Shown here: positions 1 to 64,000 of the stretch, one piece after another | Numbering within the stretch: the stretch's first letter is position 1 | Layout: each line of letters opens with the position of its first letter | DNA from: Thermoleophilaceae bacterium | GTDB taxonomy: Bacteria > Actinomycetota > Thermoleophilia > Solirubrobacterales > Thermoleophilaceae | Direction of reading: 5' to 3' | Length of the DNA stretch: 64,000 nucleotides | NCBI GenBank assembly: GCA_036378175.1 | Contig: DASUWY010000023.1 | Location: forward strand, 1 to 64,000 | Position numbers and translations under genes: made by a program | The notes under the pieces: generated by a model | Told to the model about the DNA's origin: nothing | Databases searched by the model: none | The model's input: only the letters and a program-made list of their open reading frames with translations

Positions 1-648
1 AAGAAGCGTTCGCCCTACACCAAGGACCGTGGTGCCCTGGGTGCGTTCGAAGGCGAGACCATCACCCGCCGCCGTTTCGTCACAGGCGGGGCTCTCGCCG
101 CGGGCGGCGTGGCCACGGCGGCGATCGCGCTGCCGGCGCTCGGCTTCGCTCTCGGCCCGATCTTCGAGAAGACCGAGCACGAGGGCTGGCAGGACGTGGG
201 CGCGGAGAACGACTTCAACCCGACCGGCTACGTCCCGCGCGTGATCACGATCGATCCGAACATCGGCGAGTCGGGCAAGACCACGATCTACGTGCGCAGG
301 GCGACCGATAAGGACCGCAGCCCGAGCGACAAGGGCAAGGCGCCGCTGCCGTACGTCGCGATCTCCACGCGCTGCGCGCACCTCGGCTGCCCGGTGCGTT
401 ACGTGCAGGCCGCGGAGCGCTTCATCTGCCCGTGCCACGGCGGCGTGTACGACTCCCAGGGCAAGGTCGTCGGCGGCCCGCCGGTGCGCCCTCTCGACCG
501 CTTCTACACGCGCGTCTCGAACGGACGCGTTCAGGTGGGCCAGCGCTTCTCGGTGAACTCGCACCTCGAGCGCTTCAGCCCGCGTGACCCGTCGAACCAC
601 CTCGACGGGCTCTGGCAGTACCTCTATCCCTCGAGGCCCACGACATGA
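1..648 (+). CDS. qcrA: Rieske iron-sulfur subunit of menaquinol:cytochrome c reductase (5' partial)
   Basis: High-potential 2Fe-2S subunit that takes electrons from menaquinol at the Qo site and passes them to cytochrome c. The frame is open from base 1, so the true start lies upstream; 215 residues are visible. A twin-arginine motif (TRRRFVTGG, visible residues 22-30) followed by an Ala/Gly-rich hydrophobic stretch indicates Tat export of the folded cluster protein. Cluster box 1 is CAHLGC (ligands C125, H127; disulfide C130) and box 2 is CPCHGG (ligands C143, H146; disulfide C145). Its stop overlaps the qcrB start by 4 bases (ATGA), so translation is probably coupled. The Tat translocase genes lie 4.5 kb downstream. 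Confidence 0.95.
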   Translation, partial: KKRSPYTKDRGALGAFEGETITRRRFVTGGALAAGGVATAAIALPALGFALGPIFEKTEHEGWQDVGAENDFNPTGYVPRVITIDPNIGESGKTTIYVRRATDKDRSPSDKGKAPLPYVAISTRCAHLGCPVRYVQAAERFICPCHGGVYDSQGKVVGGPPVRPLDRFYTRVSNGRVQVGQRFSVNSHLERFSPRDPSNHLDGLWQYLYPSRPTT

Positions 649-1511
649 CACCTCCACTTCCCAGAGCTCTGCGGCCCAAGCCGGCTCGGCCCGGCTCGAA
701 GCCTGCACGCAACGGCGCCAAGGCGAACGGCGCAGGCAACGGCGGCGATCCCAAGGCGCTGAAGAAGGCCCGCAAGCAGGCCCAGCGCGAGGAGATGAAG
801 AAGCAGGCGCTCGAAGTGCCGATCGCGATGCTCGGCTGGCTCGACGAGCGCACCGGCTCCACTCCCTTCCTCCGCGCCTTCCTCTTCCGCAAGACCCCGC
901 AGGGCACCAACTGGTACTACACGCTCGGCTCGGCCACGATGTTCGCCTTCGTGAACCAGGCCGTGACCGGCGTCGTGCTGGCGATGTACTACAACCCGTC
1001 CACCACGCAGGCCTACGGCTCTGTTCGCCACATCATCAACGACGTCTTCCTCGGCGAGTTGGTGCGCGGAATGCACAAGTGGGGCTCCACGGTGATGGTG
1101 ATCCTCGTGTTCCTGCACATGGGCCGCACGTTCTTCTTCGGCGCCTACAAGTACCCGCGCGAGCTCAACTGGATCATCGGCGTCGTGCTGCTGATCCTCA
1201 CGATGGCGATGTCGTTCACCGGCTACCTGCTGCCGTTCGACCAGCGGTCGTTCTGGGCCACGGTGGTGGGCGTGAACATCAACGCGTCGGGCCCGCTCCT
1301 CGGCCCGTACCTCGCGGACTTCCTGCGCGGCGGCGCCGAGTTCGGCAGCACCACGCTCAGCCGCTTCTACGCGATCCACATGCTCGTGATCCCCGGTCTG
1401 ATCGCGGCGCTCATCGGCGCCCACCTCTTCCTCGTGGCCAAGCTGGGCACGAGCGCTCCGCCGTGGCTGAAGGCGGAGAAGGCACGCGAGCTCGCTGAGG
1501 AAGAGATCTAG
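645..1511 (+). CDS. qcrB: Cytochrome b6-type subunit of menaquinol:cytochrome c reductase
   Basis: Four-helix dihaem membrane subunit of the quinol:cytochrome c reductase, 288 residues. The haem ligand pairs are H144/H158 (13 residues between) and H245/H260 (14 between). This unequal spacing is the cytochrome b6 pattern rather than the equal spacing of mitochondrial-type cytochrome b. The first 55 residues are an Ala/Lys-rich hydrophilic extension, probably cytoplasmic, that is not part of the conserved core. The protein ends after the fourth helix; the remaining helices of a full-length cytochrome b are in the next gene. The start overlaps qcrA (ATGA), and the stop shares one base with the GTG of the next gene (TAGTG). 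Confidence 0.95.
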   Translation: MTPPLPRALRPKPARPGSKPARNGAKANGAGNGGDPKALKKARKQAQREEMKKQALEVPIAMLGWLDERTGSTPFLRAFLFRKTPQGTNWYYTLGSATMFAFVNQAVTGVVLAMYYNPSTTQAYGSVRHIINDVFLGELVRGMHKWGSTVMVILVFLHMGRTFFFGAYKYPRELNWIIGVVLLILTMAMSFTGYLLPFDQRSFWATVVGVNINASGPLLGPYLADFLRGGAEFGSTTLSRFYAIHMLVIPGLIAALIGAHLFLVAKLGTSAPPWLKAEKARELAEEEI

Positions 1512-2221
1512 TGGACCAGAGGCAGCGCGAGCAGTACCTCCGCGAATACGGGATCCAGAAGTCGAAGGGCAAGCCCTTCTTCCCGTACGCGATCCTGAAG
1601 GACGGCACGATGGCCTGCATCACGCTGGCCGTGATCATCCTGCTGGCCGTCATCCTCGGCGCGGAGATCGGCCCCAAGGCGGATCCCACCACCACCTCGT
1701 ACGACCCGCGGCCTGAGTGGTACTTCTTCTTCCTCTTCGAGCTGCTGCGGGTGATCAAGCCGCCGGCGATCGTCTTCATCGCCACGATCGGCATCCCGAC
1801 GGTCTGCATGGTGCTGCTGATCCTGCTGCCGTTCATCGACCGCAACCCGGAGCGTCATCCGGCGCGGCGCCCGATCGCCACGCTCACCGGCATCACCGTG
1901 ATCGCGCTGATGGCGTACCTCACCGTGTCCGGCGCGTTAGCCGGCGCACCGGGGACGATCACCTTAAAGACACCACCGCAATACACGGCGGGCAAGCTGG
2001 TCGCCGCCGAATCGGGCTGTCAGGGCTGCCACAAGATCGGGGAGAACGGGAACCCAGGCCCGGGCCCGAACCTCACCCACATCGGCGCCCGCCTGCCGCG
2101 TAACGCCATTGCGCGCACGCTGGTGAACCCCACCACCCCGATGCCGTCGTTCAGGGCGCTCAAGACGCAGAGCCCCAAGAAGTTCAACGAGCTCGTCGAC
2201 TTCCTCGCGCAGCTCAAGTAG
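1511..2221 (+). CDS. qcrC: Cytochrome b C-terminal domain (subunit IV) fused to cytochrome c
   Basis: 236-residue fusion. Residues 1-140 correspond to subunit IV/the C-terminal half of cytochrome b, with three hydrophobic helices and the Qo-site PEWY motif (68-71). Residues 150-236 form a monohaem cytochrome c domain with CQGCH at 170-174 and a likely axial Met at 211 (TTPMPSF). The domain would sit outside the membrane and accept electrons from the Rieske protein. This order (Rieske, b6, IV-plus-c) is known from Bacillus qcrABC and differs from the dihaem QcrCAB of mycobacteria and corynebacteria. GTG start overlapping the qcrB stop by one base. Confidence 0.93.
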   Translation: MDQRQREQYLREYGIQKSKGKPFFPYAILKDGTMACITLAVIILLAVILGAEIGPKADPTTTSYDPRPEWYFFFLFELLRVIKPPAIVFIATIGIPTVCMVLLILLPFIDRNPERHPARRPIATLTGITVIALMAYLTVSGALAGAPGTITLKTPPQYTAGKLVAAESGCQGCHKIGENGNPGPGPNLTHIGARLPRNAIARTLVNPTTPMPSFRALKTQSPKKFNELVDFLAQLK

Positions 2222-2228
2222 GCCTCCC

Positions 2229-2942
2229 ATGACGGCCCCCGCGCCCGTGGACACGAGGGGCAGGCTCGCCGAGCCCCAGGTGCGCGCGATGTTCGACCGC
2301 ATTGCGCGCGTCTATGACCTCATGAACTCTGTGATGACGGCGGGCATGCATCACCGCTGGCGCGAACGGGCGGTGGACATGGCCGCCGTGGGCCCGGGCG
2401 ACCGCGCGCTCGACGTTGCCACCGGCACGGGCGACCTCGCGATCGCGCTGGAACGCAGGGTGGGGCCGGGCGGCCGGGTGATCGGGTCCGACTTCTCGGA
2501 CCAGATGCTGGAGCTGGCGCGCCGCAAGAGCTCGGCCGTGAAGTTCGAATGGGGAAATGCGCTCGAGCTGCCGTACGAGGACGGATCCTTCGACGCGGTA
2601 ACCGTCGGATTCGGCGCGCGGAACTTCTCAGATCTCGCCGCGGGATTGCGCGAAATGGCGCGAGTGGCCCGGCCGGGCGGCCGGGTAGTGGTGCTCGAGA
2701 TCACCACGCCCACGCGCCCCCCGCTGTCGTGGTTCTTCAGGATCTGGTTCGATCAGATGGTGCCAATGCTCGGTCGCATAGCCGGAGACCCCGACGCATA
2801 CTCGTATCTGCCCAGTTCCGTGCGCCGTTTTCCAGGCCCGGAGGAGCTGGCCGCGGAGCTCGCCCAGGCGGGGCTCGAGGACATCCGCTGGCTGCTCACG
2901 GCGGGCGGCATCATCGCGATCCACGCGGGACGGAAGCCGTGA
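2229..2942 (+). CDS. menG: Demethylmenaquinone C-methyltransferase (MenG/UbiE family)
   Basis: SAM-dependent methyltransferase for the last step of menaquinone synthesis, 237 residues, the usual family length. The N-terminal UbiE signature (FDRIARVYDLMN) is at about 23-34, the SAM-binding glycine motif (DVATGTGDLA) near 62, and the later UbiE motif GFGARNFSD near 126. It begins 8 bases after qcrC and its stop overlaps the next start, so quinone synthesis is cotranscribed with the quinol-oxidising complex. A menaquinone rather than ubiquinone substrate is inferred from the actinobacterial context and the neighbouring prenyl synthase. Confidence 0.92.
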   Translation: MTAPAPVDTRGRLAEPQVRAMFDRIARVYDLMNSVMTAGMHHRWRERAVDMAAVGPGDRALDVATGTGDLAIALERRVGPGGRVIGSDFSDQMLELARRKSSAVKFEWGNALELPYEDGSFDAVTVGFGARNFSDLAAGLREMARVARPGGRVVVLEITTPTRPPLSWFFRIWFDQMVPMLGRIAGDPDAYSYLPSSVRRFPGPEELAAELAQAGLEDIRWLLTAGGIIAIHAGRKP

Positions 2943-3952
2943 GCGCGCCGGCGAGGCAGGCCGCGGGCCTAGCTCAGCTGGAGGCCGTGCTCGCTGCGGG
3001 CGGGACTCGTCTGACGCGCGGGCTGTCGCGCGCCGAGGCACGGCTCGAGGAGATCGGCGAGAGCCAGGGTGCCGCGCTCGGCCGCCACGCCGCCGACACC
3101 CTCAGCGCCGGGGGCAAGCGCCTGCGGCCGCTGATCGTGTTCCTCTGCGCCGGCGACCGGCACGACAACGGCACGATCAGCGCGGCCGTGGCGGTCGAGC
3201 TGGTGCACATGGCCACGCTCGTGCACGACGACGTGCTCGACCGCGCGCCGCTGCGCCGCGGCCGCGAGACCGTCTACAAGTCCGCCGGCCGTGCAGCCGC
3301 CACCTGCACGGGCGACTTCCTCTTCTCGCGGGCGTTCGCCGAGCTGGCCGCCACCGGCAGCCCCGAGGCCGTGAAGACGCTGTCTGACGCCTCCAATGCG
3401 CTCGCGCGGGGCGAGCTCATGCAGCGCGCGGACGCGTGGTCGCGCGAGGTGAGCTCGGAGCGGTACATCAGCCGCTGCACCCTCAAGACGGCGCGCCTGT
3501 TCGAGGCCGCGTGCCGCCTGGGCGCGCTGTTCGGCCCCGAGGCCGCCGGGCTGCCGGGCGCACTCGAGTGCCTCGGCGCCTTCGGCGAGAAGATCGGGAT
3601 CGCCTTCCAGATTTTCGACGACGTGCTCGACGTCTCCGGCCCCGCCGAGCGCACGGGCAAGCACCGCGGCACCGACCTCCTCGACGGCACGATCACCCTC
3701 CCGCTCATCCTCGCCCGCGACCGCGACCCGCAGCTCAGGCAAATGGATCTCCGCACGGCAGTGACGAACCCATCAGAAGCAGACGCCCTCTGCGACCGAA
3801 TAGCGGACACGGGCGCCCTGACAGACGCGAGAGAACAAGCGCTCACCTACGTAGCCCAGGCAAAGGCAGCCCTGGACGAAATCGACCTGCCAGCACGGCA
3901 GAGAAGAGCGCTCGAGCTGGTGGCAGACGGCGTAGTGGAACGCTACGCCTGA
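2939..3952 (+). CDS. Polyprenyl diphosphate synthase (probable menaquinone side-chain synthase)
   Basis: Trans-prenyltransferase that elongates FPP/GGPP with IPP to the long isoprenoid tail of menaquinone, 337 residues. The first Asp-rich motif DDVLD is at 97-101, preceded by LVH, and the second is DDVLD at 227-231, followed by KHRGTDL and the conserved DGTITLP. The GKRLRP substrate-binding motif is at 59-64. The GTG at 2939, overlapping the menG stop as GTGA, is preferred over longer in-frame extensions because these would run antiparallel through menG and carry no family similarity. Chain length (C35 to C45) cannot be read from sequence by eye. Confidence 0.9.
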   Translation: MSAPARQAAGLAQLEAVLAAGGTRLTRGLSRAEARLEEIGESQGAALGRHAADTLSAGGKRLRPLIVFLCAGDRHDNGTISAAVAVELVHMATLVHDDVLDRAPLRRGRETVYKSAGRAAATCTGDFLFSRAFAELAATGSPEAVKTLSDASNALARGELMQRADAWSREVSSERYISRCTLKTARLFEAACRLGALFGPEAAGLPGALECLGAFGEKIGIAFQIFDDVLDVSGPAERTGKHRGTDLLDGTITLPLILARDRDPQLRQMDLRTAVTNPSEADALCDRIADTGALTDAREQALTYVAQAKAALDEIDLPARQRRALELVADGVVERYA

Positions 3953-3957
3953 GCGAA

Positions 3958-3983
3958 GGCCTCCGGCCTCCGGCCTCCGACCT
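3958..3983. repeat. Heptamer tandem repeat, copy A (GGCCTCC x3 + GACCT)
   Basis: Three exact GGCCTCC units followed by a partial GACCT unit, lying between two convergent genes and running into the stop codon of the minus-strand zinc-ribbon gene. The same heptamer family occurs at 26328-26355 and 38507-38534. Confidence 0.8.
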
Positions 3984-4413
3984 AGAAATCCATCGGCTGA
4001 ATCGCGTCAGCCCGAAGCGCTTCCACGAAGCGATCCACATCATCGGCCATGTTCGCGCGAGCGAGACGGCCGAGATCCGCTGCGAGCTCCTCCATGCCGC
4101 GGTCGAGCTCCTCATCGAACTCGTCGAGCAGGTCCTGCTCGAAGATGCCGCCGCCGGTCCAGTCGCAGTTGGGGCAGTGGAGCTCGACGTACCACTTGTC
4201 GGGCCCCTCCTCGTCCCAGTCGGTGGGGTAGACGAGCCTGGAGTCGCACTCGGTGCAGACGTGCAGGCCATCAGCGGGAGCCGGCGTCGTCTCCGGCGTG
4301 GGCTCCGCGGCGAGCTGACCGGTCACGTCCTCGAACGACACGACCTCGATGGTCTTGCCGCTGGGTAGCACGATCCGCTTCACGTTCTCGCTGTTGTCCT
4401 GGAAGCTCATCAT
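3982..4413 (-). CDS. Small acidic zinc-ribbon protein of unknown function
   Basis: 143 residues, acidic and hydrophilic, with no membrane segment. Residues 53-83 hold two CxxC knuckles (C53/C56 in CTEC and C80/C83 in CPNC), a treble-clef or zinc-ribbon arrangement like those in RNA-polymerase-associated or chaperone-like small proteins. The C-terminal third (about 95-143) is a predicted charged helix rich in Glu and Asp. Two Met codons are adjacent at the start; a purine-rich AGGGA about 7 bases upstream may serve as ribosome-binding site. Transcribed divergently from dcd, with phased direct repeats in the shared upstream region. I do not recognise a named family. Confidence 0.75.
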   Translation of the reverse strand: MMSFQDNSENVKRIVLPSGKTIEVVSFEDVTGQLAAEPTPETTPAPADGLHVCTECDSRLVYPTDWDEEGPDKWYVELHCPNCDWTGGGIFEQDLLDEFDEELDRGMEELAADLGRLARANMADDVDRFVEALRADAIQPMDF

Positions 4414-4418
4414 TTCGT

Positions 4419-4469
4419 TCCCTGTACGCCCGGTATCGGTCCCTGTACGAGGAACTTGAGCCCTGTCGG
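4419..4469. promoter_or_regulatory. Phased direct repeats between divergent zinc-ribbon gene and dcd
   Basis: TCCCTGTACG occurs exactly at 4419-4428 and again at 4440-4449 (21 bp apart), with a degenerate third copy GCCCTGTCGG at 4460-4469 (20 bp later). Spacing of two helical turns is typical of binding sites for a regulator that stacks on one face of DNA. The regulator is not identifiable from the window. The first copy also covers the putative ribosome-binding site of the minus-strand gene. Confidence 0.5.
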
Positions 4470-4492
4470 AAAGTTCCGCGGGCTTTGGCGTC

Positions 4493-4498
4493 TACAAT
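4493..4498 (+). promoter_or_regulatory. -10 box TACAAT of dcd; leaderless start likely
   Basis: TACAAT ends 9 bases before the GTG start of dcd, so transcription would begin at or within about 3 bases of the start codon. No Shine-Dalgarno sequence and no convincing -35 are visible. Confidence 0.6.
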
Positions 4499-4507
4499 CG
4501 CCGCCGC

Positions 4508-5083
4508 GTGGTACTCAGCGACCGCACCATCCGCTCCGAGATCGAAAGCGGGCGGATCGTGATCGACCCTTTCGACCCCGGGATGATCCAGCCGTCCAGC
4601 GTCGACCTGCGCGTGGATCGCCGCTTTCGCGTCTTCCACAACTCACGCCACCCCTTCATCGACGTCCGCCAGCCGATGGAGGACCTCACCGAGGCCGTGG
4701 AGGTGCCCGAGGATCGTCCGTTCATCCTGCATCCGGGCGAGTTCGTGCTCGGCCAGACGCTCGAGCGGGTCACGCTCCCGGACGACCTGGTGGCGCGTCT
4801 CGAGGGCAAGAGCTCCCTCGGCAGGCTCGGACTCCTGATCCACTCCACGGCCGGTTTCGTGGACAGCGGCTTCTCCGGGAACCTCACACTCGAGCTGTCC
4901 AACGTGGCCAACCTCCCGATCACGATCTACCACGGCATGCCGATCGGGCAGATCTCTTTCATGCGCATGGACGGTCCCGTGGAGAACCCGTACGGCTCGC
5001 GCGGGAACAAGTACCAGGGCCAGACCGAGCCCACCGCCAGCCGCTTCTACCTCAACTTCGAGCGCGAGCAGGCCGGCAGCTGA
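4508..5083 (+). CDS. dcd: dCTP deaminase (possibly bifunctional dCTP deaminase/dUTPase)
   Basis: Converts dCTP to dUTP (and in the bifunctional actinobacterial forms on to dUMP) for dTMP synthesis; homotrimeric and cytosolic. 191 residues, the normal length. The hallmark KSSLGRLG is at 101-108 and the catalytic region [20 protein letters not shown] ends near 132, with the catalytic Glu at 129. The NLPI and GQISF segments and the Gly/Lys/Tyr/Gln-rich C-terminal lid (GNKYQGQ, about 166-172) that closes over the triphosphate are present. Mycobacterial Dcd with a similar sequence is bifunctional, so that activity is plausible here. GTG start 9 bases after a TACAAT box. Confidence 0.93.
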
Positions 5084-5149
5084 AGCGCCGCTCCGGAGGC
5101 AGGAGCGCCGCTACCATGAGGTGTTCAGCCCGCTGACGGGAGGAACCCA

Positions 5150-5488
5150 ATGCCGAATATCGGCCCGCTCGAGATCATCATCCTGCTCGTAATCGTGCTC
5201 GTCATCTTCGGGCCTAAGCGCCTGCCCGAGCTCGGCAGGGGTCTGGGCAAGGGCATGCGTGAGTTCAAGGACTCGGTCACGGGCAAGGACAACGACGACG
5301 ACGACCAGAAGGCGCTGAGCGCCTCGAACACCGTCCAGACCACCGGCCAGGCCACCGCTCCGCCAGAGCAGGCGGCCACTGCGCAGCAGCAGCCACCGCC
5401 GGCGCCGGCCACGGCGCCCGTGCCACCGCCCGAGGCCGAGCACGCCGCGGAGCCGGAGACGGCGCGTAGCGGCGAGTCGCGCGGCTAG
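5150..5488 (+). CDS. tatA: Sec-independent translocase subunit TatA
   Basis: Pore-forming Tat subunit, 112 residues. One N-terminal membrane helix (about 5-19), the FG hinge (20-21) and the amphipathic helix motif GPKRLPELGRGLGKGMREFK (21-40) are all present. The tail from about 45 is charged and then Gln/Ala/Pro-rich low complexity, as in many actinobacterial TatA proteins. GGGAGG about 7 bases upstream supports the ATG start, and a TACCAT at 5110-5115 could be its -10 box. tatC follows after 19 bases. One client of the system, the Rieske protein, is encoded nearby. Confidence 0.93.
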   Translation: MPNIGPLEIIILLVIVLVIFGPKRLPELGRGLGKGMREFKDSVTGKDNDDDDQKALSASNTVQTTGQATAPPEQAATAQQQPPPAPATAPVPPPEAEHAAEPETARSGESRG

Positions 5489-5507
5489 CAAGCAGGCGCG
5501 GGGCAGC

Positions 5508-6272
5508 ATGGCCCGTCGAATCAGGCCGGTAGGCCACGAGGATCGCCTCTCTCTCGTCGATCACCTCGACGAGCTGCGCACACGCATCATCCTGGCGCTC
5601 GTGGCCTTTGGGGTGGCCCTGGCGCTCTGCTTCTGGCAGAACCATCTTATCCTGCGGATCGTCAACGACCCGCTGAACGGCCGTAAGCCGATCACGCTCG
5701 GCGTGGCGGAGCCGTTCACCACCACCTTCACGCTGTCGGCCTACGCGGCGATCCTGATCTCGCTCCCGGTCATCCTCTACCAGCTCTACGCGTTCATCCT
5801 GCCGGCGTTCACGCCGAGGGAGCGCCACGTGGCCATGCCGCTGCTTCTCATGATCCCGTTCCTGTTCATCGCCGGCGTGGTGTTCGGCTACTACGTGGTG
5901 CTGCCCGCGGCGCTCAAGTTCCTCCTGCACTTCAACACCAACCAGTTCAACGTCCAGATCCGCGCTCGTGACTACTACAGCTTCGTGACCATGACGCTGG
6001 TGGCGTGCGGACTGTTATTCCAGATACCGGTGGCCATCCTCGGCCTGAACCGGCTGGGGATCGTCACGCCGCGCCAGCTGCGGAAGAACCGCCGCTACGC
6101 GATTCTCGTGATCGCCGTGCTGGCGATGCTCCTGCCCGGCGTCGACCCCGTGAGCATGCTCATCGAGATGGTCCCCATGATCGTGCTCTATGAGCTGAGT
6201 ATCCTTCTGGCCAGCGCCTTCGGCAGGCCCTCCGAAGATGTGTCGGACCAGGTCGTATCAGCCGAGGGATAA
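5508..6272 (+). CDS. tatC: Sec-independent translocase subunit TatC
   Basis: Six-helix membrane receptor for twin-arginine signal peptides, 254 residues. The N-terminal signature LVDHLDELRTRI (about 16-27), the conserved Pro- and Phe-rich second loop (FTPRERH), and the C-terminal LPGVDPVSMLIEMVPM segment are diagnostic. It follows tatA by 19 bases and precedes a membrane-anchored TPR-like gene by 9 bases, so all three are probably one transcript. No tatB-like gene is seen in the window. Confidence 0.94.
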   Translation: MARRIRPVGHEDRLSLVDHLDELRTRIILALVAFGVALALCFWQNHLILRIVNDPLNGRKPITLGVAEPFTTTFTLSAYAAILISLPVILYQLYAFILPAFTPRERHVAMPLLLMIPFLFIAGVVFGYYVVLPAALKFLLHFNTNQFNVQIRARDYYSFVTMTLVACGLLFQIPVAILGLNRLGIVTPRQLRKNRRYAILVIAVLAMLLPGVDPVSMLIEMVPMIVLYELSILLASAFGRPSEDVSDQVVSAEG

Positions 6273-6281
6273 CGCGTAGCG

Positions 6282-6968
6282 ATGCTCTTCGATCTCAAAG
6301 GCAAGCGCCGTCGCGTGGTGCAGGGGACCTACATCACGCTCGCCATCCTCATGGGTGGCGGTCTCGTGCTGTTCGGCATCGGCGGCGGCAGCCTCAACGG
6401 CGGCCTGCTCGACGCCTTCAAGGGTGGCGGCGGGTCGAGCAACGCCAACAAGCAGATCCAGAAGCGGATCGACACCGCTGAGAGGCGTCTGGCGGTGAAC
6501 CCGCAGGACCAGGCCGCCCTGCAGGAGGTCATCCGCGACAACTACCAGCTCGCCTCGCTCAGCGCCGATCAGACCACCGGCCTCTTCACCGCCGACGGCA
6601 AGAAGAACCTGCAGCAGGCGTCCGCCGCATGGCAGCGCTACCTCAACACGAACCCGGCGAAGCCCAACCCGGTGCTGGCCCAGTTCATGTTCCAGGCGTA
6701 CGGCCAGGCGGGACTCAACCAGCCCGCGAACGCCCAGAAGGCGGCGGAGATAGTGGCGGCCGCTCAGCCGAGTTCTTCGGCGTACATACGGGTGATCCAG
6801 TACGCCACCCTCGCGGGGGATAAGCGAACCGCCGACCTCGCGGCACAGAAGGCGCTTTCGCTCGCGCCGAAGGGCCAGCGTAGTAGCGTTCAGAAACTGG
6901 TCCAGCAGGCGAAGGCGGTTGGAGCCACCACGTCGACCCAAACGGGGAACGGGACGACGGGCGGCTAG
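6282..6968 (+). CDS. Membrane-anchored TPR-like protein of unknown function
   Basis: 228 residues. A basic N-terminus (KGKRRR) is followed by one membrane helix at about 15-36, a Gly/Ser linker (about 40-62), and a helical region (about 65-215) with repeated Ala- and Gln-rich helices, including AVNPQDQAALQEVIRDNYQL, that look like degenerate TPR units. The topology is a cytoplasmic N-terminus with an external soluble domain. The Thr/Gly-rich tail is low complexity. Its position directly after tatC is suggestive of an envelope role, but nothing in the sequence defines a function. Confidence 0.8.
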   Translation: MLFDLKGKRRRVVQGTYITLAILMGGGLVLFGIGGGSLNGGLLDAFKGGGGSSNANKQIQKRIDTAERRLAVNPQDQAALQEVIRDNYQLASLSADQTTGLFTADGKKNLQQASAAWQRYLNTNPAKPNPVLAQFMFQAYGQAGLNQPANAQKAAEIVAAAQPSSSAYIRVIQYATLAGDKRTADLAAQKALSLAPKGQRSSVQKLVQQAKAVGATTSTQTGNGTTGG

Positions 6969-7015
6969 TCTTTCCCGCTGCGCGTACCGAACAGCACGAC
7001 CACACGAGGAGTCAG

Positions 7016-7375
7016 GTGAACTTCCAGATCAACGACGAACAGATCGATGCCGATACCCATGTGATCGAGCTCGGCGGGGAGATCGACCTCTACACCGCGC
7101 CCGAGTTCAAGGAGCGCATGGTGCAGGTGATCGAGGATGGCAAGAAGCAGGTGATCGTCGACCTGTCGAAGGCCACTTTCATCGACTCGACCACGCTCGG
7201 CGTGCTCGTCGGTGGCGTGAAGCGGCTGCGGCCCGCGGGCGGCACTCTCGCGCTCGTGTGCAGCGACCAGAACATCGTCAAGATCTTCGAGATCACCGGG
7301 CTCGATCGGGTCTTTCCGATCCACGCCACGCGCGACGAGGCGCTGTCTGCCGTTAAGCAGGGCGGGGCGGCGTAA
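7016..7375 (+). CDS. STAS-domain anti-anti-sigma factor (SpoIIAA/RsbV type)
   Basis: Partner-switching protein that, when unphosphorylated, binds an anti-sigma kinase and frees its sigma factor. 119 residues forming a single STAS domain. The phospho-acceptor motif FIDSTTLGVL places the target Ser at residue 58; the beta1 segment ELGGEIDLYTAPEF (about 18-31) is typical. GTG start with GAGGAG about 6 bases upstream. No kinase or sigma gene is adjacent; the only anti-sigma-ATPase-like gene in the window, at 30197, lacks key ATP-site residues, so the cognate partner is probably elsewhere. Confidence 0.88.
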   Translation: MNFQINDEQIDADTHVIELGGEIDLYTAPEFKERMVQVIEDGKKQVIVDLSKATFIDSTTLGVLVGGVKRLRPAGGTLALVCSDQNIVKIFEITGLDRVFPIHATRDEALSAVKQGGAA

Positions 7376-7403
7376 GCACCTAGAGCAGCACGGCGCAAGC
7401 CTC

Positions 7404-7409
7404 TAGAAT
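7404..7409 (+). promoter_or_regulatory. Likely -10 box (TAGAAT) of the tRNA-Lys gene
   Basis: TAGAAT lies 37 bases upstream of the mature tRNA 5' end, giving a start point near 7416. No good -35 is seen. Confidence 0.4.
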
Positions 7410-7446
7410 CAGCACCTGGCGGCACGTCCCCGGCCGCCGACAGCAC

Positions 7447-7511
<65 letters not shown>

Positions 7512-7519
<8 letters not shown>

Positions 7520-7635
7520 CTTCAGGCGGCTGCGGAGCGTCGCCTGGCTGCGTCATCGGGGTGTGGATGGGCGGAGCACTATCCACACCCCTCTTCCTTG
7601 CATAGCTTGCTCCTCGCTCGCCTGAAGTGGGCCGT
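7512..7635. repeat. 17-bp perfect inverted repeat including the tRNA 3' end
   Basis: The 17 bases 7512-7528, which include the last 8 bases of tRNA-Lys, recur as an exact reverse complement at 7619-7635. The 90-base interior holds the terminator hairpin at 7558-7591. It may be the scar of an inverted duplication or an old integration event at the tRNA 3' end, or simply an outer stem of the tRNA terminator. Confidence 0.7.
7558..7591 (+). terminator. Strong stem-loop terminator after tRNA-Lys
   Basis: GGGGTGTGGAT (7558-7568) pairs perfectly with ATCCACACCCC (7581-7591) around a 12-base loop, followed by the T/C-rich TCTTCCTT. Placed between the tRNA and a convergent pseudogene. Confidence 0.75.
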
Positions 7636-7654
7636 CGGCCCGTTCGCAACGCAG

Positions 7655-8456
7655 CTATGTGGCGCTGGGGGAGGCAGCGAACTCGTGCCAGACCGTCGTA
7701 TAGAGGCGGTGAGCCTCCACGAACTCATCGAGCTCCTCGAGGTCCACCCGGCCGTACGCGGCGAGCAAGTCCGCCACGTAAGCCTCGCTCGCTCCATATG
7801 CGCGGACGTCGCTGATGATCCCCGCCACGTCACCATGGATCGCCTGCGCCGGAAGCGCGCTCTCGAAGACCGTGGGGGTCATCTCGTGAAGGCGGGAGCG
7901 CAGCGAGTCTCTCTCGGCCGCGCTGAGCGTCGGCGATGGGCGCAGCTCGGCAAGAAGCTCGTCCAGCCAGTCGCGGATTTCGCTGAGCGGCCCGAGCTCG
8001 CCCGAAAAGTCCGCGAGCGCAGCGTGTAGTTCATGCATCGACCTGCCGAGCTCGGCCGCGGAAGGCAGAGCGGGGGAGGCATCGTGCTCGACGAACGTCC
8101 AGAACGTCATCCAGAGGCCTTCGTGCTGGTAAGGGCCCGGTGGAAGAGCATCGCTCGGTGGGACGCCCAAACCACGTGCCGCCAGGAAAGATCCCACGGC
8201 AACCTCGCGAGCGAGCCACGTCTCGACGTCGTCGTGCAGCACCGCGGTGCTGGTCATCACCCGCGCGATGGTCGGCGGAGTGATTCAGTCGAACGAGCAC
8301 GTTGCTGCCGCCATCCAGCACAACCGCGTCCTCGAAGTCCACGGAATTTGCGAGGGCCACCGCCTGCGCGGCCTCCACCGCTCGCGCGGCCCTGGGGTTC
8401 CCGCTCATGTCACGCACGATGCCAGACCGCTGCCGGCACACGGCGGTGAATGACAC
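7655..8456 (-). pseudogene. Broken phosphotransferase (aminoglycoside/choline kinase-like fold)
   Basis: Two frames together look like one phosphotransferase of the APH superfamily. The N-terminal part (frame starting at 8456 or at the internal ATG 8408) reads to DGGSNVLVRL, then a single extra base at about 8285 shifts the frame. The continuation in the next frame, ITPPTIARVMTSTAVLHDD, joins smoothly, and the remainder reads to WHEFAASPSAT. A second lesion is in the catalytic loop: AIHGDV runs directly into AGIISDV, so the HGDxHxxN loop and the following Asp-containing segment (roughly 30-40 residues) are deleted. Both defects make activity very unlikely. It converges on tRNA-Lys and diverges from the citryl-CoA lyase-like gene. 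Confidence 0.75.
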
Positions 8457-8478
8457 TCGTCGGCGTGAGATGGACCGT

Positions 8479-8484
8479 TACGCT
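8479..8484 (+). promoter_or_regulatory. -10 box TACGCT; leaderless start of citryl-CoA lyase-like gene
   Basis: TACGCT ends 8 bases before the GTG at 8493, with no Shine-Dalgarno sequence. A second in-frame GTG follows at 8499. Confidence 0.5.
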
Positions 8485-8492
8485 TCCGTCCC

Positions 8493-9227
8493 GTGGGTGT
8501 GACTCGCATCTCACAGGCGTACCTTGATCGCGTTGAGGTGCGAGGGCGCGACCTCGCGTCGGAGCTCATGGGGTCCATGAGCTTCACCGAGTACTTCCAT
8601 CTCCTTCTGACGGGCTCTGAACCCACAGAGGAGCAGCGTTACTTCCTCGACGTGCTGCTCGTGGCGATCGCGGAGCACGGCATGATGCCCACGAACGTGG
8701 CCGCGCGGATGACCCTGGCGGCGGATCCTGGGTCGCTTCAGGGCGCTGTTGCCGCCGGGATCCTCGGATGCGGGCCTGTGATTCTCGGTACGGCCGAGCT
8801 GTGCGCCGATCTGCTTGCCGCCGCGCAGGCGCGGGGTGGCGTGGAGGACATCGCTCGCGAGGTCCACGAGGCCGGGGAGCGCCTGCCCGGCTTCGGCCAC
8901 CCTTTGCACCGGCCGGTCGATCCACGCGCCGAGCGCATCCTCGAGCTCGCCGAAGAACGAGGCGTCAGCGAGCCGCATGTGGCGCTGGCGCGCGCGTTCC
9001 GCGACGCCGCCGCGGAGGTGTGGGGAAAGCCGCTCGTCATGAACGTGTCGATGCCCATCGCGGCGGTGATGCTCGACCTCGGCTTCCCGCCGTCCGCCGT
9101 GAAGGCGGTGCCGATCCTTGCGCGCACCGCCGGCCTGCTGGCGCACCTGGCGGAGGAGCGGGAGGAGCCGATCGGCTTCACAATGGCCGCCGCGGCGGAG
9201 GAAGCGGTCGAGTACGAGCGGGAGTGA
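8493..9227 (+). CDS. Citryl-CoA lyase / short citrate-synthase-family protein
   Basis: 244 residues, little more than half a normal citrate synthase, matching the short citryl-CoA lyase-like branch of the family. Visible family features are the N-terminal VRGRDLASELMGSMSF segment (about 17-32), the catalytic-His loop GFGHPLHRPVDPRAERI (about 132-148), and MNVSMPIAAVMLDLGFP (about 183-199). The expected chemistry is cleavage or formation of a C-C bond in a citryl-CoA-like thioester. The gene overlaps the next one, an acyl-CoA ligase, by three bases (ATGTGA-type junction TGATG), and a GST follows, which suggests a small acid catabolic operon. The exact substrate is not known. Confidence 0.75.
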   Translation: MGVTRISQAYLDRVEVRGRDLASELMGSMSFTEYFHLLLTGSEPTEEQRYFLDVLLVAIAEHGMMPTNVAARMTLAADPGSLQGAVAAGILGCGPVILGTAELCADLLAAAQARGGVEDIAREVHEAGERLPGFGHPLHRPVDPRAERILELAEERGVSEPHVALARAFRDAAAEVWGKPLVMNVSMPIAAVMLDLGFPPSAVKAVPILARTAGLLAHLAEEREEPIGFTMAAAAEEAVEYERE

Positions 9228-10516
9228 TGTTCGAGCCGGACGTGGAGGCGCGGCCATGGCCCGAGCAGCTCGAGCTCGACGACGCGAACTACCGCGCGCA
9301 GCTCGAATACCTCCTCGAGCGTTCGCCCTTCTATCGCGAGAAGCTGGCGGGCTCGGACACGAGCGGCGGCCTCGCCGGCATCGCACGGCTGCCGCTCACC
9401 AGCAAGCAGGAGATTCGCGAAACCTGCACGCGCGAGAACCCGATAGGGGCGCATCTCTGCGTCGCGCGAGAGGAGATCGTGCGCATCTACTCCACGAGCG
9501 GCACCACCGGCACGCCGAGCTACGTGCCGCTCACGGCGAGCGACCTGGAGAACTGGGTCAGCGGCTCCGCGCGGAGCTACGCGGCGTCGGGTGTGCAACC
9601 CGGACAGCGAATCGTCTCCACCTACAACGCGGGACCGTTCGTGGCCGGCGCAGCGCTGGCCTCCTTCGAGCGGCTCGGCCTCAGCCACATACCCGTCGGC
9701 ACCGGCAACACGGAGAGGCTTCTGCGCGCGATAGATCTTCTGCGTCCGGAGGCCGCCGTGCTCACCCCCTCGTACGCGGCATATCTGATCGAGCGGGACG
9801 TCGATCTGAAGAGCTCGAGCGTCGAGCGCGTGCTCGTGGCGGGCGAGCCTGGCGGTGGCGAGCCTGCGTTCCGCACAAAGCTCGAGGCCGGCTGGGGTGC
9901 ACGCGTGACCGAGGCGATGGGAATTGGGGACATCGGCGTGTCGCTCTGGGGCGAGTGCGAGGAGCAGAAGGGCATGCATCTCGGGGCGCGCGGCTTCGTG
10001 CACGCCGAGTTGATCGATCCTCGGAGCGAGCGGGCAACCCCGCTCGAGGACGGCGCGAAGGGTGAGCTCGTGCTCACGCACCTCCAGCACCGCGCCGCAC
10101 CGCTGTTGCGCTTCCGGACGCGCGACCACGTGGAGATGTGGACGAGCACCTGCTCCTGCGGCCGTACCAGCCCGCGCATCCGCTGCATCGGCCGCACAGA
10201 CGACATGCTGATCGTCCGCGGCGTGAACGTCTTTCCCTCAGCCATCCGCGAGGTGGTGAGTGGCTTCGAGCCGGAGGTGAGCGGCCACATCCTGGTGAGG
10301 CCCACGACGGCCGGCGTAAAGCAGGAGCCGCCGCTGCCCGTGAGCGTGGAGCTGGCGCGCGGCACGGAAAGAAATTCCGCTCTCGCCGAGTCCATTCGAG
10401 AGAGACTGCGCAACGTGTTGGTCGTCCAGACCGAGGTGGAGCTGGTCCCCTGGGGGAGCCTCGGACGCAGCGAGTACAAGTCGAAGCTCGTCGAAGCGGC
10501 GAGCGACAGAAAGTGA
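9227..10516 (+). CDS. Acyl-CoA ligase of the phenylacetate-CoA ligase (PaaK) family
   Basis: Adenylate-forming enzyme activating a carboxylic acid to its CoA thioester; 429 residues, close to the PaaK length. The ATP-binding P-loop STSGTTGTP is at 89-97. The C-terminal part has FRTRDHVEM, the Cys-rich CSCGRTSPRIRC, and the hinge IGRTDDMLIVRGVNVFPSAI typical of PaaK. It starts at the ATG sharing a base with the stop of the lyase-like gene. With that gene and the GST it forms a three-gene operon; the substrate, aromatic or small aliphatic acid, cannot be stated. Confidence 0.85.
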   Translation: MFEPDVEARPWPEQLELDDANYRAQLEYLLERSPFYREKLAGSDTSGGLAGIARLPLTSKQEIRETCTRENPIGAHLCVAREEIVRIYSTSGTTGTPSYVPLTASDLENWVSGSARSYAASGVQPGQRIVSTYNAGPFVAGAALASFERLGLSHIPVGTGNTERLLRAIDLLRPEAAVLTPSYAAYLIERDVDLKSSSVERVLVAGEPGGGEPAFRTKLEAGWGARVTEAMGIGDIGVSLWGECEEQKGMHLGARGFVHAELIDPRSERATPLEDGAKGELVLTHLQHRAAPLLRFRTRDHVEMWTSTCSCGRTSPRIRCIGRTDDMLIVRGVNVFPSAIREVVSGFEPEVSGHILVRPTTAGVKQEPPLPVSVELARGTERNSALAESIRERLRNVLVVQTEVELVPWGSLGRSEYKSKLVEAASDRK

Positions 10517-10523
10517 GGACTCC

Positions 10524-11207
10524 ATGGCCGCGAACACGCTGAACATCCTCCCGCCGAGCGTGAACAACCTCTGCGCGAGGATCTTCGTGAGGGCAGCGGG
10601 CCTCGACTTCGAGGAGATCAACGTGTGGGGCCAGACCACCACGCCCGAGTTCCTGGCGAAGGATCCCGCGCACCTCACGCCGATGCTCGAGGAGAGCGGG
10701 CTTCCGCGCGGCTCGCTGTGGGAGAGCTGCGCGATCATGCAGTACCTCTGCAACCGCCACGGGCTCCACCAGTTCTATCCCACCGACCCTGGTGAGCGCG
10801 CGATGGTGGACAGCGCGATGTTCTATCTGATCGGCACTGTCTACCCGCTGCTGGCGCGCGCCACGTACCCCGCGCTCGGCTTCCCGCAGTACCCGGGCGA
10901 GGCCGCCACATCCGAGGCTGACGACGCGGTGAAGGCGAAGGCCCAGCAGGACGCGATCGACGCTCTCGCCGAGCCGCTTGACGTCTACCGGGCCTTCTTC
11001 CTCGACGGCAAGAAGTTCATCGGCGGCGACGCGCCCTCGATCGCGGACATGCGCCTCGCGGCGACGCTGGAGTTCCTGCACGCCATCGACTACGAGTTTC
11101 CGGCCTGGATGAGCGAGTACATGCAGGCGATGGAGGCTGCCCTCGGCGACGCCTACTCCGAACCGGCCGCCGACGTTCGCGGCTATCTGGCGCAGATGAA
11201 CGGTTGA
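10524..11207 (+). CDS. Glutathione S-transferase family protein
   Basis: 227 residues. An N-terminal thioredoxin-like domain (about 1-80) with PPSVNNLCARI, where a Ser or Cys takes the catalytic place, the cis-Pro segment HLTPMLEE, and SLWESCAIMQYLC, followed by an all-alpha C-terminal domain with FIGGDAPSIADMRLAATL. The N-capping Asp of the SIAD motif is conserved. It starts 7 bases after the ligase. Actinobacteria generally lack glutathione, so the thiol used or the actual reaction is uncertain; conjugation to or isomerisation of a CoA-derived intermediate is possible. Confidence 0.85.
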   Translation: MAANTLNILPPSVNNLCARIFVRAAGLDFEEINVWGQTTTPEFLAKDPAHLTPMLEESGLPRGSLWESCAIMQYLCNRHGLHQFYPTDPGERAMVDSAMFYLIGTVYPLLARATYPALGFPQYPGEAATSEADDAVKAKAQQDAIDALAEPLDVYRAFFLDGKKFIGGDAPSIADMRLAATLEFLHAIDYEFPAWMSEYMQAMEAALGDAYSEPAADVRGYLAQMNG

Positions 11208-11235
11208 AGGACTTTCGCCGAAAGGCGGATGGGAG

Positions 11236-11241
11236 TAGTGT
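11236..11241 (+). promoter_or_regulatory. -10 box TAGTGT; leaderless start of SnoaL-like gene
   Basis: TAGTGT ends 7 bases before GTG 11249. This argues for GTG 11249 rather than the earlier in-frame TTG at 11204 as the start. Confidence 0.5.
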
Positions 11242-11248
11242 CAGCGTT

Positions 11249-11659
11249 GTGACTCGCGACGATCTGGCTGTCGTGTCGCGGATGTTTGCTTGTTGGGGGG
11301 ACGACGATCTCGAGGGGATTCTCTCCTGCGTTGATCCTGACATCGAGTGGCATTCCACGATCGACTCGCGCCCTTACCGCGGCCATGACGGCATGCGCGA
11401 GGTCTTCCGGCGCTGGCGGGCGGGGGGAGAGAAGCTCGAGGTCCCACTCCAGCGCGCGGTGGAGGTGGCTCCCGGACGGGTGCTCGCCGTCGGTCGCGTC
11501 CGCGTGCTGCGCTCCGGCCGAGGGTTTGCCGACTCGCCCGGGATCTGGCTGTTCCACGTCGAGCGGGGTCGCATCACCCAAGCGGAGAGCTTCCGCTCGG
11601 AGAACGAAGCGCGGCAGGCGATCCGCCGCTCGGCGGACGGCGTGACCAGCGGCGCCTGA
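11249..11659 (+). CDS. SnoaL-like / NTF2-fold small protein
   Basis: 136 residues from the preferred GTG. The cone-shaped NTF2-like fold is indicated by the N-terminal helix DDLAVVSRMFACWGDDDLEG, then DPDIEWHSTIDSRPYRGHDG (about 30-50), a helix EVFRRWR, and strands ending WLFHVERGRITQAESF. Members bind or isomerise small hydrophobic ligands. Catalytic residues cannot be assigned by eye. The longer reading from 11204 would overlap the GST stop by 4 bases but lacks family similarity in its extra 15 residues. Confidence 0.75.
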   Translation: MTRDDLAVVSRMFACWGDDDLEGILSCVDPDIEWHSTIDSRPYRGHDGMREVFRRWRAGGEKLEVPLQRAVEVAPGRVLAVGRVRVLRSGRGFADSPGIWLFHVERGRITQAESFRSENEARQAIRRSADGVTSGA

Positions 11660-11759
11660 CGGGCGCCCAGCCGTACCGGCCGCCGGGTGCGGCTAGCCCC
11701 ACGAGCAGACGCTGGCTCACCGTATCGATCCGTGAGCGGCGAGCGATGAATATCTGCGT

Positions 11760-11782
11760 GTCAGTTGATCTAAACGACTGAC
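11760..11782. promoter_or_regulatory. Operator-like palindrome GTCAGT-N11-ACTGAC
   Basis: Inverted repeat GTCAGTTG/CGACTGAC (7 of 8 bases paired) in the 186-base gap before the SRPBCC gene. It may bind a dimeric repressor; no cognate regulator is encoded nearby. The rest of the gap (11660-11845) shows no gene. Confidence 0.35.
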
Positions 11783-11845
11783 TAGCCCGAACGTCTCAGC
11801 ACAACACGCGGTACTCGCAAGGCCCACTCGCACGGAGATCACAGA

Positions 11846-12304
11846 ATGGCCACGTGGCAGACATCCACCACTGTCCAGGCACGACCCGAGCAGATCCTCG
11901 ACGTGCTCACAGACCCCGAAGCGGCGGTGCGTTGGTCACCGATCGACTTCGAGGTCGAGCACATCCAGGGCGGGAGGCTCACCACCGGCAGCCGTGCCCG
12001 TGTGACGGGCCGGCTCGCCGGCCGCGAGCTCGCCTTCGACATCGAGGTCATCCGCGCGGATGAGCAGCGCCTCCTGCTCACCGCTACGGGCCCCATCGAG
12101 ATCGACGTCAAGTACGACGTGGAGCCGCTGGACTCGCATGTTGAGCTGCGGGCGTGGGTCACCGTGCGCAGCCGGGGCGGCCTCTTCGGCCGCATCCTCT
12201 CCGGCGCCACAGAGGGCCTGCTCGGCGCGGGGATGCTGAACGCGGCCGTGGCTCGCATCGCTCGCGAGGTCGAGGCCTCGCATGAGCTGTCGCTAGCCGC
12301 CTGA
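11846..12304 (+). CDS. SRPBCC (START/polyketide cyclase-like) protein
   Basis: 152 residues. The order of elements fits the helix-grip fold: strand MATWQTSTTVQARPEQILDV, helix with DPEAAVRWSP, the long central sheet (GSRARVTGRLAGRELAFD, LLLTATGPIEIDVKYDV), and a long C-terminal helix ending AAVARIAREVEAS. Such proteins bind hydrophobic ligands or serve as lipid/aromatic cyclases. No catalytic residue is evident and the neighbours do not fix a substrate. Confidence 0.75.
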   Translation: MATWQTSTTVQARPEQILDVLTDPEAAVRWSPIDFEVEHIQGGRLTTGSRARVTGRLAGRELAFDIEVIRADEQRLLLTATGPIEIDVKYDVEPLDSHVELRAWVTVRSRGGLFGRILSGATEGLLGAGMLNAAVARIAREVEASHELSLAA

Positions 12305-12339
12305 TCGCTCTCCGCGCCGGGCCGCCCGCTCGGCCCTTA

Positions 12340-12345
12340 TAGGGT
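12340..12345 (+). promoter_or_regulatory. -10 box TAGGGT; leaderless start of class IV aminotransferase
   Basis: TAGGGT ends 7 bases before GTG 12353. No Shine-Dalgarno sequence is present. Confidence 0.55.
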
Positions 12346-12352
12346 TCTGAGG

Positions 12353-13180
12353 GTGACCCAGACCCCTACCGCCGTTTCCACCGCCGAGCTTGCGTGTCTC
12401 GACGGCAAGGTCGCGCCTGCGGCCGAGACGTCGATTCCGATCCTCGACGACGGCTTCCTGCGCGGCGACGGCATCTTCGAGGCCATACACGTGTACGAGG
12501 GGCGGCCGTTTGCCACGGCCGACCATCTCGACCGCCTCGAGCGCTCGGCAAAGAACCTGCACCTCGATGTGCCGGTGGCCCGTGCTGAGCTCGAGGCCGA
12601 GATCGCCGACCTCGTGGAGCGGCGCGGCGGCGCCTCGTTCACCGGCGCGCTGCGCATCGTGTTAACCCGCGGCGGGCGGCGCCTCGTGATGACGGAGCCG
12701 CTCGCGGAGTTCCCCGAGCGGGCGCGCCTCGCGTTCGTCACCTACTCGCCCACACGCATCCTCGACGGCGTGAAGTCGCTCTCGTATGCCGCGAACATGC
12801 TCGCGACCCGGATCGCCAGGGAACGCGGATTCGACGATGCCCTGCTCGTCACGCCGCATGGCCGCGTGCTCGAGCTGCCCACGTCCTCGATCTTCTGGGT
12901 GGCGGGTGATGGGCAGCTGTGCACCCCACCGCTCTCGGACCACATCCTGGCCTCGATCACGCGCGACAGGCTGATGGGCCTGACGGACGCCGAGGAGCGC
13001 CCGTGCACCACCGAGGATCTGCTCGATGCGAGCGAGGCATTCGTGGCGTCGAGCATCCGCGAGGTGCAACCGGTGGGGACGATCGAGGATCGCGACTTCG
13101 GCGAACCTGGGGAGCGCACCCGGGCAGCCGCCGCCGCCTTCCGGGAGCACGTTGAACAGGAGCTCGGACGCGCGTCCTAG
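12353..13180 (+). CDS. Class IV PLP aminotransferase (aminodeoxychorismate lyase or branched-chain aminotransferase)
   Basis: 275 residues, the length of PabC/IlvE-type fold-type IV enzymes. The PLP Lys is K141 in GVKSLSYAANMLA, followed by GFDDALLV and the Glu of RVLELPTSSIFWV. An N-terminal DDGFLRGDGIFEAIHVYEG (about 32-50) is typical of aminodeoxychorismate lyases, and the TSS rather than the TGS/TGT found in many transaminases keeps both options open. No pabAB or ilv genes are adjacent. Its TAG stop shares bases with the stop of a small gene on the other strand (CTAG). Confidence 0.85.
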   Translation: MTQTPTAVSTAELACLDGKVAPAAETSIPILDDGFLRGDGIFEAIHVYEGRPFATADHLDRLERSAKNLHLDVPVARAELEAEIADLVERRGGASFTGALRIVLTRGGRRLVMTEPLAEFPERARLAFVTYSPTRILDGVKSLSYAANMLATRIARERGFDDALLVTPHGRVLELPTSSIFWVAGDGQLCTPPLSDHILASITRDRLMGLTDAEERPCTTEDLLDASEAFVASSIREVQPVGTIEDRDFGEPGERTRAAAAAFREHVEQELGRAS

Positions 13181-13314
13181 CCGCGCAGCTCTTCGCGCGT
13201 GGTGCCCTCCATCTGGTAGCTGAGGTACCAGATCACGTGGCGGGCCACGCCAGCTGCCACAGCGGCCGCTTCGACCGCTCCCCCGATGAGCATCCGCGTC
13301 ATCTTGTCTTCCAT
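13177..13314 (-). CDS. Candidate small protein, 45 residues
   Basis: An open frame of 45 codons filling the gap between the aminotransferase and the epimerase gene. It encodes MEDKMTRMLIGG, an Ala/Val-rich amphipathic helix with AVAAGVARHVIWYLSYQ, and a charged end TTREELRG. A TAGAAT box ends immediately at the first ATG, so the more probable start is the ATG at codon 5 (13302), which lies 10 bases after that box and would give a 41-residue leaderless product; GGAAG precedes it too. The stop overlaps that of the aminotransferase as CTAG, as in two better-supported convergent pairs in the window. Function unknown. Confidence 0.5.
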   Translation of the reverse strand: MEDKMTRMLIGGAVEAAAVAAGVARHVIWYLSYQMEGTTREELRG

Positions 13315-13344
13315 TCTAAGCCTGGTTGACGACTCCCGCCACTA

Positions 13345-14424
13345 GTGAGAATCGCCACTATCGTCGGTAATCGGCCGCAGTTCGTGAAAGCAGCAGCGGT
13401 TTCGCGCCTAATTCGGGGTGCGCACGAGGAACTCCTGGTTCATACGGGTCAGCACTACGACGACGAGCTGTCCCGGATCTTCTTCGAGGAGCTGAACGTG
13501 CCTGCGCCGGATCGCGAGCTCGGAGTGGGGTCCGGGACCGCGGCCGAGCAGACCGCGCGCATGCTGAGCGCGCTGGAGCCCGTGCTGCGCGAGTGGGCGC
13601 CCGATCTGGTCCTGGTGTACGGGGACACGAATTCCACGCTTGCGGGCGCCCTGGCCGCGGCGCAGCAGCGGATCCCGGTGGCGCACGTGGAGGCCGGCAT
13701 GCGCTCCGGGGACTGGTCCATGCCGGAGGAGCTGAATCGCGTGCTCACCGATCACGCGAGCGATCTGCTCCTCTGCTCCACGCCCACAGCCGTGGCGAAC
13801 CTCGAGCGGGAGGGCGTGCGCGGGCGGGTGGAGCTGGTGGGCGATGTGATGGCGGACGTGTCGCTCGCGTTCGCGTCGGTCGCGGAGGAGCGCTCGGACG
13901 CGCTCGAGCGCTACGGCGTGGCGCCAGGCGAGTACCTGCTCGTCACGGCGCACCGCGCCGGGAACGTCGACGATCCGGAGCGGCTTCGCCGGCTCGTTGA
14001 GCTCCTCGAGGCGCTGCCGGAGAAGGCGGTGTTTCCGCTGCATCCCCGCACCCGGGCGCGGCTCGAGGCGGCGGGCCTGCTCGAGCGCGTTTCGGGCGCG
14101 CCGCGGCTGGAGGTCACGGCGCCACTGGGCTATCTCGACTTTCTCAGACTCGCGCGGGATGCGCGCGCGATCCTCACGGACTCGGGCGGAGTGCAGAAGG
14201 AGGCCTACCTGCTCGGCACGCCGTGCATCACGTTGCGCTCCACCACCGAGTGGGTGGAGACCGTGGAGCAGGGCTGGAACGTGCTCGTGGACCTCAACCG
14301 TGATGCCGCCCTGGCGGCGCTCCAGCGGGAGCCGCCGGCGGGTGAGCGGCCTGAGCTCTACGGCGGCGGGCACGCGGCCGAGCGGATTTGCGACGTGCTG
14401 GCCGCATACACTCCGGCCGGATGA
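13345..14424 (+). CDS. wecB: UDP-N-acetylglucosamine 2-epimerase (non-hydrolysing)
   Basis: Interconverts UDP-GlcNAc and UDP-ManNAc (or their derivatives); cytosolic, 359 residues. The N-terminus IATIVGNRPQFVKAAAV is the family signature; VYGDTNST, HVEAGMRSGD and EELNRVLTDHASD are present; the C-terminal domain carries TAHRAGNVDD, HPRTRARL and the UDP-binding DSGGVQKEAYLLGTPCITLR. It overlaps a sugar dehydrogenase by 4 bases and heads a three- or four-gene nucleotide-sugar operon. In Wlb-type pathways the homologous epimerase acts on a diacetamido-uronic acid, so the real substrate here may not be UDP-GlcNAc itself. Confidence 0.92.
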   Translation: MRIATIVGNRPQFVKAAAVSRLIRGAHEELLVHTGQHYDDELSRIFFEELNVPAPDRELGVGSGTAAEQTARMLSALEPVLREWAPDLVLVYGDTNSTLAGALAAAQQRIPVAHVEAGMRSGDWSMPEELNRVLTDHASDLLLCSTPTAVANLEREGVRGRVELVGDVMADVSLAFASVAEERSDALERYGVAPGEYLLVTAHRAGNVDDPERLRRLVELLEALPEKAVFPLHPRTRARLEAAGLLERVSGAPRLEVTAPLGYLDFLRLARDARAILTDSGGVQKEAYLLGTPCITLRSTTEWVETVEQGWNVLVDLNRDAALAALQREPPAGERPELYGGGHAAERICDVLAAYTPAG

Positions 14425-15422
14425 GCATCCGCGTCGGTGTGGTCGGCCTGGGGTACTGGGGGCCGAACCTCGCACGTAACTTCGATCGTCTGCCGGGCGC
14501 AGAGCTGCGCTGGATCTGCGATCAGTCGCCGGACGCGCGCGAGCGCTGGGCGACGTCCTTCCCGGACGCTCGTGCGTCGGGCGATCTGGACGAGCTGCTC
14601 GAGGACCCGGAGCTCGACGCGGTTGTCGTGGCTACGCACGTGCCGTCGCATGCCTCGCTGGCTATTCGCGCCCTCGGTGCCGGCAAGCACTGCTTCGTGG
14701 AGAAGCCGCTTGCGCAGTCGGTGGCCGAGGCGGAGCAGGTGGTGGCGGCGGCCCGGGAGGCCGGGCGCGTGCTCATGGTGGGGCACCTGCTCGAATACCA
14801 CCCGGGTGTGGAGAAACTCAAGGAGATCGCGGAGGGCGGCGAGCTCGGCGACATCTACTACCTCTACTCCAATCGGCTGAACCTCGGGAAGCTGCGGCCG
14901 GACGAGAACGCGCTCTGGAGCCTTGGCGCGCACGACGTGTCCGTGCTGCTCCACCTCGCCGGCGGCGAGGAGCCGAGCGAGTGCCAGGCATTTGGTGAGA
15001 GCTACATGCAGCCGGGGATCGAGGACGTGGTCTTCTGCTACCTCCGCTTCCCGTCCGGCCTCGCCGCCCACCTGCACCTGTCGTGGCTCGACCCGCACAA
15101 GGAGCGCCGCTTCACCGTCGTCGGCTCCAAGCGCATGGCCACCTTCGACGACATGGAGATCGAGCGCAAGGTCACGGTCTACGACAAGGGCTTCGACCAG
15201 AAGTTCGAGTCCTATGGCGAGTACGTGACGCGCTCGGGCGACATCTGGTCTCCCCATGTGTCGAACGAGGAGCCGCTGCGGATCGAGTGCCGCCACTTCA
15301 TCGAGCGCGTGGCGGACGGCGGCGAGCCGCGCTCGGGAGGCGAGAGCGGGCTGCGCGTGGTGCGCGTGCTCGAGGCACTGCAGCGCTCGCTCGAGGGGAG
15401 CTCCCGTGCTGCGGCGGTCTGA
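14421..15422 (+). CDS. Gfo/Idh/MocA oxidoreductase, probable nucleotide-sugar dehydrogenase (WlbA-like)
   Basis: NAD-dependent sugar oxidoreductase, 333 residues. The Rossmann motif GLGYWGPNLARNF is at 9-21 and the catalytic-site EKPLA at 94-98; the C-terminal half has the family sheet with LWSLGAHDVSVLLHL. The combination with an epimerase before it and a hexapeptide acyltransferase after it matches the Wlb/Wbp set that makes UDP-2,3-diacetamido uronic acids, where this enzyme oxidises C3 of UDP-GlcNAcA. ATGA overlap with the epimerase; 17-base overlap with the acyltransferase. Confidence 0.85.
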   Translation: MSIRVGVVGLGYWGPNLARNFDRLPGAELRWICDQSPDARERWATSFPDARASGDLDELLEDPELDAVVVATHVPSHASLAIRALGAGKHCFVEKPLAQSVAEAEQVVAAAREAGRVLMVGHLLEYHPGVEKLKEIAEGGELGDIYYLYSNRLNLGKLRPDENALWSLGAHDVSVLLHLAGGEEPSECQAFGESYMQPGIEDVVFCYLRFPSGLAAHLHLSWLDPHKERRFTVVGSKRMATFDDMEIERKVTVYDKGFDQKFESYGEYVTRSGDIWSPHVSNEEPLRIECRHFIERVADGGEPRSGGESGLRVVRVLEALQRSLEGSSRAAAV

Positions 15423-16119
15423 CGACCGCGCTCCGGGGCTTCTGCTGGGGGAGGGCGTGACGCTGCCCGACAGCGTCTGGCTCGGCGGGAACGTGGTGAT
15501 CCACGCCGGCACCTCGATCGGCGAGGGCGCGCGCATTCAGGACGGAGCGGTGCTGGGGAAGCCGCTGGCACTCGGGCCGGCGTCCACCGCGCGGCGCGGC
15601 GACCTCGCGCCCCTCGAGATCGGAGCGGGCGCCACGGTGGGCGCGAACGCGGTGATCAACGCGGGCGCGCGCGTGCTGGCGGAGGCGATGGTGGGCGACC
15701 GTGCGCACGTTCGCGAGCGCACCGTGGTGGGCGAGGGATCGGTGGTTGGGTCAGGAACCGCGGTGGACAACGACGTGACCATCGGGGCCCGCGTGAAGGT
15801 CCAAACCGGCTGCTACCTCACCGCCTTCACCGTGGTGGAGGACGACGTGTTCGTCGCCCCCTGCGTGACCACCACGAACGACAACACGATGGGGCGGCAT
15901 GAGCGCGACTTCGAGCTGCGCGGTGCCGCGCTCCGCCGCGCCTGCCGCGTGGGCGCGGGCTCGATTCTCCTGCCCGGAGTGGAGGTGGGCCAGGAGGCGT
16001 TCGTGGCCGCCGGGGCGCTGGTGACGCGCAACGTGGAGGCGCGCACGCTGGTGATGGGTGTGCCGGCACGGATCGTGCGCCAGGTGGAGGACGCCGAGCT
16101 TCTCGAGCAGTGGCGTTGA
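15406..16119 (+). CDS. Left-handed beta-helix N-acetyltransferase (WlbB/sialic acid O-acetyltransferase type)
   Basis: 237 residues rich in hexapeptide repeats ([LIV]Gxxxx), for example IGEGARIQDGAVLG, VGEGSVVGSGTAVDNDVTIG, and the C-terminal VGAGSILLPGVEVGQEAFVAAGALVTRNV. The loop TTTNDNTMGRHERD is typical of the WlbB/WbpD acetyltransferases that modify the 3-amino group of UDP-sugars; it ends in GVPARIV. The GTG start overlaps the dehydrogenase by 17 bases. The expected aminotransferase (WlbC-like, DegT fold) that would create the amino substrate is not encoded in the window. Confidence 0.85.
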   Translation: MLRRSDDRAPGLLLGEGVTLPDSVWLGGNVVIHAGTSIGEGARIQDGAVLGKPLALGPASTARRGDLAPLEIGAGATVGANAVINAGARVLAEAMVGDRAHVRERTVVGEGSVVGSGTAVDNDVTIGARVKVQTGCYLTAFTVVEDDVFVAPCVTTTNDNTMGRHERDFELRGAALRRACRVGAGSILLPGVEVGQEAFVAAGALVTRNVEARTLVMGVPARIVRQVEDAELLEQWR

Positions 16120-16121
16120 GG

Positions 16122-16778
16122 ATGGCCGGCTTCCCGCCCGGCCGGCGCGCACGGCGTCGCCGCGCGGAGCGTCGCACGCAGGTGCTCGCGGGGGTGGCGC
16201 TAGTGAGCACCGTGGCAGCGGCCGCCGCGGAGTACGGGCGTGTGTGGCGGCGGGGGGAGGCGCCGCTGCCGCAGGAGACCGACGACGTGTTCCTGGCGGC
16301 GGGCGAGGCGGCCGTGGAGACGGTGGCGGTGGCGCGCGCGGGGTATCAGGAGGTCTCCACCCACGAGCGCGCGCTGTTCAACCTGTTCTCGTCATTCCTG
16401 TTTGCGTTCGTCGGCTCGCGTGCTCTCGCATACGCGCTGCGAGGGCGTAAGACGGTCGGGCCCTTCCGCAACCTCGTGGTGGCCGACCGCCACATCCACC
16501 ACTTCGTGCCGGGCATATCGCTCGCGTTCGCCTCTGGCTCGGCGGCATTCCTGGTCCGTGACGAGCGGATCCGGTCACGCCTGGCGCTCGGTTTCGGCGC
16601 CGGCATGGGGATGACGCTCGACGAGTCGGCGCTGCTGCTCGAGCTGGAGGACGTCTACTGGACCGAGCGCGGGCTCCTGAGCGTCCAGATCGGCTTGATC
16701 TTCACCGCATTCATGGGCGCTCTGGCGGTCACGCTGCGCCTGCTCCGCCGCGGCGAAGAGGTGATCCTGCCGAGCTAG
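16122..16778 (+). CDS. Multi-helix membrane protein with HHFVPG motif, unknown function
   Basis: 218 residues from the ATG 2 bases after the acyltransferase stop (an in-frame GTG at 16110 is an alternative). A very basic N-terminus (RRARRRRAERR) precedes membrane helices at about 24-40, 85-105, 128-150 and 185-205. Conserved-looking polar motifs are RHIHHFVPGIS and LLLELEDVYW, with clustered His and acidic residues that could bind a metal. It is the last gene of the nucleotide-sugar run; its stop codon lies in a bidirectional terminator. No function is assigned. Confidence 0.8.
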   Translation: MAGFPPGRRARRRRAERRTQVLAGVALVSTVAAAAAEYGRVWRRGEAPLPQETDDVFLAAGEAAVETVAVARAGYQEVSTHERALFNLFSSFLFAFVGSRALAYALRGRKTVGPFRNLVVADRHIHHFVPGISLAFASGSAAFLVRDERIRSRLALGFGAGMGMTLDESALLLELEDVYWTERGLLSVQIGLIFTAFMGALAVTLRLLRRGEEVILPS

Positions 16779-16843
16779 TGTCGCGAGTCGTGAGTTCGCG
16801 CCCAGACGCCGGGAAGCTGAGTACGAACCTACGACTCCCGACA

Positions 16844-16847
<4 letters not shown>
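16775..16847. terminator. Bidirectional terminator containing both stop codons
   Basis: 24-base arms 16775-16798 and 16824-16847 pair with three mismatches around a 25-base loop. The arms begin and end in CTAG; the TAG of the plus-strand membrane-protein gene and the TAG of purA on the minus strand are both inside the stem. Confidence 0.7.
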
Positions 16848-18151
<1,304 letters not shown>

Positions 18152-18161
18152 TTCGCTTTGG

Positions 18162-18167
18162 AGTCTA
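18162..18167 (-). promoter_or_regulatory. -10 box TAGACT for purA, containing the dnaC-like stop codon
   Basis: On the minus strand TAGACT ends 10 bases before the purA ATG. Its first three bases are the TAG stop of the DnaC-like gene. The transcript would have a leader of only 0-4 bases. Confidence 0.45.
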
Positions 18168-18872
18168 GGGAGCGGCTACCTGACGCAGGTCGCGGCCCAT
18201 TATCGGTATCGCGGGCCCGCACACGCCCTCGATGCGCGAAACGGTGCGGAAGCCGATCTGGTCTCGCAACTCGTCGAGCCCGAGGTTTGTCGTGACCACG
18301 ATCGAGCGCTCGTTCTGCCAGCGCTCGTTGACGATCGAGTAGAGCTGCTCGAGCACCCATTCCGTGCGCTTCTCGGCGCCGAGGTCGTCGAGGTGCAGCA
18401 GGTCGACCTCGCAGAGGCGGCGGAAGAGGTCGGCATAGGAGCGGTCGGCGTCCGCCTCGTACGTCTCCTTGATGTCGGCCAGCAGGCGCGGCACCGAGTA
18501 GATCGCCACGCTGCGTCCCGCCTCGAGGGCTGCCTTCGACACGATCATCGCGAGCGAGGTCTTGCCCGTTCCGACGTCCCCGAAGAACCACAGCCCGCGT
18601 CCCTCATCGAGGTTCTTCTCGATCCGCCGCACGAACTGGCGCACCGACTGCAGCACGTACGGATCCATGTTCGCCACCGGCTCGCGGTCGAAGGACACTC
18701 CGCGGTAGCGCTTGGGAATCCCGGTGCCGATGCGACGGCTGGCCGAGCGGCTGATGCGCCGATCTCGGCACGGGCACGGACGCGCGACATTCTCCTCGTC
18801 GTCGAGCAGCCAGCCGCTGCCGTCGCAGAGGCGCTCGGGGCAGAAGCCGCTGACTTCGGCGAGGTCGCTCAC
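18165..18872 (-). CDS. DnaC/DnaI-like helicase loader ATPase
   Basis: AAA+ ATPase expected to load or remodel the DnaB helicase, 235 residues. The N-terminal 40 residues carry four Cys (C11, C16, C33, C35), a possible zinc knuckle as in Bacillus DnaI. Walker A is GDVGTGKTS (98-106), Walker B VDLLHLDDLGAEK, and sensor-1 VVTTNLG follows. An Arg-rich C-terminal stretch completes the module. GTG start overlapping the dnaB stop by 4 bases (GTGA), which makes an interaction with DnaB likely. IstB transposition proteins share the fold, but no transposase is adjacent. Confidence 0.88.
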   Translation of the reverse strand: MSDLAEVSGFCPERLCDGSGWLLDDEENVARPCPCRDRRISRSASRRIGTGIPKRYRGVSFDREPVANMDPYVLQSVRQFVRRIEKNLDEGRGLWFFGDVGTGKTSLAMIVSKAALEAGRSVAIYSVPRLLADIKETYEADADRSYADLFRRLCEVDLLHLDDLGAEKRTEWVLEQLYSIVNERWQNERSIVVTTNLGLDELRDQIGFRTVSRIEGVCGPAIPIMGRDLRQVAAP

Positions 18873-21538
18873 GCCTCACCGCCTCCCATCATCGCGGCGG
18901 CCGGATCCATCGACTGGTCGCGATAGAGGTTCGCGAACTTCGGATAGCGCGACAGGAACGTGAGCACGACGTCGGCCACCGGCCCGTTGCGGTGCTTGGC
19001 GATGATCACGTCGGCCTCGCCGGGGCGCTCGGAGTCGCGGTTGTAGTACTCGTCGCGGTAGATGAACATCACGAGGTCCGCGTCCTGCTCGATCTGACCG
19101 GACTCGCGCAGGTCCGACAGGAGCGGGCGCTTGTCGGGGCGGGACTCGACGGCTCGCGATAGCTGCGACACCGCGATCACGGGGATGTTCAGCTCGCGCG
19201 CGAGGATCTTCAATCCGCGGCTGATCTGGCCGATCTGCTCGACGCGGCTGTGCGACGGATCCTCCGGCCGCATCAGCTGGAGGTAGTCCACCACGAGCAG
19301 GCCGAGCTCGCGGCGTGCGTGCAGCCGCCGCGCCTTCGCCCGCACCTCGAGGATGCCTATGTCGCTCGAGTCGTCCACGTAGAGCGGCGAGCGGGCGAGC
19401 TTCTCGGTGGCCTTCACCACCTTCGGCCAGCGGTCCGGCTTCACGCGGCCCTTGCGAAGGTCGTCGCCGTTCAGCTTGGCCTGCGAGGCGATGAAGCGCT
19501 GCGCGAGCTCCGTCTCGGACATCTCCAGCGAGAACAGGGCAACCGGCCGGTCGTGATCGATGGCGGCGTTCTCGGCGATGTTCGTGACTAACGCGCTGTT
19601 GTGAACAACGAGGTCGTTGGCGACAAAGTTGTGATGAACCGGCACGGTTAGGTCGTACGTCTCCTCCTGGCCGAGCGGCTCAATCGACGCGATCTCGTCC
19701 CACCACAAGTCCGAGGTGGCTAGCTCAGAAAGAGCTTCGTCGTCAATTGCCGCAGCGAGTTCGCCCAGCAGGTGACGCGATAGAGCTCGCCTCTTGACGT
19801 GCCAATTGTGGTTGCGGGGACGTCCAGTCGCGACGCTGACCTCGCTCCACGACCGCTCGCCCTTTGCGATTAGGACTTGGTCCCATTCCTCCATGGGGAA
19901 GGAATCGCCATAGCTACGCGCCCGCACACTCTGAAGGCGGCGTCTCATGCGCTCGATCGCCCGATCCTTTCCGCACGCGCCGACTCGTTCGCAGAACGTG
20001 GCGAGGCTCGCTTGGTCGGTGATCCGCACCTCCCGCGCGACCTTGTCGGTTCCCTCGTAGACTTGTCGCTTCAGCGTCCGGATGCACGAGACGACGCCCA
20101 GACGCAGAAGCAAGTGCTGGACGTCGGCGGCCAAGCGCTCGCTGATCGTGGTGTAGCCGATATGCGAGATCCGCTCAGACTGATGGACATAGCCATCGCA
20201 GCCGAACAGAACCGACAGGAATCGCGCGACCTGGTCGTCGGACAGAGAAAAGATCGCGTTAGGGACGAACTTCGACTCCGAGCGCTTCCCCCAGATGCCA
20301 TGTCGTCGGCACAGCTCGGTGACTTCGTTCCGCGGTGCCCCCCGACCTGCGCTGATGCTTGCGTTTCCGTAGCCGTCATGGCGGACCCGGAGGCCCAGGG
20401 CATCGACGGCGCGCTCGACCTCGGAAAGCACGGGAGAGTTCGGGCCGTAACAAAACCGCGGCGTCTTGTTGGTGAGATTGCCGTCCGCAATGAGGGCTGC
20501 GAGCAGCACGATTTCAGCGTCCCGCATCTGAGCCGCGGGGCCGTGATGCCGCAGCCCGCGCGGCACACCGATCCGCGTTCCGGCGCCTAACTCCTGTACC
20601 TCGCGCCAACCCTCCAGGGTCAGCAGCGGGTGGTTCGCGCTCGCCTCCACCTTGCGACCCAGGCGCGTGGTCACCCGATAGACCTGCTGGACGCCGCTTC
20701 GGATGAACGCAGTGGCGCGCGTGGGACGCAGCTTCAGATCCGGTCCGAGGGCGGAAACCCAGATCTCTTCGCCCTGCTCACCGCGCTCCACAACCTCGCT
20801 GATGGGACGGCGAGCACCGGTGGTGGGGTCGAAGATGAGGGTGGAGCCGACGAGGCACTTGCCCATAGAGGGCCTTGCAGCCAGCACGATCAGGTTGCCC
20901 GGCTGGAAGCCGCCGGTGAGATCGTCGAGGTCCTTGAAGCCGGATGGCGTGCCGGTGAGGGCGATACCCTGGCGCGAGACGAGCTCCAGCTTGTCCAGCT
21001 CGTCGTGCAGCACCTCCTCGATCGAGCGCAGTTCGCCGGTGCGTTCCTCGTGGGCGACGTTGTAGAAGCGGCCCTCGACCCTGTCGATCAGCTCCTGGAC
21101 GTTGCCCGAGTGGCTGTAGACGTCGTCCTCGGTCGTCCGGGCGGCGTCGAGCAGCTTGCGCAGGAGGGCATGCTGCTTGACGATGCGGGCGTAGTGGCGC
21201 ACGTTGCCCGCGGCCGGCACCATGCTCGGCAGCGAGTGGATGTAGGCAGTGCCGCCGGCTTCCTCGAGCTCCCCGGCGCGCGCCAGCTCGTCGCACACCG
21301 TGACCGCGTCCACAGCCTCCGGATCCGGCTTCTCCTTCAGCCGCCGCATGGCGCTGAAGATCTTCTGGTGGCGCGGCCGGTAGAAGTCCTCGGCCCGCAG
21401 CCGGGTGTCGATCAGAACGCCGTCTAGGGCCTGCTCGGCGAGCAGGATCGCGCCGAGCACGGAGGTCTCGGCCTCGAGGTTCTGAGGCGGAAGCTTGCCT
21501 GCCGCCTCAGGCGACGAAGGAGGAACTGAGATTGCCAC
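18869..21538 (-). CDS. dnaB: Replicative DNA helicase DnaB, interrupted by an intein in the Walker A loop
   Basis: Hexameric 5'-3' helicase of the replication fork. The 889-residue precursor contains a 420-residue intein (228-647); the spliced protein is 469 residues, the normal DnaB length. The N-extein has the primase-interacting N-terminal domain and ends ARPSMGK; the C-extein resumes SALVTNIAE, so splicing regenerates the P-loop GKS. Downstream are the Walker B region LLVVDYLQLM, VIAVSQLSRAVESR, and the C-terminal arginine-finger region IAKHRNGP. GTG start. The S at 648 is the +1 nucleophile. Helicase activity depends entirely on splicing. Confidence 0.96.
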   Translation of the reverse strand: MAISVPPSSPEAAGKLPPQNLEAETSVLGAILLAEQALDGVLIDTRLRAEDFYRPRHQKIFSAMRRLKEKPDPEAVDAVTVCDELARAGELEEAGGTAYIHSLPSMVPAAGNVRHYARIVKQHALLRKLLDAARTTEDDVYSHSGNVQELIDRVEGRFYNVAHEERTGELRSIEEVLHDELDKLELVSRQGIALTGTPSGFKDLDDLTGGFQPGNLIVLAARPSMGKCLVGSTLIFDPTTGARRPISEVVERGEQGEEIWVSALGPDLKLRPTRATAFIRSGVQQVYRVTTRLGRKVEASANHPLLTLEGWREVQELGAGTRIGVPRGLRHHGPAAQMRDAEIVLLAALIADGNLTNKTPRFCYGPNSPVLSEVERAVDALGLRVRHDGYGNASISAGRGAPRNEVTELCRRHGIWGKRSESKFVPNAIFSLSDDQVARFLSVLFGCDGYVHQSERISHIGYTTISERLAADVQHLLLRLGVVSCIRTLKRQVYEGTDKVAREVRITDQASLATFCERVGACGKDRAIERMRRRLQSVRARSYGDSFPMEEWDQVLIAKGERSWSEVSVATGRPRNHNWHVKRRALSRHLLGELAAAIDDEALSELATSDLWWDEIASIEPLGQEETYDLTVPVHHNFVANDLVVHNSALVTNIAENAAIDHDRPVALFSLEMSETELAQRFIASQAKLNGDDLRKGRVKPDRWPKVVKATEKLARSPLYVDDSSDIGILEVRAKARRLHARRELGLLVVDYLQLMRPEDPSHSRVEQIGQISRGLKILARELNIPVIAVSQLSRAVESRPDKRPLLSDLRESGQIEQDADLVMFIYRDEYYNRDSERPGEADVIIAKHRNGPVADVVLTFLSRYPKFANLYRDQSMDPAAAMMGGGEA
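19598..20857 (-). mobile_element. DnaB intein with LAGLIDADG homing endonuclease
   Basis: 420 codons in frame within dnaB. Block A starts with the nucleophile in CLVGSTLI; block B is GRKVEASANHPLLTLEGW; the two dodecapeptide motifs of a LAGLIDADG nuclease are LLAALIADGNLT and FLSVLFGCDGYVH; block F/G is YDLTVPVHHNFVANDLVVHN followed by Ser. All residues for protein splicing (C1, block-B His, penultimate His, terminal Asn, +1 Ser) are present. The endonuclease dodecapeptides keep their acidic residue (IADG, GCDG), so the element may still home. Base composition is visibly less GC-rich than the flanking exteins, which fits horizontal arrival. Confidence 0.95.
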
Positions 21539-21626
21539 GACCCGTCAATAGTTAGCCGGGCCGGGGACAGAAACAAGAGACGCGGACGGGCGCAGCAAGC
21601 TGTTGTCCGCAGTCACCGGCTTATTT

Positions 21627-21691
21627 CGGCTGGTGGCTGCAATCCCGCGGCCGCCGGCGTCCTTGGCGGCCTTGGTATTCGCAACCAGCCG
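21627..21691 (-). terminator. Nested stem-loop between rplI and dnaB
   Basis: Outer arms CGGCTGGT (21627-21634) and ACCAGCCG (21684-21691) enclose an inner perfect hairpin GGCCGCC (21649-21655) / GGCGGCC (21665-21671). It lies just after the rplI stop in the direction of transcription, so it may attenuate read-through from the ribosomal-protein genes into dnaB. Confidence 0.45.
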
Positions 21692-21701
21692 GGGCACACG
21701 T

Positions 21702-22151
21702 CTACTCGGCGGTGACGATCGTCTTGACGTCGGCAGTCACACCCTCGGACACCTCGACGGTGACCATGTGCGTGCCGGTGGTCTTGATCGGGTGATCCAG
21801 GTGGACCTTGCGGCGGTCGAGCCGAATGCCGCGGGCCTGCTTGATCGCGTCAACGATGTCCTGCGCGGTGACGGAGCCGAACAGACGGCCGTCGTCCCCC
21901 GCCTGCTGCGGGATCGTGAGCACGGTCTTCGTGAGCAACGCCGCGTTCTCCTCGGCACGATCGGCGGCCTCCTGGGCAGCCCGCTCGGCCGCCTCCATGC
22001 GCCGCTGTGCCTCGGCTATCGCGCCGGGCGTGGCGGGCTGGGCCAGCTTCCGCGGGACAAGGAAGTTGCGCAGGTAGCCGGGCGAGACGTCGACCACGTC
22101 ACCGCGATCGCCAAGCGTCTCCACCGACTGGAGCAGGATTGCCTGTGCCAT
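21702..22151 (-). CDS. rplI: Ribosomal protein bL9
   Basis: 149 residues, standard two-domain L9 joined by a long helix. The N-terminal domain reads MAQAILLQSVETLGDRGDVV and contains the signature GYLRNFLVPRKLA (about 26-38); the central helix is Glu/Ala-rich (QRRMEAAERAAQEAADRAE); the C-terminal domain has LFGSVTAQDIVDAI. Third of the ssb-rpsR-rplI block; 112 bases separate it from rpsR. Confidence 0.96.
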   Translation of the reverse strand: MAQAILLQSVETLGDRGDVVDVSPGYLRNFLVPRKLAQPATPGAIAEAQRRMEAAERAAQEAADRAEENAALLTKTVLTIPQQAGDDGRLFGSVTAQDIVDAIKQARGIRLDRRKVHLDHPIKTTGTHMVTVEVSEGVTADVKTIVTAE

Positions 22152-22263
22152 CGCTACCTACCTCCGGTGATTGTGAAAACCGAGGAGAGCGAGGACGCAG
22201 GGAGGCCGTAGGGCGCTAGCCCGCGGGCGACCGAGGACGAAGCTATCCGACGGTTTACAGCCA

Positions 22264-22542
22264 TCACCGCTCGGCGACGTAGGGGAGAAGGCCAAGCTCG
22301 CGGGCTCGCTTCACCGCGCGGGCCAGCTGGCGCTGATGGCGCCTGCAGGCCCCGGTGATGCGGGCGGAGCGGATCTTGCCCTTCTCGCTCATGGCGCGAC
22401 GCAGGGTGCCGAAGTCCTTGTAATCGACGACGTCGACCTTGTCGCGACAGAAGGCGCAGGGCTTCCGCCGACCGCCGGAACCCGGGCCCTTCTTGCCATC
22501 GCGCCGACGCGTCTGCTGCCGGCTACCGCGCTGTTTTGCCAC
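22264..22542 (-). CDS. rpsR: Ribosomal protein bS18
   Basis: 92 residues. The basic N-terminus ([17 protein letters not shown]) precedes the conserved [29 protein letters not shown], and [20 protein letters not shown]. The C-A-F-C pair suggests the zinc-binding (C+) paralogue of S18, although a full set of four Cys is not present: only C34-like, C37-like and a later Cys in GACRRH are seen. It binds S6 on the 30S platform. Located 24 bases downstream of ssb. Confidence 0.95.
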
Positions 22543-22566
22543 CTGTGAAGTACTCCTTCGAAACGT

Positions 22567-23019
22567 CTAAAACGGGATGTCGTCGTCCCCGCTGCTGCCA
22601 CCCGACGGCGCCGCCTGGAAGTCGGCAGTGTCGGCTGGGACATCGCTCTGCGGCGTGAAACGACCGCCATTCTCGGCGCTGTCCCGGGAGCCCAGGAACT
22701 GGACAGAATCGGCAATGATATCGACCGACTGCCGCTTGTTCCCTGACTGGTCCTGCCACTCCCGCCATTCGAGCCGGCCGTCGATGGCCACGGGGCGGCC
22801 CTTGGACAGGTAATTCGCGCAGTTTTCGCCCTGCGCGCCCCACACGGTGACGTCGAAGTAGTTGGGCTTGTCCTCCCATTCGCCCCCCGCGCCGCGCCGG
22901 CGCGTGTTGCAGGCGATCCGCAAGCTGCAGACGGGCGTGCCGCCCGAGGTGTTGCGCAGCTCAGGGTCGCGCGTGAGGTTGCCCGTCAGGACGACCCGAT
23001 TGATGTTGGTGGCTGCCAT
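22567..23019 (-). CDS. ssb: Single-stranded DNA-binding protein
   Basis: Tetrameric SSB, 150 residues. The OB fold covers about 1-110 with NRVVLTGNLTRDPELRNT, VCSLRIACN, NYFDVTVWGAQGENCANYL and GRPVAIDGRLEWREWQD. After a Gly/Ser/Pro-rich linker the C-terminal tail ends DDDIPF, the acidic tip that recruits replication and repair partners. AAGGAG about 10 bases upstream supports the ATG start. In most relatives ssb directly follows rpsF; here two unrelated genes separate them, and ssb has its own promoter-like sequence. Confidence 0.96.
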   Translation of the reverse strand: MAATNINRVVLTGNLTRDPELRNTSGGTPVCSLRIACNTRRRGAGGEWEDKPNYFDVTVWGAQGENCANYLSKGRPVAIDGRLEWREWQDQSGNKRQSVDIIADSVQFLGSRDSAENGGRFTPQSDVPADTADFQAAPSGGSSGDDDIPF

Positions 23020-23070
23020 AGAACTGCTCCTTCTCGAAAGCGAACGGCTCGGGGAAATCTCGTGTGGCCG

Positions 23071-23076
23071 AGACTA
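23071..23076 (-). promoter_or_regulatory. Likely -10 box (TAGTCT) for ssb-rpsR-rplI
   Basis: TAGTCT on the minus strand, 51 bases before the ssb ATG, with a conventional leader and AAGGAG ribosome-binding site. It would free the ssb block from dependence on rpsF transcription, which is needed given the inserted genes. Confidence 0.45.
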
Positions 23077-23138
23077 CAACCGGGATCGGCGGGGTTGGGC
23101 GCCGAATCCCAAGAAGTTCCACCGATTTAGCGGGCTGT

Positions 23139-24197
23139 TTACGAAGCTGTTGCGGAAGCGCGTGGTTCCGTAGCGGGCGCGCCGAGCCCAAACGCCTCCG
23201 CGATCAGCTCGTACGAGCGCCGGCGGGCTGTGTGGTCGTGCGTGATGGTCACGACCATCACCTCCTCGGCGCCGTAGTCGCGCGCGACTGACTCGATCCC
23301 CTCGCGGACCTTGTCCGGGTCGCCGATCACGGCGCGGCGGTCGCGGCCGGGCTCAGAAGCGGAAGTGGACGCGCCCTGCTGCTCGAGCCAGCGCAGCGCC
23401 TTCTCTACGGGCGGCACCGGGATGAGCTTGCCCTGCCGCAGCAGCCGGAAGCTCATGCGGGCGCTCGCGGCGAGCCGCTGCGCCTCCTCCGTGGTCTCGG
23501 CGCAGATTGCCCACACGGCCACGGAGAGCACGGGCGTGGGCATCTCCTCGCTTTCGGCGAACTGCTGCCGGTACAGCGCGGCCACCTCCGCGCCCGCCGG
23601 GTTGATGAAGTCCGCGAACGAGTAGCGCAGCCCGAGCTGGCCAGCCCACACCGCGCTCTGCGGCGACGACCCGAGCAGCCACGGCTCAGGCCGCTCGGGC
23701 AGGCCGGGCAGGGTCGAAGCGAGGCGCGCGAACGGATGGTCCGCCGGCAACGACCTGTTCAGGTAGCCGAGCAGCTCAGACAGCTGCTGCGGGAAGTCAT
23801 CCGGCGACGCCTCGCGGCGGTCGCGCTGCAGGGCGAACATCGTCAGACCGTCGGTGCCCGGGGCGCGGCCGAGGCCAAGGTCGATCCGCCCGGGAAACAG
23901 CCCACTGAGCGCGCTGAACGTCTCCGCCACCTTGAACGGGCTGTAGTGCGGAAGCATGATCCCGCCGCTTCCCACCCGAATTCGCGAGGTGGCCGCGGCC
24001 AGCGGCCCGATGAGCACCTCCGGAGCGGCGCTGGCAAGGCCGGGCGTCCCGTGGTGCTCGGCCACCCAGTAGCGCACATAGCCGAGATCGTCCGCCAGGC
24101 GCGCAAGGTCGAGCGTGTTCTGGAGGGCGTCCGGCCCGCTCGAGCCCTCGGGAATGGGCGACTGATCGAGGACGCTCAGGCGCGGCGCGAAGCTCAT
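23139..24197 (-). CDS. Luciferase-like (LLM) flavin-dependent monooxygenase
   Basis: 352 residues of the bacterial luciferase superfamily. The N-terminal [14 protein letters not shown], the active-site region [40 protein letters not shown], and the C-terminal [14 protein letters not shown] with [11 protein letters not shown] are characteristic of the Alkanal monooxygenase-like MsnO8/YhbW branch. It uses reduced FMN(H2) or F420 as cofactor; which one cannot be told here. The start overlaps the stop of the MFS transporter by 4 bases, so the two form a pair inserted into the S6 ribosomal operon. Confidence 0.87.
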
Positions 24198-25639
24198 GAG
24201 CTCGCCGACTCCACCACCGGTACCTCGGCCGGCTCACGTCGCGGCGGCCGCCGCATCGGGATGAGCAGCGCGCTGGCGAGTGCGCCCACGGCAGCGAAGA
24301 CCCCACCGATCACGAACGCTCGCTGGAACCCACTCGTGAGAGCGCTGTGCACAGACGTGTGGCCGAGCAGACTCGCGGTGCGCGTGGTCGCGAGGGTGGC
24401 GAGTATCGCGAGGCCGAGCGACCCGCCGATCTGCCGCGAGGTGTTGATCAGCCCGGACGCGAGCCCGACCTCGTGGCCTCGCACACCGGTCATGCCGGCG
24501 ACGGTGACGGACACGAAGGTGATCCCGATGCCCGCGCCGGCCAGAGCGAGCGGAACGAGGACGTCGCTGGCGTAGCTGCCTGTGGCGGACACCTGGCCGA
24601 GCCAGAAGAGGCCAGCGGCGATCAGCACCATGCCGATGACGAGCAGGAGCCCCGGGCCAACCGTCTGTATCCGCTTACCCGCGATCTGGGACGCCGCGGC
24701 GAGCGTGACCGTGGCCGGCAGGAACGCCACGCCCGCCTCGATCGGCGTGAAGCCGCGCACCTCCTGCAGGTAGAGCGAGACGAAATACCACATGGCGAAG
24801 GCCGAGGCGCCGAGCAGCAGCACGACGACGTTGGCGGCGGTGAGCTGACGTGAGCGGAAGATCGAGACCGGCATCAGCGGCGCCTTGGCGAAGCGAGTCT
24901 CGATCAGCAGGAACAGCGCGAGCAGCCCGACCGCGATGGCCAGCGTGACGATCGTTCTCGTCGAGCCCCAGCCGTACTGCTCGGTCTTGACGATGCCGAA
25001 GGTCAGCACGATCAGTCCCGCCGTGCCGGTGATGGCGCCCGCGAGGTCGAAGTTCCGGCGGCCGGCCGAGTCGGGTCGTTCGGCGCTCATCACCCGCAGT
25101 GCGGCGAGCGCCGTGGCCAGTCCGATCGGCACGTTGATGAAGAGGATCCAGCGCCACGACAGCGCCTGGGTGAGAAGCCCGCCAAGCAGGCCGCCCGTGG
25201 CGCCGCCAACCGCCCCCATTGCGCCCCAGGCGCCGAGCGCCTTGTTGCGCTCACTGCCCTCGGTGAAGGTGCTTGTGAGAATTGAGAGTGTGGCCGGCGC
25301 GACGACGGCGCCGCCCAGGCCCTGGATGCCGCGCGCGATCACGAGCATCATCTGACTCTGCGCGAGACCGCCGACCAGCGATGCGATGGCGAACAGGCCC
25401 ATGCCGAAGTTGAAGACGTTGCGGCGCACAAGGAGATCGCAGGCGCGCCCGCCGAGCAGCAGGAAGCCGGCGAACGTGAGCGTGTAGGCGTTCACGACCC
25501 ACTGGAGGTCAGCCGCGGAGAAGTGGAGGCCGCTGCGGATCGATGGCAGCGCCACGTTCACGACGGACACGTCCAGGATCACCATGAACTGCCCGACGCA
25601 GCAGAGAACGAGTATCCAGAGCTTTCGGCGTTCGGTCAT
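24194..25639 (-). CDS. MFS multidrug exporter, DHA2 (14-helix) family
   Basis: 481 residues with about 14 hydrophobic helices, including [13 protein letters not shown] (motif D1 of DHA2 pumps, about 28-40), [27 protein letters not shown] (motif A after helix 2), and the motif-C-like stretch [27 protein letters not shown] split over helices 5-6. A proton-driven drug efflux role is the family norm. The ATG at 25639 is chosen over an in-frame TTG three codons upstream. It lies 72 bases after rpsF and is coupled to the LLM monooxygenase. Confidence 0.9.
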
Positions 25640-25711
25640 GTGAAACAAGACGCCGCCGGCCGCTCGACTGTGACAGGCGGGCTGCTTACAGGAGGTTAGT
25701 GAAGCGCGAAG

Positions 25712-26137
25712 CTAGTCGGCGTCTTCGTCGTCCACGCGCGGAGCATCGGCCACGGAGCGCGGGGCGACGGTGGCCGTCTCCTCCGGCTCGGGCGCGATCT
25801 CGCGCGGGCGTCCCGCCTGGCGCGGCGTGGGCGGTGGCGGCGAGCCCGGCTTGAGCCGGATGATGCGGAAGCGCAGCACGCCGTCCGTGATCTTCAAGGT
25901 GTGGTCGAGCTGCTCGAGAAGCTGGTGATCGCCGTCGGGAGTCTCGAACTGGTAGAGCCGGTACTCCGCGTCGGCGCGATGATCGATCTCGTAGGCGATC
26001 CGACGCATGCCCCAGTCGTGCGCGCCCACCAGCGTGCCCGCGCGCTCGATGGCGGTCTGCACGCTCTGGGCGATCTCCGCGCGACGGTCGTCCGGCGCGT
26101 TCGGATCGAGCAGCAGCATCAGGTCGTAGAGCGGCAT
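25712..26137 (-). CDS. rpsF: Ribosomal protein bS6 with extended C-terminus
   Basis: 141 residues; the S6 core occupies about 1-95: MPLYDLMLLLDPNAPDDRR, GMRRIAYEIDHRADAEYRLYQFE and VLRFRIIRL. The remaining 45 residues are a Pro-rich, acidic tail ending in DDEDAD, reminiscent of the S6 tails that are glutamylated in other bacteria, although the residues here are mostly Asp. S6 pairs with S18 on the 30S platform. It heads the S6 operon, which is interrupted downstream by an MFS-LLM gene pair. A TAAGGT box 11 bases upstream implies a very short leader. Confidence 0.94.
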   Translation of the reverse strand: MPLYDLMLLLDPNAPDDRRAEIAQSVQTAIERAGTLVGAHDWGMRRIAYEIDHRADAEYRLYQFETPDGDHQLLEQLDHTLKITDGVLRFRIIRLKPGSPPPPTPRQAGRPREIAPEPEETATVAPRSVADAPRVDDEDAD

Positions 26138-26148
26138 GAGGCAGCGGA

Positions 26149-26154
26149 CCTTAG
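26149..26154 (-). promoter_or_regulatory. -10 box TAAGGT of rpsF
   Basis: Minus-strand TAAGGT ends 11 bases before the rpsF ATG; leader of about 4 bases, no Shine-Dalgarno. Confidence 0.4.
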
Positions 26155-26195
26155 CAGCGGGGGCGAGGAATCCGGGCCTGGTGGCTTAGTGGGAC

Positions 26196-26627
26196 ATGAC
26201 AAACCGGCGAGCGGACGCGACCCCCGGTCTTCTCGACCGGGTGCGATGGGGAAATGTAGGACGGCTGGTCGCGTTGCTCGCCGGAGTCGTTCTCTTCGCC
26301 ACCGGGCCGCATGGCTGTGGCGAGGGGGGAGGTCGGAGGCCGGAGGTGGGAGGGCTTGGCTCTGTTCCGCCCGCTCTGCCGCGGGGGTTGAACCCGGCGG
26401 CGCCTGTGGTCCCTCATCCGTCATTGCCCGTCGTTCGGAAAAAGCAGCAATTACGGAGACACCATCGGAAGCATCGCGTCCGCGGGAGGAGGCACCACGC
26501 GAGGCCGGCGCCAAGCCCTGCAACCCCGCAATTCCGCAACTCTGCAACTCCGCGTTACACGCCGCCGCCCAGCGCGGCATACGCGCCACCCCCGGCGCCC
26601 GCGGCTACGGGTGAATTCGGGCCCTAG
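26196..26627 (+). CDS. Putative single-helix membrane protein with repeat-derived Pro-rich tail
   Basis: 143 residues. DRVRWGNVGRLVALLAGVVLFATG (in pieces: a basic segment, then a membrane helix at about 22-38) is followed by HGCG and a low-complexity Gly/Pro/Arg/His-rich tail ending in TPPPSAAYAPPPAPAATGE. Two short tandem-repeat arrays lie inside the frame: the heptamer gives GGGRRPEVGGLG and the octamer gives PATPQFRNSATP. The first 40 residues look like real protein; the tail is largely repeat sequence. The TAG stop shares the CTAG of the convergent hydrolase gene, which supports the frame. Function unknown. Confidence 0.55.
   Translation: MTNRRADATPGLLDRVRWGNVGRLVALLAGVVLFATGPHGCGEGGGRRPEVGGLGSVPPALPRGLNPAAPVVPHPSLPVVRKKQQLRRHHRKHRVRGRRHHARPAPSPATPQFRNSATPRYTPPPSAAYAPPPAPAATGEFGP
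26328..26355. repeat. Heptamer tandem repeat, copy B (GGAGGTC-type x4)
   Basis: Units GGAGGTC, GGAGGCC, GGAGGTG and GGAGGGC. It matches the array at 38507-38534 at 25 of 26 positions over the shared part (opposite orientation). Confidence 0.8.
26520..26551. repeat. Octamer tandem repeat, copy 1 (GCAAYTCC-type x4)
   Basis: Units GCAACCCC, GCAATTCC, GCAACTCT, GCAACTCC. Related arrays lie at 53686-53725 and 53816-53847. Confidence 0.8.
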
Positions 26628-27388
26628 CCGAGTTCTAGTGCCGCCGCGTCATCGGGTACCAGCACCCTGTTTTCGAGCAGCTCGGCGTCGCGCAGAGCTC
26701 GCCTGAGCGCGGCCCGCGTGTCTACGCAATGGTTGATCGAGTCCATGTGCACCGCCACGACCACCGTCTCGTCCGGCGTGGCCTCGGTCACCGAGATCAC
26801 GTCGGCGGGGGTCATCGTGATCGGGTCGCCCTCGTTGAAGCGCGCGCCGCCGGCGTTCACCACCACCACGCCGGGCGAGTGCCTTGAAAGCGCGTCGCGC
26901 ACCTCGTCGCACCAGATGGTGTCGCCCGCGATGTAGAGCGTCGGCTCGTCAGGCGCGCTGAGGACGAAGCCGGACACCGGCGCCATCGCCTTCGCGATCT
27001 CGCCGGTGCCGTGCTGTCCGCCCGTGCGGGCGACGGTGATGCCGAGCAGGTCGATCGTGTCCTCCACCGGCCGCACGTCGGTGAACTCCATCTGGCGCAG
27101 CTCGTCTCCGTCCTCTGGCTGGCACGCCATCGGAAGCGAGCGCGGCAGCGCAGCCTGAGCCGTCGGATCGAAGTGGTCCGCGTGCATGTGGGTGACGAGC
27201 ACGGCGTCCACGTTCGCCACCAGCTCCGGGGCGGGCACCGGCAGCGGGACGAGTGGGTTGGGACGCTGGTTCGGCGAGTTCTCGATCGGCGGCGCGGAGC
27301 CCTGCTCGCCGAGCATGGGATCGACGAGGAGACGCTTGCCGCCGTACTCGAGCACGAGCGTCGCGTGCCTGATCAGGGTGAGGATCAC
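26624..27388 (-). CDS. Metallo-beta-lactamase-fold metal-dependent hydrolase (UlaG/YtnP-like)
   Basis: 254 residues. The N-terminus VILTLIRHATLVLEYGGKRLLVDPML is the typical first beta-sheet of this branch; the metal-binding THMHADHFD motif supplies HxHxDH at about 75-80; later ligands are in GGQHGTGE and the Asp of YIAGDTIW. Related proteins hydrolyse phosphoesters, lactones or N-acyl bonds. The GTG start at 27388, with GTGA overlap onto the otsA stop, is preferred over an upstream ATG that would lie wholly inside otsA. Last gene of the stress operon; its link to trehalose synthesis is by position only. Confidence 0.87.
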   Translation of the reverse strand: MILTLIRHATLVLEYGGKRLLVDPMLGEQGSAPPIENSPNQRPNPLVPLPVPAPELVANVDAVLVTHMHADHFDPTAQAALPRSLPMACQPEDGDELRQMEFTDVRPVEDTIDLLGITVARTGGQHGTGEIAKAMAPVSGFVLSAPDEPTLYIAGDTIWCDEVRDALSRHSPGVVVVNAGGARFNEGDPITMTPADVISVTEATPDETVVVAVHMDSINHCVDTRAALRRALRDAELLENRVLVPDDAAALELG

Positions 27389-28887
27389 CGCTGCGCGAAG
27401 CGGCCCGTGGGGGCGTTGCTCGGCGGCGCCTCGCCGCGGCGCTTGGCCTCGATGTCCGCGAGCTGGTCGTCCACCCAGTCGCCTGGGTTGCGCGAGGTAA
27501 CGATCCGCTTGAGTCCGTCGGCGCGCCACGCCCGCTCCTCCTGCGACATCGTGAGAGCGCGGTAGATCGCGTCCGCCTGCTCCTGCACGTCGAACGGGTT
27601 GACCGAGAGCGCGAACTCCGCGAGCTCCTCGTGGGCGCCCGTGTTCTCCGACAGAAGCGACACGCCCGCGCGCTCGTTCACGAGCGGCCCCTCCTTCGCC
27701 ACGAGGTTCATGCCGTCGAACATCGCGTTGACGATCAGCAGGTCGTAGTGCTTGTACGACGCCACCGCCTCGTCGAGGTTCTCACGCAGCTTGAGATCGA
27801 TCGGCATCCAGTCCGTGGTGCCGTGCCGGTGGTTCACCACCGCCACGAGCGCCTCGATCTTCTCGAGGTACTCCGCGTACTCCGGCACGTCCTGGCGCGA
27901 CGGCATGAGCTGCGCGATGAAGGTCACGTTCTCGCGGAACTCGGGGTGCTGCGTCAGGAACAGATCGAAGGCGGTGAAGCCGCGCAGCACGTTCTTCGAC
28001 AGGTCCGCGCGGTCCACGCGCAGGATCATGTGCTCGCGCCGCCGGCGCAGGAGCTCCTCCTCGTACTCGCGCACCTGCAGCCTCGCCGCGGTGCGCGTGA
28101 AGCTCTCGGCGGAGATCGGCAGGGGATAAGCGCGCACCCACACCTCGCGTCCCTCGAAGTGCACGACGCCCGCGTCCTCGTCCACGTCCATGTCGAACAG
28201 CTCGCGGCAGCAGAGCAGGAAGTTACGCTTGTAGGAGCGCGTGTGGAACCCGACGATGTCGTTGGACAGGATGCCCTCGAAGATCTCCTCGCGGAGGTCG
28301 CGCGGCAGCACGCGCCAGGCGTCCGGCTGGGTCCACGGGATGTGGACGAAGTGGTGCAGGAACGCGTCCGGCGCGGAGCGGCGGATCGTGCGCGGCGCTG
28401 TGTACAGGTGGTAGTCGTGCAGCATCACCACGGCGTCCTCGCCATCGATCTCCTCGAGCACGGCGCGCGCGAGGTCGTCGTTGACGGCGCGGTAGCCGCG
28501 CTCGAACGCGTCCACCTCGTTCTGCCGGATGTCGGGCGCGTTCGACAGATCCCACAGGTAGTGCTGGATGAACCAGAGAAGGGGGTTGGCCACGACGTTG
28601 TAGAAGCGGTCGTACGCCTCGGGGTCGCTCTCCACGAGTCGCACGCGGTAGGAGACGTCGTCCACCTCGCAGTCGAACGCCCGGCCGCCGTGCTCACGGC
28701 TCTGCCGCGCGTCCTCCTCGGTCATCGCGGACGCCACCCACAGCGCGTCGCGGTGGTTCACGAGGCCGGTGAGCGCCGTTACGAGGCCTCCGCCGCCGCG
28801 CGTGACGTGGACCTCACCCTCCTCATCCCGCTCGAACGTGGCGGGACCGCGGTTCGAGACGAGTACGAGTCGGGCGTTCTGGGTCAT
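27385..28887 (-). CDS. otsA: Trehalose-6-phosphate synthase (GT20)
   Basis: Transfers glucose from a nucleotide sugar to glucose-6-phosphate, giving trehalose-6-phosphate, a compatible-solute precursor. 500 residues. Characteristic elements are LVLVSNRGP near the start, RGGGGLVTAL (about 31-40), VMLHDYHL, HFVHIPWTQPDAW, DIVGFHTRSYKRNF, RVDRADLSKNVLRGF, and the sugar-nucleotide region GMNLVAKEGPLVNERAGVSLLSENTGAHEEL. It is coupled (ATGA) to treT. No trehalose-6-phosphate phosphatase (OtsB, HAD type) is adjacent. Confidence 0.94.
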   Translation of the reverse strand: MTQNARLVLVSNRGPATFERDEEGEVHVTRGGGGLVTALTGLVNHRDALWVASAMTEEDARQSREHGGRAFDCEVDDVSYRVRLVESDPEAYDRFYNVVANPLLWFIQHYLWDLSNAPDIRQNEVDAFERGYRAVNDDLARAVLEEIDGEDAVVMLHDYHLYTAPRTIRRSAPDAFLHHFVHIPWTQPDAWRVLPRDLREEIFEGILSNDIVGFHTRSYKRNFLLCCRELFDMDVDEDAGVVHFEGREVWVRAYPLPISAESFTRTAARLQVREYEEELLRRRREHMILRVDRADLSKNVLRGFTAFDLFLTQHPEFRENVTFIAQLMPSRQDVPEYAEYLEKIEALVAVVNHRHGTTDWMPIDLKLRENLDEAVASYKHYDLLIVNAMFDGMNLVAKEGPLVNERAGVSLLSENTGAHEELAEFALSVNPFDVQEQADAIYRALTMSQEERAWRADGLKRIVTSRNPGDWVDDQLADIEAKRRGEAPPSNAPTGRFAQR

Positions 28888-30125
28888 GCGGAGTCAGAGA
28901 AGATGCGCAGCCAGTCTCTGAGAAGCCTAGGGGTCAGGAAGTGCCGGCGCACGTGCTCCTTACCCGCACGGGCCAGCTGCTTACCAAGCTCGGGCTCCTT
29001 GAGGATCTCGAGCGAACGCCGCGCGCACTGCTCCGGCGAGGACACGAGGAAGCCCGTCTCGCCGTCCTTCACCTGCAACGGGATGCCTCCGACGTCGCCG
29101 CCGATGAACGGGCGGGCCTTCCACAGCGCCTCTGACACGGTGAGGCCGAAGCCCTCGCGGGTGGACTTCTGGATCACCACGTCCGCCTGCGACTGGAACG
29201 CGTTCACCTCGATCGCGCCCACGTTGTTCAGGTTGTTGAGGATCTTGATGTCCGGATCGCCCTGCGCGTACTCGAGCGTGGAGTTGAAGAACTCCCAGCC
29301 CTCCGGGTCGTCCGTGGCCATCGAGCCCACGAGCGCGAGTTGCACCTCGGGGAGCTGCTCGGTGACCTGGCGATAGGCGTCGATCACGCCGATCGGGTCC
29401 TTCCAGGGGTCGAAGCGCGACACCTGGCAGATCAGCGGCCGGTCCACGTCCACGCCGAACTGGTCGCACACGAAGGCGGCGTCCTCCGGCGAGAGCGCCA
29501 TGTTCTTCGGCGAGAGCGGGTCGATCGCCGGCGGACAGATGTGGATCTTCTGATCGCTCGCGCCGTTCAGCCCCGAGGGGACGTAGTCCTGAAGGTGGAA
29601 CACGGAGTCGTCGTACTCGCGCACGAGCGGCACCACGTGCTCGATCGTCTCGGGGTTCGGCGTGGAGAGGTCGATGTGGCAGCGCCACACCCACTTGCGC
29701 GCCTTCTCCGGCACGTGCTGGCGGACCGCCGCCGGCTGCGGGTCGTGGACGATCACCACGTCCCACCCGTCGGAGAGCTCGAGCGCGTTGATGCGGTTGT
29801 AGCGCTCGTAGATCACCCACTCATCGTCCGAGATCGTCTGCTCGGAGCCCTGCAGCGAGTTGTGCATCAGCTTGGTGACGTTGTAGAACTCCTCGCGGCC
29901 GATCATGATCTGCCACTCGGCCTCGATCCCGACGTCGCGCATCAGCGGCACGAGCGTGTAGAGGATCTCCGACACGCCGCCGCCGAACGCGGTCGCGGAT
30001 AGGTGAAGCACCTTCAACCCCTGAAGCGCTTCCGCCAGCTCGCGAATCTCCTCCACGAGCGGCCGTCCAACCAAATGCGTGTAATCCGCAAGGCTCTTGT
30101 GGCCTACGGCCACGGGCTGCAGCAA
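28884..30125 (-). CDS. treT: Trehalose glycosyltransferring synthase TreT (GT4)
   Basis: 413 residues. TreT makes trehalose reversibly from nucleotide-diphosphoglucose and glucose. The diagnostic N-terminus is GLKVLHLSATAFGGGVSEIL (about 36-55), then WVWRCHIDLSTPNPET and the GT4 donor site KSTREGFGLTVSEALWKARP. Start codon is TTG, supported by AAGGAG 9 bases upstream. It is followed by otsA with a 4-base overlap, so one transcript encodes two independent trehalose routes. A 71-base gap separates it from the anti-sigma-like gene upstream. Confidence 0.88.
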   Translation of the reverse strand: MLQPVAVGHKSLADYTHLVGRPLVEEIRELAEALQGLKVLHLSATAFGGGVSEILYTLVPLMRDVGIEAEWQIMIGREEFYNVTKLMHNSLQGSEQTISDDEWVIYERYNRINALELSDGWDVVIVHDPQPAAVRQHVPEKARKWVWRCHIDLSTPNPETIEHVVPLVREYDDSVFHLQDYVPSGLNGASDQKIHICPPAIDPLSPKNMALSPEDAAFVCDQFGVDVDRPLICQVSRFDPWKDPIGVIDAYRQVTEQLPEVQLALVGSMATDDPEGWEFFNSTLEYAQGDPDIKILNNLNNVGAIEVNAFQSQADVVIQKSTREGFGLTVSEALWKARPFIGGDVGGIPLQVKDGETGFLVSSPEQCARRSLEILKEPELGKQLARAGKEHVRRHFLTPRLLRDWLRIFSDSA

Positions 30126-30196
30126 ACCGACACTCCTTGTTAGGTCGCGTTCCGATCGACGGACGTGTTCTCAGGTCCCCCGCGCAAGCCGGGAGC

Positions 30197-30577
30197 CTAC
30201 TGTTCGTCGTGCCTGAGGTATTTGACGAGGCGAACCCGGTCCGGACCGAAGTCGCACTCGTCGACCGTCGCCCGGATGATCGCTTGGCCAAGTTCCTGCT
30301 CCTCCGCCGAGACGGTGGCGCTGTGCGGTCCACCTATCTCGAGGACGAGGCGGTCGTCTTCGAGCTCGAAGCCGCAGCTGAGCTGCTCCTCGGAGTTCTC
30401 CCCGACGAAGGCGGTGGCGGCCTCTGTGACCGCCAGCTTGAGGTCCGCGACGTCCTCCGGTTCGAGCGATGTGAGGCGGCATACGGCCGAGAGCGCGAGC
30501 CGCGTGAGGACTATGTATTCGGGCTTGGCGGGCACCTTCAGGCGCACGCTGCGGGTGCTGCTCTCGACCTGGGTCAT
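30197..30577 (-). CDS. RsbW/SpoIIAB-like ATPase domain, catalytically degenerate
   Basis: 126 residues with the length and order of a GHKL anti-sigma domain: an N-terminal strand pair (RSVRLKVPAKPEYI), helix VLTRLALSAVC, the N-box helix DLKLAVTEAATAFV (about 45-58) and a C-terminal ELGQAIIRATVDECDF. The N-box Asn that holds Mg-ATP is Ala in EAATAF, and the usual DxGxG of the G1 box is replaced by EIGGPH. ATP binding and kinase activity are therefore doubtful; it may act only by binding a partner. ATG overlaps the previous stop by 4 bases; it precedes treT in the stress operon. Confidence 0.75.
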   Translation of the reverse strand: MTQVESSTRSVRLKVPAKPEYIVLTRLALSAVCRLTSLEPEDVADLKLAVTEAATAFVGENSEEQLSCGFELEDDRLVLEIGGPHSATVSAEEQELGQAIIRATVDECDFGPDRVRLVKYLRHDEQ

Positions 30578-31533
30578 CGGCTCTCCGTTTCCTGTGCGCC
30601 CGCAAGGCTAAACGCAACGCGCTCCATCCCGGCGTCTAGCTCCTCGATCAGGCGCGCGTGAAGGCGCGGACCGGCGCTCGCCACCACTGACATCTGGTGC
30701 TCCGGCCCCGATCCGAGCAGCGGCCGATCGGCGAGGGAGCGGCCCGCGGCGTCCGTGACGATGGCGCCCGCCTCCTCGAGGCAGAGCGTGGCCGCCGCGA
30801 TGTCGTACGGCGTGTTGTTGAGCACCGCGCCGCCGCCCACACGCTCGAACTCGGAACGCGTGACGGGCAGCTCGTCGATGAGGCGGGGGCCGGGCTCGAT
30901 GTAGGCGTCGAGCTGCCCGGTGAGCACGCGCGTCATGTCGTAGCTCGCGGAGCCGAGCTCGAAGGACCCGCCGCCCACCGACGAGCCCTCGATCAGCGGG
31001 CCGAGCAGCTCCATGTAGAGCCGCACCGGCCGGCCGCGGAAGCCGTAGACCCAGAACATGCGGTCGAGCCGCTCGTTGGGCGAGAGCCGCACCGGCGGTC
31101 CCTCCACAAGGCCCCTGCCGCGCTCGGCGAGGAACACGGTGCCAGATGGGATCTCCACCACGCAGCCCACGCTCACCTCGCCCATCGTCACGCCCTCGTG
31201 AAGCGGTGCCGCGGCCACGGACACGCAGCAGGATTCGAAGCCCGCGAGCGCGGGGCGCGTGCCGTCGATCGGGTCGACGATGAGCACGGTGTCCGCCTCT
31301 CCGCCCGGGAGCACGAGGCCGCGGTCCTCCGAGTAGAAGGCCACGTTCGGCGCTCGCTCGGCGAGGAACGACGCGAGCAGCTCCTCGGCTTCGGCGTCGA
31401 TCGCGAAGGTCACGTCCCCGCCCTTGGCGAGCTGCTCCTCGTGTGCCCGCGCCGCGTGCGAGCCGAGCAGTGGCAGGACTCGTTCCCGCAGCGCGAGCGC
31501 GAGCTGGCGCGTGAGCGCCGGCAGCTCGTTCAA
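30574..31533 (-). CDS. Inositol-monophosphatase-family phosphatase
   Basis: 319 residues. Metal-binding motifs of the Li-sensitive phosphatase fold are visible: a Glu in FYSEDRG (about 67-73), the DPIDGTRPALAG motif (about 87-98, where inositol phosphatases usually have DGTxNF), and a C-terminal segment with TPYDIAAATLCLEEAGAIVTD, the usual WD being YD. The deviations suggest a sugar phosphate other than inositol phosphate. TTG start overlapping the htrA stop as TTGA. In an operon with otsA but no otsB, a role on trehalose-6-phosphate or another sugar phosphate is possible but unproven. Confidence 0.85.
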   Translation of the reverse strand: MNELPALTRQLALALRERVLPLLGSHAARAHEEQLAKGGDVTFAIDAEAEELLASFLAERAPNVAFYSEDRGLVLPGGEADTVLIVDPIDGTRPALAGFESCCVSVAAAPLHEGVTMGEVSVGCVVEIPSGTVFLAERGRGLVEGPPVRLSPNERLDRMFWVYGFRGRPVRLYMELLGPLIEGSSVGGGSFELGSASYDMTRVLTGQLDAYIEPGPRLIDELPVTRSEFERVGGGAVLNNTPYDIAAATLCLEEAGAIVTDAAGRSLADRPLLGSGPEHQMSVVASAGPRLHARLIEELDAGMERVAFSLAGAQETESR

Positions 31534-32738
31534 GGAGTGGCGCTGGAGGGTCGTGGCGCCAGCGTGACGGTGACGTTGCGGTGGTTGTGGCCGTTCACGA
31601 CCGAGAGCGTGACCTTCGTGCCCGGGTCGCGCGAGGCGATCAGGTTTCCGAGATCGGTCGAGCCGCGGACCGGCTTGCCGTCCACCGCGACGATCGCATC
31701 GCCGCCCTTTGGGATCCGTGAGTCACCCTGGAAGCTGATCACGCTCGTGCCCGCCTGCAGGTGCGCCTTGGCGGCGGGGCTGCCCGGCTCCACCTTTGCC
31801 ACCAGCGCGCCCGTCTGGGCGTCGATGCCGAGGTGCTGCGCGAGCTGCGGGTAGAGGTCTACCGAGCTCACCCCGATGTACGAGTAGCTGACCTTGCCAT
31901 TGCTCTTCAGCTGGTCGATCGAGCGGCGGACGGTGTTCACCGGAACGGCAAAGCCCACTCCCTCGCCGCCGCCGCCCGTGGACTTGATCTGCGAGTTGAT
32001 CCCGATCACCTGACCCCTGGCGTTCAGCAGCGGGCCGCCGGAGTTGCCGTGGTTGATCGCGGCGTCCGTCTGGATGGCGTTGTTGATGTCGAAGGAGGTG
32101 AGGGAGGTGATGCTGCGGTTCACGCCCGAGATCACTCCAACCGATAGCGATTGCTCCTCGCCGAACGGGCTACCGATGGCCGCCACCGGCGCCCCCACGA
32201 TCAGCCTGGCGGAGTTGCCCAGCGGGAGCGGCGTGAGCTTGAGGCCGCTCGGCGAGACCTTGAGCAGTGCGACGTCCGCATTCGGATCGTCGCCCACGAT
32301 CTTCGCGGGCACGCGGTCGTGGTTCGGGAACTCGATGTAGACCGCGCTGGCGCGCTTGATGTTGGCTCCGGTGCCGGAGGTGACCACGTGCGCGTTGGTG
32401 GCGATGTCGCCGTTGCCGTCGAGCACGAAGCCCGAGCCGAGTGCCTCCTCGCTGGGAGATCCGCCGCCGCCGAAGAGCCCGCCGCCGCTGCTGCCCGGCA
32501 GCACCGAGATCACGGTGACCACGCCGGGCGCGTACTGGTGATAGATCGCGGCCGCGTTGAAGCCGCCGGCCACCTCGCCGCCCCCACGGCCCACAACCTG
32601 GACCTTCGTGTTCTGGACTGTCACCGGCCCGGAGCCGGCCACGGTGCTGCTGCTGCTGCTGCCGCCTCCGCCGCCACCACCGCAGCCCACGGCGGCGAGC
32701 GCCGCCGTGGCGCAGATGAGAGCTGCCGCACGCCTCAC
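31530..32738 (-). CDS. HtrA/DegP-type trypsin-like serine protease with PDZ domain, lipoprotein
   Basis: 402 residues. The signal peptide ends in a lipobox LAAVGC (Cys19), then a Gly/Ser linker, so the protein is membrane-tethered outside the cell. The catalytic triad is H117 (TNAHVV), D155 (NADVALLKV) and S233 (GNSGGPLLNA). One PDZ domain follows at about 300-395, with SYIGVSSVDLYP and GDAIVAVDGKPV. It degrades or refolds damaged envelope proteins. GTG start overlaps the sensor-kinase stop, an arrangement like mprAB-pepD of mycobacteria, where the protease gene is controlled by the adjacent two-component system. Confidence 0.93.
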   Translation of the reverse strand: MRRAAALICATAALAAVGCGGGGGGGSSSSSTVAGSGPVTVQNTKVQVVGRGGGEVAGGFNAAAIYHQYAPGVVTVISVLPGSSGGGLFGGGGSPSEEALGSGFVLDGNGDIATNAHVVTSGTGANIKRASAVYIEFPNHDRVPAKIVGDDPNADVALLKVSPSGLKLTPLPLGNSARLIVGAPVAAIGSPFGEEQSLSVGVISGVNRSITSLTSFDINNAIQTDAAINHGNSGGPLLNARGQVIGINSQIKSTGGGGEGVGFAVPVNTVRRSIDQLKSNGKVSYSYIGVSSVDLYPQLAQHLGIDAQTGALVAKVEPGSPAAKAHLQAGTSVISFQGDSRIPKGGDAIVAVDGKPVRGSTDLGNLIASRDPGTKVTLSVVNGHNHRNVTVTLAPRPSSATP

Positions 32739-34156
32739 GCGGAGCCGTTTCGGTCCGCTGCCGGCAGAGCGAGCGTAAAGGCTGTCTTCCCGGGCTGTGA
32801 GCGAAGCTCGATCTTGCCGCTCATGCGGTTGGCCAGCTCGCGCGCGATCGCGAGGCCGAGGCCCGAGCCGCGCGCGGCGTCACCGGTGAAGAAGCGCTCG
32901 AACACGCGGTCGGCCGCGGGACCGGGCACGCCCGGACCGGTGTCGGCCACCGTGATCTCTGCTGTTCCGTTGATTCGGTCCGCGGACACGGTGACTCGAG
33001 TTCCCTCCGGGGTGTGACGCAGCGCGTTGTCGAGCAGGATACGCATGATCTGGGCTACCCGTTCCCGATCACAAATAGCCTCAACATCGGCCTCGGGCAG
33101 GCTCAGCTGGAGCCTGGTGTGGTGGTTTGTGACGGCCGGCGTGAACTCTCCGGCCACCTCGCGGGCGAGCTCTGAGAGGTCCACGTCCTCAGGGTTGAGC
33201 TCGAGGGAGCCGGCGTCGATTCGCGACAGGTCGAGCAGCGACACGGCCAGCTTCTGCAGCCGCTCCACCTGCTCGCGCATCAGCCACAGGAACTCGGTGC
33301 GCGTGTCCTCGTCGAGCTCCTCGTCCTGGAGCAGCTCCACGAAGCCGCCGAGCGAGAAGATCGGCGTGCGCAGCTCGTGTGACGCGTTGGCGATGAACTC
33401 GCGGCGGGCGCTGTCCACCCGCGCGAGCTGCACCTGCATCTCGTTGAAGGTGCGGGTGAGCTGGCCGAGCTCGTCCTCGGAGTCCTCCGGCAGCGGCTCG
33501 ATGAAGTTGCCCGCCGCCACCTCCTTGGCGGCCATCTCGAGCCGGCGCACGCGGCGCGCGAGCGCCCAGGCAACCGCGTAGCCGCCGATCAGCGCGATGA
33601 GCAGAGCGATGCCGCCCGCGATCAGCAGCCGGTTGCGAATCAGCGCCACTGCGTCGCGCACGTCCGCGAGGTCGCGCGCGTAGACCACGATGGCCTTCGG
33701 CCGCTTCTGGCCGGCGCGCTTGATCGGGACGGCTGCCTGGGCGGTGCGGCGGCCGTTGACGTTCTCCACGCCCGCCTCGATGTGGCCGGTCCTGTAGGCC
33801 TCGCTGGCCAGCGCGCGGCTGGCGCTCACCTCGGGCGACACGCGCGAGTTGTAGGTGAGCCACAGCTCGGGTGGCTGCTGGAAGACGGTCACGTCGGCGT
33901 CCGCGCTGTCGCCCACCGAGCGCACGAAGTCGTCCCTTTCCTGCTCGGTCTGCTTCGACGCCAGCGTGTCCACGAAGCCCGAGCTGAACACCGGCACCAC
34001 ACGCCGCAGCTCGTTCACGCGCTGCTTCTCGAGGTTGGTCTGCAGCTGGGGCACGACGACGATGAAGATCACGGCGAACGCGACCGCGATCACAGCGAAG
34101 AACACCAGCGCCAGCTTGTTTCCCAGGGACCGTGCCGGGGGCAGCGGCAGCTTCAT
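32735..34156 (-). CDS. Sensor histidine kinase (HAMP-HisKA-HATPase)
   Basis: 473 residues. Membrane helices at about 13-35 and 177-200 enclose an extracytoplasmic sensor region of about 140 residues. A HAMP linker (about 200-250, ending LTRTFNEMQ), the phospho-acceptor His260 in ASHELRTP, and the ATPase domain with ILLDNALRHTPEGT (N box), DTGPGVPG (G1) and GSGLGLAIARELANRM (G2) follow. It is translated after the response regulator (ATGA overlap) and before htrA, which suggests that it senses envelope stress. Confidence 0.94.
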   Translation of the reverse strand: MKLPLPPARSLGNKLALVFFAVIAVAFAVIFIVVVPQLQTNLEKQRVNELRRVVPVFSSGFVDTLASKQTEQERDDFVRSVGDSADADVTVFQQPPELWLTYNSRVSPEVSASRALASEAYRTGHIEAGVENVNGRRTAQAAVPIKRAGQKRPKAIVVYARDLADVRDAVALIRNRLLIAGGIALLIALIGGYAVAWALARRVRRLEMAAKEVAAGNFIEPLPEDSEDELGQLTRTFNEMQVQLARVDSARREFIANASHELRTPIFSLGGFVELLQDEELDEDTRTEFLWLMREQVERLQKLAVSLLDLSRIDAGSLELNPEDVDLSELAREVAGEFTPAVTNHHTRLQLSLPEADVEAICDRERVAQIMRILLDNALRHTPEGTRVTVSADRINGTAEITVADTGPGVPGPAADRVFERFFTGDAARGSGLGLAIARELANRMSGKIELRSQPGKTAFTLALPAADRNGSA

Positions 34157-34854
34157 CGGTCGCGGAAGTGGTACCCCACCCCGCGCACCGTGAAGAGGAA
34201 CTCAGGATCCTTCGGATCGCGCTCGATCTTCTCGCGCAGGTGCCTGATGTGGACGTCGATGGTGCGTGGGTCCCGGTAGGACGAGTCGCCCCAGAGGCGG
34301 TCGAGGATCATGGTGCGGCTGAACACGCGCCCAGGGTTACGCGCCAGGATCGAGAGGATCTCGAACTCCACGTAGGTGAGCCGCACCGGCTCGCCCCGGA
34401 TCTCGACGGTGCGCTTGGCGAAGTCGATGCTCAGCTCACCGGCGGCGAGCGGCTCCTCGTCGCGCTGCTCTTCGCGCAGGAGATCCGAGCGGCGCAGCAC
34501 CGCCTTCACCCGGCTGCGGAACTCGCGCATCGAGAATGGCTTGGTGATGTAGTCGTCCGCGCCGAGTTCGAGCCCGAGCACCTTGTCGAACTCCTCCGCC
34601 TTGGCGGTGAGCATGATGATCGGCACGCTCGACTGAGCGCGGATCTGGCGGCACACGTCGAACCCGTCGAGCTTCGGCAGCATCACGTCGAGCACGATGA
34701 GGTCGAAGTTCTGGACGCGGCAGCGCTCGAGCGCCTCTTCGCCGTCGAGCGCGGGCACAACCTCGTAGCCCTCCTTGCGGAGGGGATATGACAACAGCTT
34801 CTGGACCGACTGCTCGTCGTCTACCAGAAGGATGCGAGCGGGCTGTGGCGACAT
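34153..34854 (-). CDS. OmpR/PhoB-family response regulator
   Basis: 233 residues: receiver domain (about 7-120) with acidic pocket D12/D13, phospho-acceptor D56 in LDVMLP, Thr of MLTAKAEEFDK and Lys of YITKPFS; winged-helix DNA-binding domain (about 140-233) with LTYVEFEILSILARNPGRVFSR and the recognition helix RTIDVHIRHLREKI. The ATG at 34854 is chosen because the conserved receiver begins directly after it. A longer upstream frame reads through the promoter and has no similarity. Heads an eight-gene run. Confidence 0.95.
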   Translation of the reverse strand: MSPQPARILLVDDEQSVQKLLSYPLRKEGYEVVPALDGEEALERCRVQNFDLIVLDVMLPKLDGFDVCRQIRAQSSVPIIMLTAKAEEFDKVLGLELGADDYITKPFSMREFRSRVKAVLRRSDLLREEQRDEEPLAAGELSIDFAKRTVEIRGEPVRLTYVEFEILSILARNPGRVFSRTMILDRLWGDSSYRDPRTIDVHIRHLREKIERDPKDPEFLFTVRGVGYHFRDR

Positions 34855-34859
34855 CGTCT

Positions 34860-34900
34860 CTGGGGGTGCAGCAAACGTCGCCCCCAGGAGATTGTAGGTT
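34860..34900. promoter_or_regulatory. Divergent promoter region with operator-like palindrome
   Basis: TACAAT on the minus strand (34896-34891) is a good -10 for the regulator operon. TAGGTT on the plus strand (34895-34900) overlaps it and could serve the divergent gene at 34924. The palindrome CTGGGGG (34860-34866) / CCCCCAG (34881-34887) covers the expected minus-strand start point near 34884 and ends 5 bases before the ATG, so it may be an operator or a leader hairpin. Confidence 0.5.
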
Positions 34901-34923
34901 CCTTTCGTGGTGACGCTCGCACC

Positions 34924-36717
34924 GTGATCGAGCCGCGCCTGTATCGCGCGGCGTTCCTTCCGGCGCTGCTGGCCCTGATCGTGGCGGCATTCTCGCTGGA
35001 GAGCCGTCCTGCGCCCCTGCCGCAGACGCTGGCGGCGGACGTCCTGTTCCAGGGCAAGACCGCCGCGGCGAGGACCACGAGGCTCGTCACGGCGTTCCCG
35101 GATCGCCGCCCGGGGACCAGCGGCGACCGCCGCGCCGGCCTGCTCGTGGCGCGCGAATTCGCGGCAGACGGCTTCACCACGGTGCTCGACCACTTCCAGG
35201 ACGACGACGGCCGGCCGCTGATGAACGTCATTGGCAGGCGCGCCGGTGCGTCCCGCCACCAGATCGTGATCGTGGCTGCGCGCGACGCCGGCTCGGTGCC
35301 CGACGCGCCGTCAAGCGGGGCGTCCACGGCCGCCCTCGAGGAGATCGCACGAGTACTGCAGGGCACGCCGTCGCGCAAGACGATCACGCTCGCATCGGTG
35401 GACGGCTCGACGCTCGGCGAGCTGGGGGTCCACCGCCTGCTCGAGAAGCTGCCCGACCGCGACAAGGTGGAGACGGTGCTCGTGCTGTCGAACATGGGGG
35501 CGGCCGGGCCGCGAGTGCCGCCGCTGCAGGAGTGGTCGAACGGCTCCCAGCGGATCGGCGTATCGCTCGAGCGGACGGCGGCGCTCTCCGAAAGCGAGGA
35601 GCTCGGCCGGGAGCCGCGGAGCAGCGGAGCCGCCGCGCAGATGATCCGGCTCGCGTTCCCGATCGGCGTGGGCGCGCAGGGGCCGCTGCTCGAGGCCGGG
35701 CTCGACGCGGTGCGCTTCTCCGGGAGCGGCGAGCTGCCGCCGCCGGCGGACAAGCAGGGGCTCCTGGCGCTCAGGCCCGACCGCCTCGGCTCGCTCGGGC
35801 GCGCGGCACTGCGCACGGTCTTCGCAGTCGACCAGAGCCCGGGGCCGCCCGACCGCGGGCCCACCTCATACGTGACGATCGCGGGGAACCTGCTGCCCCA
35901 GTGGGCTGTCGCGCTCGTCGGGCTGTCGCTCATCCTGCCCGCGCTCGTGGCGTCTATCGACGGCTTCGCCCGCGCGCGGCGGCGCCGGGAGCCGGTGGGC
36001 CGCTTCGGCCGCTGGCTGCTCGCGGCCGTGCTCGCAATGGTGGTGGGCCTCGTGGTGGCCAAGCTGATGGTGCTCGTGGGCATCATCGCCAGTCCGCCCG
36101 AGAGCCCCGTGGCGCCGGACCTGCGCCCGGTGCACGGCGGCGACGTTGCCGTGATGGGCGTGCTCGTGGCCCTGGTCGCGCTCCTCTGGTGGATGGGCCG
36201 GCGCATGACTCTGGGGCGGCCGCGGAACCGGCTCGACCTGGCGGCTCCAGGGGCTGGCTGTGCCCTTGCGCTCGTGCTGAGCTGCGTGACGTTCGCCGTG
36301 TGGTTCGTGAACCCGTACGCGGCGCTGATGCTGGTGCCGGCGCTTCACCTCTGGTTGATCGCCTCGATCGCGCGCGTGCCGGATCGGGGACCCCTCCCGG
36401 TCGCGCTGCTGCTCGTGGGCCTCGTACCGCTGGCGGTGGTTGTCCTCTATTACATGAGCCGCCTGTCGCTCAACCCGCTCGAGGGGCTGTGGTACGTGTT
36501 CCTGCTCGTCACGAGCGGCTCGATCGGTTTTGTGGCGTCGCTCTGCGCGTGCGTGTACGCCGGCCTGTTCGTGTCGCTCGTCTCGATCCTCGTGGCTCGT
36601 GCGCGCCGCCCTCGCCAGGCGAAGGCCGAGAAGCCGCAGCGCCCCGCCGTGTTCGGCCCAGGTGGCTATGCGGGCCCGGGCTCGCTCGGCGGAACCGAGT
36701 CCGCGTTGCGCCGGTGA
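34924..36717 (+). CDS. M28-peptidase-like membrane protein lacking metal ligands
   Basis: 597 residues. An N-terminal helix anchors an extracytoplasmic M28 (aminopeptidase)-like domain (about 40-310), followed by about 8 membrane helices (320-560) and a Pro/Gly-rich tail. In active M28 enzymes the first ligands are in a HxDS segment and an NDNASG segment; the aligned positions read VAARDAGSVPDAPSSGAST, so the first His and the second Asp are absent. The Glu-Glu and later ligands are also not evident. It is likely a non-catalytic binding protein. GTG start; divergent from the two-component operon. Confidence 0.75.
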   Translation: MIEPRLYRAAFLPALLALIVAAFSLESRPAPLPQTLAADVLFQGKTAAARTTRLVTAFPDRRPGTSGDRRAGLLVAREFAADGFTTVLDHFQDDDGRPLMNVIGRRAGASRHQIVIVAARDAGSVPDAPSSGASTAALEEIARVLQGTPSRKTITLASVDGSTLGELGVHRLLEKLPDRDKVETVLVLSNMGAAGPRVPPLQEWSNGSQRIGVSLERTAALSESEELGREPRSSGAAAQMIRLAFPIGVGAQGPLLEAGLDAVRFSGSGELPPPADKQGLLALRPDRLGSLGRAALRTVFAVDQSPGPPDRGPTSYVTIAGNLLPQWAVALVGLSLILPALVASIDGFARARRRREPVGRFGRWLLAAVLAMVVGLVVAKLMVLVGIIASPPESPVAPDLRPVHGGDVAVMGVLVALVALLWWMGRRMTLGRPRNRLDLAAPGAGCALALVLSCVTFAVWFVNPYAALMLVPALHLWLIASIARVPDRGPLPVALLLVGLVPLAVVVLYYMSRLSLNPLEGLWYVFLLVTSGSIGFVASLCACVYAGLFVSLVSILVARARRPRQAKAEKPQRPAVFGPGGYAGPGSLGGTESALRR

Positions 36718-36842
36718 TGCTTGGACGCTCGTTCTATCGAGCCGCTCTGGAGGTCTTGACGATAAGGAGCGCGGAGGCACCGAGGCAGTTCATCCGCTTC
36801 GCTCAGCCGGCTCGCGCCCAAGCAGGCGACCTCTGTCGACCC

Positions 36843-36848
36843 TATGTT
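36843..36848 (+). promoter_or_regulatory. -10 box TATGTT; leaderless start of FlgM-like gene
   Basis: TATGTT ends 8 bases before GTG 36857. The preceding gap from 36718 shows no other gene. Confidence 0.5.
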
Positions 36849-36856
36849 TTGGACAC

Positions 36857-37075
36857 GTGAGCACGAGCCGAGATTCGGAAGAGTGGGTGAGCTTGAACGC
36901 GATCGATCCTGATCTTGTTCGCCGGGTGGCGGGCGGCCGGTACCAGGTGGATCCGCACGCGGTGGCGGATGCGATGCTGCGGCGCCGGGCGCGCCTCAAC
37001 GAGCTGCGCAGGCTCTCACGAATGCTCGTAGCCGGTGAGGGAGACCTCCCGTCCCCCGGCTCCAAGCAGCAGTAG
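36857..37075 (+). CDS. FlgM-like small anti-sigma protein
   Basis: 72 residues. The core IDPDLVRRVAGGRYQVDPHAVADAMLRR (in parts: VRRVAGGRYQVD, then PHAVADAMLRR, about residues 17-44) resembles the C-terminal sigma-28-binding helices of FlgM, with the typical YxVDPxxVAxxML pattern. FlgM holds the flagellar sigma factor inactive until hook completion. No flagellar gene or FliA is present in the window, so this copy may control another sigma factor. Its 3' end overlaps the convergent thiL by 60 bases. Confidence 0.65.
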   Translation: MSTSRDSEEWVSLNAIDPDLVRRVAGGRYQVDPHAVADAMLRRRARLNELRRLSRMLVAGEGDLPSPGSKQQ

Positions 37076-37966
37076 GCCGCTTCCCTCGCGCACCTCGCCG
37101 ATCCAGGTGACCGGCAGCGGCGCCGCCGCGCGCTCCAGCGCCTCGCGCGTGTCGGGCGGAGCCGTGAACAGCAGCTCGAAGTCCTCACCGGCGACGGCGG
37201 CGAGCTCGAGCGGGTCGCGTCCCAGACGCTCCGCCGCCTCGCGCAGCCCCGGAGCCAGCGGCGCGCGCTCGAGCTCCACCACCACCTCCACGCCGCTGCG
37301 CTCGGCGATGTGCCGCGCATCGGTGGCGATCCCGTCGCTCACGTCGATCATCGCGCTCACTCCAGCGGCCGCCAGCGCGGCGCCGGCTTCCAGTCGCGGT
37401 TGCGGGCGGAGGTGGCGCTGGACGAGCGGCCCGTCGCGCTCGCCACTCTCGAGCAGCAGCATCCCGGCGCCCGAGCCGCCCAGGTCGCCCGTCACTCCCA
37501 CGAGGTGGCCCGGGCGGGCGCCGTCGCGGTGGGCGAGGGCGTGGTCGGAGTCACCCCACCCGGTCACCGTCACCGACACCAAGAGCTGAGGCGCGCCAAC
37601 CACGTCGCCCCCCACGATCGCGGCGCCCGTACGCTCCGCCAAGCGCTCCATCGCGTGCACGAGCCCGAGGGCTCGCTCCTCCCCGAAGCCGGGCGGCAGC
37701 CCCAGCACCACGTACGCCTCGCCCGTGCGCGCCCCCATCGCCGCGAGATCGGACAGCGCGGCGGCGAGCGCCTTGTGCCCCACGTCGGCCGGGGAATGCG
37801 TGTCGAGCTTGAAGTGCACGCCCTCCACCATTGCGTCCACCGACGTGACGGCCACGGCGCCGCCCGCGCGAACCACGGCGGCATCGTCGCCAGGGCCGCG
37901 CAGCACGCGCTCGCCGCGCATCGACAGCGCGCGCTCGACCGCCGCAATGAGGCTCAGCTCGCCCAT
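37016..37966 (-). CDS. thiL: Thiamine-monophosphate kinase
   Basis: Phosphorylates thiamine monophosphate to the diphosphate cofactor; 316 residues, AIR-synthase fold. Features in order: GPGDDAAVV (about 24-32), VTSVDAMVEGVHF (about 40-52), DVGHKALAAALSDLAAMGA, VVGGDVVGAPQLLVSVTVTG, and the C-terminal ISDGIA-like MIDVSDGIATDARHIAERSGV and VAGEDFELLFTAP. Positioned four bases after the stop... of nothing on its own strand except the upstream glycosyltransferase end at 37970, so it is first translated and the membrane glycosyltransferase gene lies upstream in the same direction. Confidence 0.93.
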   Translation of the reverse strand: MGELSLIAAVERALSMRGERVLRGPGDDAAVVRAGGAVAVTSVDAMVEGVHFKLDTHSPADVGHKALAAALSDLAAMGARTGEAYVVLGLPPGFGEERALGLVHAMERLAERTGAAIVGGDVVGAPQLLVSVTVTGWGDSDHALAHRDGARPGHLVGVTGDLGGSGAGMLLLESGERDGPLVQRHLRPQPRLEAGAALAAAGVSAMIDVSDGIATDARHIAERSGVEVVVELERAPLAPGLREAAERLGRDPLELAAVAGEDFELLFTAPPDTREALERAAAPLPVTWIGEVREGSGLLLLGAGGREVSLTGYEHS

Positions 37967-37969
37967 CGT

Positions 37970-39256
37970 CTACAACGGCACAGCTATCACGAGCATCCAT
38001 CCGCACAGGGCCACGCTCGCCGCCATCAGCGCCAGGTCGCCGGCGAGCGCGGCGAGCGGCAGGAGCCAGAGTGCGTACCAGGGCACGAGCCAGGCAGACG
38101 CCATGAGGATCGCGAAGGTGGCCCAGCCCGCCGCCCGCACAGGGCTCTCGCCGCGCCAGGTGCGCCACAGCAGCCACAGGAACGCGCAGCCGAACGCCAC
38201 GCCCCAGAGCACCCGCGCGGCGGTGCGGTGGTCGAGCCGCCCGCCCGGCAGCACGAGCCCGAGCAGCTGAGCCGTCTTGTAGGGAAAGCTCCACCTCGAG
38301 CTCCGCGCCTGGTTCGAGTTGAGAAAGCTGAGCGCATCGAGCGCGTGAGTCCCGAACACGGCAAGACCGAGAACGGCGACCGCAAGGAGCACGAGCACGG
38401 CCGCACCCAGACATTGCCGCCATCGTTCACGGGATCCAACGATCAAGAACGGCAAGACGAGCCCAGCAGACGCTTTGATGCCGGCACCGACGGAGGCGAG
38501 AGCAGTTCCTCCCACCTCCGACCTCCGACCTCCAACCCACACCACAACTCCCAGCACCGTGAGCAGCACAACAAGCGCCTCGTTGTGCGCCCCACCGACA
38601 ACATGCACCAGCACCACCGGGTTCAACCCGACGAAGGCCGCGGGCAGAAGGGGGTCGCGCCCAAGTAGCCGCGCTCCCTTCCACACCAGCCCCACGATCC
38701 CGAGCGAGCACGCCGCGGCCACCGCCTTGAGCGTCCACAATGCGCCGGCCAGCCCGAGCGAACCGAGCGGATACGTGAGAAGCGTGAACAGCGGCCCGTA
38801 CACCGACACGGCATTCACGGACCCCGCGTAGCGGAACACCGGGTCCCCGGCGATGTCCAGCGGCGAGTGCGTGTACGGATTGAGCGAGTGCTCCACGCCG
38901 AGCCGCGCGTAGGCGATGTAAGAGAACACGTCGCGCGACAGGAGCGGCGGGGCGAGCATGAACAGGACGTGCAGCCCGACGATCGTCCACAGAACCGCCC
39001 TTGCAGGCAGGTCACCGATGCGCACGAGCACCAGGACATACAGCAGCAGTGCCGCCCACAGCCCCGCATAGAAGAGCGGGCCGATGAGAGCGTGCCCGCC
39101 CATTCCCGCGAACCGCAACGGGCCGAGCACCCATCCCGGCCACGCCTCCCTCGGCGAGCCGAGCACGATCCCCGAGCCGGCGTGCGCGGGCAGCGTCGCG
39201 AGCAGCGCGTAGATCACGCACAGCAGGACGAGCGCGGCCACGCCGGGCCACGCCAC
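37970..39256 (-). CDS. Integral membrane glycosyltransferase (GT-C; mannosyltransferase/DUF2029-like)
   Basis: 428 residues with about 10-12 membrane helices. An early extracytoplasmic loop has LLSRDVFSYIAYARLG, whose Asp is the likely catalytic base of polyprenyl-phosphate-sugar GT-C enzymes, followed by NPYTHSP and YGPLFTLLTYPLG. Later segments AFVGLNPVVLVHVVGGAHNEALVV and WLVPWYALWLLPLAAL are typical of the actinobacterial alpha-mannosyltransferase group. The loop VGGRRSEVGG is encoded by a heptamer tandem repeat. The GTG at 39256, 17 bases after the PBP stop, is chosen; earlier starts would overlap the low-complexity PBP tail. Confidence 0.8.
   Translation of the reverse strand: MAWPGVAALVLLCVIYALLATLPAHAGSGIVLGSPREAWPGWVLGPLRFAGMGGHALIGPLFYAGLWAALLLYVLVLVRIGDLPARAVLWTIVGLHVLFMLAPPLLSRDVFSYIAYARLGVEHSLNPYTHSPLDIAGDPVFRYAGSVNAVSVYGPLFTLLTYPLGSLGLAGALWTLKAVAAACSLGIVGLVWKGARLLGRDPLLPAAFVGLNPVVLVHVVGGAHNEALVVLLTVLGVVVWVGGRRSEVGGTALASVGAGIKASAGLVLPFLIVGSRERWRQCLGAAVLVLLAVAVLGLAVFGTHALDALSFLNSNQARSSRWSFPYKTAQLLGLVLPGGRLDHRTAARVLWGVAFGCAFLWLLWRTWRGESPVRAAGWATFAILMASAWLVPWYALWLLPLAALAGDLALMAASVALCGWMLVIAVPL
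38507..38534. repeat. Heptamer tandem repeat, copy C, inside a glycosyltransferase gene
   Basis: Plus-strand units TTCCTCC, CACCTCC, GACCTCC, GACCTCC, in frame with the coding sequence (read as GGRRSEVGG on the minus strand). Confidence 0.8.
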
Positions 39257-39272
39257 CCGCCGCGCGCGCGGG

Positions 39273-41456
39273 CTACCCGCTTGGGGTTGGATCTGCCGGC
39301 GAGCCGCCGCCGCTGTTGCCATTGCCGTTGCCGTTACCGCCACCAGGGGTGTGATTGTGCGGCGTCGGCGACGGCGACTGCGTCTTCGGCGCGCCCTGCG
39401 GCGGCGACGCGTACAGGCGCGGGTCGTAGCCCTTGTACGAGCCGGGCGCGGTGCCGCCCGTGCTGGGGGCGCTCGGCGCCGGCACACCGGTGGTGGGATA
39501 GGACGGCCCGGTTGCGCCGGTGGTGGCGTAGTGGCCGTAGAACGGCGCCCACTGCACAGGCGTGGTGGGCTGCGGGAAGTCACCGCAGAAGCTGCCGTGC
39601 GCGACGTTCATGTAGTCGTGCCAGATCTGCGCCGGGAAGCTGCCGCCCTGCACCGAGATGCCGTGGACGTTGGTCATCTGGATCAGCGCGTTGGGGTAGC
39701 CGACCCAGACCGCCGTGGCGAGCTTGGGCGTGTACCCCACGAACCAGGCGTCGTTGAAGTTGTCCGTCGTGCCGGTCTTGCCCGCCGCCGGGCAGCCGAT
39801 GTTCGCGTGCGTGCCGGTGCCGGCGAGCACGTTCTCGTGCAGGATCTTCGTCACCTCGTACGCCTGCCCGTCGGTGAGCACGCGGTTGCCGGGGTTGCGG
39901 CCGAGGTTGTCGACCTTCCCGTCCGGGAAGACGACCTTCGTGATCGCCACGGGCTTGTGGTGGACGCCGCCGGACGCGAGCGTGGCATACGCGTCCGCCA
40001 TCTCGAGCGGGGAGACGCCGAGCCGCAGGCCTCCCAGGCCCTCGGCGGGATATCCGTTGAGGTGGGTGGTGATGCCCATCGACTTCGCGGTCTGGGCCAC
40101 CTTGTCGGGACCGACGTCCAGGTCGAGCTGCGCGTACACGGTGTTGTCCGAGTGCAGCGTGGCGTTGACGAGGTTCGTGCGGCCGAGGTAGTCGTTCCCG
40201 AAGGTCTTCACCTGCCATGGCCCGTACTTCGGGTCGTTCAGGTTGAGCGGCTTCGACACGTACGTGGTGGTGTTCGGGTTGACGCCTTCCTTGATCGCCG
40301 TGGTGAGGACGAACGTCTTGAAGGACGAGCCCGGCTGGCGGTGGCCCTGCGCCGCGAGGTTGAACTGCCGGCCCTTGTACGTGCCGCTCGAGGCCATCGT
40401 GAGGATGTGGCCGTTCGAGGGATCGATCGTCACGATCGCCGAGCTTGGGTCGGTGGGCAGGTTGAGCTGCCCGGCGATCGCCGCGCGCGCCTCGTTCTGG
40501 AGGTTCGGCTCGATCGTCGTGTACACCCGCAGGCCGCCCTGGCGGAACACGTTGGCGCCGTACTTCTGGATGAGCTGGTCCTGCACGTAGTCGAAGAAGT
40601 ACGGCTCGTGCCGCGTGAGGTAGCGCTTGCCGGGGTGAAGCCCGAGCGAGCGCTTCTCCGCGGTGAGCAGCTGCTGACGGGTGATGTAGTGGTTCGTGTA
40701 CATCCGCTGCAGCACCTCGTTCCGGCGACCGAGCGCGGCGGCCGGATTCGTGAACGGGCTGTAGTCGGACGGCGCCTGTGGCAGACCCGCCAGCAGCGCG
40801 GCCTCGTCGAGCGTGAGGTCCTGCGCGTGCTTGTTGAAGTACACCTGGGACGCCGCCTCCACTCCGATCGCGCTGCGCCCGTTCACCGTCCCGTACGGAA
40901 CGTCGTTCAGGTACTGCATCAGCACCCAGTTCTTCGAGTGCTTCTGCTCGAGCTCCTGGGCCATCTTGGCCTCGCGGATCTTGCGCTTGAGGTCGCGCTT
41001 GGGGCTGCGGATGTAGAGGTTGCGGACGAGCTGCTGGGTGATCGTGGAGCCGCCCTGCAGCGGCTTGCCCGACGCGACGTCCCGGATGGCCGCGCGCACG
41101 ATGCCCTCGTAGTCCACGCCCCCGTGGTGGTAGAAGCGCTGGTCCTCGATCGCCACGGTGGCGTTGCGGATGATCGGCGGCATCTGGCTCCAGCGGATGG
41201 GCGTGCGGATCTGGTCCGACTGGACGTAACCGAGCAGGCGCCCGTCAGCGGCGTAGATCTTGCTGGTGGAGCCCTTCACGATCGGCTTGAGCTCGTCGAC
41301 GTTCGGCGCCGATGCCGCGATGGCCAGGATGTATCCCACCACGCCGAGCCCCGCGATGATCGCCATCGAGAGCACCACGGCCAGGCCGAGGAGCAACCAG
41401 TTCCTCGGGCGCGCCTTGTTGCGGCGCCGCCTTGCCTGTCTTTGGCGGTGGGTCAT
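39273..41456 (-). CDS. Class A penicillin-binding protein (GT51 transglycosylase + transpeptidase)
   Basis: 727 residues. Short basic cytoplasmic tail (RQARRRRNKARPR), one membrane helix (about 20-45), then GT51: catalytic Glu in VAIEDQRFYHHGG, GGSTITQQLVRN, and KIREAKMAQELEQKHSK. The transpeptidase domain has the SxxK Ser in RQPGSSFKTF, SxN in HSDNTVY, and KTG in AAGKTGTTDNF. The final about 110 residues are Pro/Thr/Gly/Asn low complexity (for example GGGNGNGNGNSGGG), probably spanning the wall. Builds and cross-links peptidoglycan. Downstream of mscS by 48 bases on the same strand. Confidence 0.95.
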   Translation of the reverse strand: MTHRQRQARRRRNKARPRNWLLLGLAVVLSMAIIAGLGVVGYILAIAASAPNVDELKPIVKGSTSKIYAADGRLLGYVQSDQIRTPIRWSQMPPIIRNATVAIEDQRFYHHGGVDYEGIVRAAIRDVASGKPLQGGSTITQQLVRNLYIRSPKRDLKRKIREAKMAQELEQKHSKNWVLMQYLNDVPYGTVNGRSAIGVEAASQVYFNKHAQDLTLDEAALLAGLPQAPSDYSPFTNPAAALGRRNEVLQRMYTNHYITRQQLLTAEKRSLGLHPGKRYLTRHEPYFFDYVQDQLIQKYGANVFRQGGLRVYTTIEPNLQNEARAAIAGQLNLPTDPSSAIVTIDPSNGHILTMASSGTYKGRQFNLAAQGHRQPGSSFKTFVLTTAIKEGVNPNTTTYVSKPLNLNDPKYGPWQVKTFGNDYLGRTNLVNATLHSDNTVYAQLDLDVGPDKVAQTAKSMGITTHLNGYPAEGLGGLRLGVSPLEMADAYATLASGGVHHKPVAITKVVFPDGKVDNLGRNPGNRVLTDGQAYEVTKILHENVLAGTGTHANIGCPAAGKTGTTDNFNDAWFVGYTPKLATAVWVGYPNALIQMTNVHGISVQGGSFPAQIWHDYMNVAHGSFCGDFPQPTTPVQWAPFYGHYATTGATGPSYPTTGVPAPSAPSTGGTAPGSYKGYDPRLYASPPQGAPKTQSPSPTPHNHTPGGGNGNGNGNSGGGSPADPTPSG

Positions 41457-41504
41457 CGAAAAAGGCGGCGAACCCGGCGGCTTCCGGGCCGCCCGTCGCG
41501 GGTG

Positions 41505-42293
41505 TCAACCGCCCAGAATAGAGGCTTGCTGCAGTCGTTCGATGCACCTGAGGCGAAGTCCTGCCGCCACACGAGCCCGCTCAGCGGCGCTGGGCGCCCA
41601 GGTGCCGACCGTCAGCCGGATGCCGTCCTTCTCCATGTCGGCCACGGATACGTCCACGTCGGGCTCCTCCTCCAGCGCGGCCGTGGCTCGCATCGGGTCG
41701 GCGTCGACCGGAATCCAGAGCACCACCTCCACGCGCACGCGAGGGTCAACGATCGTGTGGTTGACGATCGTGCTCGAGGCGAGCTGCTCGTTGGGGATGA
41801 TCACGCGCCGGTCGTCCCCCGTGCGCACGTACGTGTAGGTGAGACGGACGTCCTCCACGGTGCCGGTCTCGCCCTGGAAGGTCACCAGATCACCGACGCG
41901 AATCGGCTGTGTGATGGCCAGCAGGATCCCGGCGACCACGTTCGCGAGCGTCTGTCGCGCGGCGAAGCCCACGACGATGCCGATCACCGCCGAGGAGGCG
42001 AGGATGCCCGTGGCCACGCGCTTCACGGCCGCAAACTGGGCAAGCGCGAGCGCGATGCCGATAACGATGATCGTGACGGACACCAGGCGACGCACGAGAC
42101 GCAGGCGCGTGTCCGCCGTGGCGGACAGCTCGCGGCCGGTGACCGACGTGGCGAGCCTCGCCGCGCGCCGGCTCATGGTCCGGTCCACGAGCCTTGCCAG
42201 CAGGATGGCGCCCACCACCGTCGCCACCGCCGTGATCTCGTTGCGGTGGTCGGTCCACCACGATGCCGCGATGTAAAGATCGGGGGCGGCCAT
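41505..42293 (-). CDS. Small-conductance mechanosensitive channel (MscS family)
   Basis: 262 residues. Three membrane helices (about 12-32, 60-80, 85-110); the pore helix region reads ILASSAVIGIVVGFAARQTLANVVAGILL, followed by the signature PIRVGDLVTF and the beta domain with GTVEDVRLTYTYVRTGDDRRVIIPNEQL. It releases solutes on hypo-osmotic shock. The ATG at 42293 overlaps the ATG of the divergent mannosyltransferase gene (CATG). A TAGCCT lies 8 bases upstream of the ATG on the minus strand and could be a leaderless -10 box. Confidence 0.92.
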   Translation of the reverse strand: MAAPDLYIAASWWTDHRNEITAVATVVGAILLARLVDRTMSRRAARLATSVTGRELSATADTRLRLVRRLVSVTIIVIGIALALAQFAAVKRVATGILASSAVIGIVVGFAARQTLANVVAGILLAITQPIRVGDLVTFQGETGTVEDVRLTYTYVRTGDDRRVIIPNEQLASSTIVNHTIVDPRVRVEVVLWIPVDADPMRATAALEEEPDVDVSVADMEKDGIRLTVGTWAPSAAERARVAAGLRLRCIERLQQASILGG

Positions 42294-43488
42294 GACGCAG
42301 GAGGCTATCTCCGCACGTCGCCGGATTCGCGCACTCGGGGCGCAGCGCGCCCTGCGCGAGGCCCTGCTCGCGTTCGGCCTCTCGCGCGCACTTGTCTGGG
42401 CGGCCGCCATCGCCGCCGTGTACGTCCTGCCGGTGCAGCGCTCGCAGGAGCAGACGCACGACATCCCCGCGCTCACCGGCGCCCTCGGGCGCGCGCTCGG
42501 CGCCCTCGCGCGCTGGGACGCCGTCTGGTACCTCACGATCGCGCACTCCGGCTACGGCGGTGAGTCGAGCCTCACCGCCTTCTTCCCGCTCTACCCGCTG
42601 AGCGTCCGCGCTGCCGCGGGCGGCGGGGCCGCGCCCGGCGCGCTCGTCCTGCTGTGTGCCTACGCCGTATCGGCGGTGTCCTTCATCGTCGCGCTCGTGC
42701 TCCTGCACAAGCTCGTGGAGCTCGAGCTTGGCGAGCGCTACGCACGGCCCGTGCTGCTGCTCGTGGCCTTCTGGCCCGCGTCCTTCTTCTTCAGCGCGCC
42801 GTACTCCGAGAGCCTGTTCCTCGCGCTCAGCGTGGGCGTGTTCTACGCCGCGCGCACCGAGCGCTGGGCGCTTGCGGCGTTGCTGTGCGCCGCCGCGGGC
42901 GCCACGCGGCCCACCGGGCTCCTGCTCCTGCTGCCGCTCGCGTGGATGGCGTGGCGGGCGGGCAGGCTGCGCTGGCTCGTGGTGGCGCCGCTCGGCGCCC
43001 TGGCATTCAGCGCCGGCCTGGCGGGCGCCGGGCTGCGGCCGCTCGGCTGGTTTGGCGTGGAGCGCGCCTGGGGTCACGTGTTCAAGGGGCCGTCCGGTGG
43101 CATCTGGGATGCCGCCGTGGCGGGTGTGAGCGGGGCGGGGCGCCTCGTCAGCTCCGCGCCGGTGGATCGCGTGGTGGCCGCGGAGAACGCGCTCTACTTC
43201 GTGCTGCTCGTGCTGGCGCTCGTTGCGCTCGTGGGGATGTTCCGCCGCCTGCCGCCGGCGTATGGCATCTACACCCTCGGGTCGCTTGTGGCGGCGGTGT
43301 CCGCTCCGGTGGAGTGGCAGCCCCTGATGTCGTTCGGCAGGCTGCTCGCCGTGGTGTTCCCGATCCCGATGTGGGTGGCCCTCGAGCTCAAGGACCGGCG
43401 GGTGGCGATGGGCTCGGTGCTCGCCGCATCGGCGGCGCTGCTCGTCTGCGGCACCGGATTGTTCGCTGCCTGGCAGCTCGTCACGTGA
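42292..43488 (+). CDS. PIG-V-like GT-C mannosyltransferase
   Basis: 398 residues, about 9-10 membrane helices. The luminal-loop motif LARWDAVWYLTIAHSGYG (about 66-83) with AFFPLYPL matches the WDxxWY/PLYP pattern of PIG-V/GPI mannosyltransferase II-like proteins found in actinobacteria; further helices include VLLLVAFWPASFFFSAPYSESLFLAL. The donor is expected to be polyprenyl-phosphate mannose, adding sugar to lipids or wall glycans. It overlaps the HAD gene by 4 bases (GTGA). Start codons of this gene and mscS share two bases. Confidence 0.85.
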   Translation: MTQEAISARRRIRALGAQRALREALLAFGLSRALVWAAAIAAVYVLPVQRSQEQTHDIPALTGALGRALGALARWDAVWYLTIAHSGYGGESSLTAFFPLYPLSVRAAAGGGAAPGALVLLCAYAVSAVSFIVALVLLHKLVELELGERYARPVLLLVAFWPASFFFSAPYSESLFLALSVGVFYAARTERWALAALLCAAAGATRPTGLLLLLPLAWMAWRAGRLRWLVVAPLGALAFSAGLAGAGLRPLGWFGVERAWGHVFKGPSGGIWDAAVAGVSGAGRLVSSAPVDRVVAAENALYFVLLVLALVALVGMFRRLPPAYGIYTLGSLVAAVSAPVEWQPLMSFGRLLAVVFPIPMWVALELKDRRVAMGSVLAASAALLVCGTGLFAAWQLVT

Positions 43489-44168
43489 TCCGCGCGGTGA
43501 CGATCGACGCGCTGGGGACGCTCGTGCACATGCAGCCGCCGGGCCCTCGCCTGCGTGACCAGCTCCGTGAGCGGGCCGGCGTGGAGGTGAGCGAGGAGCA
43601 GGCCACCGCCGGCTTCGCCGCCGAGATCCGCTACTACCTCGCGCACCACCTCGAGGGCGGCGACCCGAAGTCGCTGTCCGCGCTGCGTGACCGCTGCGCC
43701 GGCGTGCTGCGAACCGCGCTCGGCATCCACCAGGTGGAGCTGGCCGCGGTGCGTGAGGCGATGCTCGCGGCCCTCCACTTCGAGCCGTTCCCGGACGCCG
43801 CGCCGGCGCTCGAGGAGCTGCGGTCGGCCGGCGTGCGTCTGGTGGTGGCGAGCAACTGGGACTCGTCGCTGCCGGAGGTGGTCGAGCGCACGGGGCTGGC
43901 GCCGCTGCTCGACGGCGTGGTGTCCTCGGCGGCGGCCGGAGCCGCCAAGCCCGACTCGCGGCTGTTCGACGCGGCGCTCGGCATCGCGGGCGTGAGCCCG
44001 GGCGACGCCCTGCACGTGGGGGACCGCACGGAAAACGACGTGGAGGGCGCGCTGGCGATGGGGATGGGCGCCGTGCTCATCGCCCGCCACGGCGGGCGGC
44101 CCCCGGGGGTGGACGTGCCGGTGATCAGCAGTCTCACCGAGCTGCCGCCCCTAGTCTTCGACGCGTGA
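43485..44168 (+). CDS. HAD-superfamily hydrolase (phosphatase-like)
   Basis: 227 residues. Motif I is VTIDALGTLV (Asp nucleophile at residue 8, with the second Asp replaced by Gly as in many HAD-IA proteins), motif II Ser/Asn in VVASNWDSS, motif III Lys in GAAKPDSRLFDAAL and motif IV GDRTENDVEGAL. A helical cap (about 18-85) indicates subclass I. Likely acts on a small phosphorylated metabolite. GTG start. Linked by 4-base overlaps to the genes on both sides. Confidence 0.87.
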   Translation: MIRAVTIDALGTLVHMQPPGPRLRDQLRERAGVEVSEEQATAGFAAEIRYYLAHHLEGGDPKSLSALRDRCAGVLRTALGIHQVELAAVREAMLAALHFEPFPDAAPALEELRSAGVRLVVASNWDSSLPEVVERTGLAPLLDGVVSSAAAGAAKPDSRLFDAALGIAGVSPGDALHVGDRTENDVEGALAMGMGAVLIARHGGRPPGVDVPVISSLTELPPLVFDA

Positions 44169-45025
44169 CAAGCGAGCTCGAGCAGAGCCATCCCGCGCCC
44201 GGTGAGGCGCCGGAGGAGGCGCCCCGGCTGCCCCCTGAAGGGGCACCGCCATGGCCGGCGTGGTACGCGCCTGCCGCGTTCGTCACGGGCATCTTCCTGG
44301 TGTTCGTCGTGGCCGCCGTGATCCAGGTGATCGTGGCCGCGGCGGGGCACGACTTCCCCTCGAGCGGCGCGGGGATCGCCCTCGGCGGAACGCTCATCCA
44401 GGACGCGATCCTCGCCGCGGCGGCAGTGCTGTTCGCGTCGCGCGTGGCACCGCCGCGACCGTGGCAATTCGGGCTCAGGGGCACGCCGCTGCGCGGCGCC
44501 GTGCGCGCGGCGCTCACGGCCTACGCGGCGTTCTGGCTGTTCTCGGTGATCTACCAGGTGGCGCTCCACCCGCACGGCAAGCAGACCGTGGCGAAGGACC
44601 TCGGGGCGAACAACGGCGGGGTCCTTCTCGTACTCGCTGCGCTGCTCGTGATCGTGGTGGCGCCGGTGGCCGAGGAGTTCTTCTTCCGCGGCTTCTTCTA
44701 CCGGGCGCTTCGCACCCGTTTTCCCATCTTGCTTGCCGCCCTCATCGACGCGCTCGTTTTCGGCGCCGTGCATTACACGGGCGCGCAGACGCTGGCGGTG
44801 CTGCCGGCACTCGCCATGCTGGGCTTCGTGTTCTGCCTGCTGTACGAGCGCACGAACTCCATCCTCCCGGGCATCTCGCTGCACGCGTTCAACAACTCGA
44901 TCTCGTACGCGGTGACCGTGCATTCGAGCGGCGGTGTGGCGCTCGCGCTCGGCGTGGCGATGATCGGCGCCTGCGCGGCCGCGCCACGCGTGCTGCCGGC
45001 TCTGCGCGAGCCGGCCGCTCGATGA
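44165..45025 (+). CDS. CPBP-family intramembrane metalloprotease (CAAX/Abi-like)
   Basis: 286 residues. A Pro/Glu-rich N-terminus (to about 30) is followed by about 8 membrane helices. The catalytic motifs are EEFFFRGFFYRAL (EExxxR), FGAVHYTG (FxxxH) and the C-terminal HAFNNSIS (HxxxN/D). Members cleave membrane-embedded substrates, including anti-sigma factors or bacteriocin-related peptides. GTG start overlapping the HAD stop. The next two genes form an ABC exporter; a processing role for its substrate is possible but speculative. Confidence 0.88.
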   Translation: MTSELEQSHPAPGEAPEEAPRLPPEGAPPWPAWYAPAAFVTGIFLVFVVAAVIQVIVAAAGHDFPSSGAGIALGGTLIQDAILAAAAVLFASRVAPPRPWQFGLRGTPLRGAVRAALTAYAAFWLFSVIYQVALHPHGKQTVAKDLGANNGGVLLVLAALLVIVVAPVAEEFFFRGFFYRALRTRFPILLAALIDALVFGAVHYTGAQTLAVLPALAMLGFVFCLLYERTNSILPGISLHAFNNSISYAVTVHSSGGVALALGVAMIGACAAAPRVLPALREPAAR

Positions 45026-45747
45026 ACGCCGTCGAGGGCCGCCGCCTCTACAAGGCGTACGGCGAGTTGGTTGCTGTGGACCACATCGACTTCGACGTCC
45101 ATGAGCGCGAGTGCTTCGGCTTCCTCGGCCCGAACGGCGCGGGAAAGACCACCACGATGAAGATGATCTACGGCCTCGCGGGCGTGGACGAGGGCGAGCT
45201 GCACGTGCTGGGGCTCGACGCTCGCACCCAGCGGCGCCAGGTGAAGGCGCGCCTCGGCGTGGTGCCGCAGGAGGCGAATCTCGACTGGGACCTCACCGTG
45301 CGCGAGAACCTAGTGCAGCAGGCGCTGTATTACGGCGCCCGTGCGGACGGCCGCATCGACCAGCTCCTCGAGCTGGCGCAGCTCAGCGGACGCGCGCTGT
45401 CCAAGCCGCGCGAGCTCTCGGGCGGCATGCAGCGCCGGCTGCTGATCGCGCGTGCGCTGATCAACGAGCCCGAGCTGATCGTCCTCGACGAGCCCACCAC
45501 CGGCCTCGACCCGCAGGCGCGCCTTGCGGTGTGGGATCTGCTCGACGGCCTCAAGCACGGCGGGGTGACCCTGATCCTCACGACGCACTACATGGAGGAG
45601 GCCGAGCGCATCTGCGATCGCATCGCGATCATGGACCACGGGAAGATCGTCGCCCTCGGCAGTCCCGCGGAGCTGCGCGAACGCCACGGGCAGCCCAACC
45701 TCGAGGGCGTGTTCATCGAGATCACCGGGCGGGGGCTACGCGAATGA
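45022..45747 (+). CDS. ABC transporter ATP-binding protein (NodI/DrrA type)
   Basis: 241 residues. Walker A GPNGAGKTT (about 34-42), Q-loop VVPQEANLD, signature LSGGMQRRL, Walker B LIVLDEPTTGLDPQ and H-loop TTHYMEEAERI. The sequence is close to NodI-type exporters that work with a single ABC-2 permease, here the next gene. ATGA overlaps on both sides indicate a strictly coupled pair. Substrate unknown: lipid-linked sugar or drug. Confidence 0.93.
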   Translation: MNAVEGRRLYKAYGELVAVDHIDFDVHERECFGFLGPNGAGKTTTMKMIYGLAGVDEGELHVLGLDARTQRRQVKARLGVVPQEANLDWDLTVRENLVQQALYYGARADGRIDQLLELAQLSGRALSKPRELSGGMQRRLLIARALINEPELIVLDEPTTGLDPQARLAVWDLLDGLKHGGVTLILTTHYMEEAERICDRIAIMDHGKIVALGSPAELRERHGQPNLEGVFIEITGRGLRE

Positions 45748-46517
45748 GGGTGGCGCCTCCCAGCCCCCGGATGGCGTTCCGCGTGTGGCGCCGCGACCTG
45801 CGCGTGTTCTCGTACCTCTGGAAGGGCGCGCTGTTGCCGACCTTCCTCGATCCGGTGCTCTACCTCCTCGCGATGGGCTTCGGGCTCGGCACCTACCTCG
45901 CGAGCGTGAACGGCATCCCCTACAAGGACTTCATCGCGTCAGGGCTCGTGGCGTCCGCGGCCATGTGGGCCACCGCCTTCGAGACCACCTACAACGTCCA
46001 CTTCCGCATGAACGAGTACCGGCTATACGACAACATGCTGTCCACGCCGGTGGAGGTGGAGGACCTGGTGGGCGGAGAGATCGCGTGGGCGTGCACGCGC
46101 GCGCTCATCTACGGCACGGTGTTCCTCGTGATCGTCGCGCTGTTCGGGCTGATCCACTCGCCCTGGGCGGTGGTCACGCCTGTGTTCATCGTGCTCGGCT
46201 CTGCGTGCTTCGCGGCGATCGGGCTGTCGTTCACGGCGATCGTCGGGAAGGTCGACTACTTCACCTACTACTACACGCTGTTCGTCACGCCGATGTTCCT
46301 GTTCAGCGGCATCTTCTATCCACTCGACAGGCTGCCTCAGTGGACGCACGTGGTGGCCTGGTTCACGCCGCTCTACCACCTGGTGCGGATCACGCGCGGG
46401 CTGATCCTCGGCCCGGACGCTCTGTCGATTCTCGGGAACGCGCTCTGGCTGGCCGTGGTGACCACGGCGCTGTTCGCGGTCCCCGTGGTCTGGATGCGCA
46501 AGCGTCTCGTGCCGTAA
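45744..46517 (+). CDS. ABC-2 type permease (NodJ/DrrB type)
   Basis: 257 residues with six membrane helices. FRVWRRDLRVFSYLWKGALLPTFLDPVLYLLAMGFG (start, read in pieces) and the motif near the end, SGIFYPLDRLPQWTHVVAWFTPLYH, are the conserved ABC-2 elements. The gene before it is the cognate ATPase. The gene after it is a leaderless L,D-transpeptidase with its own promoter, so the operon probably ends here. Confidence 0.9.
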   Translation: MRVAPPSPRMAFRVWRRDLRVFSYLWKGALLPTFLDPVLYLLAMGFGLGTYLASVNGIPYKDFIASGLVASAAMWATAFETTYNVHFRMNEYRLYDNMLSTPVEVEDLVGGEIAWACTRALIYGTVFLVIVALFGLIHSPWAVVTPVFIVLGSACFAAIGLSFTAIVGKVDYFTYYYTLFVTPMFLFSGIFYPLDRLPQWTHVVAWFTPLYHLVRITRGLILGPDALSILGNALWLAVVTTALFAVPVVWMRKRLVP

Positions 46518-46550
46518 AGCACGTTGTGGCGAACCCGCCGCCCCTCGGAT

Positions 46551-46556
46551 TAGATT
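46551..46556 (+). promoter_or_regulatory. -10 box TAGATT; leaderless start of L,D-transpeptidase
   Basis: TAGATT ends 7 bases before ATG 46564; no Shine-Dalgarno sequence. Confidence 0.6.
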
Positions 46557-46563
46557 TGTCTCA

Positions 46564-47502
46564 ATGCGTCGCACTCTCGCTCTTTCCGCGGCGCTCCTTG
46601 CCGTCCTCGCAGGGGCAGCCCACGCCGCCCCTCCGATGCGCATCCACGTAGCCACGGGAATCCGCGACGGCCAACGGATCTGGGTGATGAAGGGCCAGCG
46701 CGTGCTGATCCAGGGCACGCGCTCGTTTGCCGATGACGGCTACGCCACCGCGGGGATCTACTTCAAGGGCAGGGAGATCGCCACCACCCGCTCGCCGCTG
46801 CGCGGCAGGGTGGGCGCGGCGAACGGCGTGTTCCTCCACTTCACGGCCAAGAAGATCGGGACGTACAAGGCGGTGGTGAAGGTGTTCAAGAGCGCCGACC
46901 CCGCCACCCCGGTGGCCACCACCTCCGTGGGCGTGCACGTGATCAAGCCGAGCGCGCAGATGGGCGGCCACGGTCGCGGCGTGCGGCTGCTCCAGGAGGG
47001 GCTGCGGGCGCTTGCGTACGTCACCCCAGTGAGCGGTCGCTACGACGACGCCACCGGCCGTGCGGTGCTCGCGTTCCGCAAGGTCAACGGCATGTCGCGA
47101 GTGGAGACGCCGTCGGCCACGATCTTCAAGAAGCTGTTCCGCGGCCAGGGCGGCTTCACGCTGAAGCATCCCGGCGCTGGGCGGCACGTGGAGTTCGACT
47201 GGTCGCGCCAGGTGCTCGTGTTCGCGCAGGGCGGCAAGCCCGTGCGGATCTACCACGCGTCGTCCGGCAAGCCCTCCACGCCCACGGTGTTCGGCACCTT
47301 CCACTTCTATTCGAAGACGCCGGGCACGAACGCCAAGGGCATGGTCGACTCGAACTACTTCATCCGCGGCTACGCGGTGCACGGCTACCCCGACGTGCCG
47401 CCGTACGCGGCGAGCCACGGCTGCATCCGCGTGCCGATCCCTGACGCCGCCTCGATCTACAACTGGATCAAGCTCGGCGAGACGATCTTTGTCTATAGGT
47501 AG
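46564..47502 (+). CDS. Secreted L,D-transpeptidase (YkuD) with peptidoglycan-binding domain
   Basis: 312 residues. A cleavable signal peptide ends near AAHAAPP (about 22). A beta-rich region (about 25-125), a PG_binding_1-type module with RGVRLLQEGLRALAYVTPVSGRYDDAT, and the C-terminal YkuD domain follow. Catalytic residues are in HGYPDVPPYAASHGCIRVP: the first His and the Cys of SHGCIR. It makes 3-3 cross-links or attaches proteins to peptidoglycan. Leaderless ATG. A 9-bp hairpin follows immediately after the stop. Confidence 0.93.
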   Translation: MRRTLALSAALLAVLAGAAHAAPPMRIHVATGIRDGQRIWVMKGQRVLIQGTRSFADDGYATAGIYFKGREIATTRSPLRGRVGAANGVFLHFTAKKIGTYKAVVKVFKSADPATPVATTSVGVHVIKPSAQMGGHGRGVRLLQEGLRALAYVTPVSGRYDDATGRAVLAFRKVNGMSRVETPSATIFKKLFRGQGGFTLKHPGAGRHVEFDWSRQVLVFAQGGKPVRIYHASSGKPSTPTVFGTFHFYSKTPGTNAKGMVDSNYFIRGYAVHGYPDVPPYAASHGCIRVPIPDAASIYNWIKLGETIFVYR

Positions 47503-47504
47503 CT

Positions 47505-47527
47505 CCGCGGGGCATCCAGCCCCGCGG
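47505..47527 (+). terminator. Stem-loop terminator of the L,D-transpeptidase gene
   Basis: CCGCGGGGC (47505-47513) pairs perfectly with GCCCCGCGG (47519-47527) around a 5-base loop, two bases after the stop. Confidence 0.7.
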
Positions 47528-47565
47528 TACCGATGACGACTCTCGACGTCCGGTCTCGCGTAACC

Positions 47566-47584
47566 GGATGGGCTGCGCCCATCC
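47566..47584 (-). terminator. Stem-loop terminator of the convergent membrane-protein gene
   Basis: GGATGGGC (47566-47573) pairs with GCCCATCC (47577-47584) around a 3-base loop, directly after the minus-strand stop at 47586. With the previous hairpin it makes a back-to-back terminator pair. Confidence 0.65.
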
Positions 47585-47585
47585 T

Positions 47586-47942
47586 CTAGAGCTTCAGCCG
47601 CACCGCGTAGCCGGCCAGCACGCGCAGCACCACGAAGTACAGGAGGAACGCCAGCACGAACGGCACGCTGCGTTCGACCCAGATGTCGTTCGACGTGGTG
47701 ACGCCGTTGAACGGCTTCGTGAGCACGTCGTTGGCATCGTCGATCAGCTCGCGCACCTTTGTGTGCTTCTTCGCGCGCTGCGCCTCGACCTGGGCCGAGG
47801 GGTCGGGCTGGTCGATGCTCACGACCTTGTCCTGCTGAGTCGTGGAGCCTGCGTTTGCTTCCTCGAGGGCGAACATGACGAAGCTCGCCACGACGATGAG
47901 CGTGCAGACGGTGGATACGAGGAGGAGGGTTCGCTTGATCAC
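47586..47942 (-). CDS. Small two-helix membrane protein, unknown function
   Basis: 118 residues. One membrane helix near the N-terminus (about 5-27, KRTLLLVSTVCTLIVVASFV) and one at the C-terminus (about 93-112), joined by a hydrophilic loop with QQDKVVSIDQPDPSAQ and a basic segment RAKKHTKVRELIDDANDVL. The C-terminal VPFVLAFLLYFVVLRVLAGYAV resembles half of a YggT-like hairpin but not enough to assign. GTG at 47942 is preferred because earlier in-frame starts run through the divergent pyrE. Shares a short promoter region with pyrE. Confidence 0.7.
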   Translation of the reverse strand: MIKRTLLLVSTVCTLIVVASFVMFALEEANAGSTTQQDKVVSIDQPDPSAQVEAQRAKKHTKVRELIDDANDVLTKPFNGVTTSNDIWVERSVPFVLAFLLYFVVLRVLAGYAVRLKL

Positions 47943-47965
47943 GAGGCCCCCATCGGGCTCGGGCC

Positions 47966-47972
47966 TAAGATA
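47966..47972. promoter_or_regulatory. Overlapping divergent -10 boxes of pyrE and the 47586-47942 gene
   Basis: TAAGAT (plus, 47966-47971) and TATCTT (minus, 47972-47967) occupy the same seven bases. The first is 11 bases before the pyrE ATG; the second is 24 bases before the minus-strand GTG. Polymerase could serve only one direction at a time. Confidence 0.4.
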
Positions 47973-47982
47973 CGCGCGCGCA

Positions 47983-48567
47983 ATGCCGTCTCCTTCCGCA
48001 AATGTCGTAGCCCAAGCGGGGGGTCGTGACCGTTTGGTGGCGGCCTTGAGAGAGCACGCGCTCGTGATCGGCGAGGTAAAACTCACGAGCGGGCGCACCG
48101 CGCAGTACTACGTGGACGCCAAGCGGGCGATCCTCCTGCCCGACGCGTTCATGGCGATGGGCGAGCTCGTGTCGGCCGAGGCGCGGGCGTGCGGAGCCAC
48201 CGCTGTGGGCGGCGTACCGGTGAGCGCGATCCCGGTGGCGTGCGCCCCGCTTGCCTTCGGCTATCCCGAGCGGGCGTTCATCATCCGCAAGGAGCGCAAG
48301 GAGCACGGGCTCCAGCGCTGGATCGAGGGGCCTCTCCCGGAGCCCGGCGAACGCGTGCTGGTGGTGGAGGACGTGGTCACCACCGGCGGCTCGACGGTGG
48401 AGGCGGTGAAGCGCGTGCAGGAAGAGGGTCTCGAGGTGGCGGGCGTGGTGTGCGTGCTCGATCGTCTGGCGGGCGGCGGCGAGGCGATCTCAGCGGCCAC
48501 CGGCGGCGCGCCCTACACGGCGCTCACCACGATCGACGACGTCTACCCCGACCGCCCGGACAGGTAG
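47983..48567 (+). CDS. pyrE: Orotate phosphoribosyltransferase
   Basis: Transfers PRPP to orotate giving OMP in pyrimidine synthesis; 194 residues. LTSGRTAQYYVDAKRAIL (about 34-51) binds orotate; IIRKERKEHG is the mobile catalytic loop; and the PRPP-binding motif is VLVVEDVVTTGGSTVEAV. The ATG at 47983 is chosen over a longer frame because it directly follows the -10 box and the family N-terminus fits. Its 3' end overlaps the convergent ltrA by 78 bases, so the two mRNAs are complementary at their ends. Confidence 0.94.
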   Translation: MPSPSANVVAQAGGRDRLVAALREHALVIGEVKLTSGRTAQYYVDAKRAILLPDAFMAMGELVSAEARACGATAVGGVPVSAIPVACAPLAFGYPERAFIIRKERKEHGLQRWIEGPLPEPGERVLVVEDVVTTGGSTVEAVKRVQEEGLEVAGVVCVLDRLAGGGEAISAATGGAPYTALTTIDDVYPDRPDR

Positions 48568-49686
48568 AGCCGCCTCTCCGGCGAGCGCGCCGGCCAGAAC
48601 CGCCACGAGCGCGGCGAGTTGCGCCGCGGCCGACACCCAGTGACCGAGCGGGACGGTGGCGAGCGCCAGCAGCGCGGCCACCACCCGCCACGGGCCGCGT
48701 CCGATCCGCAGCGCGCGGCGATACATCACGTCGCCGGCGAGGAAGAGCGCCGCACCGCAGCCGAGCAGCAGCGCCTGCTCAGTGCTGAGGTCGGCGGAGG
48801 CGTGCCCGATCGCGTGCCGCAGCGCGGCCGCCATTGCGATCACTCCGAACAGGATCGGCATGTGCCAGTAGCCGAACGCGCTCACCGCCAGCCACTGCCG
48901 CTCGGCCGCGGGCGCGCTCCCAAGGGCCACCTCCGCCCGGTCCTCGTCCCCGCTGCCGAAGTACGCCCACCAGAGGCAGGCGCTCAGGAGGAGCCCCAGC
49001 ACGGCGATGCTCACGAGCTTGAGATCCACGGGCAGGCCACTCGCGCCGATGCCCACCGCCACCACCGACTCGCCGATCGCGATGATCACCACGAGGCCGT
49101 GCCGCTCCACGAAGTGCGACGGCGCGATGAGAAAGCCGCCGCTCCGGAGGATCAGCGGGGTGAGCCACTCCGCCAGCACGCCGAGTGTCCAGAGCACGTA
49201 CTGGGCCGTGCCGCCCACGATCCCCCCGGCGAGCACCAGCGCCGCGGACAGCAGGTTGAAACGCGCGAGCTGGAAGATGCCGCGCGTGAGCTTCTGCGAC
49301 GTGGAGCTGGCGAACAGCCCGGCGTGGATGAGCACGATCGCGAGGTAGGCGATCCCAAAGCTCGCGCCGCTGCCACGGAACGCCTCGGGAACGGCGAGGG
49401 CGAGCACGAGAAAGCCCGCCATCGCGGCGAGCAGGAATACGCGGCGCACCGCGCGGTCCGGCGGCAGCGCGTTCGTGAGCCACGCATAGCCGTCATACAT
49501 CCACCAGATCAGGCCCAGCATGAGCACCGCCTGGAAGACGCCCTTCCAGCTCGGCTCGTGCACGAGCAGCGTGCTCAGCTGCGTGATCGTGAAGACGAAG
49601 ACGAGGTCGAAGAACAGCTCGAGCGTGGACACACGCTCGGCCGCCTCCGGCGCGGGCGCTGCCGGACTACCCGCGCTTCCAGTCAC
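48490..49686 (-). CDS. ltrA: LtrA-like membrane protein (low temperature requirement A family)
   Basis: 398 residues, about 11-12 membrane helices. The family signature RVSTLELFFDLVFVFTITQLS is near the N-terminus (about 18-38), and the second motif HFVERHGLVVIIAIGESVVAVG is in the middle (about 195-216). Biochemical function is unknown; the name comes from a Listeria mutant unable to grow in the cold. The last 30 residues overlap the convergent pyrE gene and are rich in Arg/Gly. GTG start inside the 3' end of the anti-sigma gene (20-base overlap), so it is part of the sigma-factor operon. Confidence 0.88.
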   Translation of the reverse strand: MTGSAGSPAAPAPEAAERVSTLELFFDLVFVFTITQLSTLLVHEPSWKGVFQAVLMLGLIWWMYDGYAWLTNALPPDRAVRRVFLLAAMAGFLVLALAVPEAFRGSGASFGIAYLAIVLIHAGLFASSTSQKLTRGIFQLARFNLLSAALVLAGGIVGGTAQYVLWTLGVLAEWLTPLILRSGGFLIAPSHFVERHGLVVIIAIGESVVAVGIGASGLPVDLKLVSIAVLGLLLSACLWWAYFGSGDEDRAEVALGSAPAAERQWLAVSAFGYWHMPILFGVIAMAAALRHAIGHASADLSTEQALLLGCGAALFLAGDVMYRRALRIGRGPWRVVAALLALATVPLGHWVSAAAQLAALVAVLAGALAGEAALPVRAVGVDVVDRGERRVGRAAGGR

Positions 49687-49897
49687 GGAAGGCCGCGAGC
49701 AGCTCGTCGCGCGCGGCTGGGGGGATCGACTCCTCGCGCAGCGTGCCCGTGGCGGCCACCGTCTGGCGGATCTGGTCGACGTACGTCACGCAGCCGGGGC
49801 ACAGCGCAAGATGCTCCTCGAAGCGCTGCCGCTCGTCCGCGGGCAGCGCGTTCTCCAGATAGTCGGTTACGAGTTCGACGAACTCCCTGCAGCTCAT
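49667..49897 (-). CDS. Zinc-binding anti-sigma factor (zf-HC2/ZAS)
   Basis: 76 residues, soluble. C3, H29, C33 and C36 give the CxnHxxxCxxC zinc site (MSCREF and HLALCPGC) of the anti-sigma domain that clamps ECF sigma factors. No membrane helix follows, so it probably responds to a cytoplasmic signal, as redox-sensing RsrA-type proteins do. Overlaps the sigma gene upstream by 4 bases and ltrA downstream by 20. Confidence 0.9.
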   Translation of the reverse strand: MSCREFVELVTDYLENALPADERQRFEEHLALCPGCVTYVDQIRQTVAATGTLREESIPPAARDELLAAFRDWKRG

Positions 49898-50547
49898 GTG
49901 GCTTCCCCCAGGTACTGCTCCAGTGCGCGCCTCACCTTCGCCCGTGCGCGGTGGAGAAGCACTCGCTGGTTGGTCTCGCTGACCTCGAGGACGTTACAAA
50001 CGTCGTCCGCGTCGAAGCCCTCGATGTCGCGCAGCGTGATCACGGCGCGCTGGTTCGCCGGCAGCTGCTCGATCGTGTGGAGGATGAGCGCGCGCGCCTC
50101 GCCGGCGAGCAGCCGCTCCTCCGGGTCGCCCTCCCATGGCGGCGGGAACTCCTTCCAGCCTCCGGGGAACTGGTCGCCCTCGGGCCGGAAGCGGTCCGGA
50201 TCCACAGCTGGGTCGTCCGGGTCACCGATCGAGGAGAAGGGAAGGCTGCGCGCCTCGCGCTGACCGCGGGTCTTCGCCCGGTTGGTGAGGATGCGGAAGA
50301 GCCAGGTCTTCAGCGAGGAGCGGGCCTCGAAGCGGTCGATCCCATTCAGCACCGCGAGCCACGTCTCCTGCGCCACCTCCTCGGCCACGGAGCGGTCGCG
50401 AACGTACATCCGCGCGAGGCGCACGAGCGACGCGTGATAGCGGTCCACCAGCGCGGCGAATGCGGACTCGTCGCCCGCCCGGAGGGCGGCCACGAGCTCG
50501 TCTTCGCGCCCTCCGGCCAGAGGGTCGCGTAGCGAATGCGAATCCAT
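49894..50547 (-). CDS. ECF-type RNA polymerase sigma factor
   Basis: 217 residues. Region 2 (about 16-90) includes FAALVDRYHASLVRLARMYV and the core-binding VAEEVAQETWLAVLNGIDRFE with SLKTWLFRILTNRAKTR; region 4 (about 150-210) includes LPANQRAVITLRDIEGFDADDVCNVL and the recognition helix NQRVLLHRARAKVR. The linker between them is unusually long (about 55 residues) and Pro/Asp-rich. It is controlled by the zinc anti-sigma factor next to it. TAGTCT 8 bases upstream of the ATG suggests leaderless transcription. Confidence 0.93.
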   Translation of the reverse strand: MDSHSLRDPLAGGREDELVAALRAGDESAFAALVDRYHASLVRLARMYVRDRSVAEEVAQETWLAVLNGIDRFEARSSLKTWLFRILTNRAKTRGQREARSLPFSSIGDPDDPAVDPDRFRPEGDQFPGGWKEFPPPWEGDPEERLLAGEARALILHTIEQLPANQRAVITLRDIEGFDADDVCNVLEVSETNQRVLLHRARAKVRRALEQYLGEAT

Positions 50548-50555
50548 CGGGCACG

Positions 50556-50561
50556 AGACTA
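50556..50561 (-). promoter_or_regulatory. -10 box TAGTCT; leaderless start of ECF sigma gene
   Basis: Minus-strand TAGTCT ends 8 bases before ATG 50547. No ECF-type GGAAC -35 element is visible, so autoregulation is not apparent. Confidence 0.5.
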
Positions 50562-50596
50562 ATCGCCCAGGAGGTGTAGCGCGCGCGCAGCCGCAT

Positions 50597-50602
50597 TACA
50601 CT
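50597..50602 (+). promoter_or_regulatory. -10 box TACACT; leaderless start of membrane-protein gene
   Basis: TACACT ends 7 bases before GTG 50610. Confidence 0.55.
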
Positions 50603-50609
50603 CCGCGGC

Positions 50610-51062
50610 GTGGGTTGGGTGATGCTGTTCGTCGGGCTCTTTGCCCCGGTGCTCATCGGCTGGTGGCTGATCGGAAAGCGCCGGGCGAACACGCTGCTCT
50701 CGCTACTCGGGCTCGCGGGGCTTCCCGTGATTATCTGGGGAGCCTCGCTCGGCGCCAAGGTTGGCCCGTGTGACGTGCCCGACTGCATGTCCTCCACCCA
50801 GCACAGCCACCTGGTGGTGGCCATCGTGTCGCTTGTGCTCGTGCTCGGCTCCTTCGGACTGCTGGCGATTGGCCGCTCCATGCTCGGCGGCGTGCTGCTC
50901 ACGGTGGCGTTGCTCGTGGGCGCCTACTCGATGGCGAGCACGGACCTCGCCGCGCTCATCATGCTCGTCGCGTTCGCGTTCGGAGCCGCGGCGTACGTGT
51001 TCATCGTCTGGTGGACCGACCGCGAGGCGCAGCGCGTGCCGGACTTCCCGCCTGTGGCCTAG
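50610..51062 (+). CDS. Four-helix membrane protein, unknown function
   Basis: 150 residues with hydrophobic helices at about 2-20, 27-45, 66-85 and 90-135 (the last long enough for two). The first loop contains two Cys in GPCDVPDCMSS, facing outside if the N-terminus is inside, possibly a disulfide. The tail VWWTDREAQRVPDFPPVA is short and cytoplasmic. Divergent from the ECF sigma operon. No family recognised. Confidence 0.75.
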   Translation: MGWVMLFVGLFAPVLIGWWLIGKRRANTLLSLLGLAGLPVIIWGASLGAKVGPCDVPDCMSSTQHSHLVVAIVSLVLVLGSFGLLAIGRSMLGGVLLTVALLVGAYSMASTDLAALIMLVAFAFGAAAYVFIVWWTDREAQRVPDFPPVA

Positions 51063-51074
51063 GCCCTAAGGGCC
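51062..51074. terminator. Short hairpin between convergent genes
   Basis: GGCCC-TAA-GGGCC palindrome overlapping the stop codons of the membrane-protein gene and the metallophosphoesterase gene; too short to be certain as a terminator. Confidence 0.35.
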
Positions 51075-52682
51075 GCCGGGCTTGTGGCACACGAGTGCCT
51101 GGCCCCTGCATGGATTGCTCGACGTGAGCACAACACGGTCGGCCTGCGCACCGCCCGTGAACGGCTGGGCGCGCACGAGATCGGCCGAGGCGAGCTGCCC
51201 GCCGCCTGTGAGATTGAGGTGCGCGAAGCCCACGGGCGTCTTGCTCGCGCCGAACACGCCGCCGGCGCCCACCGACCCGCCGTCCACCACCACCACGGGG
51301 CCGTACTTGTCGATGTGCTGGCGGTGGTCGTGGCCGGTGAGGATCACCAGCCGGCGCCGGTAGCCGTCCAGCTGGAGTGAGCGCGCCAGGTACTGCGACA
51401 GGCCGTTCTGATGCACGAGCAGCACCTGCGGCGGTTGCTTCAGGCTCTCGAACCAGTTGAGCAAGCGCTGCTCGGCGGCGGCGTAGAAGAGCTTGCCGTT
51501 GGGGCGGTCGGCGAACGAGAAGATCCGCCGCGGGTCTGCCGGATCGCCGTGGCGCGACTCGAGCGGATCCGGGTAGCCGGCCACGCGCATGCCGAGGATC
51601 GTCTGCACCGGCTTGTCGTCCGTGCGCCCGGCGCCGTTCAGCCGTCCCCTGTCGGTGAGCACGATCACTCCGGCCGCTGCCAGGTGCCGCATGAGGAGCG
51701 CCGAGTCGTGGTTTCCGGATACTGCGATCACCGGCTGGGTGAGCCGCTTGAAGCTGGACACGAGCAGCCGCGTCTCCGTGCTGCTGCCGGTCTGGCCGAA
51801 GTCGCCCGGGAAGAAGATCGGCTGGCGGCCGAACTGGTTGCGCACGGCCTTCATCGCCAGCAGGTTGTCGTGCAGGTCGGAGGCGAGAATCGCCTCCCGG
51901 GTGGCCGGCACGGGCCGCGCGAAGCGAGCTCCCGTGGCCACCAGCGCGGCGAAGCTGCCGAGCGCGCGCTGGACCTGAGACGTGTAGCCCGCGGCCTCCT
52001 CCTGGGCGTTCGACGCCACACGGAGGAGCTGCTCGAGCTCGGCGCCGCGCGCGTAGAAGCGCGGGTGCGAGAAGGCGTCTGAGTCGAAGGTGGCGGACAG
52101 GCGCAGAAGCACGCCGGCGCATAGCGCGACGGCACACACCGCGGGCGCGAGCGCCACGGCCGCCACGGTGCGCCGGCGCACGCCCGGACGGTGCGCGAGT
52201 GCGAGCGCGGCGATCACGCCGAGGGCGAGCGCCCCTCCCACCCCCCAAAGACCGGCATGGAGCAGCGCCGCGCGAGCGGCATGCCTCGAGTCGCGCTCGG
52301 CCACGGCGAGCACCGTCCCGTTGCCGCTGGCCGCACTCACCACAGCGCCTCGCCTCACCGCGCGCGGCTCCACGTGGATCTTCAGCGGCACCCTGAACGC
52401 GTGCGCGCGCACGCCCCAGTCGGCGATCGGGATGAACGCATCCACCTGCCCGTGCCAGGCCGGCGAGACCGCGAACGACACGCTGCCGATCGCCGTGTTC
52501 CGCGTCGTGTCGCCAGCCGCCCGGAGTCCGAGCAGGATCCCTCCAACGGCGAGCGCGATCACGGCGGCCACGAGCGCGACCCCGCGCAGCAACCCGCGCC
52601 GGGAGGGCAGCCGTAGCCGCGGCCGTCGCCTCGGCGCCGTCTGCTTGTGGCCGCCCCTCTGTCGCTCGATGAGCTGGAGCAC
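51066..52682 (-). CDS. Membrane-anchored metallophosphoesterase
   Basis: 538 residues. Basic N-terminus, a membrane helix at about 31-52, an extracytoplasmic region, helices at about 140-160 and 170-195, then the phosphoesterase domain (about 265-520). Metal-site motifs in order are SDLHDN, FPGDFGQTG, SGNHDS, LVHQNG and TGHDHRQH; the last two supply the C-terminal His ligands. Substrate unknown; related membrane enzymes act on lipid or nucleotide phosphoesters. GTG start with GGGAGG 5 bases upstream, 7 bases after the aldo-keto reductase stop on the same strand. Confidence 0.88.
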   Translation of the reverse strand: MLQLIERQRGGHKQTAPRRRPRLRLPSRRGLLRGVALVAAVIALAVGGILLGLRAAGDTTRNTAIGSVSFAVSPAWHGQVDAFIPIADWGVRAHAFRVPLKIHVEPRAVRRGAVVSAASGNGTVLAVAERDSRHAARAALLHAGLWGVGGALALGVIAALALAHRPGVRRRTVAAVALAPAVCAVALCAGVLLRLSATFDSDAFSHPRFYARGAELEQLLRVASNAQEEAAGYTSQVQRALGSFAALVATGARFARPVPATREAILASDLHDNLLAMKAVRNQFGRQPIFFPGDFGQTGSSTETRLLVSSFKRLTQPVIAVSGNHDSALLMRHLAAAGVIVLTDRGRLNGAGRTDDKPVQTILGMRVAGYPDPLESRHGDPADPRRIFSFADRPNGKLFYAAAEQRLLNWFESLKQPPQVLLVHQNGLSQYLARSLQLDGYRRRLVILTGHDHRQHIDKYGPVVVVDGGSVGAGGVFGASKTPVGFAHLNLTGGGQLASADLVRAQPFTGGAQADRVVLTSSNPCRGQALVCHKPGGP

Positions 52683-52689
52683 TACCTCC

Positions 52690-53496
52690 CTAACCCCTGC
52701 TGCCGCGGGAGATGCGCTCCACGAGCTCCCGCTGGTCCGGGTTCAGTGGCGGGCCCGCTCCCGCCAGAGCGTTCTCTCGCGCGCGTTCGGGTCTGCTGGT
52801 GGCCGGAATCAGCAGGTGCACGCGCTCGTCCGCCAGCGCCCACTTGAGCAGCGCCTGCGGCCAGGTATCCACGCCGAGCTGCTCGAGCTGCTCGCGTCTG
52901 ACGGAGATTCCCGCGAGCGAGCCCCCGCTCAGCGGACGCATCACCACCACGCCGAGACCGAGCTCGGCTGCCAGCGGCAAGATCCGCTCCTCCACCTCGC
53001 GCTCGTTCGGGTTGTAGGGAATCTGGATCGCCTCGATGCGCCCGGTGCGCATCACCTCCTCGAGCTCGCTGAACGCGCTCGGCGAGTAGTGGGTGGCGCC
53101 GAGGAGACCCACGCGCCCGGCGTCGCGCTCGCCCTCGAGCCACTCGAGCCGCTCTCGCCAGTCCACCAGATTGTGGATCTGCATCATCTCGATGTGCCCA
53201 CCGAAGAAGTGGAGCTGCTCGCGGAAGCGCGCCTGGGCGGCGGCCTGCGTGCGCGACCAGGTCTTGGTGGCGAGGAAGGTGCCGTCGCGCCTGCCGTCGA
53301 GCGCCTGGCCGAGCACCTCCTCGGAGCGGCCGTACATCGGCGAGGAGTCGAATGCCCTGGTGCCGGAGTCGAGCGCGGAGCCCACGATCTCGTCCGCGAG
53401 CGGCTGCTCGCCGGGCGAGAGATCCAGCGTTTGCCAGCTTCCCATGCCGATCACGGGCAGCTCCAGTCCGGTCTCTCCGAATGGTCTTTTCTCCAT
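52690..53496 (-). CDS. Aldo/keto reductase
   Basis: NADPH-dependent oxidoreductase, 268 residues, shorter than the usual 300-330. The TIM-barrel elements MEKRPFGETGLELPVIGMGSW, AFDSSPMYGRSEEVLGQAL (catalytic Asp and Tyr), FLATKTW (Lys), MMQIHNL (His) and VLLIPATSRPERARENA (cofactor phosphate binding) are in order. The ATG at 53496 is chosen; upstream in-frame sequence to 53931 runs through repeat DNA and another gene. Substrate unknown. Followed by the metallophosphoesterase. Confidence 0.88.
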   Translation of the reverse strand: MEKRPFGETGLELPVIGMGSWQTLDLSPGEQPLADEIVGSALDSGTRAFDSSPMYGRSEEVLGQALDGRRDGTFLATKTWSRTQAAAQARFREQLHFFGGHIEMMQIHNLVDWRERLEWLEGERDAGRVGLLGATHYSPSAFSELEEVMRTGRIEAIQIPYNPNEREVEERILPLAAELGLGVVVMRPLSGGSLAGISVRREQLEQLGVDTWPQALLKWALADERVHLLIPATSRPERARENALAGAGPPLNPDQRELVERISRGSRG

Positions 53497-53685
53497 GGTC
53501 ACGGCACGTACCCGATCCACAGAAGATCTTTTGGACAGTCTTAGATTCCGGTGCTTCACTTGGACCAGTGCTTCCGCACCCTCCCAGGGAACATCGGTAG
53601 CACGCCCTCGTGATGCTGCGAGTCCACACGGGGTAACAGCCGCCCGCTCGCCGGCCTCGAATCGGCGGGTGGGCGGTTTTACGTC

Positions 53686-53725
53686 AGAGCTGCAGAGTTG
53701 CGGAATTGCGGAGTGGCAGGGTGGC
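53686..53725. repeat. Octamer tandem repeat, copy 2 (GGARTTGC-type x5)
   Basis: Units AGAGCTGC, AGAGTTGC, GGAATTGC, GGAGTGGC, AGGGTGGC in the 281-base gap before the aldo-keto reductase gene. Opposite orientation to copy 3, 90 bases away; the two could form a long hairpin. Confidence 0.8.
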
Positions 53726-53777
53726 GCTCCCTGGTTGCTGCCACATCCGAATCCACCCCTCCTTGCTGCTGTAAGCG

Positions 53778-54152
53778 CTACGAGGTGAGGGCGCCGGGGC
53801 GCGGAGACCGCCCCTGCGACTCCGCACCTCCGCAATTCCGCAGCTCTATCCAGTCGAGCACCTGCTCGCGGTCCAGCTCGAAGCCCACCTCGGGCAGCTC
53901 TGCCACAACCTCGTGGGTGAAGTCGCGGCACAGGCGCTCCGCCAGCGCGACGCTGCCGGTGGCGTCCACGAGTATGGCGCGAGCCAGCTCGCGCGCACCG
54001 ATGCCGCGACGGCCCCAGACGTACAGCGCCATCTCGTCACCGCGGTAGGGAAGCGAGCTTCGCGTGCCGCCCTGCTCGAGCCACACGTGCCGGCCCCACC
54101 AGTCCGCCACTCCGATGTAGCGGGTGGTTGCGGGACTCGCGACGGCGCTCAT
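53778..54152 (-). CDS. Conserved small protein (DUF6166-like), repeat-extended C-terminus
   Basis: 124 residues from the ATG supported by GGGAGG 9 bases upstream (a TTG 27 bases earlier is an alternative). The core has TTRYIGVADWWGRHVWLEQG, YRGDEMALYVWGRRGIGARELARAIL and ERLCRDFTHEVVAELPEVGFELDREQVLDWI, a pattern I associate with DUF6166 proteins, whose function is unknown. The final 20 or so residues (RNCGGAESQGRSPRPG) are encoded by the octamer repeat at 53816-53847 and adjacent DNA, so the natural end was probably near residue 105. Last gene of the redox run. Confidence 0.7.
   Translation of the reverse strand: MSAVASPATTRYIGVADWWGRHVWLEQGGTRSSLPYRGDEMALYVWGRRGIGARELARAILVDATGSVALAERLCRDFTHEVVAELPEVGFELDREQVLDWIELRNCGGAESQGRSPRPGALTS
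53816..53847. repeat. Octamer tandem repeat, copy 3 (GCAAYTCC-type x4)
   Basis: Units GCGACTCC, GCACCTCC, GCAATTCC, GCAGCTCT, overlapping the 3' end of the DUF6166-like gene. Confidence 0.8.
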
Positions 54153-54231
54153 TGGCGCAGCCTCCCACCGCCGGCTCAACGACCCGTAAGGTCAATCGAA
54201 GGATTGGTGAAGTTTTGTCGCGGTGGGGCTT

Positions 54232-54390
54232 CTAGCCGCCGCTCTTGCGACGCATTCCCCGCGCGATCCTCCGGCGCAGCGAGCGCGCGCGCACCGCAAG
54301 CACCACCACCGCTCCGCCCCAGACCGGCGCCAGCGCCAGCGCCGTCTCCTCCACCGGCACCCCAGCGACGTGCGCAAGCGGGACGATCAT
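54232..54390 (-). CDS. Small single-helix membrane protein (52 residues)
   Basis: Begins MIVPLAHVAGVPVEETALAL, continues with a hydrophobic helix APVWGGAVVVLAVRA (about 20-35) and ends in a strongly basic tail with RSLRRRIARGMRRKSGG. GVPVEE followed by a membrane helix recurs in short actinobacterial membrane proteins I have seen. The ATG at 54390 lies 27 bases after the stop of the FAD oxidoreductase on the same strand, so they are likely cotranscribed. Function unknown; it might anchor or modulate the flavoprotein. Confidence 0.65.
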   Translation of the reverse strand: MIVPLAHVAGVPVEETALALAPVWGGAVVVLAVRARSLRRRIARGMRRKSGG

Positions 54391-54417
54391 CCGCCCATAC
54401 TGGCGGGCGCTGCTGCG

Positions 54418-55560
54418 TCATGCAAGTCGGGCGGAGGTCTCCTGCGCCGCGAGGTAGTGGCTCAGGCGACCTCCGGCGATCTTGCCGGGCGGCCACCAGA
54501 GCGGCTCGACGTCGGCCAACGAGTCGTCTCCCGTGCCGCCGCGCAACTCGGCGCGCAGGTAGTTCGGCAGGCCGCCGGTGAGCAGGAGTCCGCGCAGAAC
54601 CGGCCGGAACGGGTGCGGCACCACGGCGGCGCCCGCCGCGGCTGCGATCGATTCGGCGGCCGCGAACGCCTGCTGAGTGGCGAGTCCGCCCTGCTTTACG
54701 GCGAAGGTGGTGGCGTCGCCCGCCGCGTATACGTCCTTCGCTCGGCGAACGCGACCGTAGCCGTCGGTGGGGATGAAGCCTGCGGAGTCCTGAGGCAGCC
54801 CGTGAACCTTGCGGCCCACCAGTCGCGGAAGCGTGACCACGCGGTCCGCCGCGAGGTTCATGCCGCCGGTGAGGAGCAGCTGCCCCTCCTGCACGGACGT
54901 CGGGTACGCGCCGGCCTTCACCGCGATCCCGGACTCGCGCAGGAGCGAGAGGACCTTGGCGCTCGCCCGCAGCCCGAAGAGCGCGAGTGGCTCGTCCTCT
55001 GGGGTCACGAGGGTGAGCTCAACATCCTCAACGCCGCGGTCACGGCAGTGGGCGGCGGTCATCAGCGCGAGCTCGTAGAGGGGCATCGACCACACCACGC
55101 CGGCCGGCACGGCGAACACCACCCGCCGCAGCCGGCCCTCCTCCAGCTCGTCGAGCAGCCGTCCGAACGCGCGGCGGCTCGCATCTCCCTCGAAGGTCAG
55201 CGCGCCGGGAAGCGCGATGCTCTCGGCGGCTCCGATCGCCACCGCGAGCACGTCGTAGCCGAGCTCGCCGCCGTCGTCGAGCGTGGCGCGATGGCGGTCC
55301 ACGTCCACAGCCGTGAGAGCACCGAGCCGATGGACCCCACCACAGTCGCGCACGATTGAAGGCAGGCTGAACCTCGGCGGCTCTCCGCCGTCGAACGGTT
55401 CAGTCACGCGCATCGGGCGGTAGACGAAGTCGGTGGTGGGAGCGATGAGCTCGATGTCCACCAGCTCGGCCGCGAGCTCTCTCAGCGCGAGGAGCAACTC
55501 GAGGGCGGCGGGGCCCCCGCCCGCGATGACCACACGGAGCGGGGGCTTTGTCGCCTTCAT
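54418..55560 (-). CDS. FAD-dependent NAD(P)H:quinone oxidoreductase-like protein (NDH-2/SQR superfamily)
   Basis: 380 residues. The dinucleotide-binding N-terminus VVIAGGGPAALELLLALREL (about 9-28) carries the FAD GxGxxA pattern; DVLAVAIGAA marks the second Gly-rich strand; RRAKDVYAAGDATTFAVKQGGLATQQA is the ATG(A/D)GD-type FAD motif. The resolving Cys pair of sulfide:quinone reductases is not seen, so an NADH or other donor is more likely. 19 bases downstream of the dehydrogenase gene. Confidence 0.82.
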   Translation of the reverse strand: MKATKPPLRVVIAGGGPAALELLLALRELAAELVDIELIAPTTDFVYRPMRVTEPFDGGEPPRFSLPSIVRDCGGVHRLGALTAVDVDRHRATLDDGGELGYDVLAVAIGAAESIALPGALTFEGDASRRAFGRLLDELEEGRLRRVVFAVPAGVVWSMPLYELALMTAAHCRDRGVEDVELTLVTPEDEPLALFGLRASAKVLSLLRESGIAVKAGAYPTSVQEGQLLLTGGMNLAADRVVTLPRLVGRKVHGLPQDSAGFIPTDGYGRVRRAKDVYAAGDATTFAVKQGGLATQQAFAAAESIAAAAGAAVVPHPFRPVLRGLLLTGGLPNYLRAELRGGTGDDSLADVEPLWWPPGKIAGGRLSHYLAAQETSARLA

Positions 55561-55579
55561 GCGATCGCCGCCTTCCCGG

Positions 55580-56704
55580 TCAGGCCGCTGCCCCGGCCTT
55601 CGCGCCCTCGGCCGACACGCTCGGCCGTCCGTTCGGGTGCAGCGCGATCTTCAGGACGCCGTCGCGCTGGTTGCCGAACAAGTCGTACGCCTCTTCGATG
55701 TCCTCGAGGCCGTAGCTGTGCGTGAGGAGCGGCGTCACGTCCAGCTTGCCGTGGCGCACCAGCTCCATCAGCTTCCGCATCCTCTCCTTGCCGCCTGGGC
55801 AGAGGGTGGTGAGGATCTGCTTGTCGCCGATGCCGTAGACGAACGACTCCACCGGCACCTCGATCTTCCCGCCGTACACCCCGAGGCTTGACACCTTGCC
55901 GCCGGGCCGGGTGGCTTCGAGTGCGGACTGGAACGTCTGCTCGGTGCCGAGCGCCTCGATCGCCACATCCACGCCGCGGCCGCCGGTGAGGCGCTTGATC
56001 GCCGCCACCGGGTCCTCCTGCGTGAAGTCGACCACCTCGTCGGCGCCCATCTGCTTGGACATGTGCAGCCGGCCCTCGATCGCGTCCACGCCGATGATCA
56101 GCGCCGCGCCCTTGAGCCGGGCGCCCGCGGTCGCGCAGAGCCCGATCGGCCCCTGGGCGAACACGGCCACGGACTGGCCGATCTGCACGTCGGCCGTCTC
56201 AGCAGCCGAGATGCCGGTGGACGCGATGTCGGCGAGAAGCACGCACTCCTCGTCGCTCATGTCGTCAGGGATCTTCGCCAGGTTCGCCTGCGCGTACGGA
56301 ACGCGGAAGTACTCCGCCTGCACGCCGTCGATCGAGTTGCCGAGGCGCCAGCCGCCGATCATCTCCCACTTGTCCTCGTGGCCCGCGCACTGGGACTCGT
56401 TGTGCGACTGGCAGAAGAAGCAGCTGCCGCACGGCGTGATCGCGCCCACGAGCACGCGCTCACCGACCTCGTAGCCGGTCACGGCGTCGCCGAGCTGGTG
56501 GATCACGCCGACGGGCTCGTGTCCGACGATGCGCCCGCGCTCGACCGGATATTCCTCACGCCAGATATGGACGTCAGTGCCGCAGATCGTGGTCAGGGTG
56601 ACCTTCACGATGGCGTCGTTCGGTCCGCACGCCGGTATCGGCCGCTCTTCGAGCACGATCCGCTCGTGCCCCTCGAAGACGGCGGCCCGCATCGTCTCGC
56701 TCAT
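55580..56704 (-). CDS. Zinc-dependent alcohol dehydrogenase family protein
   Basis: 374 residues of the medium-chain dehydrogenase family. Catalytic zinc: Cys in TICGTDVH and GHEPVG; structural zinc: CGSCFFCQSHNESQC (four Cys). The NAD-binding fold begins SVAVFAQGPIGLCATAGARL, with the first Gly replaced by Gln-Gly as in some glutathione-independent formaldehyde or threonine dehydrogenase-like members; VDAIEGRL follows. GGAAGGA upstream supports the ATG at 56704. The substrate is probably a small alcohol or aldehyde. Confidence 0.9.
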   Translation of the reverse strand: MSETMRAAVFEGHERIVLEERPIPACGPNDAIVKVTLTTICGTDVHIWREEYPVERGRIVGHEPVGVIHQLGDAVTGYEVGERVLVGAITPCGSCFFCQSHNESQCAGHEDKWEMIGGWRLGNSIDGVQAEYFRVPYAQANLAKIPDDMSDEECVLLADIASTGISAAETADVQIGQSVAVFAQGPIGLCATAGARLKGAALIIGVDAIEGRLHMSKQMGADEVVDFTQEDPVAAIKRLTGGRGVDVAIEALGTEQTFQSALEATRPGGKVSSLGVYGGKIEVPVESFVYGIGDKQILTTLCPGGKERMRKLMELVRHGKLDVTPLLTHSYGLEDIEEAYDLFGNQRDGVLKIALHPNGRPSVSAEGAKAGAAA

Positions 56705-56778
56705 GACCTTTCCTTCCGTCGTAGGTGGCGTCCTCGACGGTAAGCGCGGGCCCACCGGGCCCACATCCGGGTGGGCCG

Positions 56779-57369
56779 CTACACGACGTCCGTAATTGCC
56801 CGCGAGCTGCCGCGCTTGGCCGCCGGCCGGCGACTCTTCAGGGCGCTCTTCACGAGCCGCATCACGAACAGCACCGTGATGGGCGCCGCGCTCGCCAGCA
56901 TGAAGGTGCGGAACCATGCGGTGGATGCGTCGGTGCCCGCGCCGATCGCGTGCACGAGCGACATCACGTACGCCACGGGGGTGAAGCGATGGAGCTTGCG
57001 CCACAGCTTCGCCCCGATCCGCCTGCGGATGTAGAACGAGAGCCCGAGGGCTGCGGCGAGATAGCCGCCGATGATGCCAACCCCCGTGAACGCGCTCCGG
57101 TAGGCCATGTGGAACGGGATCACGATCCCGCTCAGGCCCGGGTTGAGCCACGGGTCGCCGAGCAGCGTGAGCCCGTGGATCGCGATCGCCACGAGCCCCG
57201 CGAGCGAGAGCTGCTCGTGGATGCCCGCCACCTTGGCGCCGCGGACGAGCTTGTTCGCCATCGTCAGGCCGAGGCCCACCGACACCGCGATCAGCCCGAG
57301 CGCCACGATGCCGGACGCCCGGCTCATCAGCCACCAGATGTGCTGTGTGGGATCGACGGCCGGGGTCAT
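56779..57369 (-). CDS. Ferric-reductase-like haem membrane protein
   Basis: 196 residues with about six membrane helices. Two His pairs across adjacent helices, HEQLSLAGLVAIAIHG and HRFTPVAYVMSLVHAIG, could hold two b haems, as in the ferric reductase-like transmembrane domain (FRD, MsrQ/YedZ type). The N-terminus WWLMSRASGIVALGLIA is typical of the actinobacterial branch. No cytoplasmic flavin/NADPH domain is fused, so it needs a partner. The ATG overlaps the ApbE stop (ATGA), tying it to a flavin transferase. Confidence 0.85.
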   Translation of the reverse strand: MTPAVDPTQHIWWLMSRASGIVALGLIAVSVGLGLTMANKLVRGAKVAGIHEQLSLAGLVAIAIHGLTLLGDPWLNPGLSGIVIPFHMAYRSAFTGVGIIGGYLAAALGLSFYIRRRIGAKLWRKLHRFTPVAYVMSLVHAIGAGTDASTAWFRTFMLASAAPITVLFVMRLVKSALKSRRPAAKRGSSRAITDVV

Positions 57370-58361
57370 GCCGCCACCGCCTGCGTCCGCGGAGGCGACA
57401 CGCGCACGTGCAGAAGCGGCGTGCGCTGGAGCGGGCCGATCAGCTCCACGCGGCCGTCGTCGTGGACGATCGCCCCGCCGCGGTCGCGCAATACGCGCCG
57501 GGCGCCGCTTGGACCGAGCAGCAGCGCCGTCTTGGCGAGGGTCTCGGCCTCGAGCGTGGTGTCGGCCAGCGCCGTGGCCGTCACGAGTCCGGTCCAGGCG
57601 GGCCGGCCGGTGGCTGGGTTTAGCAGGTGATGGGCATAGGAGCCGTCCGGCATCCGCCACACCCGCGTGTTGATCCCCGAGGTGGCCACGCCTCCCGAAC
57701 CCACCGGGATGGTGGCCGCGCACTCGCGCGTGAAGGGATGCTCGATCTCAACGTGGTAAGGAACGCGCGCGGCATCCGGGCCTCCGATCCGCATGTCGCC
57801 GCCGCAATCCACCACGAAGCGGGAGTAGCCCGCCAGGGTGTGGGCGATCGCGTCCGCGCAGAGGCCCTTGCCGGCGCCGCCTGTGTCGAAGCGCACGCCT
57901 GCCGGGCGGCGGATCATTCCCGCCGCCGCGTCCACGCGGATCTCGCTCCAGCGGCTGTGCGGATCTGGCTGTGCCGGGGCCCGCACCGGAGCGCAGGGCA
58001 GCGCTTCGCCCAGCGGCGCGGGCGTGGCGTCCTTCCTCGACTCGCGGTAGCCGATCGCCTCGATCGGTCCCACGAGCGTGGGATCCACGAGGCCGCCACT
58101 GCGCTCGGCGGCCCACACGCCGGCGGCCACCGCACTGCACAGCAGTGGCGAGGCGGGCACCGCATCACGTGCGTCCGCATTCAGCGCACACAGCTCGCTA
58201 TCGCCGCGGAAGCGCGACAGCCGTTCGTCGAACGCGTGCACGAAGTCGCACGCCCGGGCGGCTGCCTCGGCAGGGCTCGGAAGGCCCGGCTCGACGGGAT
58301 CCCCGATCAGCAGGCGGATCTCCGAGCCCATCGCCCGGAACGTCAGGTCGTGCTCGCTCAT
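57366..58361 (-). CDS. apbE: FAD:protein FMN transferase (ApbE)
   Basis: Covalently attaches FMN from FAD to Thr of an exported target protein. 331 residues. Conserved regions: FRAMGSEIRLLIG near the start, LSRFRGDSELCALN, FDTGGAGKGLCADAIAHTL (FAD/Mg site, about 158-176), GSGGVATSG and HHLLNPATGRPAW, then DTTLEAETLAKTALLLG. No signal peptide is evident, which suggests cytoplasmic action or a non-canonical export. The usual FMN_bind (NqrC/RnfG-like) substrate protein is not encoded in the window. Confidence 0.92.
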   Translation of the reverse strand: MSEHDLTFRAMGSEIRLLIGDPVEPGLPSPAEAAARACDFVHAFDERLSRFRGDSELCALNADARDAVPASPLLCSAVAAGVWAAERSGGLVDPTLVGPIEAIGYRESRKDATPAPLGEALPCAPVRAPAQPDPHSRWSEIRVDAAAGMIRRPAGVRFDTGGAGKGLCADAIAHTLAGYSRFVVDCGGDMRIGGPDAARVPYHVEIEHPFTRECAATIPVGSGGVATSGINTRVWRMPDGSYAHHLLNPATGRPAWTGLVTATALADTTLEAETLAKTALLLGPSGARRVLRDRGGAIVHDDGRVELIGPLQRTPLLHVRVSPPRTQAVAA

Positions 58362-58768
58362 GAGGTGCGGGTGACCGGTGCGGGCGCGGGAGCCGGCGCC
58401 GGCGCGGGAGCCGGACTGCTCGTCACCACCGGGGCCGACGAGGTGACGGTGCCGCCGCCACCGCCGCCACCCGAGGAACCCGTGGTCAGCGCGGGCTGCG
58501 CCGAGCTCGTGCTCTGCGACGCGGGGATCACCTTCGTGATCACGTAGTCGTCCTCGACCTTGCGCAGGACCACGCGGCGCGGCTGCTGCTGCACCTGGGC
58601 CACCTTCGCGGGCGCGGCGGAAAGCGCCGGGTCGTTCCCGGCGCGCACCTGGAAGGCGAGGAACGCGAGGATCGCCAGGAAAGCCGCCAGCGACCCGAGC
58701 ACCACCGTGGACGCGCTCGGGCGGTTGCGCTTGCGCGGGCGGGGGCTCGGTGTGGCCCGCTCAGTCAT
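58358..58768 (-). CDS. Membrane-anchored protein with Gly/Pro-rich tail, unknown function
   Basis: 136 residues. A basic N-terminus (RPRKRNRPS), one membrane helix (about 22-42), a short conserved-looking segment QQQPRRVVLRKVEDDYVITKVIP, then low complexity (GGGGGGG and SPAPAPAPAPAPAP). The core would lie outside the membrane. 4-base overlap with apbE and 8-base overlap with the upstream gene put it in the same operon. It may present or stabilise the haem/flavin proteins; no motif for FMN attachment (DxxTGAT-like) is seen. Confidence 0.75.
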   Translation of the reverse strand: MTERATPSPRPRKRNRPSASTVVLGSLAAFLAILAFLAFQVRAGNDPALSAAPAKVAQVQQQPRRVVLRKVEDDYVITKVIPASQSTSSAQPALTTGSSGGGGGGGTVTSSAPVVTSSPAPAPAPAPAPAPVTRTS

Positions 58769-59189
58769 CGTGACCCTCGTGCTCATGCTCGCCCTCGCCA
58801 CCGCCGCTGCCACCGCTCGTGCGGGTGCGTAGCGGAGTGTGGGTCTGGGTGCCGCTGCTGCCACTCGACCCGGTGCGGATCGGGGTGCTGGTGGGGGCGG
58901 GGGCCGGCGCAGCCGCGACCGGCGCGGGAGCTGCGGCCGCCACCGGGGCTGGAGCGGGCGCCACCGCGGCCGTCTGAGCCGCGTGCTTCGGATGGTGGGG
59001 CTTCTCGTGGATCGTGCGCCGGTGCACCCGCTTGATGTGCACGGTGCGCACCACGGTGGTCGCCGCGGCGGGGGTCTGGGCAACCGTCTGCTTGGTCTCG
59101 CCGCGCTCCGGTGCCAGCATCACGCCCGCCACGCCACCCACGGCGAAGAGCGAGGCGCCGGCGGCGAGCTTGCTTGCGTTAGAGGTCAT
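58761..59189 (-). CDS. Exported His-rich protein ending in GHDD, unknown function
   Basis: 142 residues. N-terminal signal anchor (about 6-26, LAAGASLFAVGGVAGVMLAP), a His/Arg-rich segment HIKRVHRRTIHEKPHHPKH (about 51-69), a Pro/Ala linker, and a C-terminal acidic/His tail GEGEHEHEGHDD. Both His clusters could bind transition metal. First gene of the minus-strand redox operon, divergent from the two-component system; another anchored protein in the same cluster (61438-61836) ends in the same GHDD. Confidence 0.75.
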   Translation of the reverse strand: MTSNASKLAAGASLFAVGGVAGVMLAPERGETKQTVAQTPAAATTVVRTVHIKRVHRRTIHEKPHHPKHAAQTAAVAPAPAPVAAAAPAPVAAAPAPAPTSTPIRTGSSGSSGTQTHTPLRTRTSGGSGGGEGEHEHEGHDD

Positions 59190-59251
59190 GGAGGTCCTTG
59201 GTTTCGGGGTCCTGCCATATGGTCGGCACGGCCCGCCAAGCCCTCAACAAG

Positions 59252-59266
59252 CTCGCTCAAAGCGAG
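59252..59266. promoter_or_regulatory. Palindrome CTCGCT-CAA-AGCGAG between divergent operons
   Basis: Perfect 6-bp inverted repeat in the 145-base gap between the His-rich operon and the response-regulator gene; a possible binding site for the adjacent regulator. The rest of the gap has no gene. Confidence 0.35.
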
Positions 59267-59322
59267 TGGAAAACCCTTGTCAAGAACAGGTAAAGCCCGG
59301 ATGGCAGAGCACTCCAGCTCTC

Positions 59323-59328
59323 TAAGGT
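59323..59328 (+). promoter_or_regulatory. -10 box TAAGGT; leaderless start of response regulator
   Basis: TAAGGT ends 6 bases before GTG 59335; no ribosome-binding site. Confidence 0.55.
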
Positions 59329-59334
59329 GGCCTT

Positions 59335-60039
59335 GTGGACGCACGCCCGCGCATCCTGTTCGTGGAGGACGAGCGCTCCATCTCGGAGCCCTTCTCGCAC
59401 GCGCTGGAGCGCGAGGGATTCGACCCGGTGGTGGCGCAAACCGCGGCCGAGGCGCTGCAGCTCGCCGAGCGCGTGGACCCGGCGCTGATCCTGCTCGATC
59501 TGATGCTGCCCGACGGCGACGGGCGGGACGTGTGCCGCGAGCTGCGCCGCACCTCTGACCGCCCGATCATCATGCTCACCGCGCGCGGGACGGAGACCGA
59601 CCGCATCGTCGGCCTCGAGCTGGGCGCGGACGACTACGTGGTCAAGCCGTTCAGCGGGCCGGAGGTGATCGCGCGCATCCGCGCGGTCCTGCGGCGCACG
59701 GGGGCCGACGGCAAGCGCGAGCGGCCTCTGCGGGTGGACGGACTTGCGCTCGATCCCGCGTCACGGCGCGTGGTGCTGGACGGCCACCAGCTCGAGCTGA
59801 GTCGCAAGGAGTTCGACCTGCTGCTCGCGCTGATGACCCGCGCCGGGCGCGTGGCGCGCCGCGAGGACCTGATGTCCGAGGTGTGGGACGAGAACTGGTT
59901 CGGCTCCACGCGCACCCTCGACACCCATATCGGCTGGCTGCGCCGGAAGCTCGGCGAGGACCCCGCCGCGCCTCGCTTCATTCACACGGTGCGCGGGGTG
60001 GGCTTCAGGTTTGCCGCGCCGGAGGAGCTGGAGCCGTAA
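59335..60039 (+). CDS. OmpR/PhoB-family response regulator
   Basis: 234 residues. Receiver domain with acidic pocket E11/D12, phospho-acceptor D55 in LLDLMLPDGDG, Thr of MLTARGTE and Lys of VVKPFSG; winged helix with ELSRKEFDLLLALMTRAGRVARREDLM and the recognition helix STRTLDTHIGWLRRKL. GTG start leaderless. Its stop is TAA, which overlaps the position where the sensor-kinase start codon is expected. Divergent from the His-rich/ApbE operon, which it may control. Confidence 0.94.
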   Translation: MDARPRILFVEDERSISEPFSHALEREGFDPVVAQTAAEALQLAERVDPALILLDLMLPDGDGRDVCRELRRTSDRPIIMLTARGTETDRIVGLELGADDYVVKPFSGPEVIARIRAVLRRTGADGKRERPLRVDGLALDPASRRVVLDGHQLELSRKEFDLLLALMTRAGRVARREDLMSEVWDENWFGSTRTLDTHIGWLRRKLGEDPAAPRFIHTVRGVGFRFAAPEELEP

Positions 60040-61457
60040 GCCTGCGCACTCGACTCCTGCTCGCGTTCGCGTACGTGCTCCTGCTCGCCCTGGTGGCGTT
60101 CGGGGTGCCGCTCGCCCTCAGCCTGCGCGACCGCGTGGATGCCGAGGTGCGCTTCCAGGCCTCGAGCCAGGCGGACATCCTGGCCTCCACCGCCTCCGAT
60201 CTGCTTGGGAAGAACAACCGTGGCAACCTGCAGAGAGTGGTGAACGAAGGTGCGGCGTCCGTGCGCGGCCGGGTGATCGTGGTGGACCGCACCGGCAAGG
60301 TGCTGGCGGACAGCGCCGGCGCTGCCACGGTGGGCCAGAGCTACGCGCCCCGCCCGGAGATCGCGGCGGCGCTCGCCGGGCGCAATTACCAGAAGTCTCG
60401 GCACAGCGACACGCTCAAGGCCGACATCCTCGCCACCGCCACGCCGATCCGCCACAACGGTCAGCCGGATGGCGCCGTGCGGGTGACACAGAACGTCGCA
60501 TCGGTGCATCGCGCGGTGAGGAACACGATCGGCGGGCTCGCGCTGATCGGCGCTGTGGTGCTCATCCTGGGCCTCGTGGCCGGCCTCGTGATCTCCGGAC
60601 AGGTGGCGCGGCCCATGCGCCGCCTCAGCATCGCCGTGAGGCGCATCACGCAGGGCGATCTCACGGCGCGCGCACCGGTGGAGGGCAGCTCCGACCAGCG
60701 CTCACTGGCAACTTCTTTCAACGAGATGACCGAGCGGCTCGCCGGCGCGCTCAACGCCCAGCGCCGTTTCGTGGCGGACGCGTCGCATCAGCTGCGAACG
60801 CCACTCACCGGCCTGCGCCTGCGCATCGAGGAGGCTCAGGCGGTGGGGGTGAGCCCCGCCGCGGACCACGAGCTCGACGAGGGGCTGCACGAGGTGGACC
60901 GTCTCTCCGACATGGTCAACGAGCTGCTCCTGCTGAGCCGCGCGAGCGAGCAGCCGGCGGGCGAGCCAGCGCTCGTGCGACTCGCGGGTGCGGCAGACCG
61001 TGCGATGCAGCGCTGGCAGCCGGCCGCGGAGGAGCGCTCCGTGAGCCTGGTCCGCGCGGCGGACACCCAGCCCGGCGCCGTGCTGTGCCAGCCGGCGGAC
61101 GTCGACCGGGCGCTCGATTCGATCGTGGAGAACGCGGTGCAGTACTCCCGCGAGGGCGGCGAGGTGACCGTGGCGGTGAGCGGTGGCGTGATCGAGGTGC
61201 TGGACCGCGGTCCGGGGCTCGAGGCGGGCGAGGAGGAGGCCGTGTTCGAGCGCTTCCACCGCGGCCGTGCTGGACGCTCCGGTCCTCCGGGCACCGGCCT
61301 CGGCCTCCCGATCGCGCGGGAGCTCGCCCGCCGCTGGGGTGGCGACGTGAAGCTTGGCCGCCGCGACGGCGGCGGCGTGAGGGCGACGCTCACGTTTGAG
61401 GTCGCGAGCGAGCAGTCGAAGGACGGAGGTGAGCGCCATGCCGCGCCCGTCTCGTAG
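60036..61457 (+). CDS. Sensor histidine kinase with anomalous start codon
   Basis: About 473 residues if read from 60036. Membrane helices at about 5-27 and 165-190, an extracytoplasmic sensor of about 135 residues, HAMP (GQVARPMRRLSIAVRRITQ), phospho-acceptor His in DASHQLRTPLTG, N box SIVENAVQYSREGGE, G1 DRGPGLEAG, G2 GTGLGLPIARELARRWGG. The N-terminus xSLRTRLLLAFAYVLLL fits the family, but the first codon is GTA (60036-60038), not GTG, because the overlapping stop is TAA. Alternatives are CTG 60042 or GTG 60075, the latter removing half of the first helix. GGAG lies 6-14 bases upstream. Confidence 0.88.
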   Translation, partial: VSLRTRLLLAFAYVLLLALVAFGVPLALSLRDRVDAEVRFQASSQADILASTASDLLGKNNRGNLQRVVNEGAASVRGRVIVVDRTGKVLADSAGAATVGQSYAPRPEIAAALAGRNYQKSRHSDTLKADILATATPIRHNGQPDGAVRVTQNVASVHRAVRNTIGGLALIGAVVLILGLVAGLVISGQVARPMRRLSIAVRRITQGDLTARAPVEGSSDQRSLATSFNEMTERLAGALNAQRRFVADASHQLRTPLTGLRLRIEEAQAVGVSPAADHELDEGLHEVDRLSDMVNELLLLSRASEQPAGEPALVRLAGAADRAMQRWQPAAEERSVSLVRAADTQPGAVLCQPADVDRALDSIVENAVQYSREGGEVTVAVSGGVIEVLDRGPGLEAGEEEAVFERFHRGRAGRSGPPGTGLGLPIARELARRWGGDVKLGRRDGGGVRATLTFEVASEQSKDGGERHAAPVS

Positions 61458-61836
61458 GAACGGCGTCTGGAGCTCAGCGACCTGGATCGCGCTCGCGCTG
61501 ATCGGGCTCGTGCTGGCCGCCGGGGTGTCGATCGCGGCGAGCAAGCTCACGCGCCAGCACATCGGCATCTCCTCGGAGCCGCTTTCCGCTGGGCAGGAGC
61601 TCGCACCGGCCAGCACCACCACGCCGGTCCGCCGCATGCCTGCGCGTCAGCACCGTCACAGGCAGCACAGCGGCACCACCACGCCGGCGCCGATCACCCC
61701 CGCCCCGACGCCCGGCCCGCTGCCGCCGGTGACTCCCGCGCCAGCTCCCACACCGCCCCAGCCTCAGCACCACGACGACTCGAGTGGCAAGGACGACTCG
61801 GGCGGTACCCAGTCAGGTGGCGGGCACGACGACTAG
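61438..61836 (+). CDS. Membrane-anchored His/Asp-rich protein ending in GHDD, unknown function
   Basis: 132 residues. Basic N-terminus (PRPSRRN), a membrane helix (about 13-35, WIALALIGLVLAAGVSIAAS), a short stretch GISSEPLSAGQELAP, then RMPARQHRHRQHSGTTTP, a Pro/Thr linker and a tail QPQHHDDSSGKDDSGG...GGGHDD. His and Asp clusters could bind metal. GGAGGT 9 bases upstream and a 20-base overlap with the kinase gene support the ATG. Architecture and the GHDD end match the protein at 58761-59189. The TAG stop shares CTAG with the convergent CBS gene. Confidence 0.75.
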   Translation: MPRPSRRNGVWSSATWIALALIGLVLAAGVSIAASKLTRQHIGISSEPLSAGQELAPASTTTPVRRMPARQHRHRQHSGTTTPAPITPAPTPGPLPPVTPAPAPTPPQPQHHDDSSGKDDSGGTQSGGGHDD

Positions 61837-62276
61837 CTGCGCTCGAGCGTGATCAGGTTCACCGGCGAGATCACGCCCTCGGGAAGCACGTCGCGGCCGC
61901 GGACCACGAGCAGGTGGCTCGTCTCCGGCTGGGACAGCATCATCAGGGCATCACGCGCACTCGCGCCCGCGTCGATCGTGTGAACCCGCTCGGTCACGGC
62001 GTCGCGCGCGTGCACGAGCCCCACGTCCTGGCCGACCCACGCGAGCAGCCCCCGGGCCGTGACCCAGCCCACCGGCGAGCCGTGCTGCGTTCCCACCACG
62101 AGCACCGCGTGCACATCGTGCGCGCGCATGGCCCGGAACACCTGGATGAGCGATGCATCCTCCGCGATCGACACCACACCCGGGGTCATTACGTCGCGCA
62201 CGGGGGTGTCGAGATGGTCTCCCCCGAAATGGCCTGTGCGGTACTCGCCGTGTGTGTGCGTGGAGGTGATGGGCAT
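61833..62276 (-). CDS. Two-CBS-domain protein
   Basis: 147 residues. After a His-rich start (MPITSTHTHGEYRTGHFGGDH) come two CBS modules: TPVRDVMTPGVVSIAEDASLIQ with VGTQHGSPVGWVTARGLL (about 22-80) and ARDAVTERVHTIDAGASARDAL with VVRGRDVLPEGVISPVNLITL (about 85-145). CBS pairs bind adenine nucleotides and regulate partner enzymes or channels. AAAGGAG upstream supports the ATG at 62276 rather than an earlier in-frame ATG. No catalytic domain is attached. Confidence 0.88.
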   Translation of the reverse strand: MPITSTHTHGEYRTGHFGGDHLDTPVRDVMTPGVVSIAEDASLIQVFRAMRAHDVHAVLVVGTQHGSPVGWVTARGLLAWVGQDVGLVHARDAVTERVHTIDAGASARDALMMLSQPETSHLLVVRGRDVLPEGVISPVNLITLERS

Positions 62277-62375
62277 GGCCGCTCTCCTTTTGAAGGCCCT
62301 CAGGGCGAGCATGCGGCACGCCGGTGCGCGCGTCATCCGCGCTCACCCCTCCGCCACGTCAGTACCGGCTACGGA

Positions 62376-63005
62376 TCAGCTCTCGATCAGCTCGTGATCG
62401 AGCGCGTAGCGCACCAGCTCTGCGCGGCTGGACAGCCGCAGCTTCTGCTGGATGTGTGCGCGATGCGATTCGACCGTGCGCACGCTGAGGTAGAGCTGGT
62501 CGGCGATCTCCTGGTTGGTGTGACCCAGCGCGATCAGCCGCAGCACCTGCACCTCTCGCTCAGTGAGATCGTCCGGGGGGCCGCTCGGCTCCGGCGGCGC
62601 GGCCGCGAGACGAGCGCCGAGCTCCGGGTTGAGGTAGGTCCTGCCCTCCGCCGCGAGTCGCACGGCCTCCACGAGCTCGCTGTCCGCGGCCTCCTTCAGC
62701 ACATAGCCGAGCGCGCCGGCCCTGAGAGCCTCGCGCGCGAAGCTCGGGTCGTTCTGCATTGTGAGTACCACCACCCGCGTGTCCGGCGAGTTCTCCATGA
62801 ACACGGGAATGGCCGGCAGGCTCGGGTCCCCGGGCATGTTCAGGTCGAGCACGAGCACGCTTGGCCGGTGAGCGCGCACGTAATGCATCGCCGCGCTCAC
62901 ATCCCCCGCCTCGGCCACCACCTCGAAGTCCGGCTCCGCGTCGAGCAACATGCGCAGCCCGCTCCGGACAACCGCGTGATCGTCCGCAATAACGATCTTC
63001 GTCAC
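62376..63005 (-). CDS. NarL/LuxR-family response regulator
   Basis: 209 residues from the GTG start. Receiver: D8/D9 in IVIADDH, phospho-acceptor D54 in LVLDLNMPG, Thr in VVLTMQND and Lys in GYVLKEAADSELVEAV. LuxR-type HTH at about 140-200: LTEREVQVLRLIALGHTNQEIADQLYLSVRTVESHRAHIQQKL. No sensor kinase is adjacent; orphan regulators of this type may respond to a distant kinase. TACGCT 7 bases before the GTG indicates a leaderless mRNA. Confidence 0.93.
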   Translation of the reverse strand: MTKIVIADDHAVVRSGLRMLLDAEPDFEVVAEAGDVSAAMHYVRAHRPSVLVLDLNMPGDPSLPAIPVFMENSPDTRVVVLTMQNDPSFAREALRAGALGYVLKEAADSELVEAVRLAAEGRTYLNPELGARLAAAPPEPSGPPDDLTEREVQVLRLIALGHTNQEIADQLYLSVRTVESHRAHIQQKLRLSSRAELVRYALDHELIES

Positions 63006-63012
63006 GCGCCCC

Positions 63013-63018
63013 AGCGTA
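63013..63018 (-). promoter_or_regulatory. -10 box TACGCT; leaderless start of NarL-type regulator
   Basis: Minus-strand TACGCT ends 7 bases before GTG 63005. The 178-base gap to the next gene has no other gene. Confidence 0.55.
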
Positions 63019-63183
63019 TATGCCCGGTCGGGCAATCGAATCAGCAATCCACCTGAGACCGGCTGCGGAAAACTACGGATCGCGTCTGCGGCGCGGCGCG
63101 AGCGAACTCACGCAAGAGCTGCGGATGCCGCTGCCTCCAGCCGGACCGACTATGTGGACGTAAACAGTTCTGAGGAGGCAGTG

Positions 63184-63816
63184 ATGAAGCGCAACATCTG
63201 GACATACGGCGGGGTGGTGGCGAGCTTCGTACTCATCGCGTTCGGCATCGTCTCGATCGTGGTTGCATTGAACGGCCGGTCCGAGGTCCGTTCGGACGTG
63301 AAGCGCGAGGCCATCGTCGGTTCGCCCGACATGACCCCCGTGGCCATCAAGGCAGAGGCCCAGAAGGCCGGCCTTAAGGACGTGTCGATCCCGAGCTGCA
63401 CGGTGGCGAACCAGACCATCGACACCGGCGCGAAGGCGAAGTGCTTCGCGAGCTACATGCGGATCCACACGCTGGAGGCCACTGGTGGCAAGACCTACGC
63501 CGAGATGCCTCGCTACGCGACGGCTGACGGCAAGGGCACGAACGACACGGCGGCCGCCCTGCAGAAGAACGGCCAGCCCGTTGACAACCCGGCCCGGAAC
63601 ATCTGGGTGACCGAGACGGCACTCACCACCGCGCTGAACACCTCCTACTTCGCGGAGCAGGTGTCCATGTTCTCGCTGGTGATGGGCATCGCGCTCCTGC
63701 TGAGCGGCCTGGGCTTCGGGGTCCTGACGATCAGGCTCCTCGCCCCCGCGACGCGCAAGGAGGAGTCGGAGGCCAAGGCAGTCGCCCCCGCCGCGACGCC
63801 GGCCACCGGCCACTAG
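63184..63816 (+). CDS. Two-helix membrane protein with external Cys-containing loop, unknown function
   Basis: 210 residues. Membrane helices at about 8-30 and 163-188 enclose an extracytoplasmic domain of about 130 residues beginning GRSEVRSDVKREAIVGSPDM and containing two Cys (IPSCTVAN and AKCFASYM) that could form a disulfide. The C-terminus is a short Ala/Pro-rich tail. GAGGAGG 7 bases before the ATG at 63184 fixes the start; an upstream in-frame GTG is rejected. Such proteins recur in actinobacteria, but I know of no function. Confidence 0.8.
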   Translation: MKRNIWTYGGVVASFVLIAFGIVSIVVALNGRSEVRSDVKREAIVGSPDMTPVAIKAEAQKAGLKDVSIPSCTVANQTIDTGAKAKCFASYMRIHTLEATGGKTYAEMPRYATADGKGTNDTAAALQKNGQPVDNPARNIWVTETALTTALNTSYFAEQVSMFSLVMGIALLLSGLGFGVLTIRLLAPATRKEESEAKAVAPAATPATGH

Positions 63817-63837
63817 CAGCAAGTCCCATCAACCACA

Positions 63838-63870
63838 TGCGCCGGAGGCCGCTGGGCAGCCTCCGGCGCA
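63838..63870 (+). terminator. Perfect 12-bp stem-loop
   Basis: TGCGCCGGAGGC (63838-63849) pairs with GCCTCCGGCGCA (63859-63870) around a 9-base loop; no T-run follows. It separates the membrane-protein gene from the ABC ATPase gene. Confidence 0.65.
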
Positions 63871-63888
63871 GGTGCTTCGGTAACCGAT

Positions 63889-64000
63889 ATGGCAGCGATC
63901 GTTGAGACAGACAGACTCACGAAGCGCTACGGCGCTGCCCGGGGCATCGAGGAGGTCTCGCTGGAGGTGCAAGCCGGTGAGATCTTCGGCTTTCTCGGGC
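63889..64000 (+). CDS. ABC transporter ATP-binding protein (3' truncated by window end)
   Basis: Only 37 codons are visible: VETDRLTKRYGAARGIEEVSL and EIFGFLG, the start of an ABC ATPase just before Walker A. The DrrA-like phrase KRYG...GEIFGFLG suggests a drug or lipid exporter ATPase. ATG start 18 bases after the terminator stem. Confidence 0.85.
   Translation, partial: MAAIVETDRLTKRYGAARGIEEVSLEVQAGEIFGFLG

What the first reader, a model, noticed from the sequence alone, without database searches (positions are those of the whole stretch)
56779..61836. Candidate extracytoplasmic redox/metal system: haem membrane protein, ApbE, GHDD-tailed proteins and a dedicated two-component system
A minus-strand operon (His-rich GHDD protein, anchored Gly/Pro protein, ApbE, ferric-reductase-like protein) faces a plus-strand operon (regulator, kinase, second GHDD protein). 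The two GHDD proteins share a layout: signal anchor, His-rich stretch, Pro linker, His/Asp tail ending in GHDD. ApbE implies a flavinylated external protein, and the haem protein could pass electrons across the membrane. The usual FMN_bind target is missing, so either it lies elsewhere or an unusual protein is modified. Iron or copper reduction and acquisition, or external electron transfer, are plausible roles. The dehydrogenase and FAD oxidoreductase downstream could supply electrons.
Basis: inference. Interest (0 to 1): 0.68.

Follow-up and report, generated by a model that had tools for sequence, protein, structure and literature searches.

The report
Tail-tip flavin carriers beside ApbE
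The operon probably hangs a redox-active vitamin B2 derivative on the very last amino acid of tiny, floppy membrane-anchored proteins that then carry electrons outside the cell; the same gene layout, overlooked or annotated as hypothetical protein, turns up in several bacterial phyla, but no bench test of it exists yet.

Summary
The genes exist as described. The locus is an ApbE + ferric-reductase-like (MsrQ-like) electron-transfer cluster with its own two-component system, conserved across relatives in Solirubrobacterales. The small anchored protein translated just before ApbE ends in ...PVTRTS-stop. In 133 ApbE loci with an upstream membrane-anchored ORF, chosen without any motif, the last residue is Ser in 113 and never Thr (20 expected from composition); 111 end [ST]xxS (6 expected). 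The tail P-V-x-[ST]-[G..]-[GAQ..]-S-COOH lines up in register with the ApbE acceptor motif D-x-x-[ST]-G-A-[ST]. It occurs upstream of 115/151 ApbE genes versus 11/835 other genes, and also in Deinococcus, Psychrobacter, Arthrobacter, Mycolicibacterium and Alicyclobacillus. The first GHDD protein carries the same motif internally (20 matches in its family, 1.6 by shuffling); the second does not. Best reading: the anchored proteins are minimal ApbE substrates with FMN on a tail-tip serine, taking electrons from the two-haem membrane protein. Flavinylation and the final acceptor are inferred. The GHDD tail is conserved only as terminal DD. The papers I could search do not describe this substrate class.

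The parts
58358..58768 (-). Anchored small protein (136 aa), candidate ApbE substrate: basic N-terminus, one TM helix, GNDPAL motif, basic VVLRKV segment, Ser/Gly/Ala-Pro linker, C-terminus PVTRTS-stop
58361..58378 (-). C-terminal acceptor-like motif P-V-T-R-T-S; Ser136 (codon 58361-58363) is the predicted FMN-Ser
   Evidence: sequence; motif statistics; coordinates derived from the protein printed
58469..58489 (-). Second, internal motif-like stretch LTTGSSG in the anchored protein (weaker candidate)
58761..59189 (-). First GHDD protein (142 aa): N-terminal anchor, His/basic stretch, Pro linker, two internal acceptor-like motifs, acidic tail ending GHDD
58860..58880 (-). Internal acceptor-like motif IRTGSSG
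58812..58832 (-). Internal acceptor-like motif LRTRTSG
57366..58361 (-). ApbE, FAD:protein FMN transferase (331 aa, no signal peptide); start codon overlaps the stop of the anchored protein (ATGA)
56779..57369 (-). MsrQ/ferric-reductase-like membrane protein (196 aa), four invariant His (H51, H65, H127, H140), predicted two-haem electron conduit
59335..60039 (+). OmpR/PhoB-type response regulator
60036..61457 (+). Sensor histidine kinase (HAMP, HisKA, HATPase; weak Cache-like sensor match)
61438..61836 (+). Second GHDD protein (132 aa): anchor, conserved IGxxSEPxSAGxxLAP-type juxtamembrane stretch, acidic tail; no acceptor-like motif
59268..59295 (+). Candidate regulator-binding repeats GGAAAAC / TGTCAAG / GGTAAAG spaced 10-11 bp in the divergent promoter region (lead only)

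Best explanation
This is an extracytoplasmic electron-transfer cluster of the MsrQ-like/ApbE type in which the usual FMN_bind protein is replaced by minimal substrates. ApbE attaches FMN to the final serine of a small membrane-anchored, otherwise disordered protein (58358-58768), and probably also to serines of the internal motifs of the first GHDD protein (58761-59189). The two-haem membrane protein (56779-57369) moves electrons from a cytoplasmic donor (in relatives a ferredoxin reductase plus ferredoxin) to these tethered flavins, which pass them to an outside acceptor, possibly a metal. The divergent regulator and kinase control expression. Shown by computation: gene order, conservation of the tail motif and its link to ApbE, invariant His, N-in/C-out charge pattern. 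Inferred: covalent flavinylation, direction of electron flow, acceptor, signal.
For: Tail motif next to ApbE in 115/151 loci versus 11/835 control genes (odds ratio 239); at least 13 of the 30 loci that miss the rule have the motif followed by 1-5 residues, or missed only the membrane cut-off. Motif-free selection: last residue Ser in 113/133, -4 Ser/Thr in 115/133; 20 and, for [ST]xxS, 6 expected from composition against 113 and 111 seen. Not an overlap artefact: 56/115 stops do not overlap the ApbE start. Register matches D-x-x-[ST]-G-A-[ST] (PMC12052999), with [ST]G[AGQ]S in 52/115 and exact SGAS in four. Loci with a clear FMN_bind protein have that in the same place instead, with longer (403-426 aa) reductases. 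All 46 reductase-positive relatives have ApbE, versus 5 of 55 without. In the same genome another reductase has a mini-protein ending TTSQS and no ApbE beside it. ApbE active-site residues are conserved. Seven-residue tags at a terminus suffice for ApbE, and Asp is nearly dispensable. Named examples in four phyla; the Alicyclobacillus one has a peptidoglycan-binding domain.
Against: No biochemical evidence. The conserved Asp of the canonical motif is replaced by Pro or others, and the -2/-3 positions are loose. The acceptor is always Ser, although known ApbEs prefer Thr. These ApbEs have no signal peptide (114/115), so how a cytoplasmic enzyme modifies a tail that ends up outside is unexplained (modification before export would be needed). 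The genomes are related, so counts are not independent events. The reductase model is of low confidence (pLDDT 60).
Confidence: 0.78

Rival explanations
1. The conserved C-terminal serine motif is a recognition tail for something other than ApbE (docking to the reductase, export or proteolysis), and ApbE modifies another protein.
For: Canonical Asp is absent and the acceptor is always Ser; ApbE lacks a signal peptide; in one case the mini-protein sits with the reductase and no ApbE.
Against: The motif is in register with the ApbE acceptor, some cases are exactly SGAS or TGAS, and FMN_bind proteins take the same place when the motif is absent.
Confidence: 0.13
2. ApbE of this locus acts in trans on a canonical FMN_bind protein elsewhere; the small proteins are only structural or scaffold parts.
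For: The genome holds one divergent FMN_bind protein with SGAT on contig C33.
Against: That FMN_bind gene has its own adjacent ApbE; in an order sample 131 of 201 genomes have ApbE and only 22 a recognised FMN_bind (the FMN_bind count is a lower bound).
Confidence: 0.05
3. Metal system: the His/Asp tails of the two GHDD proteins bind iron or copper, and the cluster serves metal reduction and uptake. This can be true together with the main explanation.
For: Acidic DD tails recur in these clusters; VIT-family transporters lie in the Deinococcus and Psychrobacter clusters; VIT1 association of MsrQ-like clusters is published (PMC8238504).
Against: His is not conserved in the tails; no transporter or metal regulator in the window cluster; the regulator matches several families, all below their cut-offs.
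Confidence: 0.3
4. ApbE here is a FAD pyrophosphatase (Ftp type) rather than a transferase, and no protein is flavinylated.
For: Such ApbE relatives exist (PMC4767422, abstract listed).
Against: Would not explain the tail motif tied to ApbE across phyla.
Confidence: 0.03

Closest known systems
MsrQ-like flavinylation systems of Actinobacteria (Meheust et al. 2021, PMC8238504)
   Same: ApbE with a PF01794 haem membrane protein; a variant with a NuoF-like protein also appears among the relatives here; cytoplasmic electron donor, extracytoplasmic flavin.
   Different: [quoted passage not shown] here both are missing and small C-terminal-motif proteins take the substrate's place.
Other non-FMN_bind ApbE substrates: DUF2271, DUF3570 (PMC8238504), Flavodoxin_4 and FMN_red (PMC11334425)
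   Same: ApbE-adjacent proteins recognised by an [ST]GA[ST]-like motif; Ser acceptors are documented for DUF3570; an L. lactis FMN_red has sites on an unstructured C-terminal extension.
   Different: Those are folded domains; here the substrate has no recognised folded domain and the acceptor is the last residue.
Flavin-tag (Tong et al. 2021, described in PMC12052999)
   Same: A seven-residue motif at a terminus is enough for ApbE.
   Different: An engineered tool with the canonical Asp-containing motif; here a natural C-terminal tag with a relaxed motif.
STEAP / bacterial NADPH oxidase SpNOX fold
   Same: Best fold matches of the reductase model; two invariant His pairs 13-14 residues apart.
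   Different: Much shorter, no flavin/NAD(P)H domain; fold match weak (E 0.02) on a low-confidence model.

Membership tests
ApbE (FAD:protein FMN transferase) | PF02424 profile above cut-off | tested here: met
   E 2.2e-41, 142.6 bits against cut-off 25.6
ApbE (FAD:protein FMN transferase) | Conserved catalytic Ser and His, FAD/Mg motifs | tested here: met
   S228, H244, D159, K165, G188-D189, T227 at least 97% conserved in 115 mini-protein-linked ApbEs; aligned with solved ApbE
ApbE (FAD:protein FMN transferase) | FMN transfer to a protein | not testable with these tools
   needs biochemistry
ApbE substrate with canonical motif D-x-x-[ST]-G-A-[ST] | Ser/Thr acceptor with Ser/Thr three residues before it | tested here: met
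   111/133 motif-free selected tails end [ST]xxS, 6 expected; window tail T-R-T-S
ApbE substrate with canonical motif D-x-x-[ST]-G-A-[ST] | Asp six residues before the acceptor and Gly-Ala just before it | tested here: not met
   Pro is commonest in place of Asp; Gly 46%, Ala 17%; window has A/P and R-T
FMN_bind (PF04205) | Folded FMN-binding domain | tested here: not met
   no Pfam match for the small proteins
MsrQ-like flavinylation system | PF01794 membrane protein with two haem sites beside ApbE | tested here: met
   Pfam E 3.5e-5 for the window protein, slightly under the curated cut-off; four invariant His in 108 homologues; haem itself not tested
MsrQ-like flavinylation system | FMN-binding-domain gene in the cluster (typical feature) | tested here: not met
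   absent from the window cluster
MsrPQ methionine sulfoxide reductase | MsrP molybdopterin subunit in the cluster | tested here: not met
   no such domain among the ten window proteins scanned

The most novel reading that the evidence does not exclude
A widespread natural 'flavin tag': tiny, domain-free anchored proteins carry FMN on their last residue on a flexible leash and serve as swinging electron carriers between a haem membrane protein and the outside, in at least four phyla, accounting for many ApbE genes whose substrate is unknown.
Probability: 0.6. Interest if true: 0.82.

Novelty: new variant of a known kind. Interest (0 to 1): 0.72.

Why it matters
About 4% of ApbE-bearing genomes in the 2021 survey still had no known substrate, and its authors expected further substrate types (PMC8238504). 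A domain-free substrate whose acceptor is the C-terminal serine would fill part of that gap, show how little protein a flavin electron carrier needs, and raise two testable questions: how these signal-less ApbEs reach or pre-modify exported tails, and whether a flavin on a loose leash can pass electrons. It also offers a relaxed, Asp-free motif for flavin labelling. The genes are small, low in complexity and sometimes not annotated at all.

Tried and rejected
Own-genome FMN_bind search gave none, but inspection of the C33 ApbE neighbourhood found a divergent one, so 'no FMN_bind in the genome' was dropped. GHDD as a conserved signature was dropped: only DD is kept. Translation-overlap artefact as the cause of the terminal Ser (ATGA) was rejected: 56 of 115 stops do not overlap. 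A C-in topology, in which the tail flavin would donate electrons inside, was considered; the charge rule favours C-out in 102/115 and one homologue has a peptidoglycan-binding domain. A PDB sequence search with the reductase gave nothing useful; its AlphaFold model is poor and only weakly matches STEAP and SpNOX. A loose regex for FMN_bind also hit mini-protein clusters by low complexity; only L081-L084 were taken as real. My first gene calling missed many mini-proteins because of their low complexity; a direct ORF scan recovered them. NCBIfam gave no family for the small proteins. Papers: no description of this substrate type found, but the library lacks most subscription journals and bioRxiv.
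Full report
WHAT IS THERE. The window lies in a genome of the order Solirubrobacterales (inferred: the three named relatives fetched by the reductase are Solirubrobacterales MAGs). The finding's genes are all present. Minus strand: first GHDD protein 58761-59189, anchored protein 58358-58768, ApbE 57366-58361, ferric-reductase-like protein (FRD) 56779-57369, each overlapping the next by a few bases. Plus strand: regulator 59335-60039, kinase 60036-61457, second GHDD protein 61438-61836. The anchored protein and ApbE share an ATGA stop/start.

CONSERVATION. FRD homologues occur in 46 of 101 relatives. Gene calling on fetched neighbourhoods shows the same arrangement repeatedly: small protein(s)-ApbE-FRD diverging from regulator-kinase-small acidic protein. 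All 46 FRD-positive genomes have ApbE, against 5 of the 55 without FRD. In many relatives the FRD is followed by a ferredoxin reductase (Pyr_redox_2 plus Reductase_C) and a Fer4_13 ferredoxin. The window has a zinc dehydrogenase and a different FAD oxidoreductase there; the genome's own reductase/ferredoxin pair is on contig C67.

THE SUBSTRATE. No FMN_bind protein is in the cluster. Reading the small proteins side by side shows that those directly upstream of ApbE share little in their linkers but end alike: TRTS, TSAS, TATS, TSQS, SGGS, SGQS, SGAS, with Ser as the last letter. I tested this three ways. First, a fixed rule (TM segment, stop within -150 to +45 bases of the start, ending [ST]xxS) holds for 115 of 151 ApbE genes and 11 of 835 other genes. 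Second, choosing the best TM ORF upstream of ApbE without any motif rule gives Ser last in 113 of 133 and Ser/Thr at -4 in 115 of 133; Ser is last in 16% of all other genes. Third, drawing tail ends at random from each tail's own composition gives 20 and 6 where 113 and 111 are seen, and Thr is never last although it makes up 9% of the tails. Information per column peaks at the last (3.3 bits) and fourth-last (2.4 bits) residues. At least 13 of the 30 loci that miss the rule have the motif followed by 1-5 residues, or failed only the TM cut-off. In 56 of 115 cases the stop does not overlap the ApbE start, so the Ser is not forced by coupling. Because genomes in a clade are related, these counts overstate independence, but strict cases come from the window's order, four more families of its class and several families of other classes of the phylum.

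WHY FLAVINYLATION. ApbE is known to modify the last Ser/Thr of D-x-x-[ST]-G-A-[ST]; seven residues at a protein end suffice, and Asp to Ala has a minor effect (PMC12052999). Aligned on the acceptor, the tails read P-V-x-[ST]-[G46%]-[G/A/Q]-S: the two hydroxyl positions coincide. 52 of 115 are [ST]G[AGQ]S and four are exactly SGAS. Where a clear FMN_bind protein is present (L081-L084) it occupies the same place and the FRD is 403-426 aa instead of mostly 180-245 or 350-380. In the same genome another FRD (contig C51) is paired with a mini-protein ending TTSQS without ApbE beside it. The ApbEs keep their active-site residues. The charge distribution predicts N-in/C-out in 102 of 115, with a tail of about 90 residues.

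THE GHDD PROTEINS. The first family has a similar anchor and basic stretch and carries the motif internally, mostly followed by Gly: 20 matches against 1.6 expected by shuffling (maximum 6 in 500), four in L043; the window copy has two. The second family has none above chance (1 versus 0.4). Both end in DD; GH is not conserved. So they are two different proteins with acidic tails. Metal binding by the tails remains untested.

THE HAEM PROTEIN. Across 108 short FRD homologues H51, H65, H127 and H140 are invariant, as expected for two bis-His haems. A shallow AlphaFold model is poor (pLDDT 60); its best PDB matches are nevertheless STEAP1 and SpNOX.

BEYOND THE ORDER. Annotated plasmids give named cases: Deinococcus sp. 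AB2017081 (69-aa protein ending ARTRGS, ApbE, FRD, VIT1/CCC1 transporter), Psychrobacter sp. G (104-aa protein ending RTRSSQ, PepSY protein with a DD tail, FRD-like protein, VIT protein), Arthrobacter sp. D5-1 pAD51 (ORF ending TTTRAS, not in the record's gene table, with FRD, NuoF-like protein and ferredoxin), Mycolicibacterium aubagnense (one protein ending SKASGG and one with an acidic DD tail, ApbE, FRD, divergent regulator and kinase) and Alicyclobacillus fastidiosus (peptidoglycan-binding protein with a tail ending TSSSASSP, FRD, FAD oxidoreductase, ferredoxin, divergent regulator and kinase). The VIT neighbours fit the published link of MsrQ-like clusters to iron (PMC8238504) and make iron reduction a fair guess for those; the window cluster has no such gene.

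KNOWN OR NEW. MsrQ-like/ApbE clusters are known; their substrate is described as an FMN-binding-domain protein, and other ApbE substrates reported are folded domains (PMC8238504, PMC11334425). I found no description of domain-free proteins with a C-terminal acceptor, with the limits of the library. I therefore call it a new variant of a known kind.

OPEN POINTS. 114 of 115 linked ApbEs have no N-terminal hydrophobic segment, so where the modification happens is unclear. The acceptor outside the cell and the kinase's signal are unknown. A repeat of GGTAAAG-type heptamers 11 bp apart upstream of the regulator (the heptamer in 19 of 91 loci against 0.5 expected; window 59268-59295) is a lead for the regulator's binding site.

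Noticed in passing
L062:7503-8563 (contig C51 of the same genome): A mini-protein ending TTSQS directly upstream of a reductase paralogue with no ApbE nearby; an S53-type protease-like gene (529 aa, reading from sequence only) follows.
   Followed up: partly
L059:10021-12459 (contig C34 of the same genome): A second ApbE cluster with a mini-protein ending SGGS, a 356-aa reductase with an unassigned C-terminal region, and a cytochrome P450 22 bases downstream.
   Followed up: partly
L122, L138, L213: Clusters of the SGGS/TRAS type carry a NuoF-like protein and a small ferredoxin after the reductase (read from sequence in L122 and L138, annotated in L213).
   Followed up: no
L088, L090, L091: About 185-aa secreted-type proteins upstream of ApbE with a conserved DAHTGSGGSGY end region finishing in RWS or DWS; possibly yet another ApbE substrate type.
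   Followed up: no
L187, L188, L189: ApbE about 42% identical to the window's next to a Ppx/GppA-like gene (reading from sequence only), with neither reductase nor mini-protein: an ApbE with no visible substrate.
   Followed up: no
L047:5417-6931, and similar proteins in L050 and L141: DUF5666 protein (Pfam run for L047 only) with a long Asp/Ser repeat tail in the same operon as the flavin cluster.
   Followed up: no
window 59268-59295: Tandem heptamers 10-11 bp apart in the divergent promoter, similar to repeats upstream of related regulators.
   Followed up: partly
L213, stop at 2438 (Arthrobacter plasmid pAD51): Mini-protein ORF ending TTTRAS just before ApbE is not in the public record's gene table as distributed by PLSDB.
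   Followed up: yes
L061:4789-5199 (contig C33): Divergent FMN_bind protein with SGAT beside ApbE, missed by the genome-wide FMN_bind search; such misses make the order-wide FMN_bind count a lower bound.
   Followed up: yes
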